From Algihabitans albus (GTDB lineage: Bacteria; Pseudomonadota; Alphaproteobacteria; Kiloniellales; DSM-21159): DNA of 64,000 nucleotides. The notes below the pieces were generated by a model, which ran no database searches, was not told the origin of the DNA, and saw only the letters and a list, made by a program, of their open reading frames with translations. This document shows positions 1 through 64,000 of this stretch, piece after piece (position 1 is the stretch's first letter; the number at the start of each line of letters is the position of its first letter). The stretch covers positions 548 through 64,547 of the forward strand of contig NZ_QXNY01000004.1 of NCBI RefSeq assembly GCF_003572205.1, read 5' to 3'. The position numbers and the translations under genes were made by a program.

Positions 1-614
1 TTGTCGGCCACGTCGCAGAGCTCGGCGATCGGCGCGATGTCGCCGTCCATCGAGTAGACCGACTCGAAGGCCACCAGCTTCGCCCGCCCCGGCGCCACCT
101 GCGCCAGCTTGCGGTCCAGGTCCTCCGGGTCGTTGTGCGCGAAGAGATGCTTCTCGGCCCGGCTGTGGCGAATGCCCTCGATCATCGAGGCGTGGTTCTT
201 GGCGTCCGAGAAGACGACGCAGTCCGGCAGCTTGGCCGCCAGGGTCGAGAGCGCGGCCCAGTTGGAGACGTAGCCCGAGGTGAAGAGCAGCGCCGCCTGC
301 TTGCCGTGCAGGTCCGCCAGCTCGCGCTCCAGAAGCACATGGTAGTGGTTGGTGCCGGAGATGTTCCGCGTCCCCCCCGCCCCCGCCCCGCAGCGGTCCA
401 GAGCCTCATGCATCGCCGCGATCACCTCGGCGTTCTGCCCCATGCCCAGGTAGTCGTTCGAGCACCAGACCGTCACCTCCGAGGTCGCATCGCCCCGGTA
501 GCGCGTCGCACGCGGAAAAGCGCCCGCACGCCGCTCGAGATCCGCAAAAACACGGTAACGACCCTCAGCGCGCAACGCCGACAACTGACCCTCGAAAAAA
601 AACTCGTAGTCCAT
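1..614 (-). CDS. hemA: 5-aminolevulinate synthase, N-terminal part (cut by window edge)
   Basis: The reverse strand encodes the first ~204 residues of a ~400-residue PLP enzyme that condenses glycine and succinyl-CoA to 5-aminolevulinate, the first step of tetrapyrrole synthesis by the C4 route in the cytoplasm. The N-terminus [20 protein letters not shown] and later segments such as [32 protein letters not shown] and [12 protein letters not shown] are characteristic of the alpha-oxoamine synthase family. The ATG at 612-614 (reverse) fits the family start. The PLP-binding lysine and the C-terminal half lie beyond the left edge. The C4 pathway is typical of Alphaproteobacteria. Confidence 0.95.
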
Positions 615-768
615 CCAATCGTCTCCCCACCGCTCAGCGCCCTATTCTGCTTTGCAGGCGTGTAGCTAACGTTGATTTATCGCAGCTTCCAGCCAGCCGT
701 AAAAATGCCGCAGCCGAAAAGCCGAAACCGGAGCGGCGACAGGCCCATAGACCATAGCTTCACCCTTT

Positions 769-1689
769 TCAGGACCGAGCGGCAACGCTCTTTGCGCCGC
801 CCGGCTCGGGCGGCGCAAAGAGCGTTGCATGCGCCACAAGGCTATCCGTCAAGGCCGAGGTTCCGCTGGATCGAGTGGCGACAGCGAACGCCAATGACGG
901 AGCCGGTCCCGTTAAAGGGCGGAACGTCAGGCCCGGCCGGGCAACGCAGCTCATCGGAGAAATCACCAGGCCCGTGCCGTGCCCGGCCGCCACCAGACCC
1001 AGAACGGCTATCGAGGTCGTCACCTCCTGGCGGATCCTGGGCACAAAACCGCTCGCACGGCAGAGGCTGATGATCCGATCGTAGAGAGCGGGTCCGACCT
1101 TCCGGCCGGGCAGAACGAAATCCTCCCCTGCCAGATCTTGCAACGTCAGACTGGGCTTTCGGGCAAGCGGATTCTCGCTGGACAAGGCCACCAGGAAGCT
1201 CTCGCTTCGCAGGTCGTGAATGCGCAGATCCGACCGGCGCACCGGAGGATGCAGGAATCCGACATCGATCTCGCGGGCTGCAAGCGCAGCCTCGACCTCG
1301 TCGGACAGCAGCTCGGTCAGGGACATCCGCACCCGAGACAGCTTCACCGCATAGCTGCGGATCAGGTCGGGCACATAGCCAAAAAACGAAACCGGCGTGT
1401 AGCCGATCCGAAGATGACCTGCCTGACCCGTGGCGATCTGCGCCGCGGTCTCACGAGCGATCGAAGCCTGACACAGAAGCTGCTCCGCATGGGGCAGGAA
1501 CTCCTGCCCGGCCTCGGACAACGCGACGGCGGATCGCGAGCGCTCGAACAGGCGGAGGCCGAGCTCGTCCTCCAGTCGCTTAAGGCGCAAGCTCAAGGCA
1601 GGCTGCGTCATGTTCAGCCGCTCTGCGGCGCGGCGAAAATGAAGCGTTTCGGCCAGAACGGAGAAGCAGCGAAGACTCTGGAGATCCAT
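769..1689 (-). CDS. LysR-family transcriptional regulator
   Basis: This 306-residue protein has the standard LysR layout: an N-terminal winged helix-turn-helix (about residues 1-60, MDLQSLRCFSVLAETLHF then AAERLNMTQPALSLRLKRLE) and a periplasmic-binding-protein-like effector domain (about 90-295). It is transcribed away from the exported beta-propeller gene at 1824, with about 134 bp between them, so it may regulate that gene and itself, as LysR proteins commonly do. The effector is unknown. The last ~15 codons are built around a perfect long inverted repeat (782-828), so the C-terminus may have been altered by insertion of a palindrome. Confidence 0.9.
   Translation of the reverse strand: MDLQSLRCFSVLAETLHFRRAAERLNMTQPALSLRLKRLEDELGLRLFERSRSAVALSEAGQEFLPHAEQLLCQASIARETAAQIATGQAGHLRIGYTPVSFFGYVPDLIRSYAVKLSRVRMSLTELLSDEVEAALAAREIDVGFLHPPVRRSDLRIHDLRSESFLVALSSENPLARKPSLTLQDLAGEDFVLPGRKVGPALYDRIISLCRASGFVPRIRQEVTTSIAVLGLVAAGHGTGLVISPMSCVARPGLTFRPLTGPAPSLAFAVATRSSGTSALTDSLVAHATLFAPPEPGGAKSVAARS
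782..828. repeat. 22-bp perfect inverted repeat with 3-nt loop
   Basis: Bases 782-803 are the exact reverse complement of 807-828, with GCT between them. The palindrome lies inside the 3' end of the LysR coding sequence, ending about 10 bases before its stop. No T-run follows on the minus strand, so it does not look like a simple intrinsic terminator. It could act as a 3' stabilising or attenuating hairpin or be a palindromic insertion. Confidence 0.85.
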
Positions 1690-1823
1690 CTTCTAATTAA
1701 AAAATCTCATCACGGGGCGCGCAAGAATTATTGGCGGATATCAAACTCCAGGACGATCTGACCGGTCGGACAGCCCGATTCGCGGCTGCCTTCACAGCAA
1801 CCGACAGCAGGGCAGACACCGAC

Positions 1824-3170
1824 ATGAGCAAGACCGGACCAACGACCTTCGCAGGCCTTCTGGCACCGACCATCCTGACGCTCGCCCTTGCCAGCCCGAG
1901 TGTGAAAGCGACTGACCTGCCGGCCTTCGAGGGGCGGGCGCTGGTCACGATCGCGGATGGCGCCATGCTGGCCAGCGGCTACATCGACGGCCATCTTGGC
2001 CCGCGTCGGCCGGATCTGCTCAGCGTGATCCCGCTTACGGGCGCCGGCGCCTTGCAACGGCGGGACACGGCCGTCTCCAACTCCGTCGCGACCTGGCCCA
2101 ACGTCCTCACGCTGACAGCGGACGGCGGGTTCGCGCTCGTGACCGAGCCCTTCGGACAGCCGGAAGAGGATGCGGCGGAATTCTCCGAAATTCCGCGCGG
2201 AAGCCGGATCACCGTCGTTGATCTGAGAGATCTGCAGGCGCCTGAGATCGTTCAGGAAGTCGATGCCGAAGGTCCACCGGCGGCCATCGATGTGCATCCC
2301 TCCGGAGACCTGGTGGCGGCAACGCTACCCTTCGACGGCCGAATTGCCCTCTATCCCTTCACCGAAGGACGCCTCGGCGAGCCAAGCTCGCACGACCTCG
2401 GTCTCGACGGCCTCTCGAACAGCTTTGTCCCGGAGTTCAAATGGCATCCGTCCGGCGACTTCGCGGCGGTCACCCTCGGCGGCGCCGACCTGGTCGCCTT
2501 CTACCGCTTCGACGGCCAGGCTCTGTCGCCCTGGGGCGACCCGTTGCGCACGGCACCTTTGCCCGGCAAAGGTGCCTGGACACCGGATGGACGATACTTC
2601 GTCGTGACGACCATTACGGTAACAGGCGACATGGCGCAACTTGGCTACGGCAGGAACGCCAGCCTCTTTACGGTCTTCGCCTTCGACGGCGACGAAACGC
2701 CGGCCTCGCCGCCGCGCCGCGCCAACGACCGTTCGACCAGCTACGAAAGCGGGCCCGTACAGCATGCGCGGGTCACGCAGGTTCCAGCCGGCATGGGGTA
2801 CGTCGAGAACTTCGCGATCTCGCCAGACGGAACCTGGGTCGTCGGCCTCAACATGGCCGCCAGTTGGCTGCCGCAAGACCATCCGGGCCGAACCGACTAC
2901 AGCGAACTCACGCTCTTCGAGTTCGATCCCGAGACCGGTGCCATGACGCCACACGGCGAGACCCGCATGAACGGTGTCGTCCTGCCTCAGGGCATCACCT
3001 TCGACGCCTCGGGCCAGCACCTCGCGGTTACGGCCTATCAGGGCCGGGACGGCGAAGACGGAAGCCTGGCCTTCTGGCGCCTGGAGAGAGGAGATCGGCC
3101 AGCCCTCCGCCCGATCGGCGATCCGCTCCCCATGCCGCGCGGCCTTCATCTGGTCGAGTTGATTCGATAG
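1824..3170 (+). CDS. Exported beta-propeller (lactonase/YVTN-like) protein
   Basis: The product is about 448 residues with an N-terminal signal peptide (MSKTGPTTFAGLLAPTILTL, ending near ASPSVKA). The rest consists of repeated blades of the type DVHPSGDLVAATL, FKWHPSGDFAAVTL, WTPDGRYFVVT, AISPDGTWVVGLN and TFDASGQHLAVTAY. These are the hallmark of 7-bladed lactonase/YVTN propellers. The ATG at 1824 is preferred over an upstream in-frame TTG at 1731 because it places the signal peptide at the N-terminus. The protein is probably periplasmic. Substrate and enzymatic activity cannot be deduced. It is divergent from the LysR gene at 769-1689. Confidence 0.75.
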   Translation: MSKTGPTTFAGLLAPTILTLALASPSVKATDLPAFEGRALVTIADGAMLASGYIDGHLGPRRPDLLSVIPLTGAGALQRRDTAVSNSVATWPNVLTLTADGGFALVTEPFGQPEEDAAEFSEIPRGSRITVVDLRDLQAPEIVQEVDAEGPPAAIDVHPSGDLVAATLPFDGRIALYPFTEGRLGEPSSHDLGLDGLSNSFVPEFKWHPSGDFAAVTLGGADLVAFYRFDGQALSPWGDPLRTAPLPGKGAWTPDGRYFVVTTITVTGDMAQLGYGRNASLFTVFAFDGDETPASPPRRANDRSTSYESGPVQHARVTQVPAGMGYVENFAISPDGTWVVGLNMAASWLPQDHPGRTDYSELTLFEFDPETGAMTPHGETRMNGVVLPQGITFDASGQHLAVTAYQGRDGEDGSLAFWRLERGDRPALRPIGDPLPMPRGLHLVELIR

Positions 3171-3196
3171 CGGCTGATCGAAGGGCTCGGCTCTCC

Positions 3197-3940
3197 CTAA
3201 CGATAGTCCGGGTTTGGATAGTCGAAGCGGCAGCCAGCGTCCCACTGGCTACGCTGGTTTCCATGGGCCGGAACACCACCCGCGTCTTTGATCATGCGCG
3301 CCAAGTGAAGCATGTTCCAGGTCATGAAGGTCGTGTTCCGATTGGTGAAGTCGTTCTCCGGCCCGCCTGACTCGGGATCGAGATAGGAAGGACCGGGTCC
3401 GGCTTCGCCCAGCCAGGCGGCATCGGCCTGGGGCGGGATCACGTAGCCGAGATGCTGCAGCGAATAGAGAATGTTCATGGCGCAATGCTTGGCACCGTCC
3501 TCGTTACCGGTGATCAGGCAGCCGCCGACGCGGCCGTAGTAGGCGTATTGACCTTGTGGGTTGAGGTCGCTCGAGTTGCCGTAGAGCCGTTCGATCACCT
3601 GCGTGCAGACAGAAGACTTCTCGCCAAGCCAGATCGGGGTGGTGACGACAAGGATATCCGCCGCCTGGACCTTGGCATAGAGTCCGGGCCAGTCGTCGAC
3701 CTCCCAACCATGCTCGGTCATATCCGGGTAGACGCCGCTGGCGATGCGATGGTCGACCGGCCGCAACGTCTCCACCGTGACGCCGTTCTTCTCGAGGATG
3801 GCCTGGGAGATCCGGATCAGGCCATCGGTATGGGACTGCTCCGGCGACCGCTTAAGCGTGCAATTGAGGAACAGGGCCTTCAGATCGGAGAAATCCCAGC
3901 GGCTCTCGGAGCACCAACGTTCCTGCAACTCGTTCAGCAT
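3197..3940 (-). CDS. Flavodoxin-like NAD(P)H-dependent oxidoreductase
   Basis: About 247 residues form a flavodoxin-like fold. The first strand ALFLNCTLKRSPEQSHT carries the FMN-phosphate loop, and ADILVVTTPIWLGEKSS and YYGRVGGCLITGNEDGAKH are the further FMN-contacting segments of the NADPH-dependent FMN reductase family. It probably reduces quinones, azo compounds or an unknown acceptor in the cytosol. The start at 3940 is chosen because GGGAG lies about 7 nt upstream of it. An alternative ATG at 3979 lacks such a site. It is convergent with the beta-propeller gene and divergent from PPK2. Confidence 0.8.
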   Translation of the reverse strand: MLNELQERWCSESRWDFSDLKALFLNCTLKRSPEQSHTDGLIRISQAILEKNGVTVETLRPVDHRIASGVYPDMTEHGWEVDDWPGLYAKVQAADILVVTTPIWLGEKSSVCTQVIERLYGNSSDLNPQGQYAYYGRVGGCLITGNEDGAKHCAMNILYSLQHLGYVIPPQADAAWLGEAGPGPSYLDPESGGPENDFTNRNTTFMTWNMLHLARMIKDAGGVPAHGNQRSQWDAGCRFDYPNPDYR

Positions 3941-4119
3941 TGCCGTCTCCCGTTTCGCTTCAGGCGCATGGACCGCCACATCGGACCATAGAGACCGGTC
4001 TGCAGACCAGCCCCGAGAGACCAGATGACGACGCCCGTTCTGAAGAAAACATGGGGCGGCGACGCGACTTGTGGCTAAAAGCTGGCCTTGGGCTATCGGT
4101 GAATGCTTTTATTCTCAGG

Positions 4120-4923
4120 ATGTCGAAACACCGTCCACCACGCTTGGCCGACGTCGATCTCCGACTGACGGCCGACCGAGACAGCTATGACACCGAGCTG
4201 CTGCAGCTGCAGGAAGAGCTGCACGACTTGCAGCGCGCGCTGCGCGCCGCCCGCGGGCGCGCCATCGTAGTCTTCGAAGGTTGGGATGCCGCCGGCAAGG
4301 GTGGCGCGATCCGGCGGATGACCGCTCGCCTGGACCCGCGCGGACTCAAGGTCTGGCCGATCGGACCGCCGGGCCAGCTCGAACAGCGGCACCACTACAT
4401 GCACCGTTTCTGGAAGCGTCTGCCAGAGGAAGGCAGCCTGGCGATCTTCGACCGCTCCTGGTATGGCCGGGTCTTGGTCGAGCGGGTCGAAGGCCTTGCG
4501 CCCAAGTCCGACTGGCAGCGCGCCTACCGCGAAATCAATACCTTCGAACGGATGCTGCGCGACGACGGTGCCATGCTGGTCAAGCTGTTCATGCATATCT
4601 CGTCTGGCGAGCAGTTGCACCGCTTCCAAAGACGGCTGGACGATCCGACGAAGCGCTGGAAGCTGACTCCGGAGGATCTGCGCAACCGCAGCAAGCAGCA
4701 TGCCTATGAAAAGGCGATCGCAGCCATGCTGAGGCGCACCTCGACATCCCACGCTCCTTGGACGGTGATACCGGCGGAGGACAAGCGCTACGCCCGCCTC
4801 GCCGCGATGCGAACCGTGATCGAGGCTCTGCACCCTGCACTGCCGCCGGCACCGACCCATATCGATTCGGATGTTGCTCGGCTGGCGCTCGACCTGCATC
4901 TCAAGCTGCCGCAAGAAGGCTGA
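4120..4923 (+). CDS. ppk2: Polyphosphate kinase 2 family protein
   Basis: The 267-residue protein carries the PPK2 Walker A motif GWDAAGKGG (residues 54-62), the Walker B/lid segment IFDRSWYGRVLVERVEGL and the conserved HHYMHRFWKRLP stretch. The family transfers phosphate between inorganic polyphosphate and nucleotides (ADP/GDP or AMP). Which substrate class applies here cannot be decided from sequence reading alone. The start at 4120 gives the usual family N-terminus (KHRPPRLADVDL). An upstream in-frame ATG at 4051 has a better ribosome site (GAAGA) and would add 23 residues. Confidence 0.9.
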   Translation: MSKHRPPRLADVDLRLTADRDSYDTELLQLQEELHDLQRALRAARGRAIVVFEGWDAAGKGGAIRRMTARLDPRGLKVWPIGPPGQLEQRHHYMHRFWKRLPEEGSLAIFDRSWYGRVLVERVEGLAPKSDWQRAYREINTFERMLRDDGAMLVKLFMHISSGEQLHRFQRRLDDPTKRWKLTPEDLRNRSKQHAYEKAIAAMLRRTSTSHAPWTVIPAEDKRYARLAAMRTVIEALHPALPPAPTHIDSDVARLALDLHLKLPQEG

Positions 4924-4988
4924 CTCGAGAGCCCGCCGCTCCCGCCGTAGCTATCCGGTCCCCCGCCCAGTTCGGAGATCCATATCCC

Positions 4989-7106
4989 GTGTCGAAGCCC
5001 CAGCCGCCCCACGCCGAACCCGAGCCCCTCGTCCACGACCTGCATGGCCGAACCTGGAGCGACGGCTACGCCTGGCTTCGCGATGACGACTGGCAAAGGG
5101 TCATGCGCGAACCGGAACGGCTGAAAGCGCACATCCGCGACCACCTGGAGGCGGAGAACGCCTATACGGCGGCGGTCCTGGAACCGACCAAGGCCCTGCA
5201 GGACACGCTCTTCGCCGAGATCAAAGGGCGGATCAAGGAAGAGGACGCCAGTGTCCCCGCTCCCGATGGCCCCTGGGTCTACTACCGCCGCTTCCGACAG
5301 GGGGGTCAGCACCCGATCTTCTGCCGCAAGCCGCGCGGGGCGAGTCAGTCCGAGCCGACCGAGATGGTTCTGCTGGACGGCGATCGCGAATCCGAAGGGT
5401 CCGGCTTCTTCGCCATCCGCGGCGCCCAACACTCTCCAGACCATGACCATTTCGCCTGGTCGAGCGACACGACCGGCGCCGAGATTTGCGACATCCGGAT
5501 CAAGGTGCTCGATGACGGCAGGCTGTTGTCCGACGTGATCTCAGGCAGCAACGGCGCCTTCGCCTGGGCAGGCGACGGCAAGCACCTGTTCTATGTGGTG
5601 CTTGACGACAACCACCGGCCCTATCGGGTCTACCGCCACCGCCTCGGCAGCGCACAGAGCGAGGACGCGCTGGTCTACGAGGAACGGGACCCAGGCTTTT
5701 TCGTCGGCTTGGACGAGAGCGAAAGCCGCCGCTTCGTGATGATTTCCACCCACGACCACACCACCAGCGAGGTCTACCTGATCGACGCCAAGGCGCCGGA
5801 GACCGCGCCGCGCCTGGTGGCGCCGCGCCTGCGCGACCAGGAGTACAGAGTCCACCACGACGCGGCGCGCGATCGGCTGCTGATCCTGACCAATGCGGAG
5901 GCGGCAGAGGATTTCAAAGTGATGGCGGCGCCGCTGTCCTCGCCGGGCCGCGAGGCCTGGACCGAAGTTCTGCCTCACGCACCGGGCGTGTTGCGTCTCG
6001 ATCTGCTGTTGTTCGCCGACTGGATGGTCCGGCTGGAGCGAAGCGAGGGCTTGCCGCGCCTTGTCGTCACGCGCCTCGGTCCGGAACCTTCCGACGACCG
6101 GCGTGAGCAGACGCTCGCCTTCGAGGAGGCCGCCTACGCCTTGGCCCTGCAACCCGGCTACGAGTACGACAGCGACGAGCTGCGCTTCGTTTACTCCTCA
6201 CCGACCACCCCGCCGATCACCTACGCCCAGGATCTCGGCGGCGGCAGCCGCAGCCTTCTGAAACAGGATGAGGTGCCGAGCGGTCACGACCCGTCCGACT
6301 ATCTGGTCGAACGGCTACAGGCGCCGGCCACTGACGGCGAGACGGTGCCGGTCACCCTTCTACGGCACAAGGATACCCCGCTCGACGGCTCCGCACCTTG
6401 CCTGCTCTACGGTTACGGCGCCTACGGGATGAGCATTCCAGCCGGTTGGTCGCCGAACCGCCTGAGTCTCGTCGAGCGTGGCTTTGTGCATGCCATCGCC
6501 CATGTGCGCGGCGGCATGGACAAGGGCTATGCGTGGTACCGCAACGGCAAGCTGTTGGCGAAGAAGAACAGTTTCACCGATTTCGTGGCGGCGGCCGAGC
6601 ACTTGGTCGCAGAGGGCTACACGGCCAGGGGCGAGATCGCGATCCACGGCGGCAGCGCCGGCGGCATGCTGGTGGGCGCGACGGTCAACCTGCGCCCGGA
6701 GCTTTTCAAGGCGGTCGTGGCTGAAGTGCCCTTCGTCGACGTGCTCAACACCATGGTCGACGAGACCTTGCCCTTGACGCCACCCGAGTGGCCGGAATGG
6801 GGCGATCCGATCCGATCCGAAGAAGCCTTCGACTATATCCGCAGCTACAGCCCCATCGACAACATCGCCGCCACGGCTTACCCGCACATCTTCGCCACCG
6901 CCGGTATCAGCGACCCCCGCGTGACCTATTGGGAACCGGCCAAGTGGGTGGCCCGTCTGCGTGCGACCAAGACCGACGACAATCTGCTGCTGCTCCACAC
7001 CTACATGGAGGCGGGTCACGGCGGCTCGGCCGGCCGCTTCGACAAGCTGAAGGAAGTGGCGATGCTCTACGCCTTCCTGCTGCTGGTGTTCGGAAAGGCC
7101 GGTTAG
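4989..7106 (+). CDS. ptrB: Oligopeptidase B (S9 family serine peptidase)
   Basis: The 705-residue product starts at GTG 4989 (VSKPQPPHAEPEPLVHDLHG). It has an N-terminal beta-propeller cap followed by an alpha/beta hydrolase domain. The visible triad is Ser556 (HGGSAGGM), Asp642 (GISDPRVTYWEP) and His677 (EAGHGGSAGR). The spacing matches that known for Escherichia coli PtrB. The family cleaves short peptides after basic residues, usually in the cytoplasm. It starts 65 bases after ppk2 and may be cotranscribed with it. Confidence 0.93.
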   Translation: MSKPQPPHAEPEPLVHDLHGRTWSDGYAWLRDDDWQRVMREPERLKAHIRDHLEAENAYTAAVLEPTKALQDTLFAEIKGRIKEEDASVPAPDGPWVYYRRFRQGGQHPIFCRKPRGASQSEPTEMVLLDGDRESEGSGFFAIRGAQHSPDHDHFAWSSDTTGAEICDIRIKVLDDGRLLSDVISGSNGAFAWAGDGKHLFYVVLDDNHRPYRVYRHRLGSAQSEDALVYEERDPGFFVGLDESESRRFVMISTHDHTTSEVYLIDAKAPETAPRLVAPRLRDQEYRVHHDAARDRLLILTNAEAAEDFKVMAAPLSSPGREAWTEVLPHAPGVLRLDLLLFADWMVRLERSEGLPRLVVTRLGPEPSDDRREQTLAFEEAAYALALQPGYEYDSDELRFVYSSPTTPPITYAQDLGGGSRSLLKQDEVPSGHDPSDYLVERLQAPATDGETVPVTLLRHKDTPLDGSAPCLLYGYGAYGMSIPAGWSPNRLSLVERGFVHAIAHVRGGMDKGYAWYRNGKLLAKKNSFTDFVAAAEHLVAEGYTARGEIAIHGGSAGGMLVGATVNLRPELFKAVVAEVPFVDVLNTMVDETLPLTPPEWPEWGDPIRSEEAFDYIRSYSPIDNIAATAYPHIFATAGISDPRVTYWEPAKWVARLRATKTDDNLLLLHTYMEAGHGGSAGRFDKLKEVAMLYAFLLLVFGKAG

Positions 7107-7172
7107 GCGAGGATCACGCCGGCTGTTGTCTTCGTGCTTCGCCACGCTCGGCGTTAGATGAGAGGCGCGGCA

Positions 7173-8201
7173 CTACCCGACCAGCAGCAAGAGCCCTAGA
7201 ACGATCCCCAAAATCAGGAAGGTTTGGAGGATCAGAAGGGCTATGGCGCGGCCACCCACCTGGCGCAGGGCGGTGACGCTGGTCTTCATGCCGAGCGCCG
7301 CCACCGCAGCCACCAGGCACCAGCCGGACAGCTCGACGAGAGCGAGCCGGAGAGGCTCGGGGATCAGGCCGGCGGAGTTCAACGCCACCAAGGCGACGAA
7401 GCCGAAGAGAAAACCGGGTAACGGCAGCTGCGCCTTGCCGCCTTCGGCCCGCAGCTCCGCCCGGTAGACCCAGGCGACCGCCAGCACGGCCGGCACCAAG
7501 AGGGCGACCCGCAACAGCTTCGTGAAAGTCGCCACATCGCCCGCCTCGCCCGACACGGCATAGCCGGCACCCACCACCTGGGCCACGTCGTGGATCGTGC
7601 CCCCGATCAACAGCCCGGCCGCCCGGTCGTCGAATCCGAGCGCGGCGGTCAAGAACGGATAAGCGACCATCGCAGCGGTAGAGAGCGTGGTCACGCCGAT
7701 CACCGCGAAGATCGTGTCGCGTTCGTGAGTCTTGTGCTTCGGCAGGACAGAGGACAAAGCCAGAGCGGCCGAGGCGCCGCAGATCGCCGTCGCACCGGCC
7801 GTCAAGGTACCGAAGGCGCGGGCGAAACCGAGCCTCTGTGCCAGCCAGCCCCCAAGCAGGATGGTTCCCACGACGGCCGCGACGGTCACCAGGATCGGCG
7901 TCAGACCTAGGCTGACGATTTCCTCGAGGGTGATGCGGGCGCCGAGCAAGGCCACACCGAAACGCAGCACCTTCTTGGCGGTGAACTCGACACCATGCTG
8001 GGTCAGACGGCCCGCCGCCGAAGCGCGCACCAGAAGCATGCCAAGGCCAAGCGCCAAGAGCATCGCCGGCCAGCCGAGACCGGCCTGCAACCCCTTGGCC
8101 GCGGCGGCTACGGCGACGGCCAGTAGCACGCCGGGTGCCACTCCGCGCCCAAAAGTCAGAAGTCGTTGCAGTCGCGTCCCGCTCGGCGCTTCGCCTGTCA
8201 T
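7173..8201 (-). CDS. YeiH-family putative sulfate exporter
   Basis: The 342-residue protein is almost entirely hydrophobic, with about ten predicted membrane helices. It shows conserved stretches of the YeiH/UPF0324 (putative sulfate exporter) family: VLRFGVALLGARIT, AGATAICGASAALALSSVLP, FAVIGVTTLSTAAM and GGTIHDVAQVVGAGYAVS. Inner-membrane location is clear. Export of sulfate or sulfite is only a family-level suggestion. It stands alone, convergent with ptrB. Confidence 0.85.
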   Translation of the reverse strand: MTGEAPSGTRLQRLLTFGRGVAPGVLLAVAVAAAAKGLQAGLGWPAMLLALGLGMLLVRASAAGRLTQHGVEFTAKKVLRFGVALLGARITLEEIVSLGLTPILVTVAAVVGTILLGGWLAQRLGFARAFGTLTAGATAICGASAALALSSVLPKHKTHERDTIFAVIGVTTLSTAAMVAYPFLTAALGFDDRAAGLLIGGTIHDVAQVVGAGYAVSGEAGDVATFTKLLRVALLVPAVLAVAWVYRAELRAEGGKAQLPLPGFLFGFVALVALNSAGLIPEPLRLALVELSGWCLVAAVAALGMKTSVTALRQVGGRAIALLILQTFLILGIVLGLLLLVG

Positions 8202-8348
8202 GACGTGGAGTTAAACCGTGATCTGCCGCGAGACGGCATTAGCCGCGATCCGGCACACCCAGGAGAAAGCGCCAGTCCGGTCATGCTTCAACGCCGGATT
8301 TTCCTACAACGTCACGACTCGCTGCCGCCAGGAGAAACACCCCGTGCA

Positions 8349-8381
8349 GAGACCCGGGACGCAAAAACTGCGCCGGGTCTC
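8349..8381 (-). terminator. Hairpin after rplS operon
   Basis: GAGACCCGG (8349-8357) pairs with CCGGGTCTC (8373-8381) around a 15-nt loop. It starts about 11 nt beyond the rplS stop on the minus strand. The GC-rich stem and position fit a transcription terminator for the ffh-rplS operon, although no clean U-run follows. Confidence 0.5.
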
Positions 8382-8391
8382 GGCGAAAAGC

Positions 8392-8868
8392 TCAGGCTTC
8401 GCTGGCGCTTTCCGTGACTGCGGCCTTGGCAGCCTTCTTACCGCCGCCGGCCTTCTTGGCGGCCTGCGCTGCCTGACGCTCAGCGATCGCGATCTTGCCG
8501 GCAGCGCCCGTGGTCTTCTCGGCGATCCGCGCCGACTTACCGCGACGGCCGCGCAGGTAGTAGAGCTTGGCCCGGCGCACGTCACCGCGGCGCACGACCT
8601 CGATCGACTCGACCCGCGGGCTATGCAACGGGAAAACGCGCTCCACACCCTCGCCGTAGGAGATCTTGCGCACCGTGAAGGAGGAGTTCACGCCGCGATT
8701 GCGCCGCGCAATGCAAACCCCCTCGAAGGCCTGGGTCCGCTCGCGATTGCCCTCGACCACCCGCACGTTCACGCGCAGCGTGTCGCCCGGCGAGAACTCC
8801 GGTACCGGACGGTTGACCTCGGCGATCTGCTCCTGCTCGAGCTGGTCGATGATGTTCATGGCTCTCAA
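8392..8868 (-). CDS. rplS: 50S ribosomal protein L19
   Basis: The first ~115 of 158 residues are a canonical L19 ([80 protein letters not shown]), a protein at the subunit interface of the 50S particle. A further ~40 residues form an Ala/Lys-rich basic tail ([16 protein letters not shown]), as seen in several alphaproteobacteria. It is the last gene of the ffh-rpsP-rimM-trmD-rplS operon, about 55 bases after trmD. Confidence 0.97.
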
Positions 8869-8922
8869 TCCCGCTTTCGTACGCGTCTCGTCTCGTTGCT
8901 CATACCGCCAGCCGCGACCGCC

Positions 8923-9678
8923 CTACTCCGGCGCCTCGGCCTGCCGTTCGCGGTAGCGGGCCCAAAGATCGGGACGCCGCCTCCGTGTGGTCTCTTCGGC
9001 CTCCGCCCGCCGCCAGTCGCGGATCGCCGCGTGATGGCCGGACAGCAGAACCTCCGGAACTTCTCGCCCCTCCCAAAGGGCCGGGCGCGTGTACTGCGGG
9101 TACTCCAGGAGGCCCCGCTCGAAACTCTCTTCCTCCGGGCTCTCGGCGTTGCCCATGACACCGGGCAGCAGACGCACCACCGCGTCCAGCACCACCAGCG
9201 CGGCCAGCTCGCCGCCCGAGAGCACGTAGTCACCGATGCTCAGCTCGGCTACCCCATGCTTGTCCAGCACCCGCTGGTCGACCCCTTCGTAGCGCCCGCA
9301 AAGCAGGCGTAGGCCCGGCTCCGCCGCCAGCTTCCGCGCCTTTTGCGCCGTCAGGGCGCGCCCGCGCGGGCTGAGATACACGAGCGGCCCCGGCCTGTCC
9401 GCCGTCGCCGAGATGGCGCGGTCGACCACGTCGGGCCGCATGACCATGCCGGCGCCGCCGCCCAGGGGCGTGTCGTCGACCGAGCGATGGCGGCCGCTGG
9501 CGAAGTCGCGAACGTCGACTGTCTCCAACCGCCAGATGTCCTTCTCAAGCCCCTTCCCCGCCAGACTGAGCCCCAACGGTCCGGGAAAGGCCTCCGGGAA
9601 GAGCGTCAAGACGGTCGCTTTCCAGGCGGACTTACCCACGGCCGCAACGACCGCTTCCGCACTGCCTGTCGAACTCAC
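8923..9678 (-). CDS. trmD: tRNA (guanine-N1-)-methyltransferase
   Basis: About 251 residues encode the SPOUT-class enzyme that makes m1G37 in tRNAs with G36, which protects the reading frame. Knot motifs are visible: [34 protein letters not shown] and [16 protein letters not shown]. The family catalytic/AdoMet region GDYVLSGGE is intact. The start is GTG at 9678 because a strong Shine-Dalgarno (GAGGAGGG) lies just upstream. Longer readings upstream overlap rimM and have no family similarity. It sits between rimM and rplS in the conserved operon. Confidence 0.96.
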
Positions 9679-9703
9679 GCCAGCCCTCCTCGGAAGTGGC
9701 GGG

Positions 9704-10309
9704 TTATGGCGCTTTCCCGCTGCTTTGTCCAGTCCCCTCGGGCCTATCGCCCCCGGTTTCGGCCGGCGGGTCCACGACCAGCCGACCGCCGGCGAGATCG
9801 ACCTCGGGAACTGCCTGTCGAGTGAAGGGCAAAACGGCGACCCCGCCGCCCTCGCCCTGCACTTCGATGACATCACCGGCACCGAAATCGTAGATCGCCC
9901 GCACCCGGCCCAGCAGTTGCCCTTCGCGGTCCATCACCTCCAGACCCAGCAAGTCTGCGTGGTAGTACTCCTCCTCCTCCGTCGGCGGCAGCACGGCCCG
10001 ATCGACGTAGAGCCTTGTCCCGCGCAGCGCCGCCGCCGTATCGCGGTCGGTGACCCCCTCGATCGCCGCAACCAGGAGGTCCTTGGCCCGGCCTTTGGCC
10101 GTCATGCGAAAGACCCGGTCGCCGGCCTCGTCGCGCAGCACGCCGTAGGCCAAGGCATCCTCCGGCCGTTCGGTGAAGGTCTTGAGCCGGACCTGGCCGC
10201 GCACCCCCTGTGCGCCGGCAACCGCCGCCAGGCAGACGCGCCGCTCGGCCCACGGCAACTCGGCCCGGGGTGACTCGGCCGGGGGCAGATCGGCCCGAGG
10301 TCGCGCCAT
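9704..10309 (-). CDS. rimM: 16S rRNA processing protein RimM
   Basis: The 201-residue protein has the RimM N-terminal beta-barrel ([29 protein letters not shown]) and the PRC-barrel ([36 protein letters not shown]). It binds S19 and assists 30S head maturation. The start at 10309 ([10 protein letters not shown]) is chosen, and the N-terminus carries a short Pro/Glu-rich lead before the conserved domain. It lies 13 bases downstream of rpsP and 25 bases upstream of trmD. Confidence 0.93.
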
Positions 10310-10322
10310 GACAGTAAAGACC

Positions 10323-10811
10323 TTAGCTCTTGGTCTCGTCGTCGCTCGGTGCCGCCTCGGCCTCCGGAGCGGCTTCGGCAGCGACTTCTTCGGCCGGCGC
10401 TTCCTCGGCGGGTGTCTCTTCAACCGGCGCTTCCGGGGCGGCGCTGGCCGCTTTCGCCTCTTCCTCGGCGGCCTGACGGCGCTCTTCCTGCTCCTTCAGA
10501 CGCTCCTGGGCCTTGGCCTTGGGCTTCGGCTGCTTGGTCTGCTCGGCGCGCGCACGCGGCTCCATCAGTTCTGCCTGGGCGAAGAAACGGGCGACGCGGT
10601 CGCTCGGCTGTGCACCGACGCCGAGCCAATGCTTGGCCCGCTCGTCATTCAGCCGGATGCGGTCCGGATGATCGCGCGGGACCATGGGGTTGTAGAAGCC
10701 CAGTTTCTCGATGAAGCGGCCGTCGCGCGGGCTGCGCGAGTCGGCGACCACGATGTGGTAGAAGGGGCGCTTCTTGGCGCCGCCGCGGGTCAGGCGGATA
10801 CGCAGGGACAT
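10323..10811 (-). CDS. rpsP: 30S ribosomal protein S16
   Basis: Residues 1-80 are a typical S16 ([58 protein letters not shown]), a component of the 30S body. The remaining ~80 residues are a low-complexity extension: first Lys/Glu/Gln-rich ([19 protein letters not shown]), then Ala/Glu/Pro-rich and acidic. Similar tails occur in some alphaproteobacteria. The function of the tail is unknown. The gene follows ffh in the SRP/ribosome operon. Confidence 0.96.
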
Positions 10812-10924
10812 GACCTGTTAACTCCTCGATTGACGTCTGAATGACTGCGATTGGATTCGAACGCTGCCTTCCGGCTCCTGGAAGGCGGGCGGTTCGTCGA
10901 TAAGGGGGGCGAGCCGAACGGGCC

Positions 10925-12418
10925 TCACTTGCGCCTCCCGAGGCGTCGCGTGGCGCGCCCGCCGCCAAAGCCCGGCGGCATGCCGCCCGGCAGGCCGCTT
11001 GCGCCCGCACCGCCTCCGGGCATCAGGCCTTCCATGCCGCCGCCGCCCATCAGACTCTCCATGCCGCCCATTTTCTTCACCTTCTTGACCATGCGCTGGG
11101 TCTCGGCGAACTGCTTGAGCAACTTGTTGACGTCCGGCACGGAGGTCCCCGAACCCTTGGCGATGCGCTGACGCCGCGAAGCCTTGATCAACTCCGGGCG
11201 CGTGCGCTCTGCCTTGGTCATGGAGGAGATGATCGCCATCTGCCGCTTGACGACCTTGTCGTCGACGTTGGCCTTCTTGAGCTGGTCCTGGATCTTGGGA
11301 ACACCCGGCAGCAGCTGCATCATCGATTTGAGACCGCCCATCTTGGTGAGCTGCTGTAGCTGCTTGTGCATGTCGTTGAGATCGAAGCGCCCCTTGGCCA
11401 GGCGCTTGGCCATGGCCTCGGCGTCTTCCTGTTCGAGCGTCTCGGCCGCCTTCTCGACCAAGGAGACGATGTCGCCCATGCCCAGGATCCGGCCGGCGAC
11501 CCGCTCGGGATGGAAGGACTCCAGGGCATCGAGCTTTTCGCCGGTCCCCAGCAGTTTGATCGGCTTTCCGGTCACCGCCTTCATGGAGAGCGCGGCACCA
11601 CCACGCGCATCGCCGTCGACGCGAGTCAGGGCGATGCCGGTCAGACCGACACGCTCGTTGAAGGTGGCGGCGACGTTCACGGCGTCCTGGCCCGTCATGG
11701 CGTCCGCCACCAACAGGGTTTCGTGCGGCTGCGAAGCATCGCGCACCGCCACGACCTCCGCCATCAACTCCTCGTCGATCGCCAGGCGTCCGGCGGTGTC
11801 CAGCAACACCACATCGTAGCCTTCCAGCTTACCGGTGCTGAGCGCCCGCTTGGCGATCGCCACCGGCGGCTCGCCCGGCACGATCGGCAGGGTGGCGACG
11901 CCGACCTGTTCGCCCAGCACCTTGAGCTGCTGCTGAGCCGCGGGACGGCGAGTGTCCAGCGAGGCCATCAGCACTTTCTTGCGCTGTTTCTCGCTCAGGC
12001 GCTTGGCGATCTTGCCGGTGGTGGTGGTCTTACCCGAGCCCTGGAGACCGACCATCAGGATCGGTACGGGTGCCGGTGCGTTCAGGTCGATATCAATCCC
12101 GCCCGATCCGGGATAGCGGCCCTCACGGGCGGCCTGTTCCTCGGCACCCGGCGTTCCGCCCAGCATCTCGACCAGATGGTCGTGAACGATCTTGACGACC
12201 TGCTGGCCCGGCGTGACCGAGCGCAGAACTTCCTGTCCGACCGCCTTGGGCCGCACGCCCTCGATGAAGTCCTTGACCACCGGCAGTGCGACATCGGCCT
12301 CGAGCAGCGCCACGCGCACCTCGCGCAGCGCGGCATTGACGTCGTCCTCGCTCAAGCTGGCGCGGCGTCGCAGCTTGTCGAAGACGTCGCCCAGGCGGCT
12401 CTGCAGTCCGTCGAACAT
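10925..12418 (-). CDS. ffh: Signal recognition particle protein Ffh
   Basis: The 497-residue protein contains an N domain, a GTPase G domain with P-loop GLQGSGKTTT (residues 124-133), DTAGRLAIDEELM and RVDGDARGGAALS, and a C-terminal M domain that binds 4.5S RNA and signal peptides (YSMTKAERTRP-type segment, then SRRQRIAKGSGTSV). The tail is Gly/Met-rich. An insertion of about 15 residues (GAEEQAAREGRYPGSGGI) separates the N and G domains. The start at 12418 (MFDGLQSRLGDVF) matches the family. It heads the leftward operon and is divergent from dapF. Confidence 0.97.
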   Translation of the reverse strand: MFDGLQSRLGDVFDKLRRRASLSEDDVNAALREVRVALLEADVALPVVKDFIEGVRPKAVGQEVLRSVTPGQQVVKIVHDHLVEMLGGTPGAEEQAAREGRYPGSGGIDIDLNAPAPVPILMVGLQGSGKTTTTGKIAKRLSEKQRKKVLMASLDTRRPAAQQQLKVLGEQVGVATLPIVPGEPPVAIAKRALSTGKLEGYDVVLLDTAGRLAIDEELMAEVVAVRDASQPHETLLVADAMTGQDAVNVAATFNERVGLTGIALTRVDGDARGGAALSMKAVTGKPIKLLGTGEKLDALESFHPERVAGRILGMGDIVSLVEKAAETLEQEDAEAMAKRLAKGRFDLNDMHKQLQQLTKMGGLKSMMQLLPGVPKIQDQLKKANVDDKVVKRQMAIISSMTKAERTRPELIKASRRQRIAKGSGTSVPDVNKLLKQFAETQRMVKKVKKMGGMESLMGGGGMEGLMPGGGAGASGLPGGMPPGFGGGRATRRLGRRK

Positions 12419-12620
12419 CTCTCGCTCCCTCGGTGGTCCGAAATGCCAAAGCAAAAACGCGCCCGTGCGCGACACTCGCGGACGGACGTGGCTCCTCGGA
12501 GCCTTCAGGAAAAGGGTTTGCCTGAAAGCGCCGCGAATGTATGGGCCGGCCTCTTGAACGTCAAGCATGGCCGTGAGGCGGGCATGGACGCCAGCGCCTC
12601 CGCACTCTTATATGGGCGGC

Positions 12621-13451
12621 ATGACGGAACCACTGCCCTTTCTGAAGATGCACGGCCTCGGTAACGATTTCGTCGTGCTGGATGCGCGCGCGCAGGCGCT
12701 GGAGCTGTCGCCCGAGACGGCGCGGCGGATCGCCGACCGCCATCGCGGCGTCGGCTGCGACCAGCTTCTGATCCTGGAGCCGGCACGCAACGGCGGCGAT
12801 CTCTACCTGAAGATCCTCAATGCCGACGGCGGCGAGGTCGGCGCCTGCGGCAACGGCACCCGCTGCGTCGCCCGCCTGCTTTTCGAGGAAACGGGACGGG
12901 TCGAAGCGAAGATCGAAACCCGCGCCGGACTGCTGACCGGCCTGGACAGCGACGGCCTGGTCACCGTCGACATGGGGCCGGCCAATCTAGGCTGGCAGGA
13001 GATCCCGCTCGCACGCGAGCTGGACACGCTGCACCTGGACTACGCCAAGGGGCCGCTGAGCGACCCGGTTGCCGTAAACATCGGCAACCCGCACGTCCTT
13101 TTCTTCGTGGCCGACGCCGAGGCGATGGACCTGGAGACGCTCGGCCCGCAGATCGAGACCGACCCGCTGTTTCCCGAGCGGGTCAATGTCGGCCTCGTGC
13201 AACACCTTGGAGGCGACCGTCTGCGCTACCGGGTCTGGGAGCGCGGCGTCGGCATCACCATCGCCTGCGGCTCCGGCGCCTGCGCCGCCGGCGTGGCCGC
13301 TGCCCGCCGCGGCCTGACCGGCCGCCGGGTCCGCGTCACCCTGGACGGCGGCGACCTGCGGATCGACTGGCGCGACGACACCCACGTCCTCATGACCGGC
13401 CCGGCCAGCAAGAGCTTCGCCGGCACTTTGGCGCCGGAACTTCTGGGCTAA
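12621..13451 (+). CDS. dapF: Diaminopimelate epimerase
   Basis: The 276-residue enzyme interconverts LL- and meso-diaminopimelate for lysine and peptidoglycan synthesis. The two catalytic cysteines are visible at Cys76 (GACGNGTRC) and Cys216 (IACGSGACA). The N-terminal FLKMHGLGNDFVVLDAR is diagnostic. An ATG at 12621 fits the family start, with an alternative at 12612. It leads a rightward operon dapF-VOC-mtaB-ftsY, with a 4-base gap to the VOC gene. Confidence 0.97.
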   Translation: MTEPLPFLKMHGLGNDFVVLDARAQALELSPETARRIADRHRGVGCDQLLILEPARNGGDLYLKILNADGGEVGACGNGTRCVARLLFEETGRVEAKIETRAGLLTGLDSDGLVTVDMGPANLGWQEIPLARELDTLHLDYAKGPLSDPVAVNIGNPHVLFFVADAEAMDLETLGPQIETDPLFPERVNVGLVQHLGGDRLRYRVWERGVGITIACGSGACAAGVAAARRGLTGRRVRVTLDGGDLRIDWRDDTHVLMTGPASKSFAGTLAPELLG

Positions 13452-13455
13452 GGCG

Positions 13456-13860
13456 ATGCAGATCGACTTCCCCGGGCTGATCCTATTTGTCGAAGACTAC
13501 CCGGCCTGCCGCAGGTTCTACGGCGAGACACTGGGTCTGGCCGTAGTCACCGAAAAGACTTGGGACGGCGGTGGCCTGATCGCCTTCGCCTGGGGCGACA
13601 CCTATCTGATGATCGAGTCCGGCGGAAAACGGCAGGCCGAGCCCGACGGTAGTGGCAGCTACAGCGGCGGTCTGCCTTTCATCCTGCGCCTCGACGTGAA
13701 CGATCTGGAGGCCCCGGTCGCGCGCCTCGAGATGGCCGGCATCGGGCTCGAACGCCGCAGCTACCCCTGGGGCGAGATCGCCGTCTTCTTCGACCCCAAC
13801 GGCACGCGGCTGGAGCTGAAGTCGCCGCCGACCGGCGACGCCGGTTCAGGCGTTCGCTAG
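13456..13860 (+). CDS. VOC superfamily (glyoxalase/bleomycin-resistance-like) protein
   Basis: The 134-residue protein has a single VOC repeat pair: LILFVEDYPACRRFYGETLGL at the start, then GDTYLMIESGG, and IAVFFDPNGTRLELKSP at the end. The terminal glutamate (LELK) is the usual metal ligand position. Many such proteins are metal-dependent isomerases, dioxygenases or binding proteins. The substrate here is unknown. It is inserted between dapF and mtaB and is probably cotranscribed. Confidence 0.8.
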   Translation: MQIDFPGLILFVEDYPACRRFYGETLGLAVVTEKTWDGGGLIAFAWGDTYLMIESGGKRQAEPDGSGSYSGGLPFILRLDVNDLEAPVARLEMAGIGLERRSYPWGEIAVFFDPNGTRLELKSPPTGDAGSGVR

Positions 13861-13893
13861 ACTCGGCTGCCACCGCGCCCATATAAGGCGGCC

Positions 13894-15201
13894 ATGTCCG
13901 AGACCTCTGCCTCCAGCCGCCTCGACGAGGCGAAGCTGATCACCTTCGGCTGCCGGCTGAACGCCTGGGAGTCCGAGGTGATGCGCGACCATGCGCGCGC
14001 GGCGGGGCTGGGCGACACGGTGATCCTGAATTCCTGCGCCGTGACGGCCGAGGCGGAGCGGCAGTTGCGCCAGTCGATCCGCCGGGCGCGGCGCGAACAT
14101 CCCGAGGCGGAGATCGTGGTGACCGGCTGCGCCGCGCAGATCGACCCGCAGCGCTACGCCGCCATGCCCGAGGTCGACCGGGTGCTGGGCAACAGCGAAA
14201 AGCTGCAGGCCGAATCCTGGCAACGTCTTGGGCGCGGACTTGGAGACGCTCGTGTCCAGGTCGCCGACATCATGACGGCGCGCGAGACCGCGGGCCATCT
14301 GGTCGAGGGCTTCGCGGAGAAGACCCGCGCCTTCGTTCAGGTCCAGCAGGGCTGTGACCATCGCTGCACCTTCTGTATCATTCCCTTCGGCCGCGGCCCC
14401 AGCCGCTCGGTTCCGATCGGCGAAATCGTGCGCCAGGTCCAGGCCCTGGTCGCCGCCGGCGTCCGCGAGGTCGTGCTGACCGGCGTCGACGTCACCAGCT
14501 ACGGAGCGGACCTGCCCGGGACCCCCACACTCGGGCAGATGATGCGGCGCCTGCTGGCCAACGTGCCGGAGCTGCCGCGCCTGCGCCTCTCCTCGGTCGA
14601 TCCGGTCGAGATCGACGCCGAGGTCTTCCGCCTGCTGGAGAGCGAGCCGCGCTTCATGCCGCACCTGCACCTGTCGCTGCAGGCCGCCGACGACCTGATC
14701 CTCAAGCGCATGAAGCGCCGCCACCTGCGCGCCGACGCCCTGGCCTGCATCGAACGGGCGCGGGCGGCCCGGCCCGACACGGTCTTCGGCGCGGACATCA
14801 TCGCCGGCTTTCCGACGGAAACCGAAGCCATGTTCCGCAACACGCTCGACTTCGTGGCGGAGGCCGGCCTGACCTTCCTGCACGTCTTTCCTTATTCCGA
14901 ACGGCCCGGTACGCCGGCCGCACGCATGCCCACGGTGCCCAAGCCGGAGCGCAAGGCGCGCGCCCAACGCCTGCGGGCAGCCGGGGCAGCAGCCGAAGCC
15001 CGTTTCCTGGAGAGCCGCCTGGGCCAGACTGCGGAAGTCCTGATCGAAAGCGAGGGCCTCGGCCGCTCGGAGCACTATGCCCCCGTCCTGGCCGAAGGGC
15101 CGGTCGGCGAGATCGTCTCAGTTCGCCTGACCGGATTGGCCGAAGGCAAGCTCGTCGGCGAAAATCCCGTCGAGACGCCCCGTGTGATGGCCGTGTCGTG
15201 A
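13894..15201 (+). CDS. mtaB: tRNA t6A37 methylthiotransferase MtaB
   Basis: The 435-residue radical-SAM methylthiotransferase converts t6A37 to ms2t6A37. The N-terminal UPF0004 domain contributes cysteines (ITFGCRLNAWES, ILNSCAVTAEAE, VVTGCAAQ) for the auxiliary cluster. The SAM cluster motif is Cys154-x3-Cys158-x2-Cys161 (GCDHRCTFC). A C-terminal TRAM-like segment follows. The FGCRLN signature and the IIPFGRGPSRSVP segment point to MtaB rather than MiaB or RimO. Its last codons overlap the ftsY start by 4 bases, indicating translational coupling. Confidence 0.92.
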   Translation: MSETSASSRLDEAKLITFGCRLNAWESEVMRDHARAAGLGDTVILNSCAVTAEAERQLRQSIRRARREHPEAEIVVTGCAAQIDPQRYAAMPEVDRVLGNSEKLQAESWQRLGRGLGDARVQVADIMTARETAGHLVEGFAEKTRAFVQVQQGCDHRCTFCIIPFGRGPSRSVPIGEIVRQVQALVAAGVREVVLTGVDVTSYGADLPGTPTLGQMMRRLLANVPELPRLRLSSVDPVEIDAEVFRLLESEPRFMPHLHLSLQAADDLILKRMKRRHLRADALACIERARAARPDTVFGADIIAGFPTETEAMFRNTLDFVAEAGLTFLHVFPYSERPGTPAARMPTVPKPERKARAQRLRAAGAAAEARFLESRLGQTAEVLIESEGLGRSEHYAPVLAEGPVGEIVSVRLTGLAEGKLVGENPVETPRVMAVS

Positions 15202-16121
15202 GCGAAGGCTGGCTGACACGGCTGAAGTCGGCGCTCAAGCGCTCCTCGTCCAAACTGGGCGACGGCATCGCCGGCATCTTCAACAAACGCAAGCTGGACG
15301 ACGCGGCGCTGGAGGAATTGGAGGAGTTGCTGATCGCCTCCGACCTCGGCGTCGCGACCTCCGCCAAGCTGGCGGCCAACCTGGCAAAGACCCGCTTCAA
15401 CAAGGACGTGAGCCCGGAGGAAGTCCGCACGGCGCTGGCCGCCGACGTAACCGAGATGCTGAAGCCGGTCGCCAAGCCCCTGGAGATCACGCCGGAGCGC
15501 CGGCCCCATGTGGTTCTGGTGGTCGGCGTCAACGGGGCCGGCAAGACGACCACGATCGGCAAGCTGGCCAAGCAGCAGGTCGAGCAGGGCCGCAAGGTCA
15601 TGCTGGCGGCCGGCGACACCTTTCGCGCCGCCGCCATCGAACAGCTTCAGATCTGGGGCGAGCGCAGCCGCGTGCCGGTGATCGCCAAACAAGCCGGCGC
15701 CGATGCCGCCGGTCTGGCCTTCGAGGCGCTGGAGACGGCCAAGCGCGAGGGCGCCGATTTGCTGCTGATCGACACGGCCGGGCGACTGCACAACAAGACG
15801 GAGCTGATGGCCGAACTGCAGAAGATTCAGCGTGTGCTGAGAAAGCAGGACGAGAGCGCCCCGCACGATGTACTGCTGGTGCTGGACGCCACCACGGGGC
15901 AGAACGCACTTAGCCAGGTCGCCACCTTCAAGGAACTGGTCGCCGTCACCGGCCTGGTGGTCACCAAGCTCGACGGCTCGGCCAAGGGCGGCGTACTGGT
16001 GGCGCTTGCTGAACAGCACGGCTTGCCGGTTCATGCCGTCGGGGTCGGCGAAGGCGCCGAGGATCTGCGCCCCTTCTCGGCCGAACACTTCGCCAAGAGC
16101 CTGATGGGTCTCGAGGTTTAG
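15198..16121 (+). CDS. ftsY: Signal recognition particle receptor FtsY
   Basis: The 307-residue SRP GTPase has the NG domains only, with P-loop GVNGAGKTTT (about residues 109-118), DTAGRLHNKTELM and TKLDGSAKGGVLV. It lacks the long acidic A domain of enterobacterial FtsY, as is common in Alphaproteobacteria. It starts at GTG 15198, overlapping the mtaB stop. The product receives Ffh-ribosome complexes at the membrane, and its partner ffh is in the adjacent divergent operon. Confidence 0.96.
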   Translation: MSEGWLTRLKSALKRSSSKLGDGIAGIFNKRKLDDAALEELEELLIASDLGVATSAKLAANLAKTRFNKDVSPEEVRTALAADVTEMLKPVAKPLEITPERRPHVVLVVGVNGAGKTTTIGKLAKQQVEQGRKVMLAAGDTFRAAAIEQLQIWGERSRVPVIAKQAGADAAGLAFEALETAKREGADLLLIDTAGRLHNKTELMAELQKIQRVLRKQDESAPHDVLLVLDATTGQNALSQVATFKELVAVTGLVVTKLDGSAKGGVLVALAEQHGLPVHAVGVGEGAEDLRPFSAEHFAKSLMGLEV

Positions 16122-16319
16122 ATCAGTTCTCGACCCATGGCACGCCTCCGTTATTCCGGAACGACGGGTGCCGAGCGAAACACTTGTTACTTCATCAATG
16201 AAATATCGTCGCCGTCCAGCAAGCCGTTGAATTTTAAAACGCCACGGATAGCAAGATTTAGTCGGGACGGAACAGACCGGTTTCATGGGTTTTCGTTAAA
16301 AAATCCTACATTCGGCATG

Positions 16320-16339
16320 TCGAGCATTTTAATGCTCGA
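16320..16339. promoter_or_regulatory. 9-bp inverted repeat upstream of chemoreceptor gene
   Basis: TCGAGCATT and AATGCTCGA form a perfect 9-bp dyad with a 2-nt centre. It lies in an AT-richer leader (16122-16396) between ftsY and the chemoreceptor gene. It could be a factor-binding dyad or part of a terminator for the ftsY operon. No uninterrupted T-run follows. Confidence 0.35.
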
Positions 16340-16396
16340 TTAATATTGATTTACTACCGTCTTGAACCTGTGCGCGATCTTCATGGGATTCTATAG

Positions 16397-18379
16397 ATGC
16401 TTAAGGTTGCCGAGATCCACAAAATCGGAGTCAAGCTCGCATCGGCTTTGGCCATGACCGCGATCCTTGCCGTCGGCATCACGACGACTGCGAATCTCTG
16501 GGTCGCCTCCGACATGAGCGACGAGGCCATCGAGCAAAAGCTGTCCAGCCTGCAAGCCCAGCTGATCGATGCCCTCGATGCGGAGGCCTCGCGCGCGCTG
16601 TCCATGGCGACGGCGGTCGCCGAAACCACGGCGGTCAAGGAGGCTTTCGCCGCGCGGGACCGCGAGAGCCTGGCCAGCAACTTCGTGCCCCAATTCGAGA
16701 AGATAAAGACCGAGCACGGCGCGCGGCAGTTCCAGTTCCATCTGGCGCCAGCGACCTCTTTCCTTCGCGTTCACAAACCGGAGAAGTACGGGGACGACCT
16801 CTCCTCCTTCCGCTTCACGGTCGTCGAGGTCAATACGAAGGGCCATCCGGTCTCGGGCTTGGAACGCGGCGTCGCAGGCTTGGGCATGCGCGGCGTTGTG
16901 CCGGTGATGCACGACGGCGCCCAAATCGGGTCCGTCGAGTTCGGTCTGTCGTTCGGCCAGCCCTTCTTCGACCGCTTTACGGAGCGCTCGGAAGCGCGCG
17001 CCGCGCTCTACGTTCTCCGGGATGAGACCGTCGAGCTCTTTGCCACCACGTTTCCGGAAAGCGTGACCTTCGATGAGACCGGCCTGCGCGCCGCGGCGCA
17101 AGCTGCCGGCCACACGATTCTGCCGGAAGTGGACGTCGCGGGCGTCGCGCACACCACACTGCTGGCGCCGGTCGAAGACTTCAGCGGCAGCGTCATCGGC
17201 GTGGCTGCGATCGGCTTCGACCGCTCCGCCATCGACGCCTCCCTTGCCTCCGGTCGGATGATCTCCCTGGCGATCGGCCTGGGCGTGCTGACCATGGCTC
17301 TTGTCATCGCCTGGATGATGAACCGCTCCATCGCCAAGCCGATTTCGGTCACGACAGCCGTCATGCGCCGGCTGGCCGCGGGCGAGACCTCGGTCGAGAT
17401 TCCTGGGCGCAACCGCCTTGACGAGCTGGGCGAGATGGCCGGAGCCGTTCAGGTCTTTAAGGACAACGCCATCGAGAAACTGCGCCTGGAGGAAGACCAG
17501 CGCGCGGCCGAGCAGCGGGCGGTCGTGGAGAAACAGAAAGCGCTCAGCAGCCTGGCCGACGGCTTCGAAGCCTCGGTCGGACAGATCGCGACGAAGGTGG
17601 CGGGCGGCGTTACCGAGATGGAGCGCACCGCCCACGAAATGAGCGCGATCGCGCAACGCACCGACGAGGGCACGGCCGAGGTGGTCAACGTCTGCAACGA
17701 GGCGAGCGGAAACGTGCAGACCGTGGCCACCGCTGCGGAGGAACTGAGCGCTTCCATCGCGGAAATCGCCTCGCAGGTCACGCGCGCCAACGACGTGTCG
17801 CGGCAGGCGGTCGAGGAAGCGGCCGCCACGGACGAGCGCGTCAAAGGCATGACGACGGCAGCCGACCGGATCGGCGACGTCATGAAGCTGATCCAGGATA
17901 TCGCGGAGCAGACCAACCTGTTGGCGCTGAACGCCACCATCGAGGCCGCGCGCGCCGGCGATGCCGGCAAGGGCTTCGCCGTGGTGGCCAACGAAGTGAA
18001 GAACCTGGCCACGCAGACGTCGAAGGCGACGGAGGAGATCGCGGGACAAATCGCGGCCATGCAGTCGGCCACGAATACGGCTGCCGACGCCATCGGTTCG
18101 ATCGCGCAACGCATCCAGGAGATCGGAGAGGTTACGACCTCGATCGCGTCAGCGATCGAGGAACAAACCGCCGCCACTCAAGAGATAGCTCGAAACACCC
18201 AGAACGCGGCAACCGGAACCCAGGCCGTCTCGAGCCGGATCCAGACCGTGCGGGACGACTCCGCGACGTCGAGTGCGGCCGTCACGCTCGTGGCCAAAGC
18301 GGTCGACGATCTGAACGGTCAGACCAGAGATCTGCAGAGCGAGATCGAAGGATTTCTGGCCAAGGTCCGCGCCTCCTAG
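16397..18379 (+). CDS. Methyl-accepting chemotaxis protein with dCache-type sensor
   Basis: The 660-residue membrane receptor has TM1 (about residues 10-33), a large periplasmic sensor with the dCache_3-like segment FHLAPATSFLRVHKPEKYGDD, TM2 (about 289-309), a HAMP domain and a long cytoplasmic coiled coil. The highly conserved hairpin tip DIAEQTNLLALNATIEAARA is at about residues 498-517. The C-terminus ends KVRAS without a CheR-docking pentapeptide. It signals to CheA/CheW and the flagellar motor, but the ligand is unknown. The gene is monocistronic, with a 275-bp upstream region. Confidence 0.93.
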   Translation: MLKVAEIHKIGVKLASALAMTAILAVGITTTANLWVASDMSDEAIEQKLSSLQAQLIDALDAEASRALSMATAVAETTAVKEAFAARDRESLASNFVPQFEKIKTEHGARQFQFHLAPATSFLRVHKPEKYGDDLSSFRFTVVEVNTKGHPVSGLERGVAGLGMRGVVPVMHDGAQIGSVEFGLSFGQPFFDRFTERSEARAALYVLRDETVELFATTFPESVTFDETGLRAAAQAAGHTILPEVDVAGVAHTTLLAPVEDFSGSVIGVAAIGFDRSAIDASLASGRMISLAIGLGVLTMALVIAWMMNRSIAKPISVTTAVMRRLAAGETSVEIPGRNRLDELGEMAGAVQVFKDNAIEKLRLEEDQRAAEQRAVVEKQKALSSLADGFEASVGQIATKVAGGVTEMERTAHEMSAIAQRTDEGTAEVVNVCNEASGNVQTVATAAEELSASIAEIASQVTRANDVSRQAVEEAAATDERVKGMTTAADRIGDVMKLIQDIAEQTNLLALNATIEAARAGDAGKGFAVVANEVKNLATQTSKATEEIAGQIAAMQSATNTAADAIGSIAQRIQEIGEVTTSIASAIEEQTAATQEIARNTQNAATGTQAVSSRIQTVRDDSATSSAAVTLVAKAVDDLNGQTRDLQSEIEGFLAKVRAS

Positions 18380-18548
18380 ACTCCTTGACCTCTGCCATCT
18401 GCTTGGGGCTCGCATTCGCAATCGGGGCCCCCTCGGTACGGTCAAGTTCCCTGACGTGATCGCCCGTGATCTGGGCGCCAGCCTCTGCATTCGGTCCGCG
18501 CTGGCGGCAAGAGGCTCGACCCGCGCGAGGCCTCCCACCTTGCCGTAG

Positions 18549-19601
<1,053 letters not shown>

Positions 19602-19735
19602 GCGCTGCCGGCGGTGGCGGCGCGAAGATCACCGTCTTTCCCCGCGCATAGCGCCCTCCCACGGCGGTGCGTTGAGCCGCCGGGCGCTTTGCGCTACATC
19701 CTGACGTGGTCTTGGGAAGCGACGTGAGAGAGGCG

Positions 19736-20344
19736 ATGGAAAAATTCACGAAACTGACGGCCGTCGCGGCACCTTTGCCACTGACGAATGTCGATACCGA
19801 CATGATTATTCCGGCGCGCTTTCTGAAGACGATCAAGCGTACCGGCCTGGCCGAGGGTCTGTTCTACGCGCTGCGCCATGACGGCGACGGCAAGCCCGTC
19901 GACTTCGTGCTCGACCGCCCCGCGTACAAGAGCGCCAAGATCCTGGTCGCCGGCGCCAACTTCGGCTGCGGCTCTTCGCGCGAACATGCGCCTTGGGCCT
20001 TGCTGGATGCCGGCATTCGCTGCGTCATTGCCCCCAGCTTTGCCGATATCTTCTACAACAACTGCTTCAAGAACGGCATTCTGCCTCTCGTTCTGCCACA
20101 AGACGAGGTCGACAAGCTGCTGGACGACGCCGAGCGTGGCGCCAATGCCGTCGTGACCGTCGACCTGGAGACTCAGACCATCCATGGCCCCGACGGCGGT
20201 AGCATCGCCTTCGAGGTGGATGCCTTCCGCAAGCACTGTCTTCTGAACGGCCTGGATGACATCGGCCTGACGCTTGAGAAGGCGCCGAAGATCGACGGCT
20301 TCGAGGAACGGCAGAAGATCGGTCAACCCTGGCTCTACGCCTAG
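19736..20344 (+). CDS. leuD: 3-isopropylmalate dehydratase small subunit
   Basis: The 202-residue protein is LeuD, the swivel subunit of isopropylmalate isomerase in leucine synthesis. Diagnostic segments are [38 protein letters not shown] and [16 protein letters not shown]. The start at ATG 19736 ([15 protein letters not shown]) follows an AGAGAGG site and is preferred over a GTG at 19706. The large subunit LeuC is not in this window, although leuC normally sits just upstream. leuB is the next gene. Confidence 0.95.
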
Positions 20345-20449
20345 ACAAGACGCCAATCACCGACGCCTCGCATCAGGGAACCTGTCACCGGACTGGACCC
20401 GGAGACGCGAGATCTTCGTCCGACAGACAACGAGCCCGAGCGGGCCGCG

Positions 20450-20485
20450 CCCTCTCTCTTCCGAGAGGGATCGCGAAAGCGATCC
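20450..20485 (+). promoter_or_regulatory. Two abutting hairpins in the leuD-leuB spacer
   Basis: CCCTCTC (20450-20456) pairs with GAGAGGG (20463-20469). GGATCGC (20468-20474) pairs with GCGATCC (20479-20485) across a GAAA tetraloop. The stems share two bases, so they compete or stack. They lie about 46 bases upstream of the leuB start. Attenuation or mRNA processing is possible, but no leucine-codon leader peptide was recognised. Confidence 0.45.
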
Positions 20486-20530
20486 GCATGAGATGGGGGC
20501 TTGAGCAGACTACAAGGGAGCGAAAAGGCA

Positions 20531-21643
20531 ATGGCCGCTAACAAGAATCTGCTGGTTCTCGCCGGCGACGGCATCGGTCCGGAGGTGATGAGCCAGGTTC
20601 GTCGCGTGGTCGAGTGGATGGACAAGCGGCGGGCCGTGCGGTTTGACGTCACCGAAGACCTGGTCGGCGGCGCGGCCCTCGATGTCCACGGGGTTCCGCT
20701 GGCGGAAGCGACGCTGGAGCGCGCGAAAGCGGCCGACGCCGTGCTGCTGGGCGCGGTCGGCGGCCCGAAGTGGGATGACCTGCCCTTCGAGAAGAAGCCC
20801 GAGCGCGGCCTGCTGGCCTTGCGCAAGGAGATGGAGCTCTACGCCAACCTGCGTCCGGCAATCTGCTTTGAGGCCTTGGTTGAAGCCTCGACCCTCAAGC
20901 CGGAGGTGGTTGCCGGCCTCGACATCATGATAGTGCGCGAGCTGACCGGCGGCACCTACTTCGGCGAGCCGCGCGGCATCTTCGATCTGCCCAACGGCGA
21001 GAGGAAGGGCGTCAATACGCAGGTCTACACGACCCACGAGATCCGACGCGTCGCCGCTGTCGCCTTCGAGCTAGCCCGCAAGCGCGGCCACCGCGTCTGC
21101 TCGTCCGAGAAAGCCAACGTCATGGAGTCCGGCGTTCTTTGGCGAGAGGAAGTCACCAAGCTGCATGGCGAAGCCTATGGCGACGTCGAGCTCAGCCACA
21201 TGTATGCGGACAATTGCGGCATGCAACTCGTCCGTGCCCCGAAGCAGTTCGATGTGATCGTGACCGACAACCTCTTCGGCGACATGCTCTCCGACGTGGC
21301 CGCGATGCTGACCGGATCGCTCGGCATGCTGCCTTCGGCGTCGCTTGGCGACCCCGATGAGACGGGCCGGCGCAAGGCGCTCTACGAACCGGTGCACGGT
21401 TCGGCGCCCGATATCGCAGGCGACGGCAAGGCCAACCCGATCGCTGCGCTGATGTCCTTCGCCATGTGCCTGCGCTACAGCTTCGATCTGGGTGACGACG
21501 CGGACCTGATCGAAGCGGCCGTCAAGGCCGTACTGGGCTCGGGCATCCGCACCGGCGACATCATGGCGACCGGCGCCAAGCTGGTCTCCACCCAGGAGAT
21601 GGGCGACGCTTTGCTGGCGGAGCTGGACAAGCGCGCAGCCTGA
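20531..21643 (+). CDS. leuB: 3-isopropylmalate dehydrogenase
   Basis: The 370-residue decarboxylating dehydrogenase converts 3-isopropylmalate to 2-oxoisocaproate with NAD. Conserved stretches include [59 protein letters not shown] and [14 protein letters not shown]. The start at ATG 20531 ([14 protein letters not shown]) is the family position. It lies 186 bases downstream of leuD, across a structured spacer. Confidence 0.97.
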
Positions 21644-21826
21644 TCTCGCGCGCCTCGCCTCGAGCGATTTCATATCTGCCGCTCGGTAAGAAGGGGTTGG
21701 CGCGGCGCGGCAAGAGCACCTCGGGAACAGGAAGGTGTTTATGCCGAATTCGCCATAACACCTATGGACGCTCGGCGACGATCACCCTATCCTCTGGCTT
21801 AGGTGGAACCCTTCGGAGAGGATGAC

Positions 21827-21994
21827 ATGCGCAAGATTGTTGCAGGCGGTGTCGCCGCTTTTGCCGTCGTCGCGTTTGCCGGCCCAGCTCTTGCTTGCAT
21901 GAGCATGACGCAGCAAACGGTGATGACCGATACCAAGACCAGCACTCAAACGGCTGAAGTGCCGCAAACTCCGAAGCCGGCCGATCAGAAGTAA
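21827..21994 (+). CDS. Small exported protein, Thr/Gln-rich
   Basis: This 55-residue ORF has an ATG preceded by GGAGAGGATG and a clear signal peptide (MRKIVAGGVAAFAVVAFAGP then ALA). The mature part is about 32 residues, Met/Thr/Gln/Pro-rich (CMSMTQQTVMT...) with a single cysteine directly after the likely cleavage site. It is not a classical lipobox. A strong terminator follows at 22057. I do not recognise the family. Signal sequence, ribosome site and terminator together support a real gene. Confidence 0.6.
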   Translation: MRKIVAGGVAAFAVVAFAGPALACMSMTQQTVMTDTKTSTQTAEVPQTPKPADQK

Positions 21995-22056
21995 GACCGG
22001 CACCCGCGAGGCCTGACTGCTCCTCCAAAGTTTCAGGTCTTTTCCCTTTGCGACTT

Positions 22057-22090
22057 AAAAGGCCGCCCTTCATTCAAGGGCGGCCTTTTT
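22057..22090 (+). terminator. Rho-independent terminator
   Basis: AAAAGGCCGCCCTT pairs with AAGGGCGGCCTTTTT around the loop CATTC, and the T-run is included at the end. It lies about 60 bases after the small exported-protein gene. Confidence 0.9.
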
Positions 22091-22173
22091 GCTATCGGGC
22101 GCCGTCGCGCCACCGGGGAACGATCGCTTTTGAAGGCGGCAGCAGGGAGATTCCCCTCTCCCCGATCCTGCTC

Positions 22174-22197
22174 TAGAATAGAAGCATGCCTATTCTA
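22174..22197 (+). promoter_or_regulatory. 8-bp inverted repeat spanning the SDR start codon
   Basis: TAGAATAG (22174-22181) and CTATTCTA (22190-22197) flank AAGCATGC, which contains the ATG at 22186. A hairpin here would sequester the initiation region, or the dyad could be an operator. The left arm TAGAAT also resembles a -10 box. Confidence 0.4.
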
Positions 22198-22929
22198 CTT
22201 GTCACTGGTGGAGCCCGAGGAATCGGGGCCGCCGTCTGCCGGATGGCCGCGGCGCGCGGGTGGGATGTCTGCATCAACTATCAACGCGACCAAACGGCGG
22301 CCGAAGCCGTTGCCGAAGACGTCGTTGCTTCCGGTCGGCGCGCTCTGACAGTGCAGGCCGATGTCTCCGACGCCGATGAGGTCGCGGATCTTTTCGCGGC
22401 CTGCGAGCGCGGTCTCGGCCAGCTCGATGCGCTGGTTGCCTCGGCCGGCCTGACCGGCCGGATTTCGACGCTAGCCGCGGCCGATCCGGCCGAGCTCGCA
22501 ACGGTGATCAACGTCAATGTGACCGGCACCCTGCTTTGCTGCCGCGAGGCGGTGCGCTGCATGTCCGGAACCGGCGGAGGGTCGGGAGGCATCATCGTCA
22601 CGCTCTCTTCAGCCGCCAGCACGCTGGGCAGCCCGGGCGAGTACGTCTGGTATGCCGCCAGCAAGGGAGCGATCGACAGCTTCACGCAGGGCTTGGCTAA
22701 GGAAGTCGGCCCCGAAGGCATCCGGGTCAACGCGGTCGCACCGGGCATGACCGACACTGAAATCCATGCCGCCGGGGGGAACCCCGACCGTCCGACTCAG
22801 ATAGCACCGACGATCCCGTTGCGCCGGGTCGCTACTCCGGAGGAAATCGCGGCGCCGATTCTCTGGCTCCTGTCGGAGGAAGCCGCTTACGTCAGCGGCG
22901 CCATTCTACGCGTCGCGGGCGGACGCTAG
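22186..22929 (+). CDS. SDR-family NAD(P)-dependent oxidoreductase
   Basis: The 247-residue protein is a classical short-chain dehydrogenase/reductase. It has the cofactor motif GGARGIGA (residues 7-14), the segment LVASAGL, the catalytic Ser (TLSSAAS) with YAASKGA, and the C-terminal segment YVSGAILRVAGGR. It resembles sugar- or acyl-type reductases of the FabG group, but the substrate cannot be inferred. Its stop codon directly abuts the ATG of the next gene at 22930, so the two are cotranscribed and probably translationally coupled. Confidence 0.88.
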   Translation: MPILLVTGGARGIGAAVCRMAAARGWDVCINYQRDQTAAEAVAEDVVASGRRALTVQADVSDADEVADLFAACERGLGQLDALVASAGLTGRISTLAAADPAELATVINVNVTGTLLCCREAVRCMSGTGGGSGGIIVTLSSAASTLGSPGEYVWYAASKGAIDSFTQGLAKEVGPEGIRVNAVAPGMTDTEIHAAGGNPDRPTQIAPTIPLRRVATPEEIAAPILWLLSEEAAYVSGAILRVAGGR

Positions 22930-23688
22930 ATGCGGGAAGCCCTTCCTCCGCTATCGCACGATCTGACGGAAGTACCCGGCCGCATTCATTCCCTCGAGAC
23001 CGCCGGCACGGTCGACGGGCCAGGCGTACGGTTCGTGGTCTTCACCACCGGCTGTCCTCTGCGCTGCAAATACTGTCACAATCCGGACGCCCAGCATCTG
23101 AAGGCCGGCGAGGCGACGACGGTCGGCGCCGTCATGGCCGAATTGGCGCCCTTTGCAAGTTTTTACCGCGCCCATGGCGGTCTCACCGTGACCGGCGGCG
23201 AACCGCTGGTGCAGCCCGATTTCACCAGGGCGCTCTTTCAGGCGGCCAAGCTTTGGGGCCTGACGACCGCGCTCGACACATCGGGTTTTCTGGGTGCGCG
23301 CGCCGACGATGCCCTGCTGGAGGTCACCGACTTGGTGCTGCTCGACATCAAGTCCTGGGATCCCGAGACCTACCGGGACGTCACCGGCGTCGCGCTGCAA
23401 CCGACCCTCGACTTTGCGCGCCGCCTTGCAAAGCGCGGCACGCCACTCTGGTTGCGCTTCGTCCTGGTTCCGGGGCTGACCGATTCCGACGAGAACGTTC
23501 GGGGTCTCGCCACCTTCGCCCGGAGCCTGCCCAACGTCGACCGCATCGAGGTTCTGCCGTTCCACAAGATGGGCGAAGCGAAATGGCGCGCGCTCGGCCG
23601 GTCCTACCAGCTTTTCGAAACCCCGGAACCGACGGCCGACCAGATCGAGCGGGTTAGAGCCTTGCTCGAACCACAGGCCGTCGCGTAG
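22930..23688 (+). CDS. pflA: Pyruvate formate-lyase-activating-type radical SAM enzyme
   Basis: The 252-residue protein has the radical-SAM motif Cys42-x3-Cys46-x2-Cys49 (GCPLRCKYC), preceded by the PflA signature TVDGPGVRFVVFTTGC and followed by LTVTGGEPLVQPDF, VLLDIKSW and VLVPGLTD. PflA installs a glycyl radical on pyruvate formate-lyase in anaerobiosis. No glycyl-radical enzyme gene lies in the window, so its target is unknown. It directly follows the SDR gene. Confidence 0.85.
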   Translation: MREALPPLSHDLTEVPGRIHSLETAGTVDGPGVRFVVFTTGCPLRCKYCHNPDAQHLKAGEATTVGAVMAELAPFASFYRAHGGLTVTGGEPLVQPDFTRALFQAAKLWGLTTALDTSGFLGARADDALLEVTDLVLLDIKSWDPETYRDVTGVALQPTLDFARRLAKRGTPLWLRFVLVPGLTDSDENVRGLATFARSLPNVDRIEVLPFHKMGEAKWRALGRSYQLFETPEPTADQIERVRALLEPQAVA

Positions 23689-23691
23689 CCG

Positions 23692-23868
23692 TCATCGCCG
23701 CCGCAGACAGTCCTCCCGTTCCTGTCCGTCCAATCCGATGCAAGGATCGGCGGGTCCGGTTTCGCCCAGATAGCCTTTCCAGGCCAGCCAGCCGATCAGC
23801 GCGATGCAGGCAAAGGCAACGGTCAGAAAAACCTGGATGCGCGTGCGACGGGGTCTGCGGCGGGACAT
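23692..23868 (-). CDS. Small single-pass membrane protein
   Basis: The 58-residue protein begins MSRRRPRRTR with a basic head, then one hydrophobic helix (about residues 11-30), then a short tail with two cysteines (DPCIGLDGQEREDCLRRR). The orientation is likely N-terminus in the cytoplasm by the positive-inside rule. The gene is convergent with pflA, only 3 bases from its stop. No family is recognised. Confidence 0.5.
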   Translation of the reverse strand: MSRRRPRRTRIQVFLTVAFACIALIGWLAWKGYLGETGPADPCIGLDGQEREDCLRRR

Positions 23869-24130
23869 GGAGCCTGATCCTTGCGATTGATCGCTGCGCG
23901 CCGCAGCGACGCTAGACCGGATGGCGTGCTTTCGGAACCGCCAGGAATCTGACGGATCGGCCGGCGCCGATCCAGGTCGGAAAATCGATGGCAGGTCGCC
24001 GCAGGGCGACAGGCGATGACCGTCTCGACCCATTAGTTCGGTCGAGTACGGGAGGCTTGGTCTGCGACTCCCATTCCGCTATGGAAAAGTTGCGATGCAG
24101 GGGATGCGCTAAACGGCGGACGGGAAAAAC

Positions 24131-24781
24131 ATGAAAGCCGAAACGCCTGACCGGCGAGGTGAAGCCGACAACGCAACGCCGGAAGGATGCGGCTTCGATC
24201 TGTTCGACTGGTTGGGCGACGGGGGCGATCGGCATCCGCACATTCGCCTCCTCGCGGAGGCTTGGCTGACCTGGCGTGCGCGTGCTCGCACGCTCAGCGG
24301 TGACGCGAGGGCTTTGCCGTCGCTTCGCGACGTCGATCCTTTGGATATGGTGCCAGCCCTGCCATGGGTGTGGCTCTGGGCCTTCGACGACACAGGCAGA
24401 CTGCGCTTGCGCCTGGTCGGCGAAGAAGCGAAACGCGCGATCGGAAACTGGGACCGCGGCAGCCTGCTGGAAGACGTGATTCCCCCCGACATCTGTCCCA
24501 AAGTGAGGGAGCGCTATGACAAAGTGCTGTCTGGCCCGAGCGTCATGACTGTCGGCGGAGAAATCGTCTTCCGCTCCGGCGCCCGCGTGGCGGGCTTAAG
24601 GTTGGTGCTGCCGCTGGGTCGGGCGGTGGGAGCCGGCGGAAAAGTGGCAACACCGGAGAAGGCCGACGGCCTGATCGGGATCACGAGCTATGCGGGGGCC
24701 TTAACCGGTATTCGGGAAACGGGCGGCCTGAGCGAAGATGCTCGGAAAGAGCGGTTTCTTCCCATCGCCGATCTGAACTGA
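24131..24781 (+). CDS. PAS domain-containing protein (PAS_5-like)
   Basis: The 216-residue protein contains one PAS_5-type domain: LAEAWLTWRARARTLSGDAR, LPSLRDVDPLDMVPALPWVW, then RLRLVGEEAKRAIGNWDRG. Such stand-alone PAS proteins are frequent in Rhodospirillales. Their ligand and partner are usually unknown. No kinase, cyclase or HTH output domain is attached. A second member of the same broad group lies at 38744-39199 on the other strand. Confidence 0.75.
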   Translation: MKAETPDRRGEADNATPEGCGFDLFDWLGDGGDRHPHIRLLAEAWLTWRARARTLSGDARALPSLRDVDPLDMVPALPWVWLWAFDDTGRLRLRLVGEEAKRAIGNWDRGSLLEDVIPPDICPKVRERYDKVLSGPSVMTVGGEIVFRSGARVAGLRLVLPLGRAVGAGGKVATPEKADGLIGITSYAGALTGIRETGGLSEDARKERFLPIADLN

Positions 24782-24824
24782 CGGCCTGACGGGGACGGCC
24801 GCCGTTCACCCGGCAAGCCTGCCG

Positions 24825-25661
24825 TCAGAAACCTTTCGGAAGATACCCGAAGCGGGCCATCTGTTCGCCCTGAAGCTCGACGATTCGGGCGACCTGGGAC
24901 TCGCTCAGCAGCGTCTTCCACTGATCGCGCTTTCCCGCGCGGAAGAAAGCCTTGGAGTGTTGGCTGCGTTCCTGGAACCCTTGCTCTTCCTCCTGCTTCT
25001 TGAGAGTGCGGAAGGAGGAGAACTTGACGGCTTTCTCGATGCGCCGGCGTGGCGGATTGAGGCCGAGGAAACGGGCAACGCCGGCGAAAGTCTTAAGTGG
25101 CTTATCCAGCATGTCTTCGTAGCGCACCACGTGAAGACGCGGATTGGGCACCTGCGTCCAGGACTTCACGTTGGTCGACCAGGAGTTCAGAAACTCGATG
25201 ACTTGACCGTCGGTCGCTTGGCTCAAGCCGCCTTCGACAGCCATGGCCTCGATGGCTTCGTCGAGGCCGAGGCCGAAGTGGTCGGCATAGGAGAGAGTCA
25301 CGTCGAGCGGATTGCGGACGACATAGATACCGCCGGCAGTGCACTCCATCGTGTGTATGGCGGCGCCCTTGCTGGCCCCGAGATATCCGTGAGTCTTGAC
25401 GAAAACCGAGTCGGGATGCGCGCCCATCATGGCGCGATGAACCTTGGGCCGCAGCGCGGCCAGATCCTCCAGCGTCAGATCCGTCGCCGGCTTCTCGGTA
25501 AACTGCCGGTACCAGGCATACTGGCTGTCGCCGAGCGTGAATTTGTTCAGCTCGTTGAGCGGCACCGGCTTGTCCGGATCGCGCAGCAGGTTATGCAGGA
25601 AAGCCCGCATCCAGGTGTTGCCGGATTTGGGAAAGGAGGCAAGCCAGATGATCGCGCCCAT
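24825..25661 (-). CDS. Sulfotransferase domain protein
   Basis: The 278-residue protein starts MGAIIWLASFPKSGNTWMRA. FPKSGNTW is the 5'-phosphosulfate loop, and GGIYVVRNPLDVTLSYADHF is the 3'-phosphate (PAPS) site. The C-terminal RAGKRDQWKTLLS is the usual family closing motif. It should transfer sulfate from PAPS to an unknown acceptor, possibly a lipid or surface glycan. It lies downstream of porin copy 1 but is separated from it by a strong terminator. Confidence 0.88.
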   Translation of the reverse strand: MGAIIWLASFPKSGNTWMRAFLHNLLRDPDKPVPLNELNKFTLGDSQYAWYRQFTEKPATDLTLEDLAALRPKVHRAMMGAHPDSVFVKTHGYLGASKGAAIHTMECTAGGIYVVRNPLDVTLSYADHFGLGLDEAIEAMAVEGGLSQATDGQVIEFLNSWSTNVKSWTQVPNPRLHVVRYEDMLDKPLKTFAGVARFLGLNPPRRRIEKAVKFSSFRTLKKQEEEQGFQERSQHSKAFFRAGKRDQWKTLLSESQVARIVELQGEQMARFGYLPKGF

Positions 25662-25797
25662 CAGACTGAAAAGAAGCTCCGAGAAAGCAAGACAGGGAAT
25701 GCCCGATGCCACGCCCGGACCCCGGCTGACTAGCATGCGCGGTAAGGACCGCCAAGCGAAGGGCGCATTGGCTGGGGCGCTATGCGACCAAAAAGGA

Positions 25798-25824
25798 AAG
25801 GGCGGGTCCGCTGGACCCGCCCTT
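25798..25824 (-). terminator. Terminator of porin copy 1
   Basis: A 12-bp perfect stem (AAGGGCGGGTCC with GGACCCGCCCTT, loop GCT) is followed on the minus strand by a T-rich stretch (CTTTCCTTTTTGG). It is repeated almost identically after porin copy 2. Confidence 0.9.
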
Positions 25825-25884
25825 CTTTGACTTGGCTGTGCGTCCCGAGCCTGTCGGGCGCGCGGCCTGTCGGCCGTGCCGGAC

Positions 25885-26970
25885 CTAGAAGTCCAGACGG
25901 GTACCGATGATGACACCCCAGGCGTCCTCCTCGCGATCCTCCGATGAATCTTCATCGTCGGAGTACTGCAAGGCACCGATGACGCGCACGCCCGGGCTCA
26001 GGCGGTAGTTGGCACCAAGCTCGACACGGTGGAGCTGGTCGTCGCCGCCGACGGTCTCGGTCTCACCGTTCAGGTAGGTGACACCGACTTCCCAGGGGCC
26101 CTGGCCGTAGGTCGCGCCCACGTCCCAGACCAGAGTATCGCCGTCGTCGTCCAGACCGCCGTTGCTGTGCAGCACCGAACCGCCGACCGTGAAACCGGCA
26201 AAGCCGACGTTCACACCGCCCGAGAAGGCCAGGAAGTCGTCGGTTTCCGGGTTGCCCACCAGGGCGTCTTCTTCTTCCATGCCGTACTCGATGCCACCGG
26301 CCACAGCCACATCGAAGCCGTTGAAGGACTCGACGAAGTTGGCGCCGCCACCGAAGAAGTTGTTGTAGTCGCCCGGATCTTCGTCGGTGTTCAGACCGGA
26401 AGACTGACGGTCACCACCGGTAGCGTCGATGTTCGGCGTATAAGACGCACCCAGCTGGAAGCCGGCGAAACGCGGCGTGAAGTAGGTGATCTTGTTCGAG
26501 TCCGACACCTGGTTCAGCAGGGTCGAGGTCCCGGCATCCGAGTTCTGCTGGAACGGCGCGATATTCGGATCGTTCAGACCCAGACCGGCGGAGGGTGCCG
26601 TGTACTGCATCAGGTAGGGTGCGGAGTTCTCCGAACCCATGACCAGACGACCCCAGCTGCCCTCGAAGTAGAGGAAGGTCTCGTCGATCTGGTCGCCCTG
26701 GGTAATCGCCTCGAGCTGCGCCTGGAAACCGACCGTCAGACCATTGTCCAGAGTCGTCTCGCCGGTGAAGTGAATCTCACCTTCCTGGCGGACGTTGAAC
26801 TGGTTGTAGTCGTTGTCGCCGGGACCGTCGAAGTCCTGCTCCACGAAGGTGAAGAAGTTCTCGTAGTAACCGCCGACGCCCAGGGAGATCTTCCCATCCT
26901 GAGCGGCCGCCGGGCCAGCCATCAGCGCAACAGCGCCGATCGCCGTGGTGCCCATAAGGACCTTTTTCAT
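25885..26970 (-). CDS. Gram-negative porin, copy 1
   Basis: The protein of about 361 residues has a signal peptide (MKKVLMGTTAIGAVALMAGP ending AAAQ) and an outer-membrane beta-barrel. Alternating strands such as VGGYYENFFTFVEQ, GLTVGFQAQLEA and WGRLVMGSENSAPY are visible, and it ends in the outer-membrane signature IIGTRLDF with a terminal Phe. It resembles general diffusion porins of the alphaproteobacterial porin_4 type. The start at 26970 follows GGAGGAG. It is about 94 percent identical to porin copy 2. Confidence 0.9.
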   Translation of the reverse strand: MKKVLMGTTAIGAVALMAGPAAAQDGKISLGVGGYYENFFTFVEQDFDGPGDNDYNQFNVRQEGEIHFTGETTLDNGLTVGFQAQLEAITQGDQIDETFLYFEGSWGRLVMGSENSAPYLMQYTAPSAGLGLNDPNIAPFQQNSDAGTSTLLNQVSDSNKITYFTPRFAGFQLGASYTPNIDATGGDRQSSGLNTDEDPGDYNNFFGGGANFVESFNGFDVAVAGGIEYGMEEEDALVGNPETDDFLAFSGGVNVGFAGFTVGGSVLHSNGGLDDDGDTLVWDVGATYGQGPWEVGVTYLNGETETVGGDDQLHRVELGANYRLSPGVRVIGALQYSDDEDSSEDREEDAWGVIIGTRLDF

Positions 26971-27085
26971 CCGTTGCTCCTCCATCAAAGCTCAGATGCC
27001 GTTGACATCCCCACCCGGCTTCCCTCTGTCGAGACCGTCACCAACCTCATCAAGGCCAGCTAACGTCCTCTCGAGCCCCCCGGGT

Positions 27086-27536
27086 GACTCTTCATTCGGT
27101 AGTGAACCGATGGCCGCACTCTACGCAGAATCACTTTAGTCACAAACCAAAGGATTCTCGCCTTAAGGCATTTCTGCCAACCTGTTGCAGATAGAACACA
27201 GGCCGATAATCCCAGGCGATAGCTTGATCTTGCTGACCATCGCTCAGAGCAATCGCCAGATTCGGATGCTAAGAAATTGTTATTGTTAATTTAATTTAGA
27301 TCTGACTCGAGAAGGATAATGGTTGCCATGTGCCTTCTGATCCGCAGGGATATCTGGCCTGCAGGAGCGACGCGGGACCAGAACGGCACAGAGAACGCCG
27401 ATCTCTGGTGTTTCGCCCTTTGTCAAAGCGCTTCATGGCTGAATGATTTGTACTACAAAACAGCTCGAAAACATCGATTGCATAAACTCGATCACATCGA
27501 TAGCTTCTTTACATAATTATATGATCGTATCGTCTC
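27086..27536. other. AT-richer intergenic region between porin copy 1 and marR
   Basis: No convincing gene was found in these ~450 bases. Short ORFs such as 27319-27516 lack family similarity. The stretch is markedly more AT-rich than the surrounding sequence (for example 27275-27300) and probably carries promoters for the leftward porin and the rightward MarR gene. A motif ATTATATGATCGTATC lies at 27516-27531, just before the marR start. Confidence 0.5.
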
Positions 27537-28052
27537 ATGACCATGACACCTATCTCACAAACTCTTCACGACGTCGCCGATACTTCCTCCGATGCTGAGC
27601 CTTTAGCCGCGCTGCAGTTCGAGGGCGTCGGCTCTCGACTTCGCGAAGCCTACCGGCTCTATATGAAAGCTCTGCAGGATCGTCTGGCCGACGAGAACGT
27701 GCCCATCGGGCTTTGGTATTTTCTCTGCGCGCTCTGGCAGGAAGACGGTATCTCTCAGCGGGAGCTGTCACGGCGCGTGGGCACCGTCGAGCCGACCGCG
27801 GTCGGTGTTCTGGCCCAAATGGAGCGCCGCGAGTGGGTGGTTCGCGACCGAGACCCCGACGACCAGCGCCGCCGTGTGGTTTTTCTGACCGACAAGGGCC
27901 GCGATCTTCGTGACCGCCTCAAGCCTGTCTTCGAGGGCGTCGAGCAACCGGAAGTCCTCGGACTGAGCGACCCGGAACTCGCGACACTCTGCGACCTTCT
28001 GGAGAGACTGTCTCGCTCGGTCGAAAGATCGCGCCTGCTTCGCGGCATTTAG
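27537..28052 (+). CDS. MarR-family transcriptional regulator
   Basis: The 171-residue protein has the MarR winged helix: GLWYFLCALWQEDGISQREL, SRRVGTVEPTAVGVLAQMER, then the wing REWVVRDRDPDDQRRRVVFLT. It forms dimers through the N- and C-terminal helices. It sits inside the porin duplication and may control one or both porins, but that is inference. An ATG at 27537 or 27543 can serve as start. Confidence 0.88.
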   Translation: MTMTPISQTLHDVADTSSDAEPLAALQFEGVGSRLREAYRLYMKALQDRLADENVPIGLWYFLCALWQEDGISQRELSRRVGTVEPTAVGVLAQMERREWVVRDRDPDDQRRRVVFLTDKGRDLRDRLKPVFEGVEQPEVLGLSDPELATLCDLLERLSRSVERSRLLRGI

Positions 28053-28199
28053 GGAGTCGGCACGCGCGCCCAACGGCGACCGGTTCCAGAATCACGCCAA
28101 AACGTACGTTCCTGAAAGCTTCAGGTCCCTACGCTGCCCATTGACGAGCCGATTGCCTCTCCGCTTCCAAACGAACAGCAACGGTGAAGCCAAAAAGGA

Positions 28200-28226
28200 A
28201 GGGGCGGGTCCGCTGGACCCGCCCCT
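28200..28226 (-). terminator. Terminator of porin copy 2
   Basis: GGGGCGGGTCC (28201-28211) and GGACCCGCCCC (28215-28225) pair around GCT, with one more A-T pair outside. A T-rich run (TTCCTTTTTGG) follows on the minus strand. Confidence 0.9.
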
Positions 28227-28287
28227 CTCTTAACTTGGCTGTGCATCCCGAGCCTGTCGGGCGCGCAACCTGTCGGCCGTGCCGGAC

Positions 28288-29373
28288 TTAGAAGTCCAGA
28301 CGGGTACCGATGATGACGCCCCAGGCATCCTCATCGCGATTCGCCGACTCGTCTTCCTCATCGGTGTACTGCAGGGCACCGATGACCTTGACGCCCGGGC
28401 TCAGACGGTAGTTGCCACCGATTTCGACACGGTGGAGCTGATCGTCGCCGCCGACGGTCTCGGTCTCACCGTTCAGGTAGGTGACACCGACTTCCCAGGG
28501 GCCCTGGCCGTAGGTCGCGCCCACGTCCCAGACCAGAACGTCGCCGTCGTCGTCCAGACCGCCGTTGCTGTGCAGCACCGAACCGCCGACCGTGAAACCG
28601 GCAAAGCCGACGTTCACACCGCCCGAGAAGGCCAGGAAGTCGTCGGTTTCCGGGTTGCCCACCAAGGCGTCTTCTTCTTCCATGCCGTACTCGAGGCCAC
28701 CGGCGATGGCGACATCGACACCATTGAAGGACTCGACGAAGTTGGCGCCGGCCCCGAAGAAGTTGTTGTAGTCGCCCGGATCTTCGTCGGTGTTCAGATC
28801 GGAAGACTGGCGATCACCGCCGGTCGCATCGATGTTCGGCGTATAAGACGCACCCAGCTGGAAGCCGGCGAAACGCGGCGTGAAGTAGGTGATCTTATTG
28901 GCGTCCGACACCTGGTTCAGCAGGGTCGAAGTACCGGCATCCGAGATGTCATTGAACGGTGCGATGTTGGGCGAGTTGAGGCCCAGACCGGCGGAGGGTG
29001 CCGTGTACTGCATCAGGTAGGGTGCGGAGTTCTCCGAACCCATGACCAGACGACCCCAGCTGCCCTCGAAGTAGAGGTAGGTCTCGTCGATCTGGTCGCC
29101 CTGGGTGACCGCCTCGAGCTGCGCCTGGAAACCGACCGTCAGACCGTTGTCCAGGGTCGTCTCGCCCTTGAAGTGAATCTCACCTTCCTGGCGGACGTTG
29201 AACTGGTTGTAGTCGTTGTCGCCGGGACCGTCGAAGTCCTGCTCCACGAAGGTGAAGAAGTTCTCGTAGTAACCGCCGACGCCCAGGGAGATCTTCCCAT
29301 CCTGAGCGGCCGCCGGGCCAGCCATCAGCGCAACAGCGCCGATCGCCGTGGTGCCCATAAGGACCTTTTTCAT
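28288..29373 (-). CDS. Gram-negative porin, copy 2
   Basis: This paralog of the porin at 25885-26970 has the same length (about 361 residues from ATG 29373), an identical signal peptide and the terminal strand IIGTRLDF. I counted about 23 substitutions. They cluster in likely surface-loop segments: QQNSDAG versus NDISDAG, SSGLNTDED versus SSDLNTDED, and DDEDSSEDREED versus DEEDESANRDED. Strands are nearly unchanged. The pattern suggests pore-loop diversification or recent divergence. Confidence 0.9.
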   Translation of the reverse strand: MKKVLMGTTAIGAVALMAGPAAAQDGKISLGVGGYYENFFTFVEQDFDGPGDNDYNQFNVRQEGEIHFKGETTLDNGLTVGFQAQLEAVTQGDQIDETYLYFEGSWGRLVMGSENSAPYLMQYTAPSAGLGLNSPNIAPFNDISDAGTSTLLNQVSDANKITYFTPRFAGFQLGASYTPNIDATGGDRQSSDLNTDEDPGDYNNFFGAGANFVESFNGVDVAIAGGLEYGMEEEDALVGNPETDDFLAFSGGVNVGFAGFTVGGSVLHSNGGLDDDGDVLVWDVGATYGQGPWEVGVTYLNGETETVGGDDQLHRVEIGGNYRLSPGVKVIGALQYTDEEDESANRDEDAWGVIIGTRLDF

Positions 29374-29490
29374 CCGTTGCTCCTCCATCAAAGCTCAGAT
29401 GCCGTTGACATCCCCACCCGGCTTCCCTCTGTCGAGACCGCCACCAACCTCATCAAGGCCAGTTCGCCTTCTCTCAAGCCCCCCGGGTGA

Positions 29491-29757
29491 ACTCATCGCA
29501 CAAAAGGAACGACACGAATCGCCCCTGGTGCTGGCCGGCACTCTAGCTTTGTTGAGTCGCCATGCAATAAAGACTTGCCCCTGGCTGTGTCGATATTGTC
29601 CTAGCGTGCTTCAAAAAACACGAACAACTTAATCATTAGTATATTACTTAATATGTGAATTATATCGTATCATTTGGAATTTACGGCCGTCGCCTCAGGC
29701 TGCTACTTAAGACAAAAACCAGTCAGGAATGGCGGGATCTGGGGAGTTCCGAAAAAT
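29491..29757. other. Intergenic region upstream of peroxiredoxin-like/2OG oxygenase gene
   Basis: No gene was recognised. The right half is AT-rich (29625-29670) and includes ATTATATCGTATC at 29659-29671, which resembles the motif before marR. It probably contains the promoter of the gene at 29758. Confidence 0.4.
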
Positions 29758-30849
29758 ATGACGCAAGTTATTTCACCACTGCGGGAAGGCGATCTCTTTC
29801 CCGACTTCAAGCTGCGCGATCAAACCTCTCGCCTTTCAGTGCTTTCCCTCCATGCTCGGGGTAAGCCGATTGTCCTACTCCTCGTCGCCGATCCTAAACA
29901 CCCGAAAACAGCCAAACTGCTCAACGACATCGCCAAGCACTGGAACGAAGTCGATGCTGCCGCCCATTTTTTCGCGATCACCGCCGCCGATGTAGCGAGC
30001 AACGCTCAGGCCGCCACAATCGCGAACTGGCCCTTTCTCGTACTCTCCGATCCCGACGGTCTGATTCTTCGTGGTTTCGGGCAACAGTGGCAACGCAGCA
30101 AGGATGCCTTCAGCCCATCGAACACCACCGTTGTCGTCTGCAACGCAAACAGGCGGATCGCGACCGTCGCAACGGGCAGTTTCGAAGACCCGGTCGACTT
30201 TATCGTAGGCCAGACAAGAGACGTTGCAACCGAGGGCGAATTGCTCGTGCAGCGCAGCATGCCGCCGGTGATCTACGTACCTCGGGTCCTCGATCCGGAT
30301 CTCTGTCAGCAGCTCATCGAACTGCATCGTGCGGAGAATGTGGCCTCGGGAGTTCTTCGTGACCGCTCGGCCAGCCACAGCGAACCCGCCGACAGCGAAG
30401 TCAAATCACGCCGCGATCACTTCCTCGAGGACCGCAAGCTCATCGGGACGCTCAAGATACGGTTCGAGCGGCGCATGCTTCCGGAAATTAACAAGGCTAC
30501 TTTCTATCACGTGGCCGGCTTCGAAAAATTCAAAATCGGCCGCTACGATGCCGAAACAGGCGGGGTCTTCAAGCCGCACAGAGACAACGACACGATGGCC
30601 GGTGCGCACCGGCGTTTCGCCGTTACCTTAAATCTCAATACCGGCGAATACGACGGCGGGGAACTTCGCTTTCCGGAATACAGCCGTGACCGTTTCAGCC
30701 CCGCCACAGGCGACGCCGTCGTCTTCTCCTGCTCGCTACTGCACGAGGTGCTGCCGATCACGCGAGGTCAACGCTACGTTCTTTTGGCCTTCCTCTTCGG
30801 CGCCGACGCGCAGCCGGCCGGCGGCCAACGCCCGCAGCCGCCACGCTAA
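29758..30849 (+). CDS. Peroxiredoxin-like domain fused to 2OG-Fe(II) oxygenase
   Basis: The 363-residue protein has two domains. Residues ~1-170 resemble an AhpC/TSA thioredoxin fold (LREGDLFPDFKLRDQTSRLS, then GKPIVLLLVADPKHPKTAKL and PFLVLSDPDGLILRGFG) but contain no peroxidatic cysteine. Residues ~185-355 are a prolyl-4-hydroxylase-type oxygenase with iron ligands His274 and Asp276 (FKPHRDNDT), His329 (LLHEVLP) and 2-oxoglutarate-binding Arg339 (GQRYVLLAFLFG). It should hydroxylate a protein or small molecule. The thiol-free front domain is probably structural or substrate-binding. Confidence 0.85.
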   Translation: MTQVISPLREGDLFPDFKLRDQTSRLSVLSLHARGKPIVLLLVADPKHPKTAKLLNDIAKHWNEVDAAAHFFAITAADVASNAQAATIANWPFLVLSDPDGLILRGFGQQWQRSKDAFSPSNTTVVVCNANRRIATVATGSFEDPVDFIVGQTRDVATEGELLVQRSMPPVIYVPRVLDPDLCQQLIELHRAENVASGVLRDRSASHSEPADSEVKSRRDHFLEDRKLIGTLKIRFERRMLPEINKATFYHVAGFEKFKIGRYDAETGGVFKPHRDNDTMAGAHRRFAVTLNLNTGEYDGGELRFPEYSRDRFSPATGDAVVFSCSLLHEVLPITRGQRYVLLAFLFGADAQPAGGQRPQPPR

Positions 30850-30970
30850 ACCGCCGCAAAACTGCTGGTAACCGCCAAGAAACAGAAAAGCGCGAAGGCG
30901 CCGCAGCGGCGGTCTTCCGCTTCGAAACCAGACAGCAGAGCGTCTCAGAGGTCTGCAGGTGGCGATGCCT

Positions 30971-31600
30971 CTAGCGCTTCAAATCGCCGACACGCAGGTT
31001 GAAAGCGACGGAGATGCGCTCGCCGCTACCGCGGAAGGGCAGCACGCCGTGGCGCAACCAGGAGGGAAAGAGCAGCATCTCCCCGGCTTCGGGTTGAATT
31101 GTCCAAGTGGCGACGCTCTGGACACCGGGCAGATCGTAAACGCCGACCGCCGGCCGGGGATCCTGAAATTCGATAGCGCCGTTGGGAACGATATCCGGGT
31201 CCGGCCCTCCCAAGTCGACGTAGTAGACGCCGGACCAGTGGTTGCTGGCGTGGGTGTGGTGTCGATTGTAGTCGCCATCGCCATTCACGTTGGCCCAGGC
31301 CGTAACGGCCAACTTACAAGTGAAGGCCCGGGTCCCGATCTCAGCTTCCATGGCGGCCCCGAAAGCTTCGTTGATGTACTGGCCGAGTGTCGCGAGAGAC
31401 GGATCGCCCCAGGACATCAAGTCGTGGCTCGACTGCCAACCGCCTATATTGCTCCGCACTGTCGAGGACGCCGTCGCCCTACGCGCCAGAATCAAGGCTC
31501 TCAGGGCGTCATTCAGGGCCGCGCTCTCAGGCCAGCGATGGCGGTAGATAGGTGTCGGAAAGGCTAGCACCACCGGGCCGTCGGCATTGGCGAGCTGCAT
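30971..31600 (-). CDS. Putative 2OG-Fe(II) oxygenase (TIGR02466-like)
   Basis: The 209-residue protein matches the pattern of the TIGR02466 family: LAFPTPIYRHRW at the start, GGWQSSHDLMSW, AWANVNGDGDYNRHHTHASN and HWSGVYYVDLG, then GEMLLFPSWLRHGVLPFRGS and ERISVAFNLRVG. The histidines in NRHHTH and RHGVLP are likely iron ligands. The substrate is unknown. It is convergent with the other oxygenase (29758) and divergent from a TPR-methyltransferase. Confidence 0.82.
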   Translation of the reverse strand: MQLANADGPVVLAFPTPIYRHRWPESAALNDALRALILARRATASSTVRSNIGGWQSSHDLMSWGDPSLATLGQYINEAFGAAMEAEIGTRAFTCKLAVTAWANVNGDGDYNRHHTHASNHWSGVYYVDLGGPDPDIVPNGAIEFQDPRPAVGVYDLPGVQSVATWTIQPEAGEMLLFPSWLRHGVLPFRGSGERISVAFNLRVGDLKR

Positions 31601-31717
31601 CGATCGGTCCTTTGAAGGATAAGTCTGTCAAGGCTGCGGAGTCAGCGCTTAGGTTGGGGCCATCAATCCGCCGACGCGGTAACCTGTCAACTGCGCAGCC
31701 ATCGCTTTCCTTGTGCC

Positions 31718-33202
31718 ATGCCCGACCCCAACAGCTTAGATGCGCATGTCTCAGCGGCCCGCCAAGCAATGAGCGGGCGGCAGTGGGCGAAGGCCTGTGG
31801 GCATCTGGAGGCCGCCCTGCGTCAACGGCCCGACGACCCTGGCCTTCTGCGGGCTCTGGCCCAGTCACGCTTCGCCGCCGGACAGGCGGAGCCGGCCCTT
31901 CGCGCGCTGGAGGCGGCCTGCGCCGCACGGCCGACCGATAGCCCGCTGCAGTACGACAGAGCGCAGCTTCTACGTCGACTCGGTAGAGCGGAAGCCGCTC
32001 TCGCGGCGGCGCAGGCCGCATGGAAGGCCGCACCGAAGGCCGACGAACCGGCACTGCTGCTGGCCGAGTTGCTGGTCGAGGCCAAACGCGCGGCCGAGGC
32101 TGTCGATCTGCTGACGCCCCTCTCGGCCGTCAAGCCGAGGGACCCCGAGCTGTCGCTGGCCTTCGGCGCCGCACTGCTGGCCGCTGGCTTGCCCGACGAA
32201 GCCCTGATCCCTCTGGAGGTGGCCGCGTCCCTGCCCGGACCAAAAGGCGCCTTCGCTCTGCACAATCGCGCCACGTGTCTGGCAGACCTCGGGCGGATCG
32301 ATGCCTCCGCTGCAGCCGCGGAAGCCGCGCTTGCCAGACTGCCCGAGTTAGCGGGGCCGCTCTGGCATCTCGGACTCTGCGCGGTCGACCGCGGCGATCG
32401 AACGGAGGCCGCTGCGCGCTTCGCGGCGGCCGAGCGCGCGAATCCACAGATGGGCCTGGCCGCCGCCTACCATGCCGCGCTCCTCCAGCTGACAGGCCAA
32501 TCAGCCGCGACAGAGGCCTGGCGGCGGGCTGAGCGACTGGATCCCGCGCAGACCGCCCTTCGCGAGGCCGTGAGCCACTATCTGGAAACGGAGAAGCGAG
32601 AAGACGCCGCACCGGCGATCTTCGGCTTCAAACCCAGCCTGCTGCGCTTCGCACTCGCACAAGCGCCGCAGCACGGCCTGCAATGCGAATTCGGAGTCTT
32701 CACCGGCCGTTCCCTGCGCCTGCTGGCCGAAACGCGGCCAGCGGCGAGCTTCGGAGACTGGCATGGCTTCGACTCTTTCGAAGGCCTGCCGGAGGCCTGG
32801 CTTCCGGACGAGGGGGCCGGGGCTTACTCGACCAGGGGACGCCTCCCCGAAATGCCGGCAGGCGTGCATCTGCACATCGGTTGGTTCGCGGAAACCTTGC
32901 AATCCTTCATGGAGACCACCTCCGAACCCTTGGCTTTCGCCAACATCGACTGCGACATCTATAGCTCGACAGTCGATGTGCTCGACGCTCTGTCGCAGCG
33001 GCTGACCGTCGGGACCGTCCTGGTGTTCGACGAGTACTTCGCCTATCCCGGCTGGCGGGCTCATGAATACAAAGCCTTCCAGGAATTGGTCGAACGGCGA
33101 GGATTGCGCTATCACACCGTCGCGCTCAGCCCCTTCACGCGCCAAGCAGCCATTCGGATCGAGGCTCTGGAGCAGAGGCTGGAGTGGATCGGCTCAAACT
33201 AA
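31718..33202 (+). CDS. TPR-repeat protein with C-terminal TylF-like methyltransferase domain
   Basis: The 494-residue protein has an alpha-helical TPR region (about residues 1-280; ALRQRPDDPGLLRALAQSRF, FALHNRATCLADLGRIDASA). A class I SAM-dependent methyltransferase of the TylF/macrocin-like group follows (about 300-494): LQCEFGVFTGRSLRLLAE, FGDWHGFDSFEGLPEAWLPD, FANIDCDIYSSTVDVLDAL and VGTVLVFDEYFAYPGW. Such enzymes methylate sugar hydroxyls. A role in glycan or surface-polymer modification is plausible but unproven. It faces the TIGR02466 oxygenase across about 117 bases. Confidence 0.82.
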   Translation: MPDPNSLDAHVSAARQAMSGRQWAKACGHLEAALRQRPDDPGLLRALAQSRFAAGQAEPALRALEAACAARPTDSPLQYDRAQLLRRLGRAEAALAAAQAAWKAAPKADEPALLLAELLVEAKRAAEAVDLLTPLSAVKPRDPELSLAFGAALLAAGLPDEALIPLEVAASLPGPKGAFALHNRATCLADLGRIDASAAAAEAALARLPELAGPLWHLGLCAVDRGDRTEAAARFAAAERANPQMGLAAAYHAALLQLTGQSAATEAWRRAERLDPAQTALREAVSHYLETEKREDAAPAIFGFKPSLLRFALAQAPQHGLQCEFGVFTGRSLRLLAETRPAASFGDWHGFDSFEGLPEAWLPDEGAGAYSTRGRLPEMPAGVHLHIGWFAETLQSFMETTSEPLAFANIDCDIYSSTVDVLDALSQRLTVGTVLVFDEYFAYPGWRAHEYKAFQELVERRGLRYHTVALSPFTRQAAIRIEALEQRLEWIGSN

Positions 33203-33336
33203 GGCGCCGAACCGCTGGATTCGGACGCCTGCGGACGTTACGTTGGACGTGGTCGGGCCGGTGTGCGCAGGTCGAGTCGGGGACCTCGCAACACCGCCAG
33301 GACCAGTCGAACACAACAGTCGAGATCCATCGAACG

Positions 33337-33918
33337 ATGAGTGCAGTCATGATTTCAAATGGCCGCCGAGGTTGGCGCGGTGCAGCGGTCCTAGCGGTCT
33401 TGCTCAGCTTGAGCCTCGCCGCCTGCGGCGGAAACGGCGGCACCCGGACCGTCTACCCCGACGACGACCGGCGAGAGACTGGCGACAATGCTTACGATGT
33501 AAGCAGCGAAGGCGGCGTCTTCGGTCCCAGCGGCCTCGATATCTTCGGAAGTAACGACACTCCGGAAGGAGTCGCGGGAGGTACGGGTATCGGCGTCAAT
33601 GCCTTCCTCTGGCGCGCTTCGCTCGACACGGTGTCATTCATGCCGCTGTCCTCGGCCGATCCCTTCGGTGGTGTGATCATCACGGACTGGTACTCCCCGC
33701 CGGAAAGCCCCGAGGAGCGCTTCAAGGTGAACGTCTTCATTCTGGGCCGGGATCTGCGTGCCGACGGCGTGCGTGCCCGTGTGTTCCGGCAGATCAACGG
33801 CGGCGGCGAGGGCGGTGTCACCTGGAAGGACGCGCAGGTCGGCGATACCACGGGCATCGACCTGGAGAACGCCATCCTGACCCGCGCAAGAGAACTGCGC
33901 ATCGCCGCCCTGAACTGA
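33337..33918 (+). CDS. DUF3576 lipoprotein
   Basis: About 193 residues begin with a lipoprotein signal, lipobox LAAC with Cys30 (AVLAVLLSLSLAACGG). The mature domain (GIGVNAFLWRASLDTVSFMP, DPFGGVIITDWYSPPESPEE, RFKVNVFILGRDLRADGVR) is the alphaproteobacterial DUF3576. The function is not known. It is probably anchored in the outer membrane. The start at ATG 33337 has an alternative at 33349. It lies just upstream of leuS-lptE-holA, a conserved neighbourhood in the class. Confidence 0.85.
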   Translation: MSAVMISNGRRGWRGAAVLAVLLSLSLAACGGNGGTRTVYPDDDRRETGDNAYDVSSEGGVFGPSGLDIFGSNDTPEGVAGGTGIGVNAFLWRASLDTVSFMPLSSADPFGGVIITDWYSPPESPEERFKVNVFILGRDLRADGVRARVFRQINGGGEGGVTWKDAQVGDTTGIDLENAILTRARELRIAALN

Positions 33919-34018
33919 CGCTGTCTTGAACTGACGCCGCCCTAGAACGACACCCATCGGGACCGACGCCCAGGGAATGGCGTGGACCTGACCGATGCCG
34001 GAGCGACCGCACGCACAG

Positions 34019-36595
34019 ATGAGCCGCTACAACGCGAAAGAGATCGAGGTCAAATGGCAGTCGGCTTGGTCCAACGCCGACTGTTTTCGGGCCGAGGAGG
34101 CGCCGGGCCGCGAGAAGTACTATGTGCTGGAAATGTTCCCCTACCCGTCGGGGCGCATCCACATGGGGCATGTGCGCAACTATACGATCGGCGACGTGAT
34201 CGCCCGCTACAAACGCGCGCGCGGTTTTAACGTCCTGCATCCCATGGGCTGGGATGCCTTCGGCCTGCCGGCCGAGAATGCCGCAATGGAGCGCAAGATC
34301 CATCCGGCAAAGTGGACCTACGACAACATCGCGGCCATGCGCGATCAGCTCAAATCCATGGGCCTGTCGCTCGACTGGTCGCGCGAATTCGCAACCTGCG
34401 ATCCCGAGTACTACGCCCAACAACAACGGCTTTTCCTGGAGTTCATGGCCCACGACCTGGTCTACCGGAAGGAGACCTGGGTCAACTGGGACCCGGTCGA
34501 TCACACGGTGCTGGCCAACGAGCAGGTGATCGACGGCAAGGGCTGGCGCTCCGGCGCTCCGGTCGAGCGGCGGAACCTGCCCGGCTGGTTCTTCAAGATC
34601 ACTGCCTTCGCCGAGGAACTGCTGGACGAGCTGCAGCGCATGGAGCGCTGGCCGGAGAAGGTGCGCCTGATGCAGGCCAACTGGATCGGCCGTTCCGAAG
34701 GCGCGCGGGTCTTCTTTCCGCTGGAAGGCGCTCCGGCCGCAGAGACTCACGGCCCGCTGGAAGTCTTCACCACCCGCCCCGATACGTTGTTCGGTGCCAG
34801 CTTCTGCGCCCTCTCGCCCCACCATCCCCTGACCGCGGCACTGGCGGCGACGGATCCCGACCTGCGCGCCTTCGTCGCCGAATGCGACCGCCTGGGCACC
34901 AGCGAGGAGGCGATCGAGACAGCCGAGAAACGCGGCTACAAGACTCCGCTCACGGCGCGCCATCCGCTGAACGCCGACCGCCGCTTACCGGTCTACGTCG
35001 CCAACTTCGTGCTGATGGATTACGGGACCGGCTCGATCTTCGGCTGTCCGGCACACGACCAGAGAGATTTGGACTTTGCGCGCAAGTACGACCTCTCGGT
35101 CACGCCGGTGGTTCTGCCGCCCGACGCCGACCCGGCGGCCTTCGCGATCGGCGACGAGGCCTACGTCGGCGACGGCAGCATCTACAATTCCGAGTTTCTG
35201 AACGGGCTGAGCGTGCCGGACGCCAAGCGCCGTGTCGTCGAGCGGCTTGCGGAACTGACCGCGGGCCGGGGCACGGTACAGTTCCGTCTGCGCGATTGGG
35301 GCGTGTCCCGGCAGCGCTACTGGGGCTGCCCGATTCCGGTGATCCACTGCGCCGCTTGCGGCCCGGTCCCGGTGCCGGACGAACAGCTGCCGGTGACCCT
35401 GCCGGAGGATGTCGGCTTCGATACGCCGGGCAACCCCCTTGCGCATCATCCCACCTGGAAACAGGTCGACTGCCCGCGCTGCGGCGCCGCGGCCGAGCGC
35501 GACACCGACACAATGGATACCTTCGTCGACAGCTCCTGGTATTTCGCGCGCTTCTGTTCGCCGCGCGCCGAGCAGCCGCTCGATTCGGCAGCCTCCAACT
35601 ATTGGCTACCCGTCGATCAGTACATCGGCGGCGTCGAGCACGCCGTTCTGCATCTGCTCTACGCGCGTTTCTTCACGCGCGCCCTGCAGCGCTTCGGGAC
35701 GGTCGAGGCGGCCGAACCCTTCGCCGGCCTCTTTACCCAAGGGATGATCACCCACGCCACCTATCGGGCCGAAGACGGCGCGTGGATCGAGCCCAGCGAA
35801 GTGGCTCAGGCCGAGACCGGCGGCCTCAAGACGGGCGACGGCCGCGCCGTGACCCAGGGCCGCGTCGAAAAGATGTCCAAGTCGAAGCGCAACACGGTCG
35901 ACCCGGCAACCATCATCGAGACCTACGGCGCTGACACGGCACGCTGGTTCATGCTCTCCGACTCGCCGCCCGAGCGCGAGATGGAGTGGACCGACGCCGG
36001 TATCGAAGGCGCCTGGCGCTTCGTCAATCGCCTGTGGCGACTGGTCGAGAGCGCGCTCGACAATCTGCCGCCCCAGGGAACGCCCCGACCGGCAGTCATC
36101 GAGGGACCGGCTCTCGACCTGCGCCGGCAGGTGCACAAGGCCGTCGCCGGAGTCACCCACGACATCGAGGCCTTCCACTTCAACAAGGCAGTGGCACGCC
36201 TTTATGAACTGACCAACGGACTCTCGGGCTACGACGCGCGAGACGCCGCGGGACTCTGGGTCCTGCGCGAGGCCCTGGAGATGCTGGTGCGCCTGACCGG
36301 ACCGATGATGCCGCACCTGACCGAGGAGCTCTGGCAGCGCCTGGGCCACACCGGCCTGCTGGCAGACGCCGTCTGGCCCGACGCCGAGCGCGACCTGCTG
36401 ATCGAGGAGTCGGTGGTTCTGGCCGTTCAGGTCAACGGCAAGAAGCGTGCGACAATCGAACTGCCGCGCGATGCCGACAAGCAGGCCGCCGAAGAGGCCG
36501 CTTTGGCCGATCCCGCCGTACAGCGGGCCCTGCAAGGGCACGCCCTCCGCAAGGTGATCGTTGTGCCCAACCGAATCGTCAACCTGGTGATCTAA
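34019..36595 (+). CDS. leuS: Leucyl-tRNA synthetase
   Basis: The 858-residue class I synthetase has the HIGH-type motif [12 protein letters not shown] (about residues 43-54), a CP1 editing domain ([31 protein letters not shown]), a tRNA-binding C-terminus, and the KMSKS motif ([13 protein letters not shown], about residue 618). A Cys pair in VIHCAACG and another in [13 protein letters not shown] form a zinc-binding insertion. The start at ATG 34019 gives the usual [15 protein letters not shown]-terminus. lptE follows after 3 bases. Confidence 0.97.
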
Positions 36596-36598
36596 GCC

Positions 36599-37168
36599 GT
36601 GACTGTCTCACGCCGCCATCTGCTTCTATTCGCTCTGCTGGCAGCCCCTGTCGTGCTGACGGGCTGCCGCGTGCAGCCGCTCTATGGGTCTTTCAATCCC
36701 GTCGGGCCCTCGGAGTCTTACCAAAGCGAGGAGGATCTGAGGGCGATCCGGATCCAGCCGATCCCAAATCGGGTGGGACAGCAGGTGCACAACGCACTGC
36801 GCAACGAACTCACCCCGAGCGGTCAACCGAGCAATCCGGCCTACACCCTGACCACCACAATCGAGGAAAGCATCGGTGAGCGTCTGCTGGCCACGGATGC
36901 AACGGCAACCCGTGCGCAGCTGAGGCTGAGGGCCAGGTATACGCTTTCGCTGACGGCCAACGGCACGCAGTTGGCGAGCGGCAACGCCACCGCCATCTCG
37001 GCCTACGATATCGTCGAGACCGAGTACGCCACCCATCGCGCGGAATTGGATGCCCGCGCCCGCGGGGCCGAGGAAGTCGCCCGCCAGATACGAACGCGCC
37101 TGGCTTCTTGGTTCATCGAAGCTCGGGCCGACGGTACGCTTGCGCGCAAGCTCTACATCGGCGAGTAG
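36599..37168 (+). CDS. lptE: LPS-assembly lipoprotein LptE
   Basis: The 189-residue protein has a signal peptide and lipobox (FALLAAPVVLTGC, Cys23) followed by RVQPLYGS, the alphaproteobacterial LptE signature. It plugs the LptD barrel that delivers lipopolysaccharide to the outer leaflet. It starts at GTG 36599, three bases after the leuS stop, in the standard order leuS-lptE-holA. Confidence 0.9.
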   Translation: MTVSRRHLLLFALLAAPVVLTGCRVQPLYGSFNPVGPSESYQSEEDLRAIRIQPIPNRVGQQVHNALRNELTPSGQPSNPAYTLTTTIEESIGERLLATDATATRAQLRLRARYTLSLTANGTQLASGNATAISAYDIVETEYATHRAELDARARGAEEVARQIRTRLASWFIEARADGTLARKLYIGE

Positions 37169-37177
37169 CCAGCGGCC

Positions 37178-38272
37178 ATGAAGGTCCAGCCTGCCCGGGC
37201 CGATGCCTTCTGCGCCAAGCCGGATCCGGCCTTGAGGCTGCTGCTGCTGTACGGACCGGACCAGGGCATGGTGCGCGAACGAGCCCAAGCCGCAACACGT
37301 GCGGTGCTGGAAGATCCCAACGATCCCTTCCGCATGGCCGAGATCGCCGCCAAGCAGCTGCGCGGCGATCCCGCGATCCTCAACGACGAGGCGGCGGCCA
37401 TGGCCCTGACCGGGGGCCGCCGGGTGGTATGCTTGCGCGATATCGGCAACGAGGACGCCAAACAGATCGAAACCTTCCTGGCCGACCCGCCGGGCGACGC
37501 GCTGGTTGTCATCGAAACCGGCGATCTCGGCTCCGCCAAGGCGTCTCGGCTGGTGCGCGTCGTCGAGGCCAGCACCTGCGGCGCAGCAGTCGCCTGCTAC
37601 CGCGATGAAGGCGCCGGACTGCCGAAGCTGATCGACCAGGTTCTGGCGGCTGCAAACCTGTCCGTCACTGCCGATGCCAAGGCCTATCTCACGGCGAACT
37701 TGGGTGGCGATCGCCTGATCTCGCGCAGCGAGTTGGAGAAGCTCGTCACCTATATGAGTGGACCCGAAGACGGACGGACGCGCGAAGAGGCGAGCGGGTC
37801 TGGGCCGGCGCGGCGCACAGTCGATCTGGCCGAAGCCTCAGCCGTGGTCAATGATACGGCCGCGCTTTCTCTGCAGGACATCGCCTATGCCGTCGCCGGC
37901 GGCCAACCGGCGGCACTGGACCGGGCTCTGACGCGCAGCTTCGCGGAAGGCCAGTCTCCGGTCGCCGTTCTACGTGGCGTCGCACGGCACTTCCAACAGC
38001 TTCATCTCGTCTCGGCTGCGCTTGCCGCGGGGCGCGATCCCGAAAGCGCGCTGAAACAACTACGCCCTCCCGTCTTTTGGAAGGTGAAAGAAGCCTTCGT
38101 CGCCCAAGCGCGTGGCTGGCCACCGGCCTGGCTCGGCCGCGCCCTCGCGCGCCTGCTGGAGGCCGAGGCCGCCTGCAAACGCACCGGGCTGCCCGATCGG
38201 GCGATCTGCGCTCAGGCGCTGCTCGACCTCGCCGGAAAGGCCCCTCTTCGCCGACGGAGCGCCCGGCACTGA
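37178..38272 (+). CDS. holA: DNA polymerase III subunit delta
   Basis: The 364-residue protein is HolA, the clamp-loader subunit that opens the sliding clamp. Family segments include ALRLLLLYGPDQGMVRERA, ADPPGDALVVIETGDL, DRLISRSELEKLVTYM and LRGVARHFQQLHLVSAAL, ending with RAICAQALLDLA. An Asp/Gly/Glu-rich linker (PEDGRTREEASGSGPARR) is inserted between domains II and III. It follows lptE by 9 bases. Confidence 0.93.
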   Translation: MKVQPARADAFCAKPDPALRLLLLYGPDQGMVRERAQAATRAVLEDPNDPFRMAEIAAKQLRGDPAILNDEAAAMALTGGRRVVCLRDIGNEDAKQIETFLADPPGDALVVIETGDLGSAKASRLVRVVEASTCGAAVACYRDEGAGLPKLIDQVLAAANLSVTADAKAYLTANLGGDRLISRSELEKLVTYMSGPEDGRTREEASGSGPARRTVDLAEASAVVNDTAALSLQDIAYAVAGGQPAALDRALTRSFAEGQSPVAVLRGVARHFQQLHLVSAALAAGRDPESALKQLRPPVFWKVKEAFVAQARGWPPAWLGRALARLLEAEAACKRTGLPDRAICAQALLDLAGKAPLRRRSARH

Positions 38273-38323
38273 TCCTTCCGTCTCTACTGCACGTAAAGTC
38301 TATGCAATGGAGAACGAAGCATC

Positions 38324-38722
38324 ATGTCCCTGACCGTCACGCCTTTCTATGCAAGCCTTCTAGGTCTGCAGCTCATTTTTTTGAGTCTCAGGGTCATCCG
38401 TCTACGGAGACGAAGTCGCGTTCCGCTCGGTGACGGCGGCGACGAGACGCTGCTGCGCTGCCTGAGGGTACAGGGGAACTTCGCAGAGTACGTTCCCTTC
38501 TGTCTATTGCTGATCGCATTGGCAGAGCTGCAAGGCCTACCGGTTTGGCCTCTGCATGGGCTCGGTCTGGCTCTACTGGCCGGGCGTCTCATCCATGCAA
38601 GCGGCGTCAGTCGCGACCCCGAACCCTACCGTCTGCGCGTGATCGGTATGTTCTTGACCTTTGCCGTGCTCGGGTTCGGCGCGGCGCTAAATCTGCTTCT
38701 CTCGGTGCAGGCCTTACTATAA
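38324..38722 (+). CDS. MAPEG family membrane protein
   Basis: The 132-residue protein has four hydrophobic helices and the MAPEG-type signature RVQGNFAEYVPFCLLLIALAE (a glutathione-S-transferase-like membrane fold) with GLALLAGRLIHASGVS. Members conjugate glutathione or reduce lipid peroxides. Bacterial ones of this short type are mostly uncharacterised. It lies about 50 bases downstream of holA. Confidence 0.85.
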   Translation: MSLTVTPFYASLLGLQLIFLSLRVIRLRRRSRVPLGDGGDETLLRCLRVQGNFAEYVPFCLLLIALAELQGLPVWPLHGLGLALLAGRLIHASGVSRDPEPYRLRVIGMFLTFAVLGFGAALNLLLSVQALL

Positions 38723-38743
38723 CCAGAGTGATTGAGTTCGAAT

Positions 38744-39199
38744 TTAGAGAATCTCAAAACCGACCAGTAGACCCGTAATCGTGCGATCGTCGTCGGACAG
38801 CGGCAATGCCATACCTTCCCATTTCAGCAATCGCGTCTCCGTCATCAATCCCTGTTCTGTGATCGCCCGCGGCTGTTCATGAGAAATGACGCTGGCATAG
38901 AAGTCGTGCACGACACGTCCATAATCCTCGTCTTCGTAGTCCGAAACCCGGCGGCCGGTCATATCACGTCCGACATAATCCACTCCCTTGCCGGCGTGAA
39001 CGCGAAAGCGAAAGTCCAGCGGATCGCGCTCAACGTCGAAGAGATGCATATTGCCGAGGACGAATCCGAGTTCGAGTACGTCGATCGACTGCCGCGAGGG
39101 GAAGCCGCGCTTCGAGCATTTGCCCTTCCAGTACGCATAGAGGCGCAGCAGTCGATCGGATCGAACAACGGCTTCGATCTGGTCCGTCGTTTGCGACAT
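38744..39199 (-). CDS. PAS domain-containing protein (PAS_5-like)
   Basis: The 151-residue protein has LRLYAYWKGKCSKRGFPSRQ, DVLELGFVLGNMHLFDVER, FRFRVHAGKGVDYVGRDMTG and ALPLSDDDRTITGLLVGFE, the layout of a stand-alone PAS_5 sensor. There is no attached output domain. It resembles the protein at 24131-24781 in architecture but is shorter. It is convergent with the MAPEG gene. Confidence 0.75.
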   Translation of the reverse strand: MSQTTDQIEAVVRSDRLLRLYAYWKGKCSKRGFPSRQSIDVLELGFVLGNMHLFDVERDPLDFRFRVHAGKGVDYVGRDMTGRRVSDYEDEDYGRVVHDFYASVISHEQPRAITEQGLMTETRLLKWEGMALPLSDDDRTITGLLVGFEIL

Positions 39200-39812
39200 C
39201 CGAAGGATCTTTCTTTCCGCATCGCACGCACGCCTAAGGCGGATTACGAGCTTGCAGGCTCGCCGATCGAGCCCTTCAACCTAGTCAAGCGACGCTCCAG
39301 TGTAACAGTAGCTCCTCTTTTCGCGACTACTTCACGCGAGAAGAAAGAAAAACCAGTACGATTTAGACGTGCTATATGTCTAAAAGTGACGAACAGTTGG
39401 TGTTTTTTTGAATCTGTTCGCGTGGGAACCGCGTACGAGCGGAGAAATGGCTCTGCTAACACGCAACTCTCAAATCCAATGTCCGGAGATACTACGGGAG
39501 ACCCGGCGAGACAATCCTGCCAAGCCAAATGTAAGGCGGTAGCTCAGCCATTGACGGGAGGACAGCGGTCTTCGAATCGCACAAGAAGTGCATCGTGCAA
39601 CGCTCGGCCTTCGATGAGAAGGCTCTCGATTCTCGGGTTGCTTTATAGAATTTCAGTATTCATCTAAGTTTTTATCATTAATAAATATTAACTAATAAAT
39701 TATACATGTGAATTACACGATGTTTACAAAATTATTCAGCAGAAATGTTGTGTATCTTCGTTAACATCACCAAATAGCTTGCCGGAAGATAAATTTTCTT
39801 AGAGGCACTCCC
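39200..39812. other. Intergenic region, AT-rich in its right half
   Basis: No convincing gene was found in about 610 bases. Open frames here have no recognisable domain. Bases 39655-39780 are very AT-rich compared with the window and probably hold the promoter of the VPLPA-CTERM gene. A TAGCTCAG/TTCGAATC pair near 39537-39575 recalls tRNA boxes but cannot form a tRNA. Confidence 0.45.
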
Positions 39813-40541
39813 GTGCAAGTACTCAGATTTATGGCCTTGGCCGGCGCACTAAGCGCCGCATTACTGACGACACAAACGGCCGCCGCCGCGGTTATGGACG
39901 TGACCGGTACGACGACCGGCGGGTCCTTTGACTCCTTCAGCAGGCCGGGCGCCCCAGGCGTGCATGGGTTGGAGCTGCGCGGCGGACGCCAGAAGACTCG
40001 TGGCGACTGGGAACTCGGGCTCGGGACGCAGACCAGCACGCGCGGCGGCTTCCGTCAGGCGCAATTCGGTTGGGGCAAGCACCTCGACGTCTGGGCTTTT
40101 GAATATGTCTACAGCGCCGGATCCGCCCAACTCTGGCTGTGGGACCCGGAGACCGCGCGCTCGAGCGATCCGCTGCTGACCTACTCCGGCTCCCTGCTCA
40201 CCGGCAACGCCGTCAGTATCTTCGCCAAACGCCAGGCCCAGATCCAGATCACCGAGTTCGACGGCCAGAGCGTGAACTTCCGGGTGGGCGATGCGGCGAA
40301 CAAGAACCTCTCGGAGACCGCGATCTTCGCCAGTGCCGGCTTCGCCGACGGCTTCAACATCCGCGGGCGTCTGGCGCTGCTCGCCGGCGGCGGTTCCAAA
40401 CACGCCTTGACCGTGCAGGCGGGCGAGGTGGCCGCCGTCGCCGCCGTTCCCCTGCCCGCGGCTGCCTGGTTCCTGCTGACAGGCCTCGGTGGCCTGGCCG
40501 GCCTGCGTTGGCTGAAAGGACGCGAGAGTCGCGGCACCTAA
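39813..40541 (+). CDS. Exported VPLPA-CTERM sorting-domain protein
   Basis: The 242-residue protein starts at GTG 39813, with GAGG 9 bases upstream. It has a signal peptide (MALAGALSAALLTTQTAAAA) and ends with the tripartite sorting tag VPLPAAAWFLLTGLGGLAGL then RWLKGRE. That tag is a VPLPA motif, a hydrophobic helix and a basic tail, as processed by exosortase-type transpeptidases in Rhodobacterales-like bacteria. The body is a beta-rich secreted domain without recognised homology. No exosortase gene is in this window. A terminator follows. Confidence 0.82.
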   Translation: MQVLRFMALAGALSAALLTTQTAAAAVMDVTGTTTGGSFDSFSRPGAPGVHGLELRGGRQKTRGDWELGLGTQTSTRGGFRQAQFGWGKHLDVWAFEYVYSAGSAQLWLWDPETARSSDPLLTYSGSLLTGNAVSIFAKRQAQIQITEFDGQSVNFRVGDAANKNLSETAIFASAGFADGFNIRGRLALLAGGGSKHALTVQAGEVAAVAAVPLPAAAWFLLTGLGGLAGLRWLKGRESRGT

Positions 40542-40569
40542 ACGAAACATGCTCCGGGTTAGTGACGGA

Positions 40570-40601
40570 AACGGCGGCTTTCACGGAGCCGCCGTTTTTT
40601 C
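40570..40601 (+). terminator. Rho-independent terminator
   Basis: AACGGCGGCT pairs with AGCCGCCGTT around TTCACGG, followed by TTTTTT. It lies about 30 bases after the VPLPA-CTERM gene. Confidence 0.9.
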
Positions 40602-40799
40602 ATCTGCGATCCGGCAAAGCGCCAACGGTGGGACTCAAGGCCGTGACCAAGCGTCGCCAAACGACCTCGGCCCATCGAGCGCAGGCCGGCCGGACAGTCC
40701 GGTCCGGCGCTTCTTTCCAATCGAATCGCAGGTGGGGATAACGCTACCAAAAATTGCGTAGAAGCTCCTGTACGCCTTTCTGGCCGGTCGGGAAAAAAC

Positions 40800-41360
40800 A
40801 TGAAGAAAGCTCTTCTTTTTCTATGCGTGATCGTCACTGCTTGCGCACAAGTCGGCCCGCTTCAACAAGACGCCAAGTCATGCAGCAAAGCAGGTGGTTT
40901 CTTCGGTTACTCATACTGCGTCGATGCGGCGCTGCGAAAATCCGTCGCTGGCAACCCAAACGAGCAGGCATCCGCCGTCTTTTCTCATATCGTTTGGCTG
41001 CGTGGACAGGTCGGCGAGAAGGCTCTGTCCCATCAGCAAGCGATCGAACAGCTGGATTTTTTCATAGCACAGCAAGCCGCAGCGGAAACTCCCGAGGTCG
41101 GGACCTCGGTACTGATCGGCCTCATCGGCGCGGCCGCCATTGTTGCGGCGGCCTATGCACTGAGCGAGAACCGCGACGAGGACGACGACCGAGACCGCAG
41201 GTACGCCTACCGGGAGCCCCTGATGTGCTCCAAGGTCGAGTACGGCTATCCCAAATGTCGCGGGAGAAAAGCCTGTGGAGACACCTGCATCCGCGCGACA
41301 GAGACGTGCAACGCGGGGCGAGGCAGTGCCTGCAACCTTCGCCACCACAGCTATCCCTAG
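40800..41360 (+). CDS. Lipoprotein with internal membrane helix and Cys-rich tail
   Basis: The 186-residue protein opens with a lipoprotein signal (MKKALLFLCVIVTAC, Cys15). It then has a helical region (VFSHIVWLRGQVGEKALSHQ), a hydrophobic helix near residues 100-119 (VLIGLIGAAAIVAAAYALSE), a charged linker (NRDEDDDRDRR) and a C-terminal domain with at least five cysteines (CSKVEYGYPKCRGRKACGDT, then CIRATETCNAGRGSACN). The Cys-rich end suggests disulfides in an oxidising compartment. No family is recognised. Confidence 0.65.
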   Translation: MKKALLFLCVIVTACAQVGPLQQDAKSCSKAGGFFGYSYCVDAALRKSVAGNPNEQASAVFSHIVWLRGQVGEKALSHQQAIEQLDFFIAQQAAAETPEVGTSVLIGLIGAAAIVAAAYALSENRDEDDDRDRRYAYREPLMCSKVEYGYPKCRGRKACGDTCIRATETCNAGRGSACNLRHHSYP

Positions 41361-41752
41361 CGTACGAGATCCGGTTGCAGTCGGTGTCGGCGCGAACTGA
41401 TTTGGACCGAGACAGCGCAAACCATCGACGACCCGCTCGACACGAGCTGTCTGTGAGGTGACAGTTAAAGTGGGGGCACCGGGAGATCCGGGACTATCCG
41501 GGACGTGGCGGGAAATAACGGGACGATTTCAATACCTTGCGGGCCAAATCGCCCCTCGCGACCCGTCGAGACGCCCCAACCGCCGCGCCACTTAAAGTGG
41601 GGTCACCGCTGACAGCGAAACCGCAGAACTCCGCCGTTTCGATTGGCGCGAAACTGCGAAGGTGAGCCGCAACGGCCCACCTTGCAAAACTGTACAATGC
41701 CGAAAAAACAGTTACTTAGAACTTGTGCATCGCACAAAGGTGAGCCGCACTA
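41361..41752. other. Repeat-bearing intergenic region near prophage left border
   Basis: No gene was recognised. The region contains a direct repeat TTAAAGTGGGG[G/T]CACCG (41465-41481 and 41592-41608). A CGGGA array at ~10-bp spacing covers 41479-41523, followed by a second direct repeat AAGGTGAGCCGCA (41659-41671 and 41737-41749). A hairpin lies at 41659-41683 and a small hairpin TTGTGC-ATC-GCACAA at 41723-41737. It may hold a mobile-element terminus, the end of the prophage or an eroded insertion sequence. Confidence 0.5.
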
Positions 41753-42157
41753 TCAGGGTGTTTCGGGCCAGGTCCAATCGCCGCTCACGCGGTTCCTTAG
41801 GTTCCAGGCGTCAACGAGCACCTCTTCCACTTCGCGCGCCTCGACCCGCAGGCCATCGAGCTGCAGTGGGCCGTCGTCAGCTGGGCGAAAACGGCACTCG
41901 GCGGGAACGCGAATGACGGCTCCCATGAGGTTCTGCCGATCGTAAGCGATGTCGACTACGCCCGTCCGCAGATCGGCGTAACCGCTCTGAAGCGAGAAGC
42001 TGGCTGGCGTGGGAATGCGCTCAGACACGATATCAGCGCAGGCACTAATGAGTCGCTCCTGTGGTGTCGGTTTGAACATCTGGTAGCCAGCCCACCCCGC
42101 GCCGGCTAAGGCCAGCAGCGCGAACATGATGATGCTGTTGCGCTCACCCGCTTCCAC
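41753..42157 (-). CDS. Membrane-anchored protein, tandem paralog B
   Basis: The 134-residue product starts at GTG 42157, with AGAGGT upstream. It has one N-terminal membrane helix (IIMFALLALAGAGWAGYQMF) followed by a soluble domain with two conserved cysteines (LISACADIV and AECRFRP). It ends NRVSGDWTWPETP. It is a clear paralog of the gene at 42210-42635, sharing TPxSFxL, YDRQNxxGAxIR, GPLQLxxLRVE, REVExxLVDAWN and GDWTWPETP. No known family is recognised. Both genes run in the direction of the prophage repressor and may be expressed in lysogeny. Confidence 0.7.
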   Translation of the reverse strand: MEAGERNSIIMFALLALAGAGWAGYQMFKPTPQERLISACADIVSERIPTPASFSLQSGYADLRTGVVDIAYDRQNLMGAVIRVPAECRFRPADDGPLQLDGLRVEAREVEEVLVDAWNLRNRVSGDWTWPETP

Positions 42158-42209
42158 TACGACCTCTTGTGTAACGGCGTAAAAAGCTGCGCAAAGGCTA
42201 GATACTGAG

Positions 42210-42635
42210 TCACGGCGTTTCGGGCCAGGTCCAGTCCCCCCTGATGCGGTTCGTCCCGTTCCAGGCGTCGACCAAGATGGGCTCCACTTCACGGGTCTCG
42301 ACGCGAAGCCTGGTGAGCTGCAGAGGGCCAGCCTCGGCTGGCTCGAAGGTGCAAGACGAGTTGTACCTGACGATCGCTCCGAAATAGTTCTGGCGCTCAT
42401 AGAAAACGGTTACTTCTGCGTCGCGGAAACTGACCGAGCCTCGATCCAGGACAAAGCTCGACGGCGTTCGGATGAATTCGATCACGATGCTTGCGCAGGC
42501 GTCTGTCAGGTGCTGCCGGGCCGCCTCTGCGCGTTCGCGAGGCGTCAGCTCAACCGCGTCCATCACGTTCAGGGTGATGGAGGTTCCGACGGCGAGCGTC
42601 AGTACAGCGATCGCCACTTTCTGAAATCTATCCAT
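42210..42635 (-). CDS. Membrane-anchored protein, tandem paralog A
   Basis: The 141-residue protein has a membrane helix at residues ~6-24 (VAIAVLTLAVGTSITLNVM) and a soluble part beginning LTPRERAEAARQHLTDACAS. The paired cysteines and the C-terminus NRIRGDWTWPETP match paralog B at 41753-42157. It starts 67 bases beyond the repressor stop, and paralog B follows after 52 bases, suggesting one transcript. Position and topology fit a lysogenic-conversion or superinfection-exclusion protein, which is inference only. Confidence 0.7.
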   Translation of the reverse strand: MDRFQKVAIAVLTLAVGTSITLNVMDAVELTPRERAEAARQHLTDACASIVIEFIRTPSSFVLDRGSVSFRDAEVTVFYERQNYFGAIVRYNSSCTFEPAEAGPLQLTRLRVETREVEPILVDAWNGTNRIRGDWTWPETP

Positions 42636-42702
42636 CGCATCGTCTGTCAGCTACCAAGGCTGGCAATGCTACCTCGGCTAGAGCCGGCAGGCGATGTCTA
42701 TT

Positions 42703-43383
42703 TCACAACTTTCGCTTGACATAAACGACGGTGGCGACGCGACGGATGTAGGAGGACTTAATCTCCTCGCGGTATAGTTCCTGCTCGCCATCCTCAGGCG
42801 GGAGCCACCCTTCGATGACGATCATTTCAAGCGACTCGGACAGGAGACGCTTGAGAGCGACGGTGCCGTCTGCGCGCTCCACAAAGACGATATCGCCCGG
42901 CCGGCGACTGGAATTCGGCGAGCAGAAGCAGAGGAATCCCTGTCGCACGCCTTCGGGGTGCAGGCTCTCGCCAACTGCCATGACGGCGAAAGCCTCGGGA
43001 TCTTCCAGGCGCAGCTCTGCCTCAACCGCCATGGCATCTCCCTGAAACCAGTTCCTTAGGCCGCATGACGCAAGGCCAACGACCGTATAACCGCGGTTTG
43101 CAGAAATCTGCACGGCCTGTTCATCCGTGGCAGCTTCCAAAGCTCCGCTGTTTCGCCCCGTGGCCAGCCAGTCGACGCCGACGTCGCAGAACTCCGCGAC
43201 TCTCACCGCATCACCGAGCCGAATCTCTGTTTCGCCTCTGAGATAGCTGTAGAGAGTTCGCTGGTTGATTCCCGTCCCCACCGCAACGGCCTTCGCCCCG
43301 CCGCCTCGACTAACCGCTTCGCGCAGGCGTTCGACTCGTGAGGTGTCGGCGGAATCGCCGTTTGTCGCGATTGCCTGTGTCAT
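42703..43383 (-). CDS. S24-family phage repressor (LexA/CI-like)
   Basis: The 226-residue protein has an N-terminal helix-turn-helix (residues ~15-75; AKAVAVGTGINQRTLYSYLR) and a C-terminal S24 peptidase domain. The catalytic Ser140 (VGESLHPEG) and Lys178 (TVALKRL) are present. A candidate self-cleavage site is Cys107-Gly108 (GLASCGLRNW). Self-cleavage implies SOS-type induction rather than the Mu c repressor mechanism. It is divergent from Ner, and a perfect palindrome lies directly before its start. Confidence 0.9.
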   Translation of the reverse strand: MTQAIATNGDSADTSRVERLREAVSRGGGAKAVAVGTGINQRTLYSYLRGETEIRLGDAVRVAEFCDVGVDWLATGRNSGALEAATDEQAVQISANRGYTVVGLASCGLRNWFQGDAMAVEAELRLEDPEAFAVMAVGESLHPEGVRQGFLCFCSPNSSRRPGDIVFVERADGTVALKRLLSESLEMIVIEGWLPPEDGEQELYREEIKSSYIRRVATVVYVKRKL

Positions 43384-43395
43384 AGCGAATTCGCT
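43384..43395. promoter_or_regulatory. Candidate repressor operator palindrome
   Basis: The perfect 12-bp palindrome AGCGAATTCGCT directly abuts the repressor start codon. The core TTCGC recurs in two TTTCGCA boxes, 10 bp apart, at 43452-43458 and 43462-43468. Those sit between a TTGACT (43445-43450) and the next 30 bases of the rightward early promoter region. The spacing suggests one protein binding the same face of DNA. Confidence 0.5.
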
Positions 43396-43544
43396 GATTT
43401 TTGCGCGATAAGGTCAGAAAAATGCAGTTTTCCGAACTTATGAGTTGACTGTTTCGCAGATTTTCGCATTGTCTAGCACGTTCGTTGTTTTAGACACCCG
43501 AAGAAAGCCGGCCTGGCAGGGCCGGCGGTGGAGGCGAGGCGGAC

Positions 43545-43838
43545 GTGGCGAAGGGCGGCTGGCATCCGGAAGATATCAAGGCGGCCGTTCGAAAGCGCGG
43601 CACGACCTTGACCCGGCTGGCCCTCGACAACGGGCTCTACGAGTCCGCCTGCCGCGTCGCCTTAAACCGGCCGAGCCTTGCGGGCGAACGAGCCATTGCC
43701 GCCTTTCTCGGCGTGTCGGCGCAGAGCCTTTGGCCGTCCCGATACCAGCGCGACGGCACCCCCAAGCATCCGCGCGCTGGGGCGCAGGATCGTGCGACCA
43801 CCCGACGCGGTCAACGTCTTAGCGTGAAGGTCGCGTAG
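43545..43838 (+). CDS. ner: Ner/Nlp-family DNA-binding protein
   Basis: The 97-residue protein begins MAKGGWHPEDIKAAVRKRGT and has a helix-turn-helix (LTRLALDNGLYESACRVALN, then RPSLAGERAIAAFLGVSAQS) followed by LWPSRY, matching the Ner/Nlp family. Ner is the early negative regulator that turns off repressor and early transcription in Mu-like phages. It is the first rightward gene, followed at once by the gene at 43841. Confidence 0.88.
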   Translation: MAKGGWHPEDIKAAVRKRGTTLTRLALDNGLYESACRVALNRPSLAGERAIAAFLGVSAQSLWPSRYQRDGTPKHPRAGAQDRATTRRGQRLSVKVA

Positions 43839-43840
43839 AC

Positions 43841-44296
43841 ATGGCCAAGCGCCACCAGGACGAGCGGCAACTGACGTTAGAAGGTTGGGTCGACCTGAGC
43901 GCGACGGCGGAAGGCTCCGCGCGCAACCTCAGCTTGGGGTCGGCGCTGGCCGGCTGGATCTCGGAAGCTCTCGCAGGGCGCGACCGGCACACTGTCGCGG
44001 CCGACATGTCGCGCCTGACCGGAGACCCTATCGCCAAGACGACAATCGACGCCTGGACGGCCCAGGCCAAGAAGAAGTGGCGGATGCCGTTGGAGTATCT
44101 GCCGGCACTGATCGAGGCGACAGGCGCCTATTGGCTGCTCGAACGGCTCGCCGAGACGGTCGGCTGCCGCGTCCTTCTGGCGAAAGATCATGTCTATTAC
44201 CGCATGGGCCGACTGCAGGAGCAGCGGCGGCAGCTGGAGGAGCAAGAGCGCTACCTCTCGCGCCTCACGGCGCGCGACGAGGAGAGCGGCTCATGA
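43841..44296 (+). CDS. Phage early protein of unknown function
   Basis: The 151-residue protein is helical and charged. It includes LSLGSALAGWISEALAGRDR, then DMSRLTGDPIAKTTIDAWTA, and a C-terminal coiled-coil stretch (RMGRLQEQRRQLEEQERYLS). The middle looks like a helix-turn-helix, so DNA binding is plausible. It starts 2 bases after the ner stop, in an operon position between Ner and the transposase. I do not recognise a named family. Confidence 0.7.
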   Translation: MAKRHQDERQLTLEGWVDLSATAEGSARNLSLGSALAGWISEALAGRDRHTVAADMSRLTGDPIAKTTIDAWTAQAKKKWRMPLEYLPALIEATGAYWLLERLAETVGCRVLLAKDHVYYRMGRLQEQRRQLEEQERYLSRLTARDEESGS

Positions 44297-45141
44297 GGGC
44301 GTGCGTGGACTCCGATATCCGGCAGCGACTTCTGGCGGATTTGGCCGCGCAAGTGGCGGTCAATCCCGATCCCACCCTAGTCGCTGCCCATCGCGCGAAC
44401 GCGCTGCGCTGGATCGGCACCTTCAGCGGGGCCGAAGCCCTGAAGGCTTGGCGCACCCGCTACATGGGCGGCGGGGAAGACCCGCTGCAGCTGAAGACGG
44501 CGGATCTGTCCGGCACACTCCTAGAAGCCCTGATCGAAATCCGTGCGGCGGCGGCTTCGGCGGATTGGCGCGATGGTCGCCCCCGCCGCCTGAAGATCAT
44601 TGGGCGTCTGGATCGCGTAGCCACAGGCCGAGCAATTGTAACGGTCCGCGCCTGGTCGGCGCTCCTGAAGGCTGAGAATCGTCTTCTTTCTGCGGTCAAG
44701 GCAGGGCACGCAATACCAGGGGCGCTGCTCGACCGATTCCACCGACTCGCCGATCAGGTAGACGAAGGCGCCGGGTCCCACGGATCTGAGGTTGGCGCTC
44801 TGAAGGTCCAGATCCGCCTGCTGAAGTTCAACGTTGCGCTTTTCAAGCTCGACGGCTTGCTGTTTCAGAGCGTTGATTTCCTGCAGCGCCACCAGCTTCT
44901 GATCCTTCAGCGTCTCCACCTGCTCCAACAGATCGCGGGCGGCCTGGAGCGCCGACTTCAGCTCTTCCGGCTGCTTGCCCTTGAAGAGGCCTGGCAGGCG
45001 GACGACGAGATCGACCAGCCGGTTCCCCGTCCTCAGCGCGAGGTCGGCGGTTTCGAGATCGGTGGCGTCCACTCAAGAGTCTCCGGCACGAGTGATTGCA
45101 AAGGCCACCAGCCTACCACCACAGCGGAGTCCAGGCCATGA
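44293..45141 (+). CDS. Possible early gene; only its first ~75-95 codons look genuine
   Basis: An ATG at 44293 overlaps the previous stop (ATGA). The first part (MRACVDSDIRQRLLADLAAQ, then NALRWIGTFSGAEALKAWRT) looks like a real small phage protein. From about 44520 onward the frame runs antisense to the zinc-ribbon gene at 44521-45072, and its translation (LLKFNVALFKLDGLLF, LQRHQLLILQRLHLLQQ) looks like the shadow of a coiled coil. The frame ends by chance at 45141. A plausible reading is a gene truncated by insertion of the minus-strand gene. Confidence 0.3.
   Translation: MRACVDSDIRQRLLADLAAQVAVNPDPTLVAAHRANALRWIGTFSGAEALKAWRTRYMGGGEDPLQLKTADLSGTLLEALIEIRAAAASADWRDGRPRRLKIIGRLDRVATGRAIVTVRAWSALLKAENRLLSAVKAGHAIPGALLDRFHRLADQVDEGAGSHGSEVGALKVQIRLLKFNVALFKLDGLLFQSVDFLQRHQLLILQRLHLLQQIAGGLERRLQLFRLLALEEAWQADDEIDQPVPRPQREVGGFEIGGVHSRVSGTSDCKGHQPTTTAESRP
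44521..45072 (-). CDS. Coiled-coil/zinc-ribbon protein, opposite to early operon
   Basis: The 183-residue protein starts at GTG 45072 with GGAG upstream. It has a coiled coil (about residues 38-95; LLEQVETLKDQKLVALQEIN, ALKQQAVELEKRNVELQQAD), then GPGAFVYLIGES. A zinc ribbon follows with WYCVPC and, 22 residues later, YNCSACGYAIQTP. The PGxFVY / WxCxxC / KKTILSLQ pattern resembles uncharacterised proteins found in many prophages and integrated elements, from memory only. It is the only leftward gene within the early operon, a typical moron position. Confidence 0.75.
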   Translation of the reverse strand: MDATDLETADLALRTGNRLVDLVVRLPGLFKGKQPEELKSALQAARDLLEQVETLKDQKLVALQEINALKQQAVELEKRNVELQQADLDLQSANLRSVGPGAFVYLIGESVESVEQRPWYCVPCLDRRKKTILSLQERRPGADRYNCSACGYAIQTPNDLQAAGATIAPIRRSRRRTDFDQGF

Positions 45142-47273
45142 AGGCCTGGTGGTCCGCATCCGAACTGGCGGCGGCCACTCTGCCGGGACTGCCGGGGACA
45201 CGAAGAAAAGTCGCTGAACGCGCAGAGCGTGACGGCTGGACCAAGCGCGAGACAGTGGGGAACGGCGGCACCACTCACGAGTATCACGTCGCCAGCTTGC
45301 CGGAAGCGGCGCGGGTGGCGCTGGCGCTGCGGGCGCAGGCGGCGCCGGGAGAGGCCGAGCTGCTGGCGGAGGCGGCGGAGACGGGCGGCGGGCAGCGGGG
45401 CAAGGCCGAGGCGCAGGCCTGGGCGGTGCAGCGCTGCGCGCGGCTTTGCCGGGAGGCCGGTCTGTCGGCGCGGGCCGGGCGGCCGGCCTTCGTGGCGGCC
45501 TATGGCGTGGGTCAGTTGAGCGCGCCGGACTGGGTGCGCGCCGCGCTGCCGACGATCTCGGCAAAGAGCCTGGAGCGCTGGAGCGCGAAGGCGAAGGCGG
45601 CCGGCGCGGCCGGGCTGGCGGACAGACGCGGGCGGCACCGCAAGGGCGCCGGGCGGATCGACCGCGACCCCGAGATGGTGCGCCTGATCGAAGGGCTGCT
45701 GTCGGCGAATCCGCACGCCAGCTCCAAGCACGTCATGCGGGCGTTGCGCGCCCGTTACAACGGCGAAACGCCGCCTTATCGCACGGTGCAGCGCTGGCTG
45801 CAGAGCTGGCGCGAGGCCGAAATCCAGCTGCACGCCCATGTCAGCGACCCGGACGGCCATCGTAGCCGCCTCGGATCGGCGATGGGCGCCGCCTCGGCGG
45901 GTATCAGCCGGGTCAACCAGCTTTGGGAACTCGACTCCACCCCGACCGACGTGGTGCTGGCGGACGGGCGGCGCCACGCGGTCCTCGGGGTGATCGATGT
46001 CTATTCCCGGCGCATGCTCTTCCAGGTGGCGCGGACCTCGACGGCGGCGGCGGTGCTTGCCCTGCTGCGGCGCGCGATCCTGGAATGGGGCGTCCCCGAG
46101 ATCGTGAAAACCGACAATGGGGCGGACTACGCGTCTCGGGCGGTCGGCGCGGCCCTGGCCGCGCTGCAGGTGGATCACGATCTCTGTCAGCCCTTCCGGC
46201 CAGACCTCAAGCCATTCATCGAGCGGGGCCTGGGTACGATGTCCCGCGACCTGGTGGAGCTGCTGCCGGGCTACGTCGGCCACGACGTGGCGGAGCGGGA
46301 GGCGATCCGCAACCGCGTATCCTTCGCCAGGCGCTTGATGGACGGGCGCGGCACGCCCCGCGAAGAGAACACGCCGGCCGAGGCGCCCGAGCTGACGCCG
46401 GCCGAGTTCCAGGGCTTCTTGGATCGCTGGTGTAGCCATCTCTACGCCCACGACCCGCACGGCGGGCTGAACAAGAAGTCGCCGACGCAGCAAGCGGCCT
46501 CCTGCCGCGCGCCGCGGCGACGCGTCGAGAACGCCGAGGCGTTGGCGATCTTGCTGTCCGAGCTGCCAAGCAACGACGGCTGGCGCATCGTCCAAAAGAA
46601 GGGGATCTCCGTCGAGGGCCGCTTCTACATCGCGCCTGAGCTGGGGGCCTGGATCGGGCGGCGAGTGCGGTTGCGCATGGACGATGCCGACGCGGGCCGG
46701 GTGTGGGTGTTCGATCCCGACGAGACCTTCCTTTGCATTGCTGAAGCACCGGAGCTGACGGGCGTCGATCGCGCGGCGCTGGCCGCCGCAACCAAGGCGG
46801 TGCAGCGGCAACATCTGCGCGAGGGACGCGCCAGGCTCCGCGCGGCCGAGAAGGCTGCTCAAGTCGACGATATCGCCCAAGAGATCCTGGCGCTGGCGGA
46901 GAAAGAGCACGGCAACATCGTGGCGCTTGAGGGTCGCGGTACCGGTTACCGCACTGAAGCCTTGAACGCCGCTGCCGAGGCAGCGGCGGCCGGCCCGAGA
47001 CAGGGCACGGCACCCGATCTCACGGACGAAGAGAAGGCCGCGGCCGACGCGCTCTTCGAGGAGCTGGAGCGCGGCGGCAAGCCTGCCTCGGCCGAGCTTC
47101 ACAGCCTCGACGGCCGCCCCTTCTTCGCAACCGACGAGGACTTTCTGCGCTGGGTATTGGCGCACCCGGATCAAGTGACAGCGGAAGACCGCAGCTACGC
47201 CGAAGAGCTGCTCAAGCGGCCAGCGATGCGGCTGCTGCTCGACCTCGACGACGAAGCCCGCGCGGCGGGCTGA
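45138..47273 (+). CDS. Mu-type DDE transposase A
   Basis: The 711-residue protein starts MKAWWSASELAAATLPGLPG, a Mu-type N-terminal DNA-binding domain. It has further HTH domains (SAKSLERWSAKAKAAG, SSKHVMRALRARYNGETPPY) and an RNase H-like catalytic core with Asp266 (LWELDSTP), Asp326 (VKTDNGADY) and Glu362 (PFIERGLGT). A Mu C-terminal beta-barrel follows (RVRLRMDDADAGRVWVFDPD). It cuts and joins phage ends for integration and replicative transposition. The D-to-E spacing is 35, shorter than in MuA. It is followed by its ATPase partner. Confidence 0.93.
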   Translation: MKAWWSASELAAATLPGLPGTRRKVAERAERDGWTKRETVGNGGTTHEYHVASLPEAARVALALRAQAAPGEAELLAEAAETGGGQRGKAEAQAWAVQRCARLCREAGLSARAGRPAFVAAYGVGQLSAPDWVRAALPTISAKSLERWSAKAKAAGAAGLADRRGRHRKGAGRIDRDPEMVRLIEGLLSANPHASSKHVMRALRARYNGETPPYRTVQRWLQSWREAEIQLHAHVSDPDGHRSRLGSAMGAASAGISRVNQLWELDSTPTDVVLADGRRHAVLGVIDVYSRRMLFQVARTSTAAAVLALLRRAILEWGVPEIVKTDNGADYASRAVGAALAALQVDHDLCQPFRPDLKPFIERGLGTMSRDLVELLPGYVGHDVAEREAIRNRVSFARRLMDGRGTPREENTPAEAPELTPAEFQGFLDRWCSHLYAHDPHGGLNKKSPTQQAASCRAPRRRVENAEALAILLSELPSNDGWRIVQKKGISVEGRFYIAPELGAWIGRRVRLRMDDADAGRVWVFDPDETFLCIAEAPELTGVDRAALAAATKAVQRQHLREGRARLRAAEKAAQVDDIAQEILALAEKEHGNIVALEGRGTGYRTEALNAAAEAAAAGPRQGTAPDLTDEEKAAADALFEELERGGKPASAELHSLDGRPFFATDEDFLRWVLAHPDQVTAEDRSYAEELLKRPAMRLLLDLDDEARAAG

Positions 47274-47337
47274 GAGGGCCGGCGCTGCCGGTTCACACAG
47301 GCGGCCCGAGACGGGGCCAGAGGAAAAGGAGACGCGG

Positions 47338-48063
47338 ATGCGCAATCGTTTCGTCAAGACGGCCAACGTGCGGCGGTTCCTGGGCGCCGTCCAGTCACTG
47401 GACGATCGCGGGGCGCCTGAGGCCAGCCTGGTGCTGGCAACCGGCGACGCAGGCTATGGGAAGAGCCGCTGCGGCGTCTGGTTCGCGACGACGCAGGATG
47501 CAGCGCACGTCCGGGTGCATGCGGCCTCGACGCCGAACTGGCTCCTGACCGACATCGTCCGGCAGCTGGGCGAGGCCAAGCCGGCGCGTTCCTCGGAAAA
47601 GCTATTCGGACAAGCGGTCGCGATCCTGGCGCCGCATCCCCGGCCGATCGTGGTCGACGAGGTGGAGCATGCGTTGCGCGATCTCACGGTGATCGAGACG
47701 ATTCGCGATCTCTCCGACGCCTGCGAGATCCCGGTCATCCTGATCGGGCGCGAGCATGTGGTCGGGCGTCTGAAGCGGGAGCGGCAGATCTGGACTCGCA
47801 TCCACGCCCGCGCGGAGTTCGGCCCGGCTACGGAAGAGGACGTGAAGCTGTGCGCCGAGGAGCTGTGCGAGGTGCCGCTCCAGCCGGAGGTTGTCGCCCG
47901 AATCTGGCAGGAGTCGGAAGGCCATATCCGCGAGGTGGTCAAGGCGCTGAAGACCGCCGAACGGGTCGGATTGCGCCACCGGGGCAAGGCGGTGACGGCC
48001 GCCATGGTCGCCGATCGGCCGCTGTGCCAGGACCACCAACGCCTCAGCCGGAAGGCCGCGTGA
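47338..48063 (+). CDS. Transposition ATPase B (MuB-like AAA+)
   Basis: The 241-residue protein has Walker A GDAGYGKS (residues 36-43), Walker B PIVVDEVEH, and the AAA segment VILIGREHVVGRLKRERQIW. It corresponds to the target-selection ATPase that forms filaments on target DNA and stimulates the transposase. It starts about 64 bases after the transposase stop. Its own stop overlaps the next start (TGATG). Confidence 0.92.
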   Translation: MRNRFVKTANVRRFLGAVQSLDDRGAPEASLVLATGDAGYGKSRCGVWFATTQDAAHVRVHAASTPNWLLTDIVRQLGEAKPARSSEKLFGQAVAILAPHPRPIVVDEVEHALRDLTVIETIRDLSDACEIPVILIGREHVVGRLKRERQIWTRIHARAEFGPATEEDVKLCAEELCEVPLQPEVVARIWQESEGHIREVVKALKTAERVGLRHRGKAVTAAMVADRPLCQDHQRLSRKAA

Positions 48064-48662
48064 TGACGGAGCGGCTGACACGGTCCACGCGGGTGCTGCG
48101 GGCGCTGCCGGACCAGGGCCGGTGCGTCACGGTCCCGGATCTGGCCGAGGAGCTGACCATGCCGCGCAAGGAGGTCTCGAAAGCCCTCGTCGTCCTGCAC
48201 GAGCGCGGTCTCGCCAAGCGACAGCGCCCCGGCTGCTATCTCGTCACCGAGGCCGGGATGCTAGCGCGCCGCAATGGCGAAGCCATCGCTTCGGGGCCGC
48301 GCTCGGCTCACACGGGTCGGCGCAATGCCAATGCCCAGCCGACGCTGCGGGACAAGGCTTGGCGCGCGATGCGCTCGCTGGACAAGTTCACCCTGGGCGA
48401 TCTGATCGAGCTGACGGGCGGCGGCGGGCGCGATCCCGAGAGCAACCTGCGGCGCTACCTACGCGGTCTGAAGGCGGCCGGCTACCTGGCGGAGCTGCGG
48501 TTTCGCGAGCCGGGGACTGCGCCCAGCAGTCCCGGCGCCAAGCGCTACAGGCTCATCAAGAACAGCGGGCCGCTGCCGCCGCGGATCAGCCAGAAGCGCG
48601 ACGATCTCTACGATCCTAACACGGGCGAATCTCACCCGCTGACCGGAGGCTCGGCATCATGA
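48063..48662 (+). CDS. Phage early protein with winged helix
   Basis: The 199-residue protein has an N-terminal winged helix-turn-helix (VTVPDLAEELTMPRKEVSKA, then LVVLHERGLAKRQRPGCYLV). A second similar helical module follows (AWRAMRSLDKFTLGDLIELT, then NLRRYLRGLKAAGYLAELR). This layout recalls early regulatory proteins of B3-like phages. The function is not known. It starts within the ATPase B stop codon. Confidence 0.7.
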   Translation: MTERLTRSTRVLRALPDQGRCVTVPDLAEELTMPRKEVSKALVVLHERGLAKRQRPGCYLVTEAGMLARRNGEAIASGPRSAHTGRRNANAQPTLRDKAWRAMRSLDKFTLGDLIELTGGGGRDPESNLRRYLRGLKAAGYLAELRFREPGTAPSSPGAKRYRLIKNSGPLPPRISQKRDDLYDPNTGESHPLTGGSAS

Positions 48663-49030
48663 GCCGCCATCTCGAAAGCTGCCAAGAGGCGTGGAACGGC
48701 GAGGCCCCCGATTGGGTGCTGGCCCTGGCACGGGCCTGCGACGAGCTGGGCGGTCACCGCCAGGCCGGCGAGACCTGCGGCATCAGCCGCGCGACCGTCT
48801 CCATGCTGATGCGCAACGCCTACGACCGTGATGCTCGGCAGATCGAACAGCGCGTCCGTGGCCGCTTACTCGACGCAGCGGTCGACTGTCCGGTGCTCGG
48901 TGAGCTGCGCCGCGACCGTTGCCTCGAACACCAGGGGCGGCGTCTGGGCGACCTGGGGTCGTCGCCGATGAACGTCCAGCTCTATCGGGCCTGCCAAACC
49001 TGCAGTCACAACCTCAGGAGACAGCCATGA
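48659..49030 (+). CDS. Phage early protein with HTH and Cys-containing tail
   Basis: The 123-residue protein has LACDELGG-like segment DELGGHRQAGETCGISRATV then SMLMRN, a helix-turn-helix. A Cys-containing C-terminus follows (CPVLGELRRDRCLEHQGRRL, RACQTCSHNLRRQP) whose CxxC resembles half of a zinc site. It starts 4 bases before the preceding stop (ATGA), and the next gene overlaps its stop in turn. It is probably a small regulatory protein. Confidence 0.7.
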   Translation: MSRHLESCQEAWNGEAPDWVLALARACDELGGHRQAGETCGISRATVSMLMRNAYDRDARQIEQRVRGRLLDAAVDCPVLGELRRDRCLEHQGRRLGDLGSSPMNVQLYRACQTCSHNLRRQP

Positions 49031-49392
49031 AAGCGGTGAAGAGGATCGACGAGACGACGGACCTGTCGGAGCTGGTCTGCGACCAGGGCCTTCTGCGGGC
49101 CTGGTGCTGGCGAAGCGGCGAGATCGAGTTCGGGCCGGCGGTCCCGGAGGGTGCGATGGCGCTGGGCGCCGGCAAACCGGAGACCTTCTACGCCGGGATC
49201 GAAGCCGGGGCGCGTCGCGCCCTTGACGGCGAGACGCTGCTGCTGCCGGGCGTGCCGGAAGCGGTGTCGGAGAAGTCGGCGCAGCTGGCGGTCGTCGGTT
49301 GGCTCGCCTGGCGCTCGGGAGACCGGGTCAGGGCGACGCAGATCGCGGCCGAGCGGCTGGCGCTGCAGCAGGCAGGAGGCGCGCCATGCTGA
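49027..49392 (+). CDS. Phage hypothetical protein
   Basis: The 121-residue product begins MKAVKRIDETTDLSELVCDQ and contains LRAWCWRSGEIEFGPAVPEG. No domain is recognised. It overlaps the previous gene (ATGA) and, by 7 bases, the next gene, which supports translation in a coupled early operon. Confidence 0.65.
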   Translation: MKAVKRIDETTDLSELVCDQGLLRAWCWRSGEIEFGPAVPEGAMALGAGKPETFYAGIEAGARRALDGETLLLPGVPEAVSEKSAQLAVVGWLAWRSGDRVRATQIAAERLALQQAGGAPC

Positions 49393-49820
49393 GCGGGGAG
49401 TTCATGGCAGGCCTGCAGCAGGTCTCCGCGCAGCTGCGCGAAGAGAAGCGCATCGACCAGCCCTGGCCGTTTCTCGACTGGCTGTCCGACATCAAGGACC
49501 GAACCCTCGCGCTGCAGGGGGCCGTCTTCCTGGCGCCGGGCACGGCGTTGCCGGGGATCGAACTCTGCAAGCACGTCACGGCGCTGCGCCTGGCCATCGC
49601 CCAGGACCGCATGGGCCTGGGCGAGTGGGCCGAGGAGATCCAGCGCCTCGCCGAGCTGGCCCCGGCCATTGCGGCGCTGGAGCAGCTGCCGCTGCGCCGG
49701 CCTGAGACGGGCGCCGAGGTGATCGACCTGGACGCCTGGCGCAGCCGGGGCGACGGACGGCGGTACCTGCGGGCCGTGGGCTTGCGGACGGATCGGCCAT
49801 CGCCGGACGGTGCGGCATGA
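49386..49820 (+). CDS. Phage hypothetical protein
   Basis: The 144-residue protein (MLSGEFMAGLQQVSAQLREE, KRIDQPWPFLDWLSDIKDRT) is mostly helical. It ends with VIDLDAWRSRGDGRRYLRAV, a tail of a kind I associate with small Mu-like early proteins. The function is not known. The start overlaps the previous gene, and the stop overlaps a tiny ORF at 49817. Confidence 0.65.
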   Translation: MLSGEFMAGLQQVSAQLREEKRIDQPWPFLDWLSDIKDRTLALQGAVFLAPGTALPGIELCKHVTALRLAIAQDRMGLGEWAEEIQRLAELAPAIAALEQLPLRRPETGAEVIDLDAWRSRGDGRRYLRAVGLRTDRPSPDGAA

Positions 49821-49894
49821 GACGTCGGCGAATCTGTCCCCGCCTGCTGCGCCAACAGTGGCGCTGGCTTGTGACCATCCTCAAGAGGAGCTGA
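49817..49894 (+). CDS. Possible 25-residue Arg-rich peptide
   Basis: ATG 49817 overlaps the previous stop (ATGA). The frame encodes MRRRRICPRLLRQQWRWLVT and five more residues, basic with Trp and Leu. The stop lies 5 bases before the GTG of the DUF3164 gene. It may be translated or simply link the two genes. Confidence 0.3.
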   Translation: MRRRRICPRLLRQQWRWLVTILKRS

Positions 49895-49898
49895 GAAA

Positions 49899-50567
49899 GT
49901 GACCGATCACGAGACGACGCCGGCGCCGAGGTACAGCCTGCCGACCCCCAGGGTCGCGGCGCCGGAAGGCTACGTCCAGGACGCCAAGGGGCGGCTGGTG
50001 CCGGAGCAACAGGTCAAGGGCGCCGAGGCGCTGGAAGACCAGACGGTGCGGATCATCATGGCCTACGCCGTCGAGCTGGCCAATCAGATCGACCGCTTCT
50101 ACCACCACACGCAGCTGGATTTGCAGACCTTCCTGCTGGCCCTGGCCGACCAGTACGGCGCGAGCAAGCGCGGCGCCGAAGGCAAGGGAAACGTCACGCT
50201 GACCAGCTACGACGGGCTGCTCAAGGTTCAGTTCGCGGTCGCCGACCGGCTGGTCTTCGGCCCGTCGCTACAGGTCGCAAAGAGCCTCTTCGACGAGTGC
50301 GTCGGCGAGTGGTCGGCAGATGCCCGGCCGGAGCTGCGGGCGATCATCGCCGACGCCTTCCAGACCGACAAGGAAGGTTCGGTGAACCGGGAAGCCGTGC
50401 TGCGGCTGCTGCGTCTCGAAATCGACGATCTGCGGTGGGAGCAAGCGCAGGCCGCGATCCGCGACGCTATCCGCGTGATCGGCACCAAGCGCTACGTCCG
50501 ATTCTACAGCCGCGAGCGGCCGGACGCGCCCTGGCAGCCGATCCCCATCGACCTATCCGCCAGCTGA
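49899..50567 (+). CDS. DUF3164 family phage protein
   Basis: The 222-residue protein starts at GTG 49899. It matches the DUF3164 pattern common in Mu-like phage early regions: APEGYVQDAKGRLVPEQQVK, then RFYHHTQLDLQTFLLALADQ, YGASKRGAEGKGNVTLTSYD and IIADAFQTDKEGSVNREAVL, ending with IRVIGTKRYVRFYSRER. The biochemical role is not established. It lies in the early block between the transposition genes and GemA. Confidence 0.85.
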   Translation: MTDHETTPAPRYSLPTPRVAAPEGYVQDAKGRLVPEQQVKGAEALEDQTVRIIMAYAVELANQIDRFYHHTQLDLQTFLLALADQYGASKRGAEGKGNVTLTSYDGLLKVQFAVADRLVFGPSLQVAKSLFDECVGEWSADARPELRAIIADAFQTDKEGSVNREAVLRLLRLEIDDLRWEQAQAAIRDAIRVIGTKRYVRFYSRERPDAPWQPIPIDLSAS

Positions 50568-50578
50568 GGGAGGACATC

Positions 50579-50872
50579 ATGACCCCGCAAGCACTTATCG
50601 ACTTCCGCATGGCAGCCGAGAACCAGGAGACCGTGACCCTGCGGGCGCGCGACGCCTGGTGGATGGCGGAGATCCTGTCGGACGCCGTTCAACTCTCCGA
50701 GATGCTGGAGGAAATCGGTGGCCCCAGCGCTGTCGAGGTCGAGCGCAGCGACCAAGCCGCCGAGGGCGTCACGGACGCCGAGGTATTTCACGACTTCCTG
50801 GTGGGACTGCACGCCACGGTCGGTGACGCCAAAGCCTACTTCGCGAAGCGGCTGGCCGCCGCGGAGGGCTGA
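50579..50872 (+). CDS. Phage hypothetical protein
   Basis: The 97-residue protein (MTPQALIDFRMAAENQETVT, DAWWMAEILSDAVQLSEMLE) is acidic and helical, ending with AYFAKRLAAAEG. It follows GGAGG 5 bases before the ATG. No family is recognised. Confidence 0.6.
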   Translation: MTPQALIDFRMAAENQETVTLRARDAWWMAEILSDAVQLSEMLEEIGGPSAVEVERSDQAAEGVTDAEVFHDFLVGLHATVGDAKAYFAKRLAAAEG

Positions 50873-50875
50873 GAG

Positions 50876-51124
50876 ATGGCGCAGCTTTGGTACGGAGACG
50901 ATCCGGCGAGCGAATATGTGGTCGAGCTGTTCGACCGCGTGGAGGTCCGGCTGGGCGACGGCATGGTGGCCGAGGGCCTCGTCAAGAAGATCCATCCGCG
51001 CCGCCGCGAGGTCTCGGTCAGGTACGAAGACCACATCGACGCCTATCGCACCACCTCCAACCCGCGCCGCAAGACGGTGCGCGTGCCTGTGACGGCGGTC
51101 GACCTGATCGCGCGGGACGGCTGA
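50876..51124 (+). CDS. Small phage protein, SH3-like beta barrel predicted
   Basis: The 82-residue protein (MAQLWYGDDPASEYVVELFD, RVEVRLGDGMVAEGLVKKIH, EVSVRYEDHIDAYRTTSN) has alternating short strands like an SH3- or KOW-type barrel. This is inference from pattern only. It is tightly packed between neighbours, with 3 bases upstream and 4 downstream. Confidence 0.6.
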   Translation: MAQLWYGDDPASEYVVELFDRVEVRLGDGMVAEGLVKKIHPRRREVSVRYEDHIDAYRTTSNPRRKTVRVPVTAVDLIARDG

Positions 51125-51128
51125 GACG

Positions 51129-51779
51129 ATGACCCTCGCGCCCGCCGTCGATCTCTTCGGGCAGCCGCTGCCGGCCGCGCCGGTACCGCGCCGAAAGCGG
51201 CCGCTGGCGCCGCCGCCCCCGCGGGTGCCTGGCGGCTACGGCTGCCTGCTGCTGGACCTGCCGTGGCAATTCGCGCTGCGCTCCGAGGAAGGCGAAGAGA
51301 AGGCGCCGCAAGCGCACTACGACTGCTGGACCACCGAGGAGCTGGCCACCGTTTGGAAGGAACACCTCGGGATCGACTGGCTAACCGCGCCGGACTGCGG
51401 CGCAGTCTTCTGGGCAACCTTCCCGATGCTGCCGGACGCGCTGGAGGTGATTGAGGCTTGGGGCTTCGCCTACTCGACTGGCGGCAGCTGGTTCAAACAA
51501 ACCAAGCATGGCAAGGCCGCCTTCGGCCCCGGCTACCGGCTGCGCACTGCGGCCGAGCCCTTCCTGGTGGCGACGCGCGGGAACCCGCCGCTGAAGGCCC
51601 GGAACGTTCGCAACGCCATCGCCGCCGCGACGCGCGGTCACAGCCGCAAGCCCGATCAAATCTACGCGGTCTGCGAGGCCCTGTTCGAGGGGCCGTACCT
51701 CGAAATCTGCGCCCGCCAGGCGGCGCCGGGCTGGGATGCCTGGGGCGACGAGGTCGGGCTCTTCGAGTGGGAGGAGTGA
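51129..51779 (+). CDS. MT-A70-family adenine methyltransferase
   Basis: The 216-residue protein has the MT-A70 layout: LLLDLPWQFAL (motif at residues 43-46), HYDCWTTEELATVW, GAVFWATFPMLPDALEVIEA, WGFAYSTGGSWFKQTKHGKA, GPGYRLRTAAEPFLVATRG and SRKPDQIYAVCEALFEGPYL. The catalytic tetrad is DLPW instead of the canonical DPPW, a substitution to be checked for activity. In phages such enzymes make N6-methyladenine to evade host restriction. It is cotranscribed with the small early genes. Confidence 0.87.
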   Translation: MTLAPAVDLFGQPLPAAPVPRRKRPLAPPPPRVPGGYGCLLLDLPWQFALRSEEGEEKAPQAHYDCWTTEELATVWKEHLGIDWLTAPDCGAVFWATFPMLPDALEVIEAWGFAYSTGGSWFKQTKHGKAAFGPGYRLRTAAEPFLVATRGNPPLKARNVRNAIAAATRGHSRKPDQIYAVCEALFEGPYLEICARQAAPGWDAWGDEVGLFEWEE

Positions 51780-51782
51780 CCG

Positions 51783-51989
51783 ATGGCCGCGCTGACGCCC
51801 GACGACGCCCTGGCCTTGACGCAGAGCTGTCTGGAGCGGGTGCGCGGGCGGCGGCGGCGGCGGGAGTGGCAGGCGGAGGTGGCGCGGCTGCAGGCGGAGC
51901 GGAAGCTGCCGGAGCTGCGGCGACTGGCGGACGAGGCGGACGCGGAAGAAGCAGCGGCGCCGGGCTGGCGCCGGGACATCGACGGGTGA
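51783..51989 (+). CDS. Small Arg-rich helical phage protein
   Basis: The 68-residue protein MAALTPDDALALTQSCLERV is followed by a basic helix (RGRRRRREWQAEVARLQAER) and an acidic tail. It lies 3 bases after the methyltransferase stop. The function is not known. Confidence 0.5.
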   Translation: MAALTPDDALALTQSCLERVRGRRRRREWQAEVARLQAERKLPELRRLADEADAEEAAAPGWRRDIDG

Positions 51990-52003
51990 AAGGAGAGAGG
52001 ACG

Positions 52004-52237
52004 ATGCAGGACGAACAGCTGCAGGACATGAGCAAAGCGGCCAAGGCAGTGATCGGACAGGCGCACGCCGAATCGCTCTCGGTCTACGGCGAGATCCGGT
52101 CGGACTTCGTGGAGGTCTATCTGGCCGCGACGATCGTCGCGCTGGCGCGGGGCGTCTCGACCGGCTACGCGCGGCTCGGCCTGCAGCCGCAGAGCCTTCC
52201 GGCCAAGCCGGTGCACAAGGCGGTCTCGGAGATCTGA
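52004..52237 (+). CDS. Small phage hypothetical protein
   Basis: The 77-residue protein (MQDEQLQDMSKAAKAVIGQA, FVEVYLAATIVALARGVSTG) follows an AGGAGAG site. It is helical, with one moderately hydrophobic segment. No family is recognised. Confidence 0.55.
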   Translation: MQDEQLQDMSKAAKAVIGQAHAESLSVYGEIRSDFVEVYLAATIVALARGVSTGYARLGLQPQSLPAKPVHKAVSEI

Positions 52238-52239
52238 CG

Positions 52240-52674
52240 ATGTGGGAAGCTGTCGACTATTCCAGCGAACTGCCCGAGCGGCGTCTCAACGGTGTGAGCC
52301 TGGGGGTGTACCAGAGCAAGCAAGGCGGGGCGCCCCGAGTGCACCTCGCGCTGGGCCAAGGCCTGCAGCAGGAACTGGGCTGGCGCGCCGATCAGCGGGT
52401 CGCTCTATTCCTTGGGCGTGACAGTCATGCCGGGCTGCTGCGGGTGGCCCGGGCGGACGCAGGATACACGCTCCACCGCGCCCACAATAAGAGCCGCTCC
52501 ATCACGGTTCAGGTCAGCGCCGAGCGCTTGGGGATTCGAAGGGCGCCCCGCCTGAGTGCGCGCATCGTTCAGCACCGGGTCGAAGAGGGCGCGCTGATCG
52601 TGACCTTGCCGCCCGCTCTGGGTGGTCTGCAGCCCAATTACGCGGCCGAGCGCCTGGAAGCGAGGGCCAGCTGA
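52240..52674 (+). CDS. Phage hypothetical protein, beta-rich
   Basis: The 144-residue protein (MWEAVDYSSELPERRLNGVS, LGVYQSKQGGAPRVHLALGQ, RVALFLGRDSHAGLLRVARA, GALIVTLPPALGGLQPNY) is rich in short strands. Its stop overlaps the start of the DUF5131 gene, so it is probably translated together with it. No family is recognised. Confidence 0.6.
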   Translation: MWEAVDYSSELPERRLNGVSLGVYQSKQGGAPRVHLALGQGLQQELGWRADQRVALFLGRDSHAGLLRVARADAGYTLHRAHNKSRSITVQVSAERLGIRRAPRLSARIVQHRVEEGALIVTLPPALGGLQPNYAAERLEARAS

Positions 52675-53753
52675 TGGGCGACCGATCGTTGATCGAGTGG
52701 ACCGACGCGACCTGGAATCCGGTGACCGGCTGCTGGTGTGTCTCGCCGGGCTGTGCCAAGTGCTACGCCATGAAGCTGGCGGGCGGGCGCCTGCGCAATC
52801 ATCCCAGCCGTGCGGGTCTCACTCAGCCGTCCAAGGCTGGGCCGGTCTGGAACGGCGAGATCCGCGTCAACGAGGAGTGGATGGAGCAGCCGCTGCGGTG
52901 GAGTCGGCCGCGGATGATCTTCACCGTAGCGCACGGCGATCTCTTCTATGAGAAGGTTCCGGTCGCGGTGATCGATCGCGTCCACGCCGTCATGGCGCTA
53001 GCCCCTTGGCACATCTACCAGGTGCTAACCAAGCGCTCCGAGCGTGCCGCCCGATACTACGCGGACCCCGACCTGCCGTCGCGGCTGGCCAGAGAGACGC
53101 AGACTGTCGGCCGCAACCTTGCGCATGGTCACATCGGTCTGTGCCGCAGCCGCTTCCGGCGCGTCGGTGGCAAGCTGGTCCGGCGGCTGCCCCTTCGCAA
53201 CGTTCTGGTCGGCGTCTCCGTCGAAGACCAGGCGCGCGCAAATCAGCGCCTAGAGGACATCGCTCACATCGCGGCCGGGGGGTGGCGCACCTGGGTGAGC
53301 TACGAGCCGGCGCTGGGGCCGGTGGACTGGTCCGGCTACGAGTTCATCTACTGGCTGGTTTCGGGCGGCGAGAGTGGCCCTCACGCGCGGCCGTCGCATC
53401 CCGAGTGGCACCGGGCCGCGCGCGATTGGTGCGCCGCCAACGATATCCCCTACCTGTTCAAGCAGTGGGGCGCGTTCCGTCCCGCAACGGCCGAGGAGCT
53501 GCCGGAGCGATTCGGCCCAGAGTGCGATGCCTTCAAGGTCATCTGCAGCAACGGCTTTGTCGGGGATCTGTCCCTGGAGACGGCATTTCGTCACAAGCCG
53601 GCGCACTGGCCGCAGTGCTTCCCGCGCGGCCCAGAGGGGGACTGCTGCTGCAATCCAATCGAGATGGTCCGCATCGGCAAGAAGGCGGCGGGGAATCTTC
53701 TGGACGGCCGCCAGCACCTAGCTTTCCCGGACGCGCGGGAGCTGGCGGCATGA
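52674..53753 (+). CDS. DUF5131 (phage Gp37/Gp68-like) protein
   Basis: The 359-residue protein starts MGDRSLIEWTDATWNPVTGC. Cysteines 20, 22, 27 and 30 lie in GCWCVSPGCAKCYA, then FTVAHGDLFYEKVPVAVIDR, VLTKRSERAARYYADPDLPS, VGVSVEDQARANQRLEDI, WLVSGGESGPHARPSHPEWH and PYLFKQWGAF. These are the signatures of DUF5131, a family with a radical-SAM-like barrel and Cys cluster. The substrate is unknown. Its place beside an MT-A70 and an ASCH-like gene suggests a nucleic-acid-related role. Confidence 0.87.
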   Translation: MGDRSLIEWTDATWNPVTGCWCVSPGCAKCYAMKLAGGRLRNHPSRAGLTQPSKAGPVWNGEIRVNEEWMEQPLRWSRPRMIFTVAHGDLFYEKVPVAVIDRVHAVMALAPWHIYQVLTKRSERAARYYADPDLPSRLARETQTVGRNLAHGHIGLCRSRFRRVGGKLVRRLPLRNVLVGVSVEDQARANQRLEDIAHIAAGGWRTWVSYEPALGPVDWSGYEFIYWLVSGGESGPHARPSHPEWHRAARDWCAANDIPYLFKQWGAFRPATAEELPERFGPECDAFKVICSNGFVGDLSLETAFRHKPAHWPQCFPRGPEGDCCCNPIEMVRIGKKAAGNLLDGRQHLAFPDARELAA

Positions 53754-54511
53754 GTGCGGCCGACGCGAAGACCGTCGAGCGGACGGACGCCTGGAAGCGG
53801 CTCAACAAGTTCATTTGGGCTTGGCTGCGATCGGCGGGCGTGCGAGACGAGGAGACGCAGCGCGACATCTTCGAACTGGTCACGGGGCGACGGTCTTTGC
53901 GGACCTGCAGCGTCGCGCAGCTGCGGCAGATCGCCGACCACCTGCGCCGGACCTACCCGGCGCTGGGCGTGCCTCGGCCGGAGGCGCCCTCGACCGAAGG
54001 GGGGAAGCGGCGCGGCCCCAAGCGGGCCGGACCGCGCGCGCTGGCGGCGGGACCGCAGGCCGCGAAGGCCCGCGCCCTTTGGCTGGCGCTCTATCACCTG
54101 GGCGAGGTCGCCGACCCGAGAGAGTCGGCCCTGGACAGCTTCGCCAAGCGGCAAACGGGCGTCGCGAGTCTGGCCTGGCTCAAGCCGCAGCAGGCCAACC
54201 AGGTGATCGAGGCCTTGCGCGCCTGGTGCGCGCGCGCCGGCTTCGACCCGGCCGGCAAGGTGCCTCGCATGACGCCGGAGCCAGGCACCTCGGCGCATGG
54301 CCTCAAGGTTCGGCTGGCGGCGGCGCTCTGGCTCAAGCTGCATCAAGATGCCGGGCCGACTTTCGGAGACCTGCGGCGTTTCGTCGGTCAGCTGGCCGGG
54401 ACCGATCTCGGCAGCTTCGCGACGGCGCGGCTCGACGAGCTGGAGCGTGCGATCGAGGCGCTGGGCGCGGCGGTGCGCAAGGCACGGGCGCAGCGGGGGG
54501 ACCAAGGCTGA
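53750..54511 (+). CDS. gemA: GemA-family regulatory protein
   Basis: The 253-residue protein contains the GemA/DUF1018 domain: AWKRLNKFIWAWLRSAGVRD, then KARALWLALYHLGEVADPRE, SALDSFAKRQTGVASLAWLK and ANQVIEALRAWCARAGFDP. GemA of Mu modulates host gene expression and DNA supercoiling. It starts 4 bases before the DUF5131 stop. Its stop codon overlaps the start of the gene at 54511. Confidence 0.85.
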   Translation: MSAADAKTVERTDAWKRLNKFIWAWLRSAGVRDEETQRDIFELVTGRRSLRTCSVAQLRQIADHLRRTYPALGVPRPEAPSTEGGKRRGPKRAGPRALAAGPQAAKARALWLALYHLGEVADPRESALDSFAKRQTGVASLAWLKPQQANQVIEALRAWCARAGFDPAGKVPRMTPEPGTSAHGLKVRLAAALWLKLHQDAGPTFGDLRRFVGQLAGTDLGSFATARLDELERAIEALGAAVRKARAQRGDQG

Positions 54512-55122
54512 TGGTCGCCTACGGCTTCAAACGCTTCTTTGGCGAACCGATCCGCTGGGGTCTGAAGAGCTACACGCTTCGCGCGCCGCGGGCGGGCCGC
54601 AGCCGGCACGCACGGCCGAAGGAGAAGCTGCAGCTCTATACCAGCCTGCGTACGAAACACGCTCGAAAGATCCTGGATTACGACCCCGTCTGCCGGCTGG
54701 TGTTGCCCTGCAGCCTGCGGTTCGAGCGGCCGTACCGGCTGGTGGAGGTCCGCGTTGACGGTAAGCCGGTGGACCCCGATTTCTTCGCGGCCAGAGACGG
54801 TTTCGCCTTCGTGCAGTCGCGCGCCAAGGGCGCCTGGTTCGAAGACGGCAAGGCGCGCTGGATCGAAGAGCCGCCCGCCGCCGTGATGGGCTGTTTCTGG
54901 CGCCATGAGCATCCGGCCGCCTTCGAGGCGGGAACGTTTGAGGGCGAGCTGATCGTCTGGCGTCAGCCGCGCACGATCACCTCGGCGGCCGACTATGAAG
55001 GTCGGTATGGCGCGCCGATCGACGCGGAGCTGCAGCGATCGCTGATCGCGCGCATCGACCAGCCGGTCAAGGGGCCGGTGAAGGCGCTGCCGCCCGACTT
55101 TCCGGATCTGGGGGTCGGATGA
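54511..55122 (+). CDS. ASCH/PUA-like domain phage protein
   Basis: The 203-residue protein has an N-terminal segment (YGFKRFFGEPIRWGLKSYTL, RAPRAGRSRHARPKEKLQLY, TSLRTKHARKIL) that follows the ASCH pattern of a PUA-like nucleic-acid-binding barrel. A C-terminal domain contains FWRHEHPAAFEAGTFEGELI. ASCH proteins bind RNA or modified nucleosides, and some cut or deacetylate cytidines. The activity here is unknown. It sits beside GemA. Confidence 0.7.
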   Translation: MVAYGFKRFFGEPIRWGLKSYTLRAPRAGRSRHARPKEKLQLYTSLRTKHARKILDYDPVCRLVLPCSLRFERPYRLVEVRVDGKPVDPDFFAARDGFAFVQSRAKGAWFEDGKARWIEEPPAAVMGCFWRHEHPAAFEAGTFEGELIVWRQPRTITSAADYEGRYGAPIDAELQRSLIARIDQPVKGPVKALPPDFPDLGVG

Positions 55123-55520
55123 TGCCGCGCGCGTTCCCCGTGAAACGGCGGCCGCGCCGCTGCCGGCCACCGGAGGGCCAGACGGCCGCTTACCGGCAGC
55201 TCTGGCGGATCGTCGACGGGGCGGTGCGCGCCACCTTCGAGGCGCATCCCGAGTATCTGACTCCGGCCGGCCGGGCCCGCGCGCGGCGCTCGATCGTCAA
55301 GCGCGTCACCGGCCAGCTGCTGGGCTACGCGGTGCAGACCGCGCAGGCGCGGTCCGGGGCAAGCCCGGCGCGCGACACAGCCGGGGAGTCCTATTGCTCT
55401 CCGGCGCAACCGCGGCAAGCCTATGCCGCGGCCGGCCGGCAGGCGTCGTGCAAAGCGCCTGCCGGCCATGTGATTGCCCTGACGCTGCGCCGCTGGGCGG
55501 CCTGGTGGCGGCGCTCGTGA
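55119..55520 (+). CDS. Phage hypothetical protein before Mor
   Basis: The 133-residue protein (MMPRAFPVKRRPRRCRPPEG, QTAAYRQLWRIVDGAVRATF, then SIVKRVTGQLLGYAVQTAQA) is basic with an Ala/Arg tail. The middle shows helical segments seen in small proteins before Mor in Mu-like phages. The tail after residue 78 is low-complexity and may be less constrained. It overlaps the Mor start (GTGA). Confidence 0.6.
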   Translation: MMPRAFPVKRRPRRCRPPEGQTAAYRQLWRIVDGAVRATFEAHPEYLTPAGRARARRSIVKRVTGQLLGYAVQTAQARSGASPARDTAGESYCSPAQPRQAYAAAGRQASCKAPAGHVIALTLRRWAAWWRRS

Positions 55521-55921
55521 CCCAGGCGGCGCGCAGATCCGACTGCGTCGATTACCGCGAGATCCTGCCGGAGCTGCTGGCGCAGATCGCGGAGGTGGCG
55601 GGGCTGAAGGCCGCGCTGGCGCTGCGGCGCCGGCTCGGCGGCACGTTGGTGCATGTCGCGCGGCGGCCGAAGGCCGGCTCTCTGCTGGTCGAGACGGTCG
55701 GCATAGAGGCGGCGCGGAAGATCGCCGGTCTCTTCGTTGCCGACGAGACGATCGAGATCCCGATGGGTGCTGCCACGCAGCGCGCCCTGATCGTCTATTT
55801 GCTGACCACCGGCCTCAAGGTCCAGGAAATCGCCCGGCTGGTCGGCTGCCACGCCGAGACGGTGCGCCGGCTGAAGAACGGCCGGCGCGACGAAACGCTG
55901 CCCCTCTTCCCGAGTCTGTAA
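55517..55921 (+). CDS. mor: Mor-family transcription activator
   Basis: The 134-residue protein starts at GTG 55517, overlapping the previous stop. It has the Mor/C architecture: dimerisation helices (REILPELLAQIAEVAGLKAA, LALRRRLGGTLVHVA), a strand and a C-terminal HTH (TTGLKVQEIARLVGCHAETV, then RRLKNGRRDETLPLF). Mor activates the middle/late promoter and replaces sigma-35 contacts. It is the last gene before the lysis and late block, and an intergenic region with hairpins follows. Confidence 0.88.
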   Translation: MTQAARRSDCVDYREILPELLAQIAEVAGLKAALALRRRLGGTLVHVARRPKAGSLLVETVGIEAARKIAGLFVADETIEIPMGAATQRALIVYLLTTGLKVQEIARLVGCHAETVRRLKNGRRDETLPLFPSL

Positions 55922-56003
55922 CCTGCCCGTAGCGGGGCGTTGACGGCGCCGAAAGGCGCGCGTCACACTCCGGCCGCGGCGCGCGCGGCCCCGAGAGGGG
56001 CGC

Positions 56004-56030
56004 CCCTTCCCACTGCGGTGGGAAGGGCGG
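56004..56030. repeat. 27-nt repeated hairpin, copy 1
   Basis: A perfect 10-bp stem (CCCTTCCCAC / GTGGGAAGGG) with loop TGCG is followed by CGG. The same 27 bases recur at 63006-63032. It lies between Mor and the muramidase and is flanked by other hairpins (56073-56092, CCGACCC / GGGTCGG). It may be a terminator or regulatory structure at a transcript boundary. Confidence 0.8.
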
Positions 56031-56104
56031 CGCAAGGCTCCTGGCCCTACCCTTCGGCTCACCCTCACAGAGCCGACCCGAGAGCGGGTCGGGGAGCCGC
56101 GCCG

Positions 56105-56617
56105 ATGTCCGCCATGACGTTCGACTATGCCGTCGCGATCATCATCCTCCACGAGGGCGGTGACGCGATCACCGAAGATCCGGACGATCCGGGTGGGCTG
56201 ACCAAGTACGGAATCAGCCAAAGGGCGCATCCCGACGTCGATATCCGGGGCCTGACCTACGCCGACGCGGCGGCGATCTACCGGCGCGACTATTGGGACC
56301 GGCTGCGTTGCAGCGAGCTGCCGGCCGGCCTCGACCTCGCGGTTTTCGATTGCGGGGTCAACCAGGGCGTCGGCTTCGCGGCCAAGGCGCTGCAGCGCGA
56401 CGCGGGCGCCACGCCCGACGGCATCATCGGGCCGCTGACCCTAGCTGCCGTCCGGCGACGGCCGCCCGCCGACCTGCTGACCGACTTCATGGCGCGACGC
56501 ACGAAGCGCTACGCCAGCCTCCCCCACGCCTGGAAGTTCATGCGCGGCTGGTCCAGGCGCGCCTTCGACATCCACCGCCGCGCCATCCTGTTTCAACAGA
56601 AGGAGCCCCAGTCATGA
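56105..56617 (+). CDS. Phage lysozyme-type muramidase, GH108 family
   Basis: The 170-residue protein has the GH108 signature HEGG near residues 16-19 (catalytic Glu17), DPDDPGGLTKYGISQRAHPD, RDYWDRLRCSELPAGLDLAV and DCGVNQGVGFAAKALQRDAG. A peptidoglycan-binding segment follows (PDGIIGPLTLAAV). It degrades host murein at lysis. It has no signal peptide, so it relies on the holin. It is the first gene of the late block. Confidence 0.9.
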   Translation: MSAMTFDYAVAIIILHEGGDAITEDPDDPGGLTKYGISQRAHPDVDIRGLTYADAAAIYRRDYWDRLRCSELPAGLDLAVFDCGVNQGVGFAAKALQRDAGATPDGIIGPLTLAAVRRRPPADLLTDFMARRTKRYASLPHAWKFMRGWSRRAFDIHRRAILFQQKEPQS

Positions 56618-56805
56618 GCCTGAACCTCGCGCCCTACCGCAAGCTGATCGTCGCCCTGATCGGCGCCCTGCTGATCGCGCTCGACCAGTTCCTCGGCTTC
56701 TCGGTCTCCTGGGAAGCGGAGCAGATCGTCAACACGCTGATTCCCGTGCTGACCGCGGTCGGCGTCTGGGCCGTGCCGAACGAGGCGCTGCCCGACGCGG
56801 CGTGA
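56614..56805 (+). CDS. Small holin-like membrane protein
   Basis: The 63-residue protein has two hydrophobic segments (KLIVALIGALLIALDQFLGF and IVNTLIPVLTAVGVWAVPNE) and no other domain. This arrangement, just after a muramidase gene, is typical of small phage holins. It overlaps the muramidase stop by 4 bases. Confidence 0.75.
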   Translation: MSLNLAPYRKLIVALIGALLIALDQFLGFSVSWEAEQIVNTLIPVLTAVGVWAVPNEALPDAA

Positions 56806-56817
56806 CCCCGGCGCGGA

Positions 56818-57030
56818 GTGACCTGGCTTTCGCTCCTGCGCCTGGTCCTCTCGGTCGCCGAGGGGCTCCTGTCTCTTCTGCGGGAGCGCCGGCTGATCGA
56901 GGCGGGCGAGGCGCAGGCGATCGCCGCCGGACTGGAGGCCAGCCGTGATGCGCTTGAGGACGTTCGCCGCGCTCGCCGCGATCCTGCTCTCCGCCAGCGG
57001 CTGCGCGAGCGCTGGACCCGGGATGGCTGA
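56818..57030 (+). CDS. Spanin-like inner-membrane protein
   Basis: The 70-residue protein starts at GTG 56818. It has one N-terminal hydrophobic helix (MTWLSLLRLVLSVAEGLLSL) and a charged helical tail (DALEDVRRARRDPALRQRLR). It is overlapped by the lipoprotein gene at 56948 in another frame, the classic Rz/Rz1 arrangement. It is shorter than typical i-spanins, so the assignment depends on context. Confidence 0.6.
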   Translation: MTWLSLLRLVLSVAEGLLSLLRERRLIEAGEAQAIAAGLEASRDALEDVRRARRDPALRQRLRERWTRDG

Positions 57031-57169
57031 TCCGGGGGGTGAGCCGGGCTTCTGCCAGGTCTTCGTGCCGCACGGGCTGCCGGCCGCGGCCCTGGCGGTC
57101 ATGACGGCCGAGGAGGTCAGCGCGTGGGAAGACAACCTGATCGCCTACGAGGTGCTGTGTGACGAGTGA
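56948..57169 (+). CDS. Spanin-like outer-membrane lipoprotein
   Basis: The 73-residue product starts MRLRTFAALAAILLSASGCA, with a lipobox LSASGC (Cys18 or Cys19 by start choice). The rest (FCQVFVPHGLPAAALAVMTA, WEDNLIAYEVLC) resembles phage small lipoproteins of the Rz1 type. It begins inside the membrane protein gene at 56818 in a different frame, supporting the spanin-pair reading. A GTG at 56945 is an alternative start. Confidence 0.7.
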   Translation: MRLRTFAALAAILLSASGCASAGPGMADPGGEPGFCQVFVPHGLPAAALAVMTAEEVSAWEDNLIAYEVLCDE

Positions 57170-57187
57170 TCGAGAGAGGCGCGCGTA

Positions 57188-57535
57188 ATGGAGTGGGGGT
57201 CCGTCGCCGCCTGGGCCGGCATCGGGGTGTCTCTCCTGTTGTCGGTCGTCGCGCTTTGGCGCGCGGCCGCGCGGGACGACGACAAGGAGCGCGCGTCGCT
57301 GCAGTCGGAGATCGCCATGTTGAAGACCGATGTCGTGCGCCTGGAGGGTAAGCTGGCCGCCATGCCGTCGGGCGGCGCGGTCGACAAGCTGACCACGCGG
57401 CTTGGCGACGTGCACGCCGACCTGCAGGGGCTGCGGGGCGAGTTCGCGGGTATCCGGGATCTCTACAAGCAGCACTCCGAGACCATGCAGCGCCTGAACT
57501 CCTACCTTCTGACACGGGGAGGGCCGGCACCATGA
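57188..57535 (+). CDS. DUF2730 family phage protein
   Basis: The 115-residue protein has an N-terminal membrane helix (residues ~5-25; GSVAAWAGIGVSLLLSVVAL) and a coiled coil (LQSEIAMLKTDVVRLEGKLA, then DKLTTRLGDVHADLQGLRGE). The architecture and Mu-like late position fit DUF2730. It could also act in lysis control. Its stop overlaps the next start. Confidence 0.8.
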   Translation: MEWGSVAAWAGIGVSLLLSVVALWRAAARDDDKERASLQSEIAMLKTDVVRLEGKLAAMPSGGAVDKLTTRLGDVHADLQGLRGEFAGIRDLYKQHSETMQRLNSYLLTRGGPAP

Positions 57536-57828
57536 GCTGGCGGGAACATCTGAACGCGACGCGGCGTCTCTCGATCCTGCGCTGTCTCCTGGAGGTGACA
57601 AACCGCACCCTGCCCGACGCCGTCATCAACCGCGCGCTGGAGGATCTCGGCCACCGGGTCGAGCGGGACGTGGTGCGCGCCGACCTGGAGCAGCTGCGCG
57701 CCCTCGACCTGGTCACGATCGAGGAGCTGGCGAAGGGCGTTCTGGAGGTCAGGGTGACACCCCAGGGCGCGCGCGTCGGCCGCGGCGAGATCCAGGTCAC
57801 GGGCGTCGCGCTGCCCAGCCAGGCGTAG
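57532..57828 (+). CDS. VpaChn25_0724-family phage protein
   Basis: The 98-residue protein (MSWREHLNATRRLSILRCLL, then INRALEDLGHRVERDVVRAD, LEQLRALDLVTIEELAKG) has a winged-helix-like shape. It resembles the small protein preceding the small terminase in Mu-like phages. The role is unknown; DNA binding is plausible. Confidence 0.78.
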   Translation: MSWREHLNATRRLSILRCLLEVTNRTLPDAVINRALEDLGHRVERDVVRADLEQLRALDLVTIEELAKGVLEVRVTPQGARVGRGEIQVTGVALPSQA

Positions 57829-57837
57829 GGCCAGTCT

Positions 57838-58416
57838 ATGCCCAAGCGCAGCACGATCGACAAGCTGCCGTCCGAGCTTCGCGAGCAGATCGGCGCCTAC
57901 CTCAAGGAGACGCGCTCGGTCGACGAGTTCGCCGAGCTGGTCAACGAGCTGCTGGAGGAGCAGGGCTCCGACGAGCGGGTTTCGCGCTCGTCGGCCCATC
58001 GCTACATGCAACGGCACGAACGCCTGGGTGCGCGGCTGCGGCAGTCGCAGGAGCTGGCGCAGCGCTTCGGTGACGATCTCAAAGGGCTGGCCGACGACAA
58101 GCGCATCCGCTATCTGGCGAGCCTCGTCCAGGAGCTGGCCTACGGCTACATCGACCAGAGGCTCGAAGACGGCGCTGCGGCCGAGGACCCGAAAGCATTG
58201 GCCGCGCTCGGCCGCTTGACCCGCGACCTGGGCGCGGCCCTGAAGGACTCGGCCGGGCTGGAGATCCAGCTGCGCGACCACGCGCGCGCCGAGATCGTCG
58301 AGGAGGTGGTGCGCAAGGCCATCGTCGCGGCCGAGGCTGGCGCGGCCAAGGCTGGGGTGCAGCTGGGCCGGGAGGCGCTGGACCAGATCCGCGCCGAGAT
58401 GGGGCTGATCCGGTGA
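57838..58416 (+). CDS. Small terminase-type protein, DUF3486 (Mu Gp27-like)
   Basis: The 192-residue protein starts MPKRSTIDKLPSELREQIGA and has FAELVNELLEEQGSDERVSR, SSAHRYMQRHERLGARLRQS and a long helical C-terminus. DUF3486 proteins bind phage DNA and recruit the large terminase for headful packaging. Its stop overlaps the next start (GTGA). Confidence 0.88.
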   Translation: MPKRSTIDKLPSELREQIGAYLKETRSVDEFAELVNELLEEQGSDERVSRSSAHRYMQRHERLGARLRQSQELAQRFGDDLKGLADDKRIRYLASLVQELAYGYIDQRLEDGAAAEDPKALAALGRLTRDLGAALKDSAGLEIQLRDHARAEIVEEVVRKAIVAAEAGAAKAGVQLGREALDQIRAEMGLIR

Positions 58417-59777
58417 ACGGCGGCGCGCTGCGCTATCGCTGGTACGACTATCAGCGCGAATGGTTGAACGACCTGTCGCGCTTCAAGATCGGGATGTGGT
58501 CGCGCCAGGTCGGCAAGACCTTCTGCACCACCTTCGAGATCGCCGAGGACATGGTGGACGCCTACCTCGAAGGCCGTCGCGCACCCTGGGTGATGTTGTC
58601 TCGCGGCGAGCGCCAGTCCGCCTCGAACCTGCGCCAGCTGAAGGGGCACCTGAAGGCGCTGGGCCAGGCCTTCGAAGAGTTGGAAAGCGATTTCCGGGTC
58701 GACGAGCACACGGTCTACAAGCGGCTCGAAATCAAGATGAGCGACGACGTTTGGGTCATCGCGCTGCCGGCCAATCCCGACACGGCGCGCGGCGAGTCGG
58801 CCAACGTCTATCTGGACGAGTTCGCGATCCATCGGGACAGCCGGGAGATCTGGGGGGCGCTCTTCCCCGTGGTCTCGGCCGGCTGGAAGGTGCGCATCAC
58901 TTCCACACCCAAAGGCAAGGCCAACAAGTTCTACGAGCTGATGACGGCCGAGGACTCCGACTGGTCGCGCCATGTGGTCGATATCCACCGCGCCGCCGCC
59001 GAAGGCCTGCCGCGCGATGTGGAAGAATTGCGCCGCGGCCTGGGCGACGAAGAGCTATGGCAGCAAGAGTTCGAGTGCCAGTGGCTCGACGAGGCCAGCG
59101 CCTGGCTGCCGTACGACCTGATCACCGCGACCGAGGAGGACGAGGCCGGCGAGCCGGAACGTTACGCAGGCGGCGCCTGCTACATCGGCAACGACATCGC
59201 CGCGCGCAACGACCTTTGGGTCGCCTGGGTGATCGAGGAGGTGGGCGACGTTCTCTGGACCCGCGAGGTCCGGGTGCTGAGACGGGCCAGCTTCGCGGAG
59301 CAGGACGCGGTCCTGGACGAGCTGGTCGCGCGCTACCGGGTCGCGCGGATCTGCATGGACCAGACGGGCATGGGCGAGAAGCCTGTCGAGGACGCCAAGG
59401 CGCGCTATGGAGACTCTCGGGTTGAGGGCGTGATGTTCACGCCCGGCAACAAGCTGGTTCTGGCGACGGCCGGCAAGCAAGCCTTCGAGGACCGGCGCAT
59501 CCGCATCCCGGCCGGCGACATGGCGCTGCGGGCGGATCTGCACAAGCTCAAGCGGGTGCTGGGGCCGACCGGCGCGCCGCGTTTCGTGGCGGAGTCGGAT
59601 TCCACCGGCCACGCCGACTATGCCTGGGCCGGCTTCCTGGCGATCAACGCGGCGAGCAACGCCGGCTACAGCTACGGCTACGAGCCCGGCGCGCCGCTTC
59701 ACAGCCGGCGCCTGGCCGAGCTGCCGGACGAGGACGAGGACAGCGGCCGCCGCTTCACCGGCCGCGGAGCCTACTGA
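58413..59777 (+). CDS. Large terminase subunit (Mu Gp28-like)
   Basis: The 454-residue protein starts at GTG 58413. It has an ATPase domain with Walker A-type MWSRQVGKTF (residues ~28-37) and Walker B Asp135-Glu136 (NVYLDEFA). A C-terminal nuclease domain includes YIGNDIAARNDLWVAWVIEE and ICMDQTGMGEKPVEDAKA. It translocates and cuts DNA into proheads. The ATP-binding motif, RQVGKT, is the terminase-type variant of the P-loop. Confidence 0.92.
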   Translation: MNGGALRYRWYDYQREWLNDLSRFKIGMWSRQVGKTFCTTFEIAEDMVDAYLEGRRAPWVMLSRGERQSASNLRQLKGHLKALGQAFEELESDFRVDEHTVYKRLEIKMSDDVWVIALPANPDTARGESANVYLDEFAIHRDSREIWGALFPVVSAGWKVRITSTPKGKANKFYELMTAEDSDWSRHVVDIHRAAAEGLPRDVEELRRGLGDEELWQQEFECQWLDEASAWLPYDLITATEEDEAGEPERYAGGACYIGNDIAARNDLWVAWVIEEVGDVLWTREVRVLRRASFAEQDAVLDELVARYRVARICMDQTGMGEKPVEDAKARYGDSRVEGVMFTPGNKLVLATAGKQAFEDRRIRIPAGDMALRADLHKLKRVLGPTGAPRFVAESDSTGHADYAWAGFLAINAASNAGYSYGYEPGAPLHSRRLAELPDEDEDSGRRFTGRGAY

Positions 59778-59796
59778 CGATGGGAGCTTACTGACC

Positions 59797-61395
59797 ATGG
59801 CACGCAAGGTGACTCTCTACGACCAGTGGAACCGGCCGATCCAGCGGGGCGCCCTGACGCGCGAGGAAGCCGCGCCGACCACCACGGGCGTGCGCCAGGT
59901 GCTGGGGGATCACCCCGAGATCGGGCTGACGCCGCGCAAGCTGGCGCAGATCCTGCGCGAGGCCGAGGAGGGCGAGCCGGAGCGCTATCTGGATCTGGCC
60001 GAGGCGATGGAAGAGAAGGACCTGCACTACGCCTCGGTCCTGGGCGTGCGCAAGCGCCAGGTCAGCCAGCTGCCGATCACCGTCGTGCCGGCCGGCGAGG
60101 AGGCGGAGCAGCTGCGCCAGGCCGAGGAGCTGGAGGACTGGCTGGAGCGCGAGGAACTGCGCGACGAGCTGATCGACATCCTGGACGCGACGGGCAAGGG
60201 CTTCTCGCTGACCGAGATCCTGTGGGACACGTCGGAACGGCAGTGGCGGCCGAAGGGGCTGGAGTGGCGCGACCCGCGCTGGTTTCGCTTCGACCGGACG
60301 GACGGGCGGACGCCGCTGCTGCGCGAGACGACCGGCGACCGGCCGTTGACGCCCTTCAAGTACGTGTTCCATTGCAGCAAGGCGAAGTCCGGCCTGCCGA
60401 TCCGCGGCGGCCTGGCGCGCCTGGCGGCCTGGATGTACCTCTTCAAGAGCTACACCGTGAAGGACTGGCTGGCCTTCATGGAGGTCTACGGGATGCCGCT
60501 GCGCGTCGGCAAATATCATGCCGGCGCGACGGCAGAGGAAAAGGCCGTCCTGCTCCGCGCGGTCCGGAACATCGGCGCGGATGTCGGCGCGATCATTCCC
60601 GAGGGGATGATGATCGACTTCGTGGAGGCGGTCGGCAAGGGCGCCACGGCCAACGACCTCTATGAGAAGTTCGGCAACTGGGCAGACACGCAAGTCAGCA
60701 AGGGCGTGCTGGGCCAGAACCTCACGACCCAGGTCGAGGGCGGTTCCTTCGCGGCTGCCAATGTGCACAACGAGGTCCGCGGCGACATCGAGGGCGCGGA
60801 CGCCCGGCAGCTTTCGGCCACCCTCAACCGCGACCTGGTCCGGCCCTTCATCGATCTCAATTACGGGCCGCAAAAGGTCTATCCCCGTCTCAAAATCGGC
60901 CGCGAAGAGGAGCGCGATCTGCGCATGCTGCTGGCCGGCGCCAAGGCCCTGGTCCCGATGGGCGCCCGGATCTCGCGCAAGGGGATGATGCAGGCCTTCG
61001 CGCTGCCCGAAGCCGAGGACGAAGAGGACCAGCTGACGGCGCCGGCGCCGTCAGACTCTGGGCCGGCAGGCTTAGACGGCCTGCCGCCGATCGAGCAGAC
61101 GCGGACGGCCCAGACCCGGACGGCACAGGCGCGGCGCGAGGAGGACGAAGAGGTCCAGCTGGACCCGGCCGCAGAAACCGGGTTCGAGGCCGCGAGCGAA
61201 CCGGTCGAGCGGCTGGTCGAGACTCTGCGCGCGCGGATCGCAGCGGCGACGACCTTCGAGGAGGCCCAGGCCGCGCTGCTGGAGCTGTCGGCCGAGGCCG
61301 CCGACCCGCGCCTGGTCGAACTGGCGCGCGAGGCGCTGGTCCTGGCCGAGCTGCAGGGGATGGACGGCGCGGCGAGCGACGAGCCCGAGAGCTGA
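59797..61395 (+). CDS. Portal protein, DUF935 (Mu Gp29-like)
   Basis: The 532-residue protein starts MARKVTLYDQWNRPIQRGAL and carries LGDHPEIGLTPRKLAQILRE, HYASVLGVRKRQVSQLPITV, KNW-like segment YTVKDWLAFMEVYGMPLRVG, KYHAGATAEEKAVLLRAV and LTTQVEGGSFAAANVHNEVR. It is the dodecameric portal through which DNA enters. The C-terminal ~100 residues are acidic and low-complexity. A five-codon mini-ORF (ATG 59780) sits just before the start. Confidence 0.9.
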   Translation: MARKVTLYDQWNRPIQRGALTREEAAPTTTGVRQVLGDHPEIGLTPRKLAQILREAEEGEPERYLDLAEAMEEKDLHYASVLGVRKRQVSQLPITVVPAGEEAEQLRQAEELEDWLEREELRDELIDILDATGKGFSLTEILWDTSERQWRPKGLEWRDPRWFRFDRTDGRTPLLRETTGDRPLTPFKYVFHCSKAKSGLPIRGGLARLAAWMYLFKSYTVKDWLAFMEVYGMPLRVGKYHAGATAEEKAVLLRAVRNIGADVGAIIPEGMMIDFVEAVGKGATANDLYEKFGNWADTQVSKGVLGQNLTTQVEGGSFAAANVHNEVRGDIEGADARQLSATLNRDLVRPFIDLNYGPQKVYPRLKIGREEERDLRMLLAGAKALVPMGARISRKGMMQAFALPEAEDEEDQLTAPAPSDSGPAGLDGLPPIEQTRTAQTRTAQARREEDEEVQLDPAAETGFEAASEPVERLVETLRARIAAATTFEEAQAALLELSAEAADPRLVELAREALVLAELQGMDGAASDEPES

Positions 61396-62634
61396 ATGGC
61401 CGGCCTCGCCGATAGCGCCCCGCGGGCCGAGCCGGTCGTCTTCCGCGAGGCGATCGACTTCCTGCGGCGCAAGCTGCGGCTGCCGACGCGCGCCTGGACG
61501 GATCTCTGGGGTGGGCAGCACGCCCAGGCCTTCGTCGTGGCCGGCGCGACGCAGGACGCGCTGCTTGCCGACTTCCAGGGCGCGCTCCTGAAGGCGATGG
61601 AACAAGGCACGACCTTTCGCGATTTCCAGCGCGATTTCGACGATATCGTCGCGCGCCACGGCTGGAGCTACCGCGGCGGCCGCGCCTGGCGGGCGCGCAC
61701 GATCTTCCAGTCCAACATGCGCAGCGCCCACGCGGCCGGGCGTTGGCGGCAGATCCTGCGCACGGCCACACGCCGGCCCTATCTGCGCTATGTTCAGGTC
61801 CAGCGCGAGAGCAAGCGTTTGTCGCATGAGCGCTGGCACGCGATGATTCTGCGCTTCGACCATCCTTTCTGGCAGACCCACTTCCCGCCCAACGGCTGGT
61901 ATTGCTTGTGCAGCGTCGTGCAGCTTTCGGAGCGCGACCTGCGGGGGCGCGGCTGGCGCGTCACGGAACCGGGCCCGGAGGTGCGGCTGCGGTCGGTGAC
62001 CCTCAACACGCCGGACGGGCCGGCCGAGGTTCAGGTGCCGGAAGGCATCGATCCCGGCTGGGGTCACAACGCGGGCATCGCCGCCCAAGGCTACGGCCAG
62101 CAGCGCGTCGCGCTGGCCGGGCACGAGGGCCGCTGGGAACGGTTGATCGCGCCCAGCCAGGTGGCGCGGGCGGGCGGCACGCTGGAGCCGGTGCGGCCGC
62201 GCGCCGCGCTCGGCCCGGTCGCCCAGGACTCCGAGGGCCAGCGGATGCGCAACCTGCTGCGCCGCGCGATCGGAGACGACGAGGTGGTCTTCGCCGATCC
62301 GGCCGGCGGGCAGGTTCGCGTCGGGCCCGCCCTGGCCGATCATGTGGCGGCGCGGCCGGACGGCCGGGAGCGATTCTTTGCGCTGGTCCCGGAGCTGGTC
62401 GAAGACCCGCAGGAGATTTGGGCCGGCTTCGTCATCAATGACCAAACGGGCCAGGTCGCGGTTCGGCGGCGCTACGTCAAGCTGCTGCAATTCGACCGCG
62501 CCCGGACGATCGGCCTGATCGCCGACGCCGACAACGGGTCCTGGAGCGGGCTGACCTTCTTTCGCGGCAACCCGCGCGCCATGAACCAGCTGCGCTGGGG
62601 ACTGCCGGTCTACCGGCAGGACTCGCAGTCGTAA
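61396..62634 (+). CDS. F-like minor head protein with C-terminal PBECR2-type nuclease-like domain
   Basis: The 412-residue protein begins directly after the portal stop. Residues ~1-200 form the SPP1 Gp7/Mu F-like head-morphogenesis domain (RVQRESKRLSHERWHAMILR-like region, then HPFWQTHFPPNGWYCLCSVV). Residues ~280-410 resemble the phage Barnase-EndoU-ColicinE5/RelE-like (PBECR2) domain: RVGPALADHVAARPDGRERF, LVPELVEDPQEIWAGFVIND and VRRRYVKLLQFDRARTIGLI. Such fused domains are thought to enter the cell with DNA or act against rival elements. It is a late structural gene. Confidence 0.83.
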   Translation: MAGLADSAPRAEPVVFREAIDFLRRKLRLPTRAWTDLWGGQHAQAFVVAGATQDALLADFQGALLKAMEQGTTFRDFQRDFDDIVARHGWSYRGGRAWRARTIFQSNMRSAHAAGRWRQILRTATRRPYLRYVQVQRESKRLSHERWHAMILRFDHPFWQTHFPPNGWYCLCSVVQLSERDLRGRGWRVTEPGPEVRLRSVTLNTPDGPAEVQVPEGIDPGWGHNAGIAAQGYGQQRVALAGHEGRWERLIAPSQVARAGGTLEPVRPRAALGPVAQDSEGQRMRNLLRRAIGDDEVVFADPAGGQVRVGPALADHVAARPDGRERFFALVPELVEDPQEIWAGFVINDQTGQVAVRRRYVKLLQFDRARTIGLIADADNGSWSGLTFFRGNPRAMNQLRWGLPVYRQDSQS

Positions 62635-62875
62635 CATGGTGTTTTCGGGAGAGTGACTGGCCGCGCCGTCCGCCGGCCGTCGCATGGCTGAAAGCGCTTG
62701 GGGAACGGCCCCGCCTTCAGCTGCTGATCAAGATGTAAGCGTCCGGCCGCCGCCTTGCAACGGCAGCTCCCGCTCTCCCCTACTATCCCACCAAATGTAA
62801 AAAAGGCTCTCAGTTGCCCGCTGACGGCCGCTGGCTGGGTCCGGGCCGTCTTCGGCCGGGAAGCACAGGACTCCC

Positions 62876-62894
62876 TGTTACAATCGCGGTAACA
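62876..62894 (+). promoter_or_regulatory. Candidate activator-binding dyad with -10 box
   Basis: TGTTAC and GTAACA are separated by 7 bases, and 6 bases downstream lies TAGAAT (62901-62906), a good -10 element overlapping the palindrome AGAATCGATTCT. No good -35 is present at the right distance, as expected for Mor/C-type activated promoters. Confidence 0.4.
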
Positions 62895-63005
62895 CCCCCG
62901 TAGAATCGATTCTGATCGCGCGGCCCGCCCGCCCGATCGCCCCCGAAGGCCGATTCGGCCGGTCGCGGGTCCAATTTCGCCGATTTTCGGGGTCCGCGCG
63001 GCGAT

Positions 63006-63032
63006 CCCTTCCCACTGCGGTGGGAAGGGCGG
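63006..63032. repeat. 27-nt repeated hairpin, copy 2
   Basis: It is identical to 56004-56030: a 10-bp perfect stem with TGCG loop. It lies 90 bases before the protease start. Confidence 0.8.
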
Positions 63033-63121
63033 CCTGCGCCGCTTCGCGTCACTATCCCCGACATCGAACGGGCGGTCCAGCCCAGCGACGACAGCTACCA
63101 GCCGCCCAAGAGGGACAGGAT

Positions 63122-64000
63122 GTGACGACGGGCCAGACCAGCCTCCTTGCGCTTTGCGCGCTGCCCCTGCCGGGCGGTGCGGCGCCGGAGTGGGTGCAGC
63201 TCATGCCCTCGGCCGACGCCGACGGCGCACTGCTGGCCCGCGACGGTCGCAGCTGGAAGCTGAGCGATCCGGCGAAGGTGGTCGAGGCGAGCCTGGCCGA
63301 AGGCCGCGACCTGCCTTTCGACTACGAGCACCAGACGGACCACGCGGCCAAGAACGGACAGCCGGCGCCGGCTGCCGGCTGGATCAAGGCCCTGGAGGCG
63401 CGCCCGGACGGCATCTATGCGCGCGTCGAGTGGACCGAGCGGGCGCGCCAGCACATCGAGAGCCGCGAGTACCGCTACCTCAGTCCGACCTTCGTCTTCG
63501 ATAAGACGAGCCGCGAGGTGAAGCTGATCCTGCGCGCGGCCCTGACCAACGACCCGGCCCTGGAGGTCCGCGCCCTGGCGCGGCGCGAGGCCGACCCTCC
63601 CCACGACCTGGAGACCACCATGACCGAAGAAGACCTGAAGGCGCTCTGCAGCGCGCTCGGCCTGCAGGCGGACGCCGGGCCGGCCGCCATCGTCAAGGCG
63701 GCCGAGGACCAGGCCGCCGCGCTCAAGACGGCGGCGAAGGGCGGCGACGCCGGCACCGCCGCGCTGGCGAGCCTCGCGCCGCTGGTTCAGCTGGAGGCCG
63801 AGGCCGAACCGGAGGCCATCGCGACGGCCGTCACCGCGCGGCTGAAGGAGACCGGCAAGTCGGTGCCGATGGAACAGTACGCCGCTCTCGCAAGCCGGCT
63901 GGAGAAGCTGGAGGACACGGAGACGGCGGCGCGGGTCGACAGCGCGCTGCGCGAGGGCCGGATCGTTCCCGCCAGCCGCGAATGGGCGCTGGACTACGCG
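63122..64000 (+). CDS. Phage protease/scaffold protein, Mu I-like (3' end outside window)
   Basis: At least 293 residues follow GTG 63122 (VTTGQTSLLALCALPLPGGA). The protease domain shows WVQLMPSADADGALLARDGR, LAEGRDLPFDYEHQTDHAAK, AGWIKALEARPDGIYARVEW and EYRYLSPTFVFDKTSREVKL, as in Mu Gp I and other prohead proteases. The later helical part (MTEEDLKALCSALGLQADAG and onward) is scaffold-like. It processes the prohead after assembly. The gene runs off the right edge. Confidence 0.88.
   Translation, partial: MTTGQTSLLALCALPLPGGAAPEWVQLMPSADADGALLARDGRSWKLSDPAKVVEASLAEGRDLPFDYEHQTDHAAKNGQPAPAAGWIKALEARPDGIYARVEWTERARQHIESREYRYLSPTFVFDKTSREVKLILRAALTNDPALEVRALARREADPPHDLETTMTEEDLKALCSALGLQADAGPAAIVKAAEDQAAALKTAAKGGDAGTAALASLAPLVQLEAEAEPEAIATAVTARLKETGKSVPMEQYAALASRLEKLEDTETAARVDSALREGRIVPASREWALDYA
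63620..64000 (+). CDS. Possible in-frame scaffold protein (Mu Z-like internal start)
   Basis: ATG 63620 is in frame with the protease gene and has GGAG about 8 bases upstream. It begins exactly at the start of the helical scaffold region (MTEEDLKALCSALGLQADAG). In Mu, a scaffold protein is made from an internal start of the protease gene. The reading here is by analogy. Confidence 0.4.
   Translation, partial: MTEEDLKALCSALGLQADAGPAAIVKAAEDQAAALKTAAKGGDAGTAALASLAPLVQLEAEAEPEAIATAVTARLKETGKSVPMEQYAALASRLEKLEDTETAARVDSALREGRIVPASREWALDYA

What the first reader, a model, noticed from the sequence alone, without database searches (positions are those of the whole stretch)
41753..42635. Tandem paralogous membrane-anchored proteins downstream of the prophage repressor
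Two consecutive genes encode one-TM proteins that share a strongly conserved soluble domain (REVExxLVDAWN, then NRxxGDWTWPETP) and two cysteines. They run in the repressor's direction and start 67 bases after it, so they may be expressed when the prophage is silent. Lysogeny-expressed inner-membrane proteins are the classic form of superinfection exclusion or host-altering morons. I recognise no family.
Basis: partly seen in the sequence, partly recalled or inferred. Interest (0 to 1): 0.65.

Follow-up and report, generated by a model that had tools for sequence, protein, structure and literature searches.

The report
Prophage membrane proteins beside the repressor
A dormant bacterial virus carries two sister genes, next to its silencing gene, for small membrane-anchored proteins that probably help keep rival viruses out, and that look like members of a widespread, so far unnamed protein family.

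Summary
Two tandem genes (42635-42210 and 42157-41753, minus strand) encode one-TM proteins, 55% identical over 111 aa, with the quoted motifs and two cysteines each, starting 67 bases after an S24 repressor. I mapped the prophage ends (41452 and 84349, 5-bp duplication CTGTC): the genes lie between repressor and left end of a Mu-like prophage. The closest other phage fetched has one copy in the same place. No Pfam or PADLOC match, and no NCBIfam match near its cut-off. Profile-profile comparison, two models with the same topology and shared viral structural hits place the soluble domain, tentatively, in a superfamily with P-x-S and QNxFGA motifs that none of these libraries names; direct HMM searches with that superfamily do not recover these genes. 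Relatives sit in cargo-gene positions of other phages, and all three hits in the survey loci lay next to the repressor. That slot is enriched for hydrophobic segments (31 of 52, versus 31 of 574 ORFs downstream of the transposase and 83 of 370 noise ORFs). Best reading: lysogeny-expressed cargo, most likely superinfection exclusion at the inner membrane. Expression and function are inferred. A new variant of a known kind.

The parts
42210..42635 (-). Gene 1 (P0001), 141 aa: N-terminal hydrophobic segment, then helix + four strands + helix (predicted); C47 and C95; QNYFGA motif
41753..42157 (-). Gene 2 (P0002), 134 aa from GTG: tandem paralogue of gene 1 (55% identity over 111 aa)
42703..43383 (-). 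S24-type prophage repressor (HTH_3 + Peptidase_S24), 67 bases upstream of gene 1
42636..42702 (-). 67-base repressor/gene 1 gap without a terminator-like or promoter-like site in the consensus scan
41452..41475 (.). Left end of the prophage (TGTGAGGTGACAGTTAAAGTGGGG); 17 of 24 positions match the inverted right end, which ends at 84349 in window coordinates (outside the window)
41447..41451 (.). Target-site duplication CTGTC (second copy at 84350-84354, outside the window)
41584..41606 (.). Inner copy of the end repeat (CCACTTAAAGTGGGGTCAC type), probably a transposase binding site (inferred)
43841..44296 (+). Early transcriptional regulator (phrog_2345), divergent from the repressor
45138..47273 (+). 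MuA-type transposase (rve, Mu-transpos_C, HTH_Tnp_Mu_1; phrog_310)
   Evidence: scanned from 45096
47338..48063 (+). MuB-type DNA transposition protein (phrog_296)

Best explanation
The two genes are cargo of a Mu-like prophage, placed behind the repressor so that they are made while the prophage is silent. Each protein sits in the inner membrane by one N-terminal helix and puts a small cystatin/NTF2-like domain, probably with a C47-C95 disulphide, into the periplasm. The most likely task is superinfection exclusion: the domain meets a component of an incoming phage (tape measure or ejection proteins), or the host protein it uses at the inner membrane, and stops DNA entry. The tandem copy, about half diverged, would widen the range of targets or form a mixed complex. 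Shown by sequence: position inside the prophage, co-orientation, hydrophobic N-terminal segment, paralogy, a single-copy homologue in a related phage. Supported by profile comparison and predicted fold, not proven: the domain superfamily. Inferred: co-transcription, topology, disulphide, exclusion, target.
For: Prophage ends and target duplication put the genes inside the phage, gene 2 ending 301 bp from the left end. The closest other phage fetched (transposase 62% id, L124) has one homologue, 75 bases after its repressor (from the ATG at 4706) and about 290 bp from its own left end, with E 7e-26 against gene 2 and 2e-18 against gene 1. Slot survey: 31 of 52 distinct tight slot ORFs have a strong hydrophobic segment, versus 31 of 574 ORFs downstream of the transposase and 83 of 370 noise ORFs. 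Superfamily link: hhalign E 5.9e-6 and 2.5e-5; same H-E-E-E-E order with QNxFGA at the same turn; shared BFVD hits. All three superfamily hits at E<0.05 among 16,706 ORFs of 159 survey loci lie next to the repressor. Relatives lie just before the tape measure gene in ES18, beside a DUF4041 gene, and between repressor and integrase in LPM4. DUF4041 is the central domain of the entry-blocking nuclease SNIPE (PMC13190303, passages). Precedents for membrane proteins that block injection: P22 SieA, HK97 gp15 (PMC10883804, passages). In Fc02 the ORF after the repressor is transcribed in the lysogen (PMC9936078, passages).
Against: No expression or exclusion data for this phage, and I found none for any superfamily member. 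The Fc02 slot gene e4 has no assigned function; exclusion there maps to olg1 and gene 10. PADLOC has no match. Direct HMM support is weak: gene 1 to phrog_13160 E 0.023, gene 2 0.44; phrog_13160 and the superfamily profile A4 gave no hit at E<=0.001 in the window's own genome, and the profile did not list L124's gene at E<=1. The gene 1 model is moderate (mean pLDDT 67). No promoter-like site was found. Mu, D3112 and MuM16-1 have no annotated gene in this slot, HS6 none leftward in the stretch shown, and RcapMu holds four slot proteins below the hydrophobicity threshold.
Confidence: 0.45

Rival explanations
1. Lysogenic conversion for another benefit: the proteins alter the host envelope (stress, surface properties) or block conjugative DNA transfer rather than phages.
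For: Membrane anchor plus NTF2/cystatin-like fold; among the structural neighbours are VirB8-like and TraE domains of conjugation machines (Z 6.4 for 5jbs and 5.8 for 5i97; 3ub1 Z 8.9 and 7pkw Z 8.1 for the related domain). Slot contents are diverse, e.g. YbjQ with zinc ribbon in L115 and, by eye, RS1, which does not point to one function.
Against: By the tool's own note Z under 8 may mean only a common arrangement, and the two above 8 belong to the related domain; the plasmid search found one match at E 0.9. Positions before the tape measure gene fit phage entry better.
Confidence: 0.27
2. Membrane-bound partners of the repressor: they sense an envelope or host signal and tune induction.
For: Same strand as the repressor and similar spacing (67 and 75 bases) in two phages.
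Against: Soluble domain predicted on the far side of the membrane from the repressor (inference); slot genes change family freely while the repressors were found with one iterated profile.
Confidence: 0.1
3. Lytic-cycle genes (for example lysis or virion related) that only happen to lie there.
For: Small TM proteins are common in lysis cassettes (general knowledge).
Against: They lie on the strand opposite the early and transposition genes, between repressor and left end.
Confidence: 0.07
4. Recently captured genes with no selected role.
For: Very narrow direct distribution: only the own genome among 98 searched; own genome plus three weak hits among 385 class genomes; no relative in genome contigs by a two-pattern scan.
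Against: Third-position excess of differences between the paralogues, an intact homologue in the same place in a second phage, intact frames.
Confidence: 0.08

Closest known systems
phrog_13160 and other PHROGs without description (2320, 16400, 3403, 21933, 26910, 9700)
   Same: P-x-S and QNxFGA motifs in register by profile comparison, same predicted topology
   Different: Genes 1 and 2 carry a C-terminal REVE..LVDAWN..GDWTWPETP extension, partly kept in L124 and not seen in the nine domain pieces of A6; direct HMM scores are below clear significance
ES18 gp20, annotated 'possible moron; function unknown'
   Same: Hit (E 1e-8) by a superfamily member, the lipoprotein-like L209; a phage cargo gene of unknown function
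   Different: Sits between tail genes and the tape measure gene, not behind a repressor; not compared directly with gene 1
Inner-membrane superinfection exclusion proteins such as P22 SieA and HK97 gp15
   Same: Prophage-encoded, membrane-located (gp15 by prediction); block DNA injection (PMC10883804, passages)
   Different: No sequence comparison was made here; no exclusion shown for our genes
Accessory gene e4 after the repressor in B3-like phage Fc02
   Same: Same slot relative to the repressor, transcribed with it in the lysogen (PMC9936078, passages)
   Different: No assigned function; sequence relation not examined; not in all beetreviruses
VirB8-like periplasmic domains
   Same: One TM plus NTF2-like fold (recalled for VirB8; fold matches)
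   Different: Fold-level resemblance only, with modest Z

Membership tests
Mu-like transposable prophage | MuA-type transposase and MuB-type ATPase | tested here: met
   rve, Mu-transpos_C, HTH_Tnp_Mu_1; phrog_310 and phrog_296
Mu-like transposable prophage | TG...CA ends with inverted repeats and 5-bp target duplication | tested here: met
   ends at 41452 and 84349, CTGTC on both sides; empty site not shown
Mu-like transposable prophage | Leftward repressor near the left end | tested here: met
   Repressor stop 1251 bp from the left end
P-x-S / QNxFGA domain superfamily (phrog_13160 group) | Significant direct HMM match between genes 1/2 and a family model | tested here: inconclusive
   phrog_13160 E 0.023 and 0.44; no hit at E<=0.001 in the own genome with phrog_13160 or A4. 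phrog_20018 matched part of gene 1 at 4.2e-5; its relation to the superfamily was not tested
P-x-S / QNxFGA domain superfamily (phrog_13160 group) | Profile-profile similarity with both motifs in register | tested here: met
   hhalign E 2.5e-5 over 58 columns, probability 75%; E 5.9e-6 over 29 columns, probability 85%; E is for a single comparison
P-x-S / QNxFGA domain superfamily (phrog_13160 group) | Helix + four-stranded sheet with QNxFGA at the turn between strands 2 and 3 | tested here: met
   Two separate AlphaFold2 models (moderate confidence, good)
Superinfection exclusion protein (functional class) | Expressed in the lysogen | not testable with these tools
   Only position, orientation and the Fc02 precedent
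Superinfection exclusion protein (functional class) | Reduces infection by other phages | not testable with these tools
   No phenotype data
Known defence families of PADLOC-DB 2.0.0 | HMM match | tested here: not met
   0 families for P0001, P0002, P0003 and three related slot proteins at E<=0.1
VirB8-like / NTF2-like proteins | Structural match well above background | tested here: inconclusive
   Best Z 6.7 for gene 1; Z 8.9 and 8.1 for the related domain
HK97 gp15 / YebO | Sequence similarity | not tested
   No gp15 sequence was compared

The most novel reading that the evidence does not exclude
The P-x-S / QNxFGA cystatin-like domain is a general prophage exclusion module of the periplasm. 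Phages of several types (Mu-like, lambdoid, P2-like) fit it to different anchors (TM helix, lipid, zinc ribbon plus TM) to stop incoming DNA at the inner membrane, and Mu-like phages keep a dedicated envelope-cargo slot for such genes behind the repressor.
Probability: 0.3. Interest if true: 0.75.

Novelty: new variant of a known kind. Interest (0 to 1): 0.5.

Why it matters
Many prophage cargo genes have no known role. If right, this links a set of 'hypothetical' phage genes to one domain, gives a two-motif signature to find more, and points to a fixed place in Mu-like phages where envelope-acting cargo can be collected and screened. It makes one question directly testable: do small periplasmic proteins of this fold block phage DNA entry?

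Tried and rejected
Direct searches that found nothing clear beyond self: tblastn of gene 1 in 50,697 phage records and 72,556 plasmids (one match at E 0.9 over 38%); 98 genomes, own included; viral contigs with gene 1 and with A1 (only the copy of this phage; pattern scans that reach close relatives, so L124 was missed there and came in through its transposase); genome contigs with A1 (two patterns, 73 stretches, 0 relatives); gene 1 against PDB sequences (0); P0003 in phages (0). In 385 class genomes A1 gave three hits besides self, at E 0.001-0.008. I read the frames of one (L010) and took it as chance; the other two (L008, L009) were judged only by their short, weak matches. NCBIfam gave only E>=0.12 for genes 1 and 2, far below the cut-offs. 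phrog_20018 matches part of gene 1 at E 4.2e-5; it rang in none of 96 genomes and in no control genome, which decides nothing, and I did not pursue it.

Weak points. The hydropathy survey uses automatic ORF choice; several slot ORFs are probably spurious, the control ORFs are not verified genes either, and noise ORFs alone give 22%. Slot ORFs had no upper length limit and could be cut by a contig end; control ORFs were complete and 70-300 aa. 35 of 160 loci had no detected repressor and 7 more had it at a contig edge. In one search L124 was part of the model it scored against, so that score is not used; searches are the test. The members that built the profile were found with a profile (A4) that already held L072, L200 and L103; only the position of the hits is independent. 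L103 and L200 start 114 and 162 bases after their repressors, outside the tight window, so they are not among the 56. Of 24 phage records hit (several are GenBank/RefSeq pairs), seven were read in context, and their anchors were not examined. Foldseek against PDB gave nothing at E<=0.001 for gene 1, nor did BFVD. The empty site was not shown: of two congeners, one matched the left flank partly (70% id) and one not at all. The B3 stretch fetched did not reach its repressor. The superfamily profile found only E>=0.053 in PDB sequences. Papers: 'superinfection exclusion' with 'NTF2-like' and 'prophage' gave 0; 'Mu-like prophage' with 'Alphaproteobacteria', 'lysogenic conversion' and 'repressor' gave 1, off topic by its abstract. 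I did not search the papers for the PHROG numbers.

Full report
WHAT IS THERE. Gene 1 (42635-42210, minus strand, 141 aa) and gene 2 (42157-41753, 134 aa from the GTG with a good ribosome-binding site) are tandem paralogues, 61 of 111 residues identical. Each has one N-terminal hydrophobic segment and two cysteines. The repressor just upstream passes the Pfam cut-offs for HTH_3 and Peptidase_S24. The 67-base gap holds no terminator-like site. The scan of 41400-43900 found no sigma-70-like promoter and three terminator-like sites (2.4 expected), one of them weak and inside the repressor gene on its strand.

PLACE. The window was extended with the neighbouring stretches of the same contig. Matching end repeats gave the prophage ends: TGTGAGGTGACAGTTAAAGTGGGG at 41452 and, inverted, TGTAGCGCGCCACTTAAAATGGGG ending at 84349 (17 of 24 positions identical), with CTGTC directly outside both. 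The prophage is therefore 42,898 bp, and the two genes lie between its left end and the repressor. Transposase and MuB-type protein confirm the Mu-like type. Three genomes listed as the same class as the window's (G202, G346, G348) share contig lengths with records titled Alphaproteobacteria or alpha proteobacterium, so the host is most likely an alphaproteobacterium (inference).

DIRECT HOMOLOGUES. These are rare. The only clear one found outside this phage is in L124 (IMGVR_UViG_3300044274_000321), whose transposase is 62% identical. There a single gene (4706-4305 without its stop) begins 75 bases after the repressor and ends about 290 bp from a left end that starts with the same TGTGAGGTGACAG. 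BLASTP: 34% over 132 aligned positions with gene 2 (E 7e-26) and 35% over 101 with gene 1 (E 2e-18). So the gene is probably an old resident of this place in this phage group, duplicated in our phage (or reduced in the other). Third codon positions carry 58 of the 114 differences between the copies (32, 24, 58).

THE SLOT. In class genomes with a transposase hit (10 of 385, own included), the nine other genomes were fetched. Slot genes read by eye: a TM protein with the domain (G180), another TM protein (G194), signal-peptide-like proteins in G202, G069 and G429; none recognised in G262, G346 and G399, and contig edge in G348. An iterated profile found a repressor in 125 of 160. In 7 it lay at a contig edge; of 118 examined, 56 had an ORF of at least 70 aa starting within -60 to +75 bases of the repressor stop on its strand, 52 of them distinct at 70% identity, our phage included. 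A hydrophobic segment (18-residue mean at least 1.6) occurs in 31 of 52, against 31 of 574 distinct ORFs of 70-300 aa downstream of the transposase (Fisher p about 1e-21) and 83 of 370 noise ORFs taken by the same rule at random antisense points (p about 1e-7). In 22 of the 31 the segment starts within the first 40 residues. Of ten slot proteins scanned, eight had no Pfam family above its cut-off; the other two had YbjQ_1 and DUF4875. The slot is not always used: Mu, D3112 and MuM16-1 have no annotated gene there, HS6 none leftward in the stretch shown. RS1 has a YbjQ-like protein with a zinc ribbon (by eye) and RC1 a gene of the same length, and RcapMu has four genes there with no segment reaching 1.6. 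Accessory genes in P. aeruginosa Mu-like phages are known (PMC4378225, passages). In Fc02 the ORF after the repressor (e4, no assigned function) is part of the lysogen transcript, while exclusion was shown for olg1 and gene 10 (PMC9936078, passages).

THE DOMAIN. In G180 the slot gene P0003 has a TM and a NGFG..VR motif, and matches phrog_13160 (E 2.4e-5). Three further slot proteins, L072 (Mariprofundus), L200 and L103, share a motif P-x-S followed by KNxFGA or KNxYGA. A profile from these four and two relatives (A4) hit 8 of 372 class genomes at E<=0.001, three of them sources of its own rows and five new; the window's genome was not among the hits. By eye, two of the five new proteins have a TM segment in the frame shown (L207, L208), one looks like a lipoprotein (L209), one ends a 471-residue frame with hydrophobic stretches (L210), and one anchor was not traced (L206). 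The three-sequence profile of genes 1 and 2 and L124 matches the superfamily with hhalign E 5.9e-6 (A4) and 2.5e-5 (A6, 58 columns, both motifs in register), probabilities 85% and 75%. No Pfam family matched any of nine members; fourteen PHROGs did at E<=0.1, none with a description. A profile from six members outside the survey loci, run on 16,706 ORFs of 159 survey loci, gave three hits at E<0.05 (L072 2.6e-5, L200 3.9e-4, L103 0.027). All three are the ORF next to the repressor on its strand; the next, L059 at 0.11, is not; and L124's gene was not listed at E<=1.

STRUCTURE. Gene 1, modelled with three sequences, has a moderate model (mean pLDDT 67; ten-residue means 70-88 over residues 31-120): helix, four strands, helix. 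The superfamily domain of L072 with L200 and L103 gives a good model (83.7): helix and four strands. In both the QNxFGA motif sits at the turn between strands 2 and 3. Solved neighbours are cystatin- and NTF2-like, including VirB8-like domains; Z is at most 6.7 for gene 1 and 8.9 for the related domain, so this supports a fold class and no function.

IN OTHER PHAGES. tblastn with three superfamily members hit 24 phage records at E<=0.1 (13, 5 and 6, several in pairs). Seven, with E from 2e-17 to 5e-4, were read in context: ES18 gp20 and KPP5665-2 GP14 directly before the tape measure gene (ES18's annotated 'possible moron', next to a DUF4041 gene), LPM4 gp54 between repressor and integrase on their strand, P840 ORF20 among tail genes, Medea1 gp07 before tail assembly gene I, VHML ORF47 after gene D, PAJU2 ORF026 between antirepressor and endolysin genes. 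These are places where cargo genes are commonly found (general knowledge).

HOW IT MOST LIKELY WORKS. Expressed with the repressor, held in the inner membrane, domain in the periplasm, interfering with DNA entry of other phages. Position, hydrophobic segment and neighbouring contexts are shown; the rest is inference supported by precedents (P22 SieA, HK97 gp15, SNIPE; PMC10883804 and PMC13190303, passages). Another envelope benefit, or a block to conjugation, is the main rival.

VERDICT. A real and well-placed feature. It is a new variant of a known kind (prophage cargo probably expressed in lysogeny), with a superfamily unnamed in Pfam as the more general and more interesting result.

Noticed in passing
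41452-64000 of the window, continuing to 84349 in window coordinates (L005, L006): A 42.9-kb Mu-like prophage with both ends; its last gene before the right end (L006:399-1241) looks like a D12-class adenine methyltransferase (recalled family, not scanned).
   Followed up: partly
L023:1-1818 (genome G001, same genus): A protein with the superfamily domain (P0004, phrog_13160 E 5.1e-11) lies beside broken pieces resembling that adenine methyltransferase (by eye): probably the remnant of a related phage.
   Followed up: partly
L006:1405-1481 (outside the window, right flank): A tRNA-Arg gene (anticodon CCT) lies 55 bp beyond the prophage's right end.
   Followed up: partly
40800-41360: Host gene ending about 90 bp from the prophage's left end: 186 aa, lipoprotein-like N-terminus (VTACAQ) and several cysteines; no Pfam match at E<=1.
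   Followed up: no
39813-40541: 242-aa protein with a C-terminal VPLPAAAWFLLTGLGGLAGLRWL stretch that resembles a VPLPA/PEP-CTERM sorting signal (recalled); no Pfam match at E<=1.
   Followed up: no
L036:388-873 (phage RS1) and L115:4089-4691: YbjQ-type heavy-metal-binding domain with an N-terminal zinc ribbon in the repressor slot of Rhodobacter-related Mu-like phages (L115: PF01906 E 7.2e-29; RS1 and the zinc ribbons by eye).
   Followed up: partly
L029 (flipped) 3171-3749, genome G194: Another one-TM slot protein, of a different family (phrog_7191, E 1.5e-11).
   Followed up: no
L148:1-741, L186:1507-2244: Slot membrane proteins in two Mu-like contigs that begin alike (YWLYA.IS.VGL.VVT.KPSL), a possible second recurring slot family; no Pfam match for L148.
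   Followed up: no
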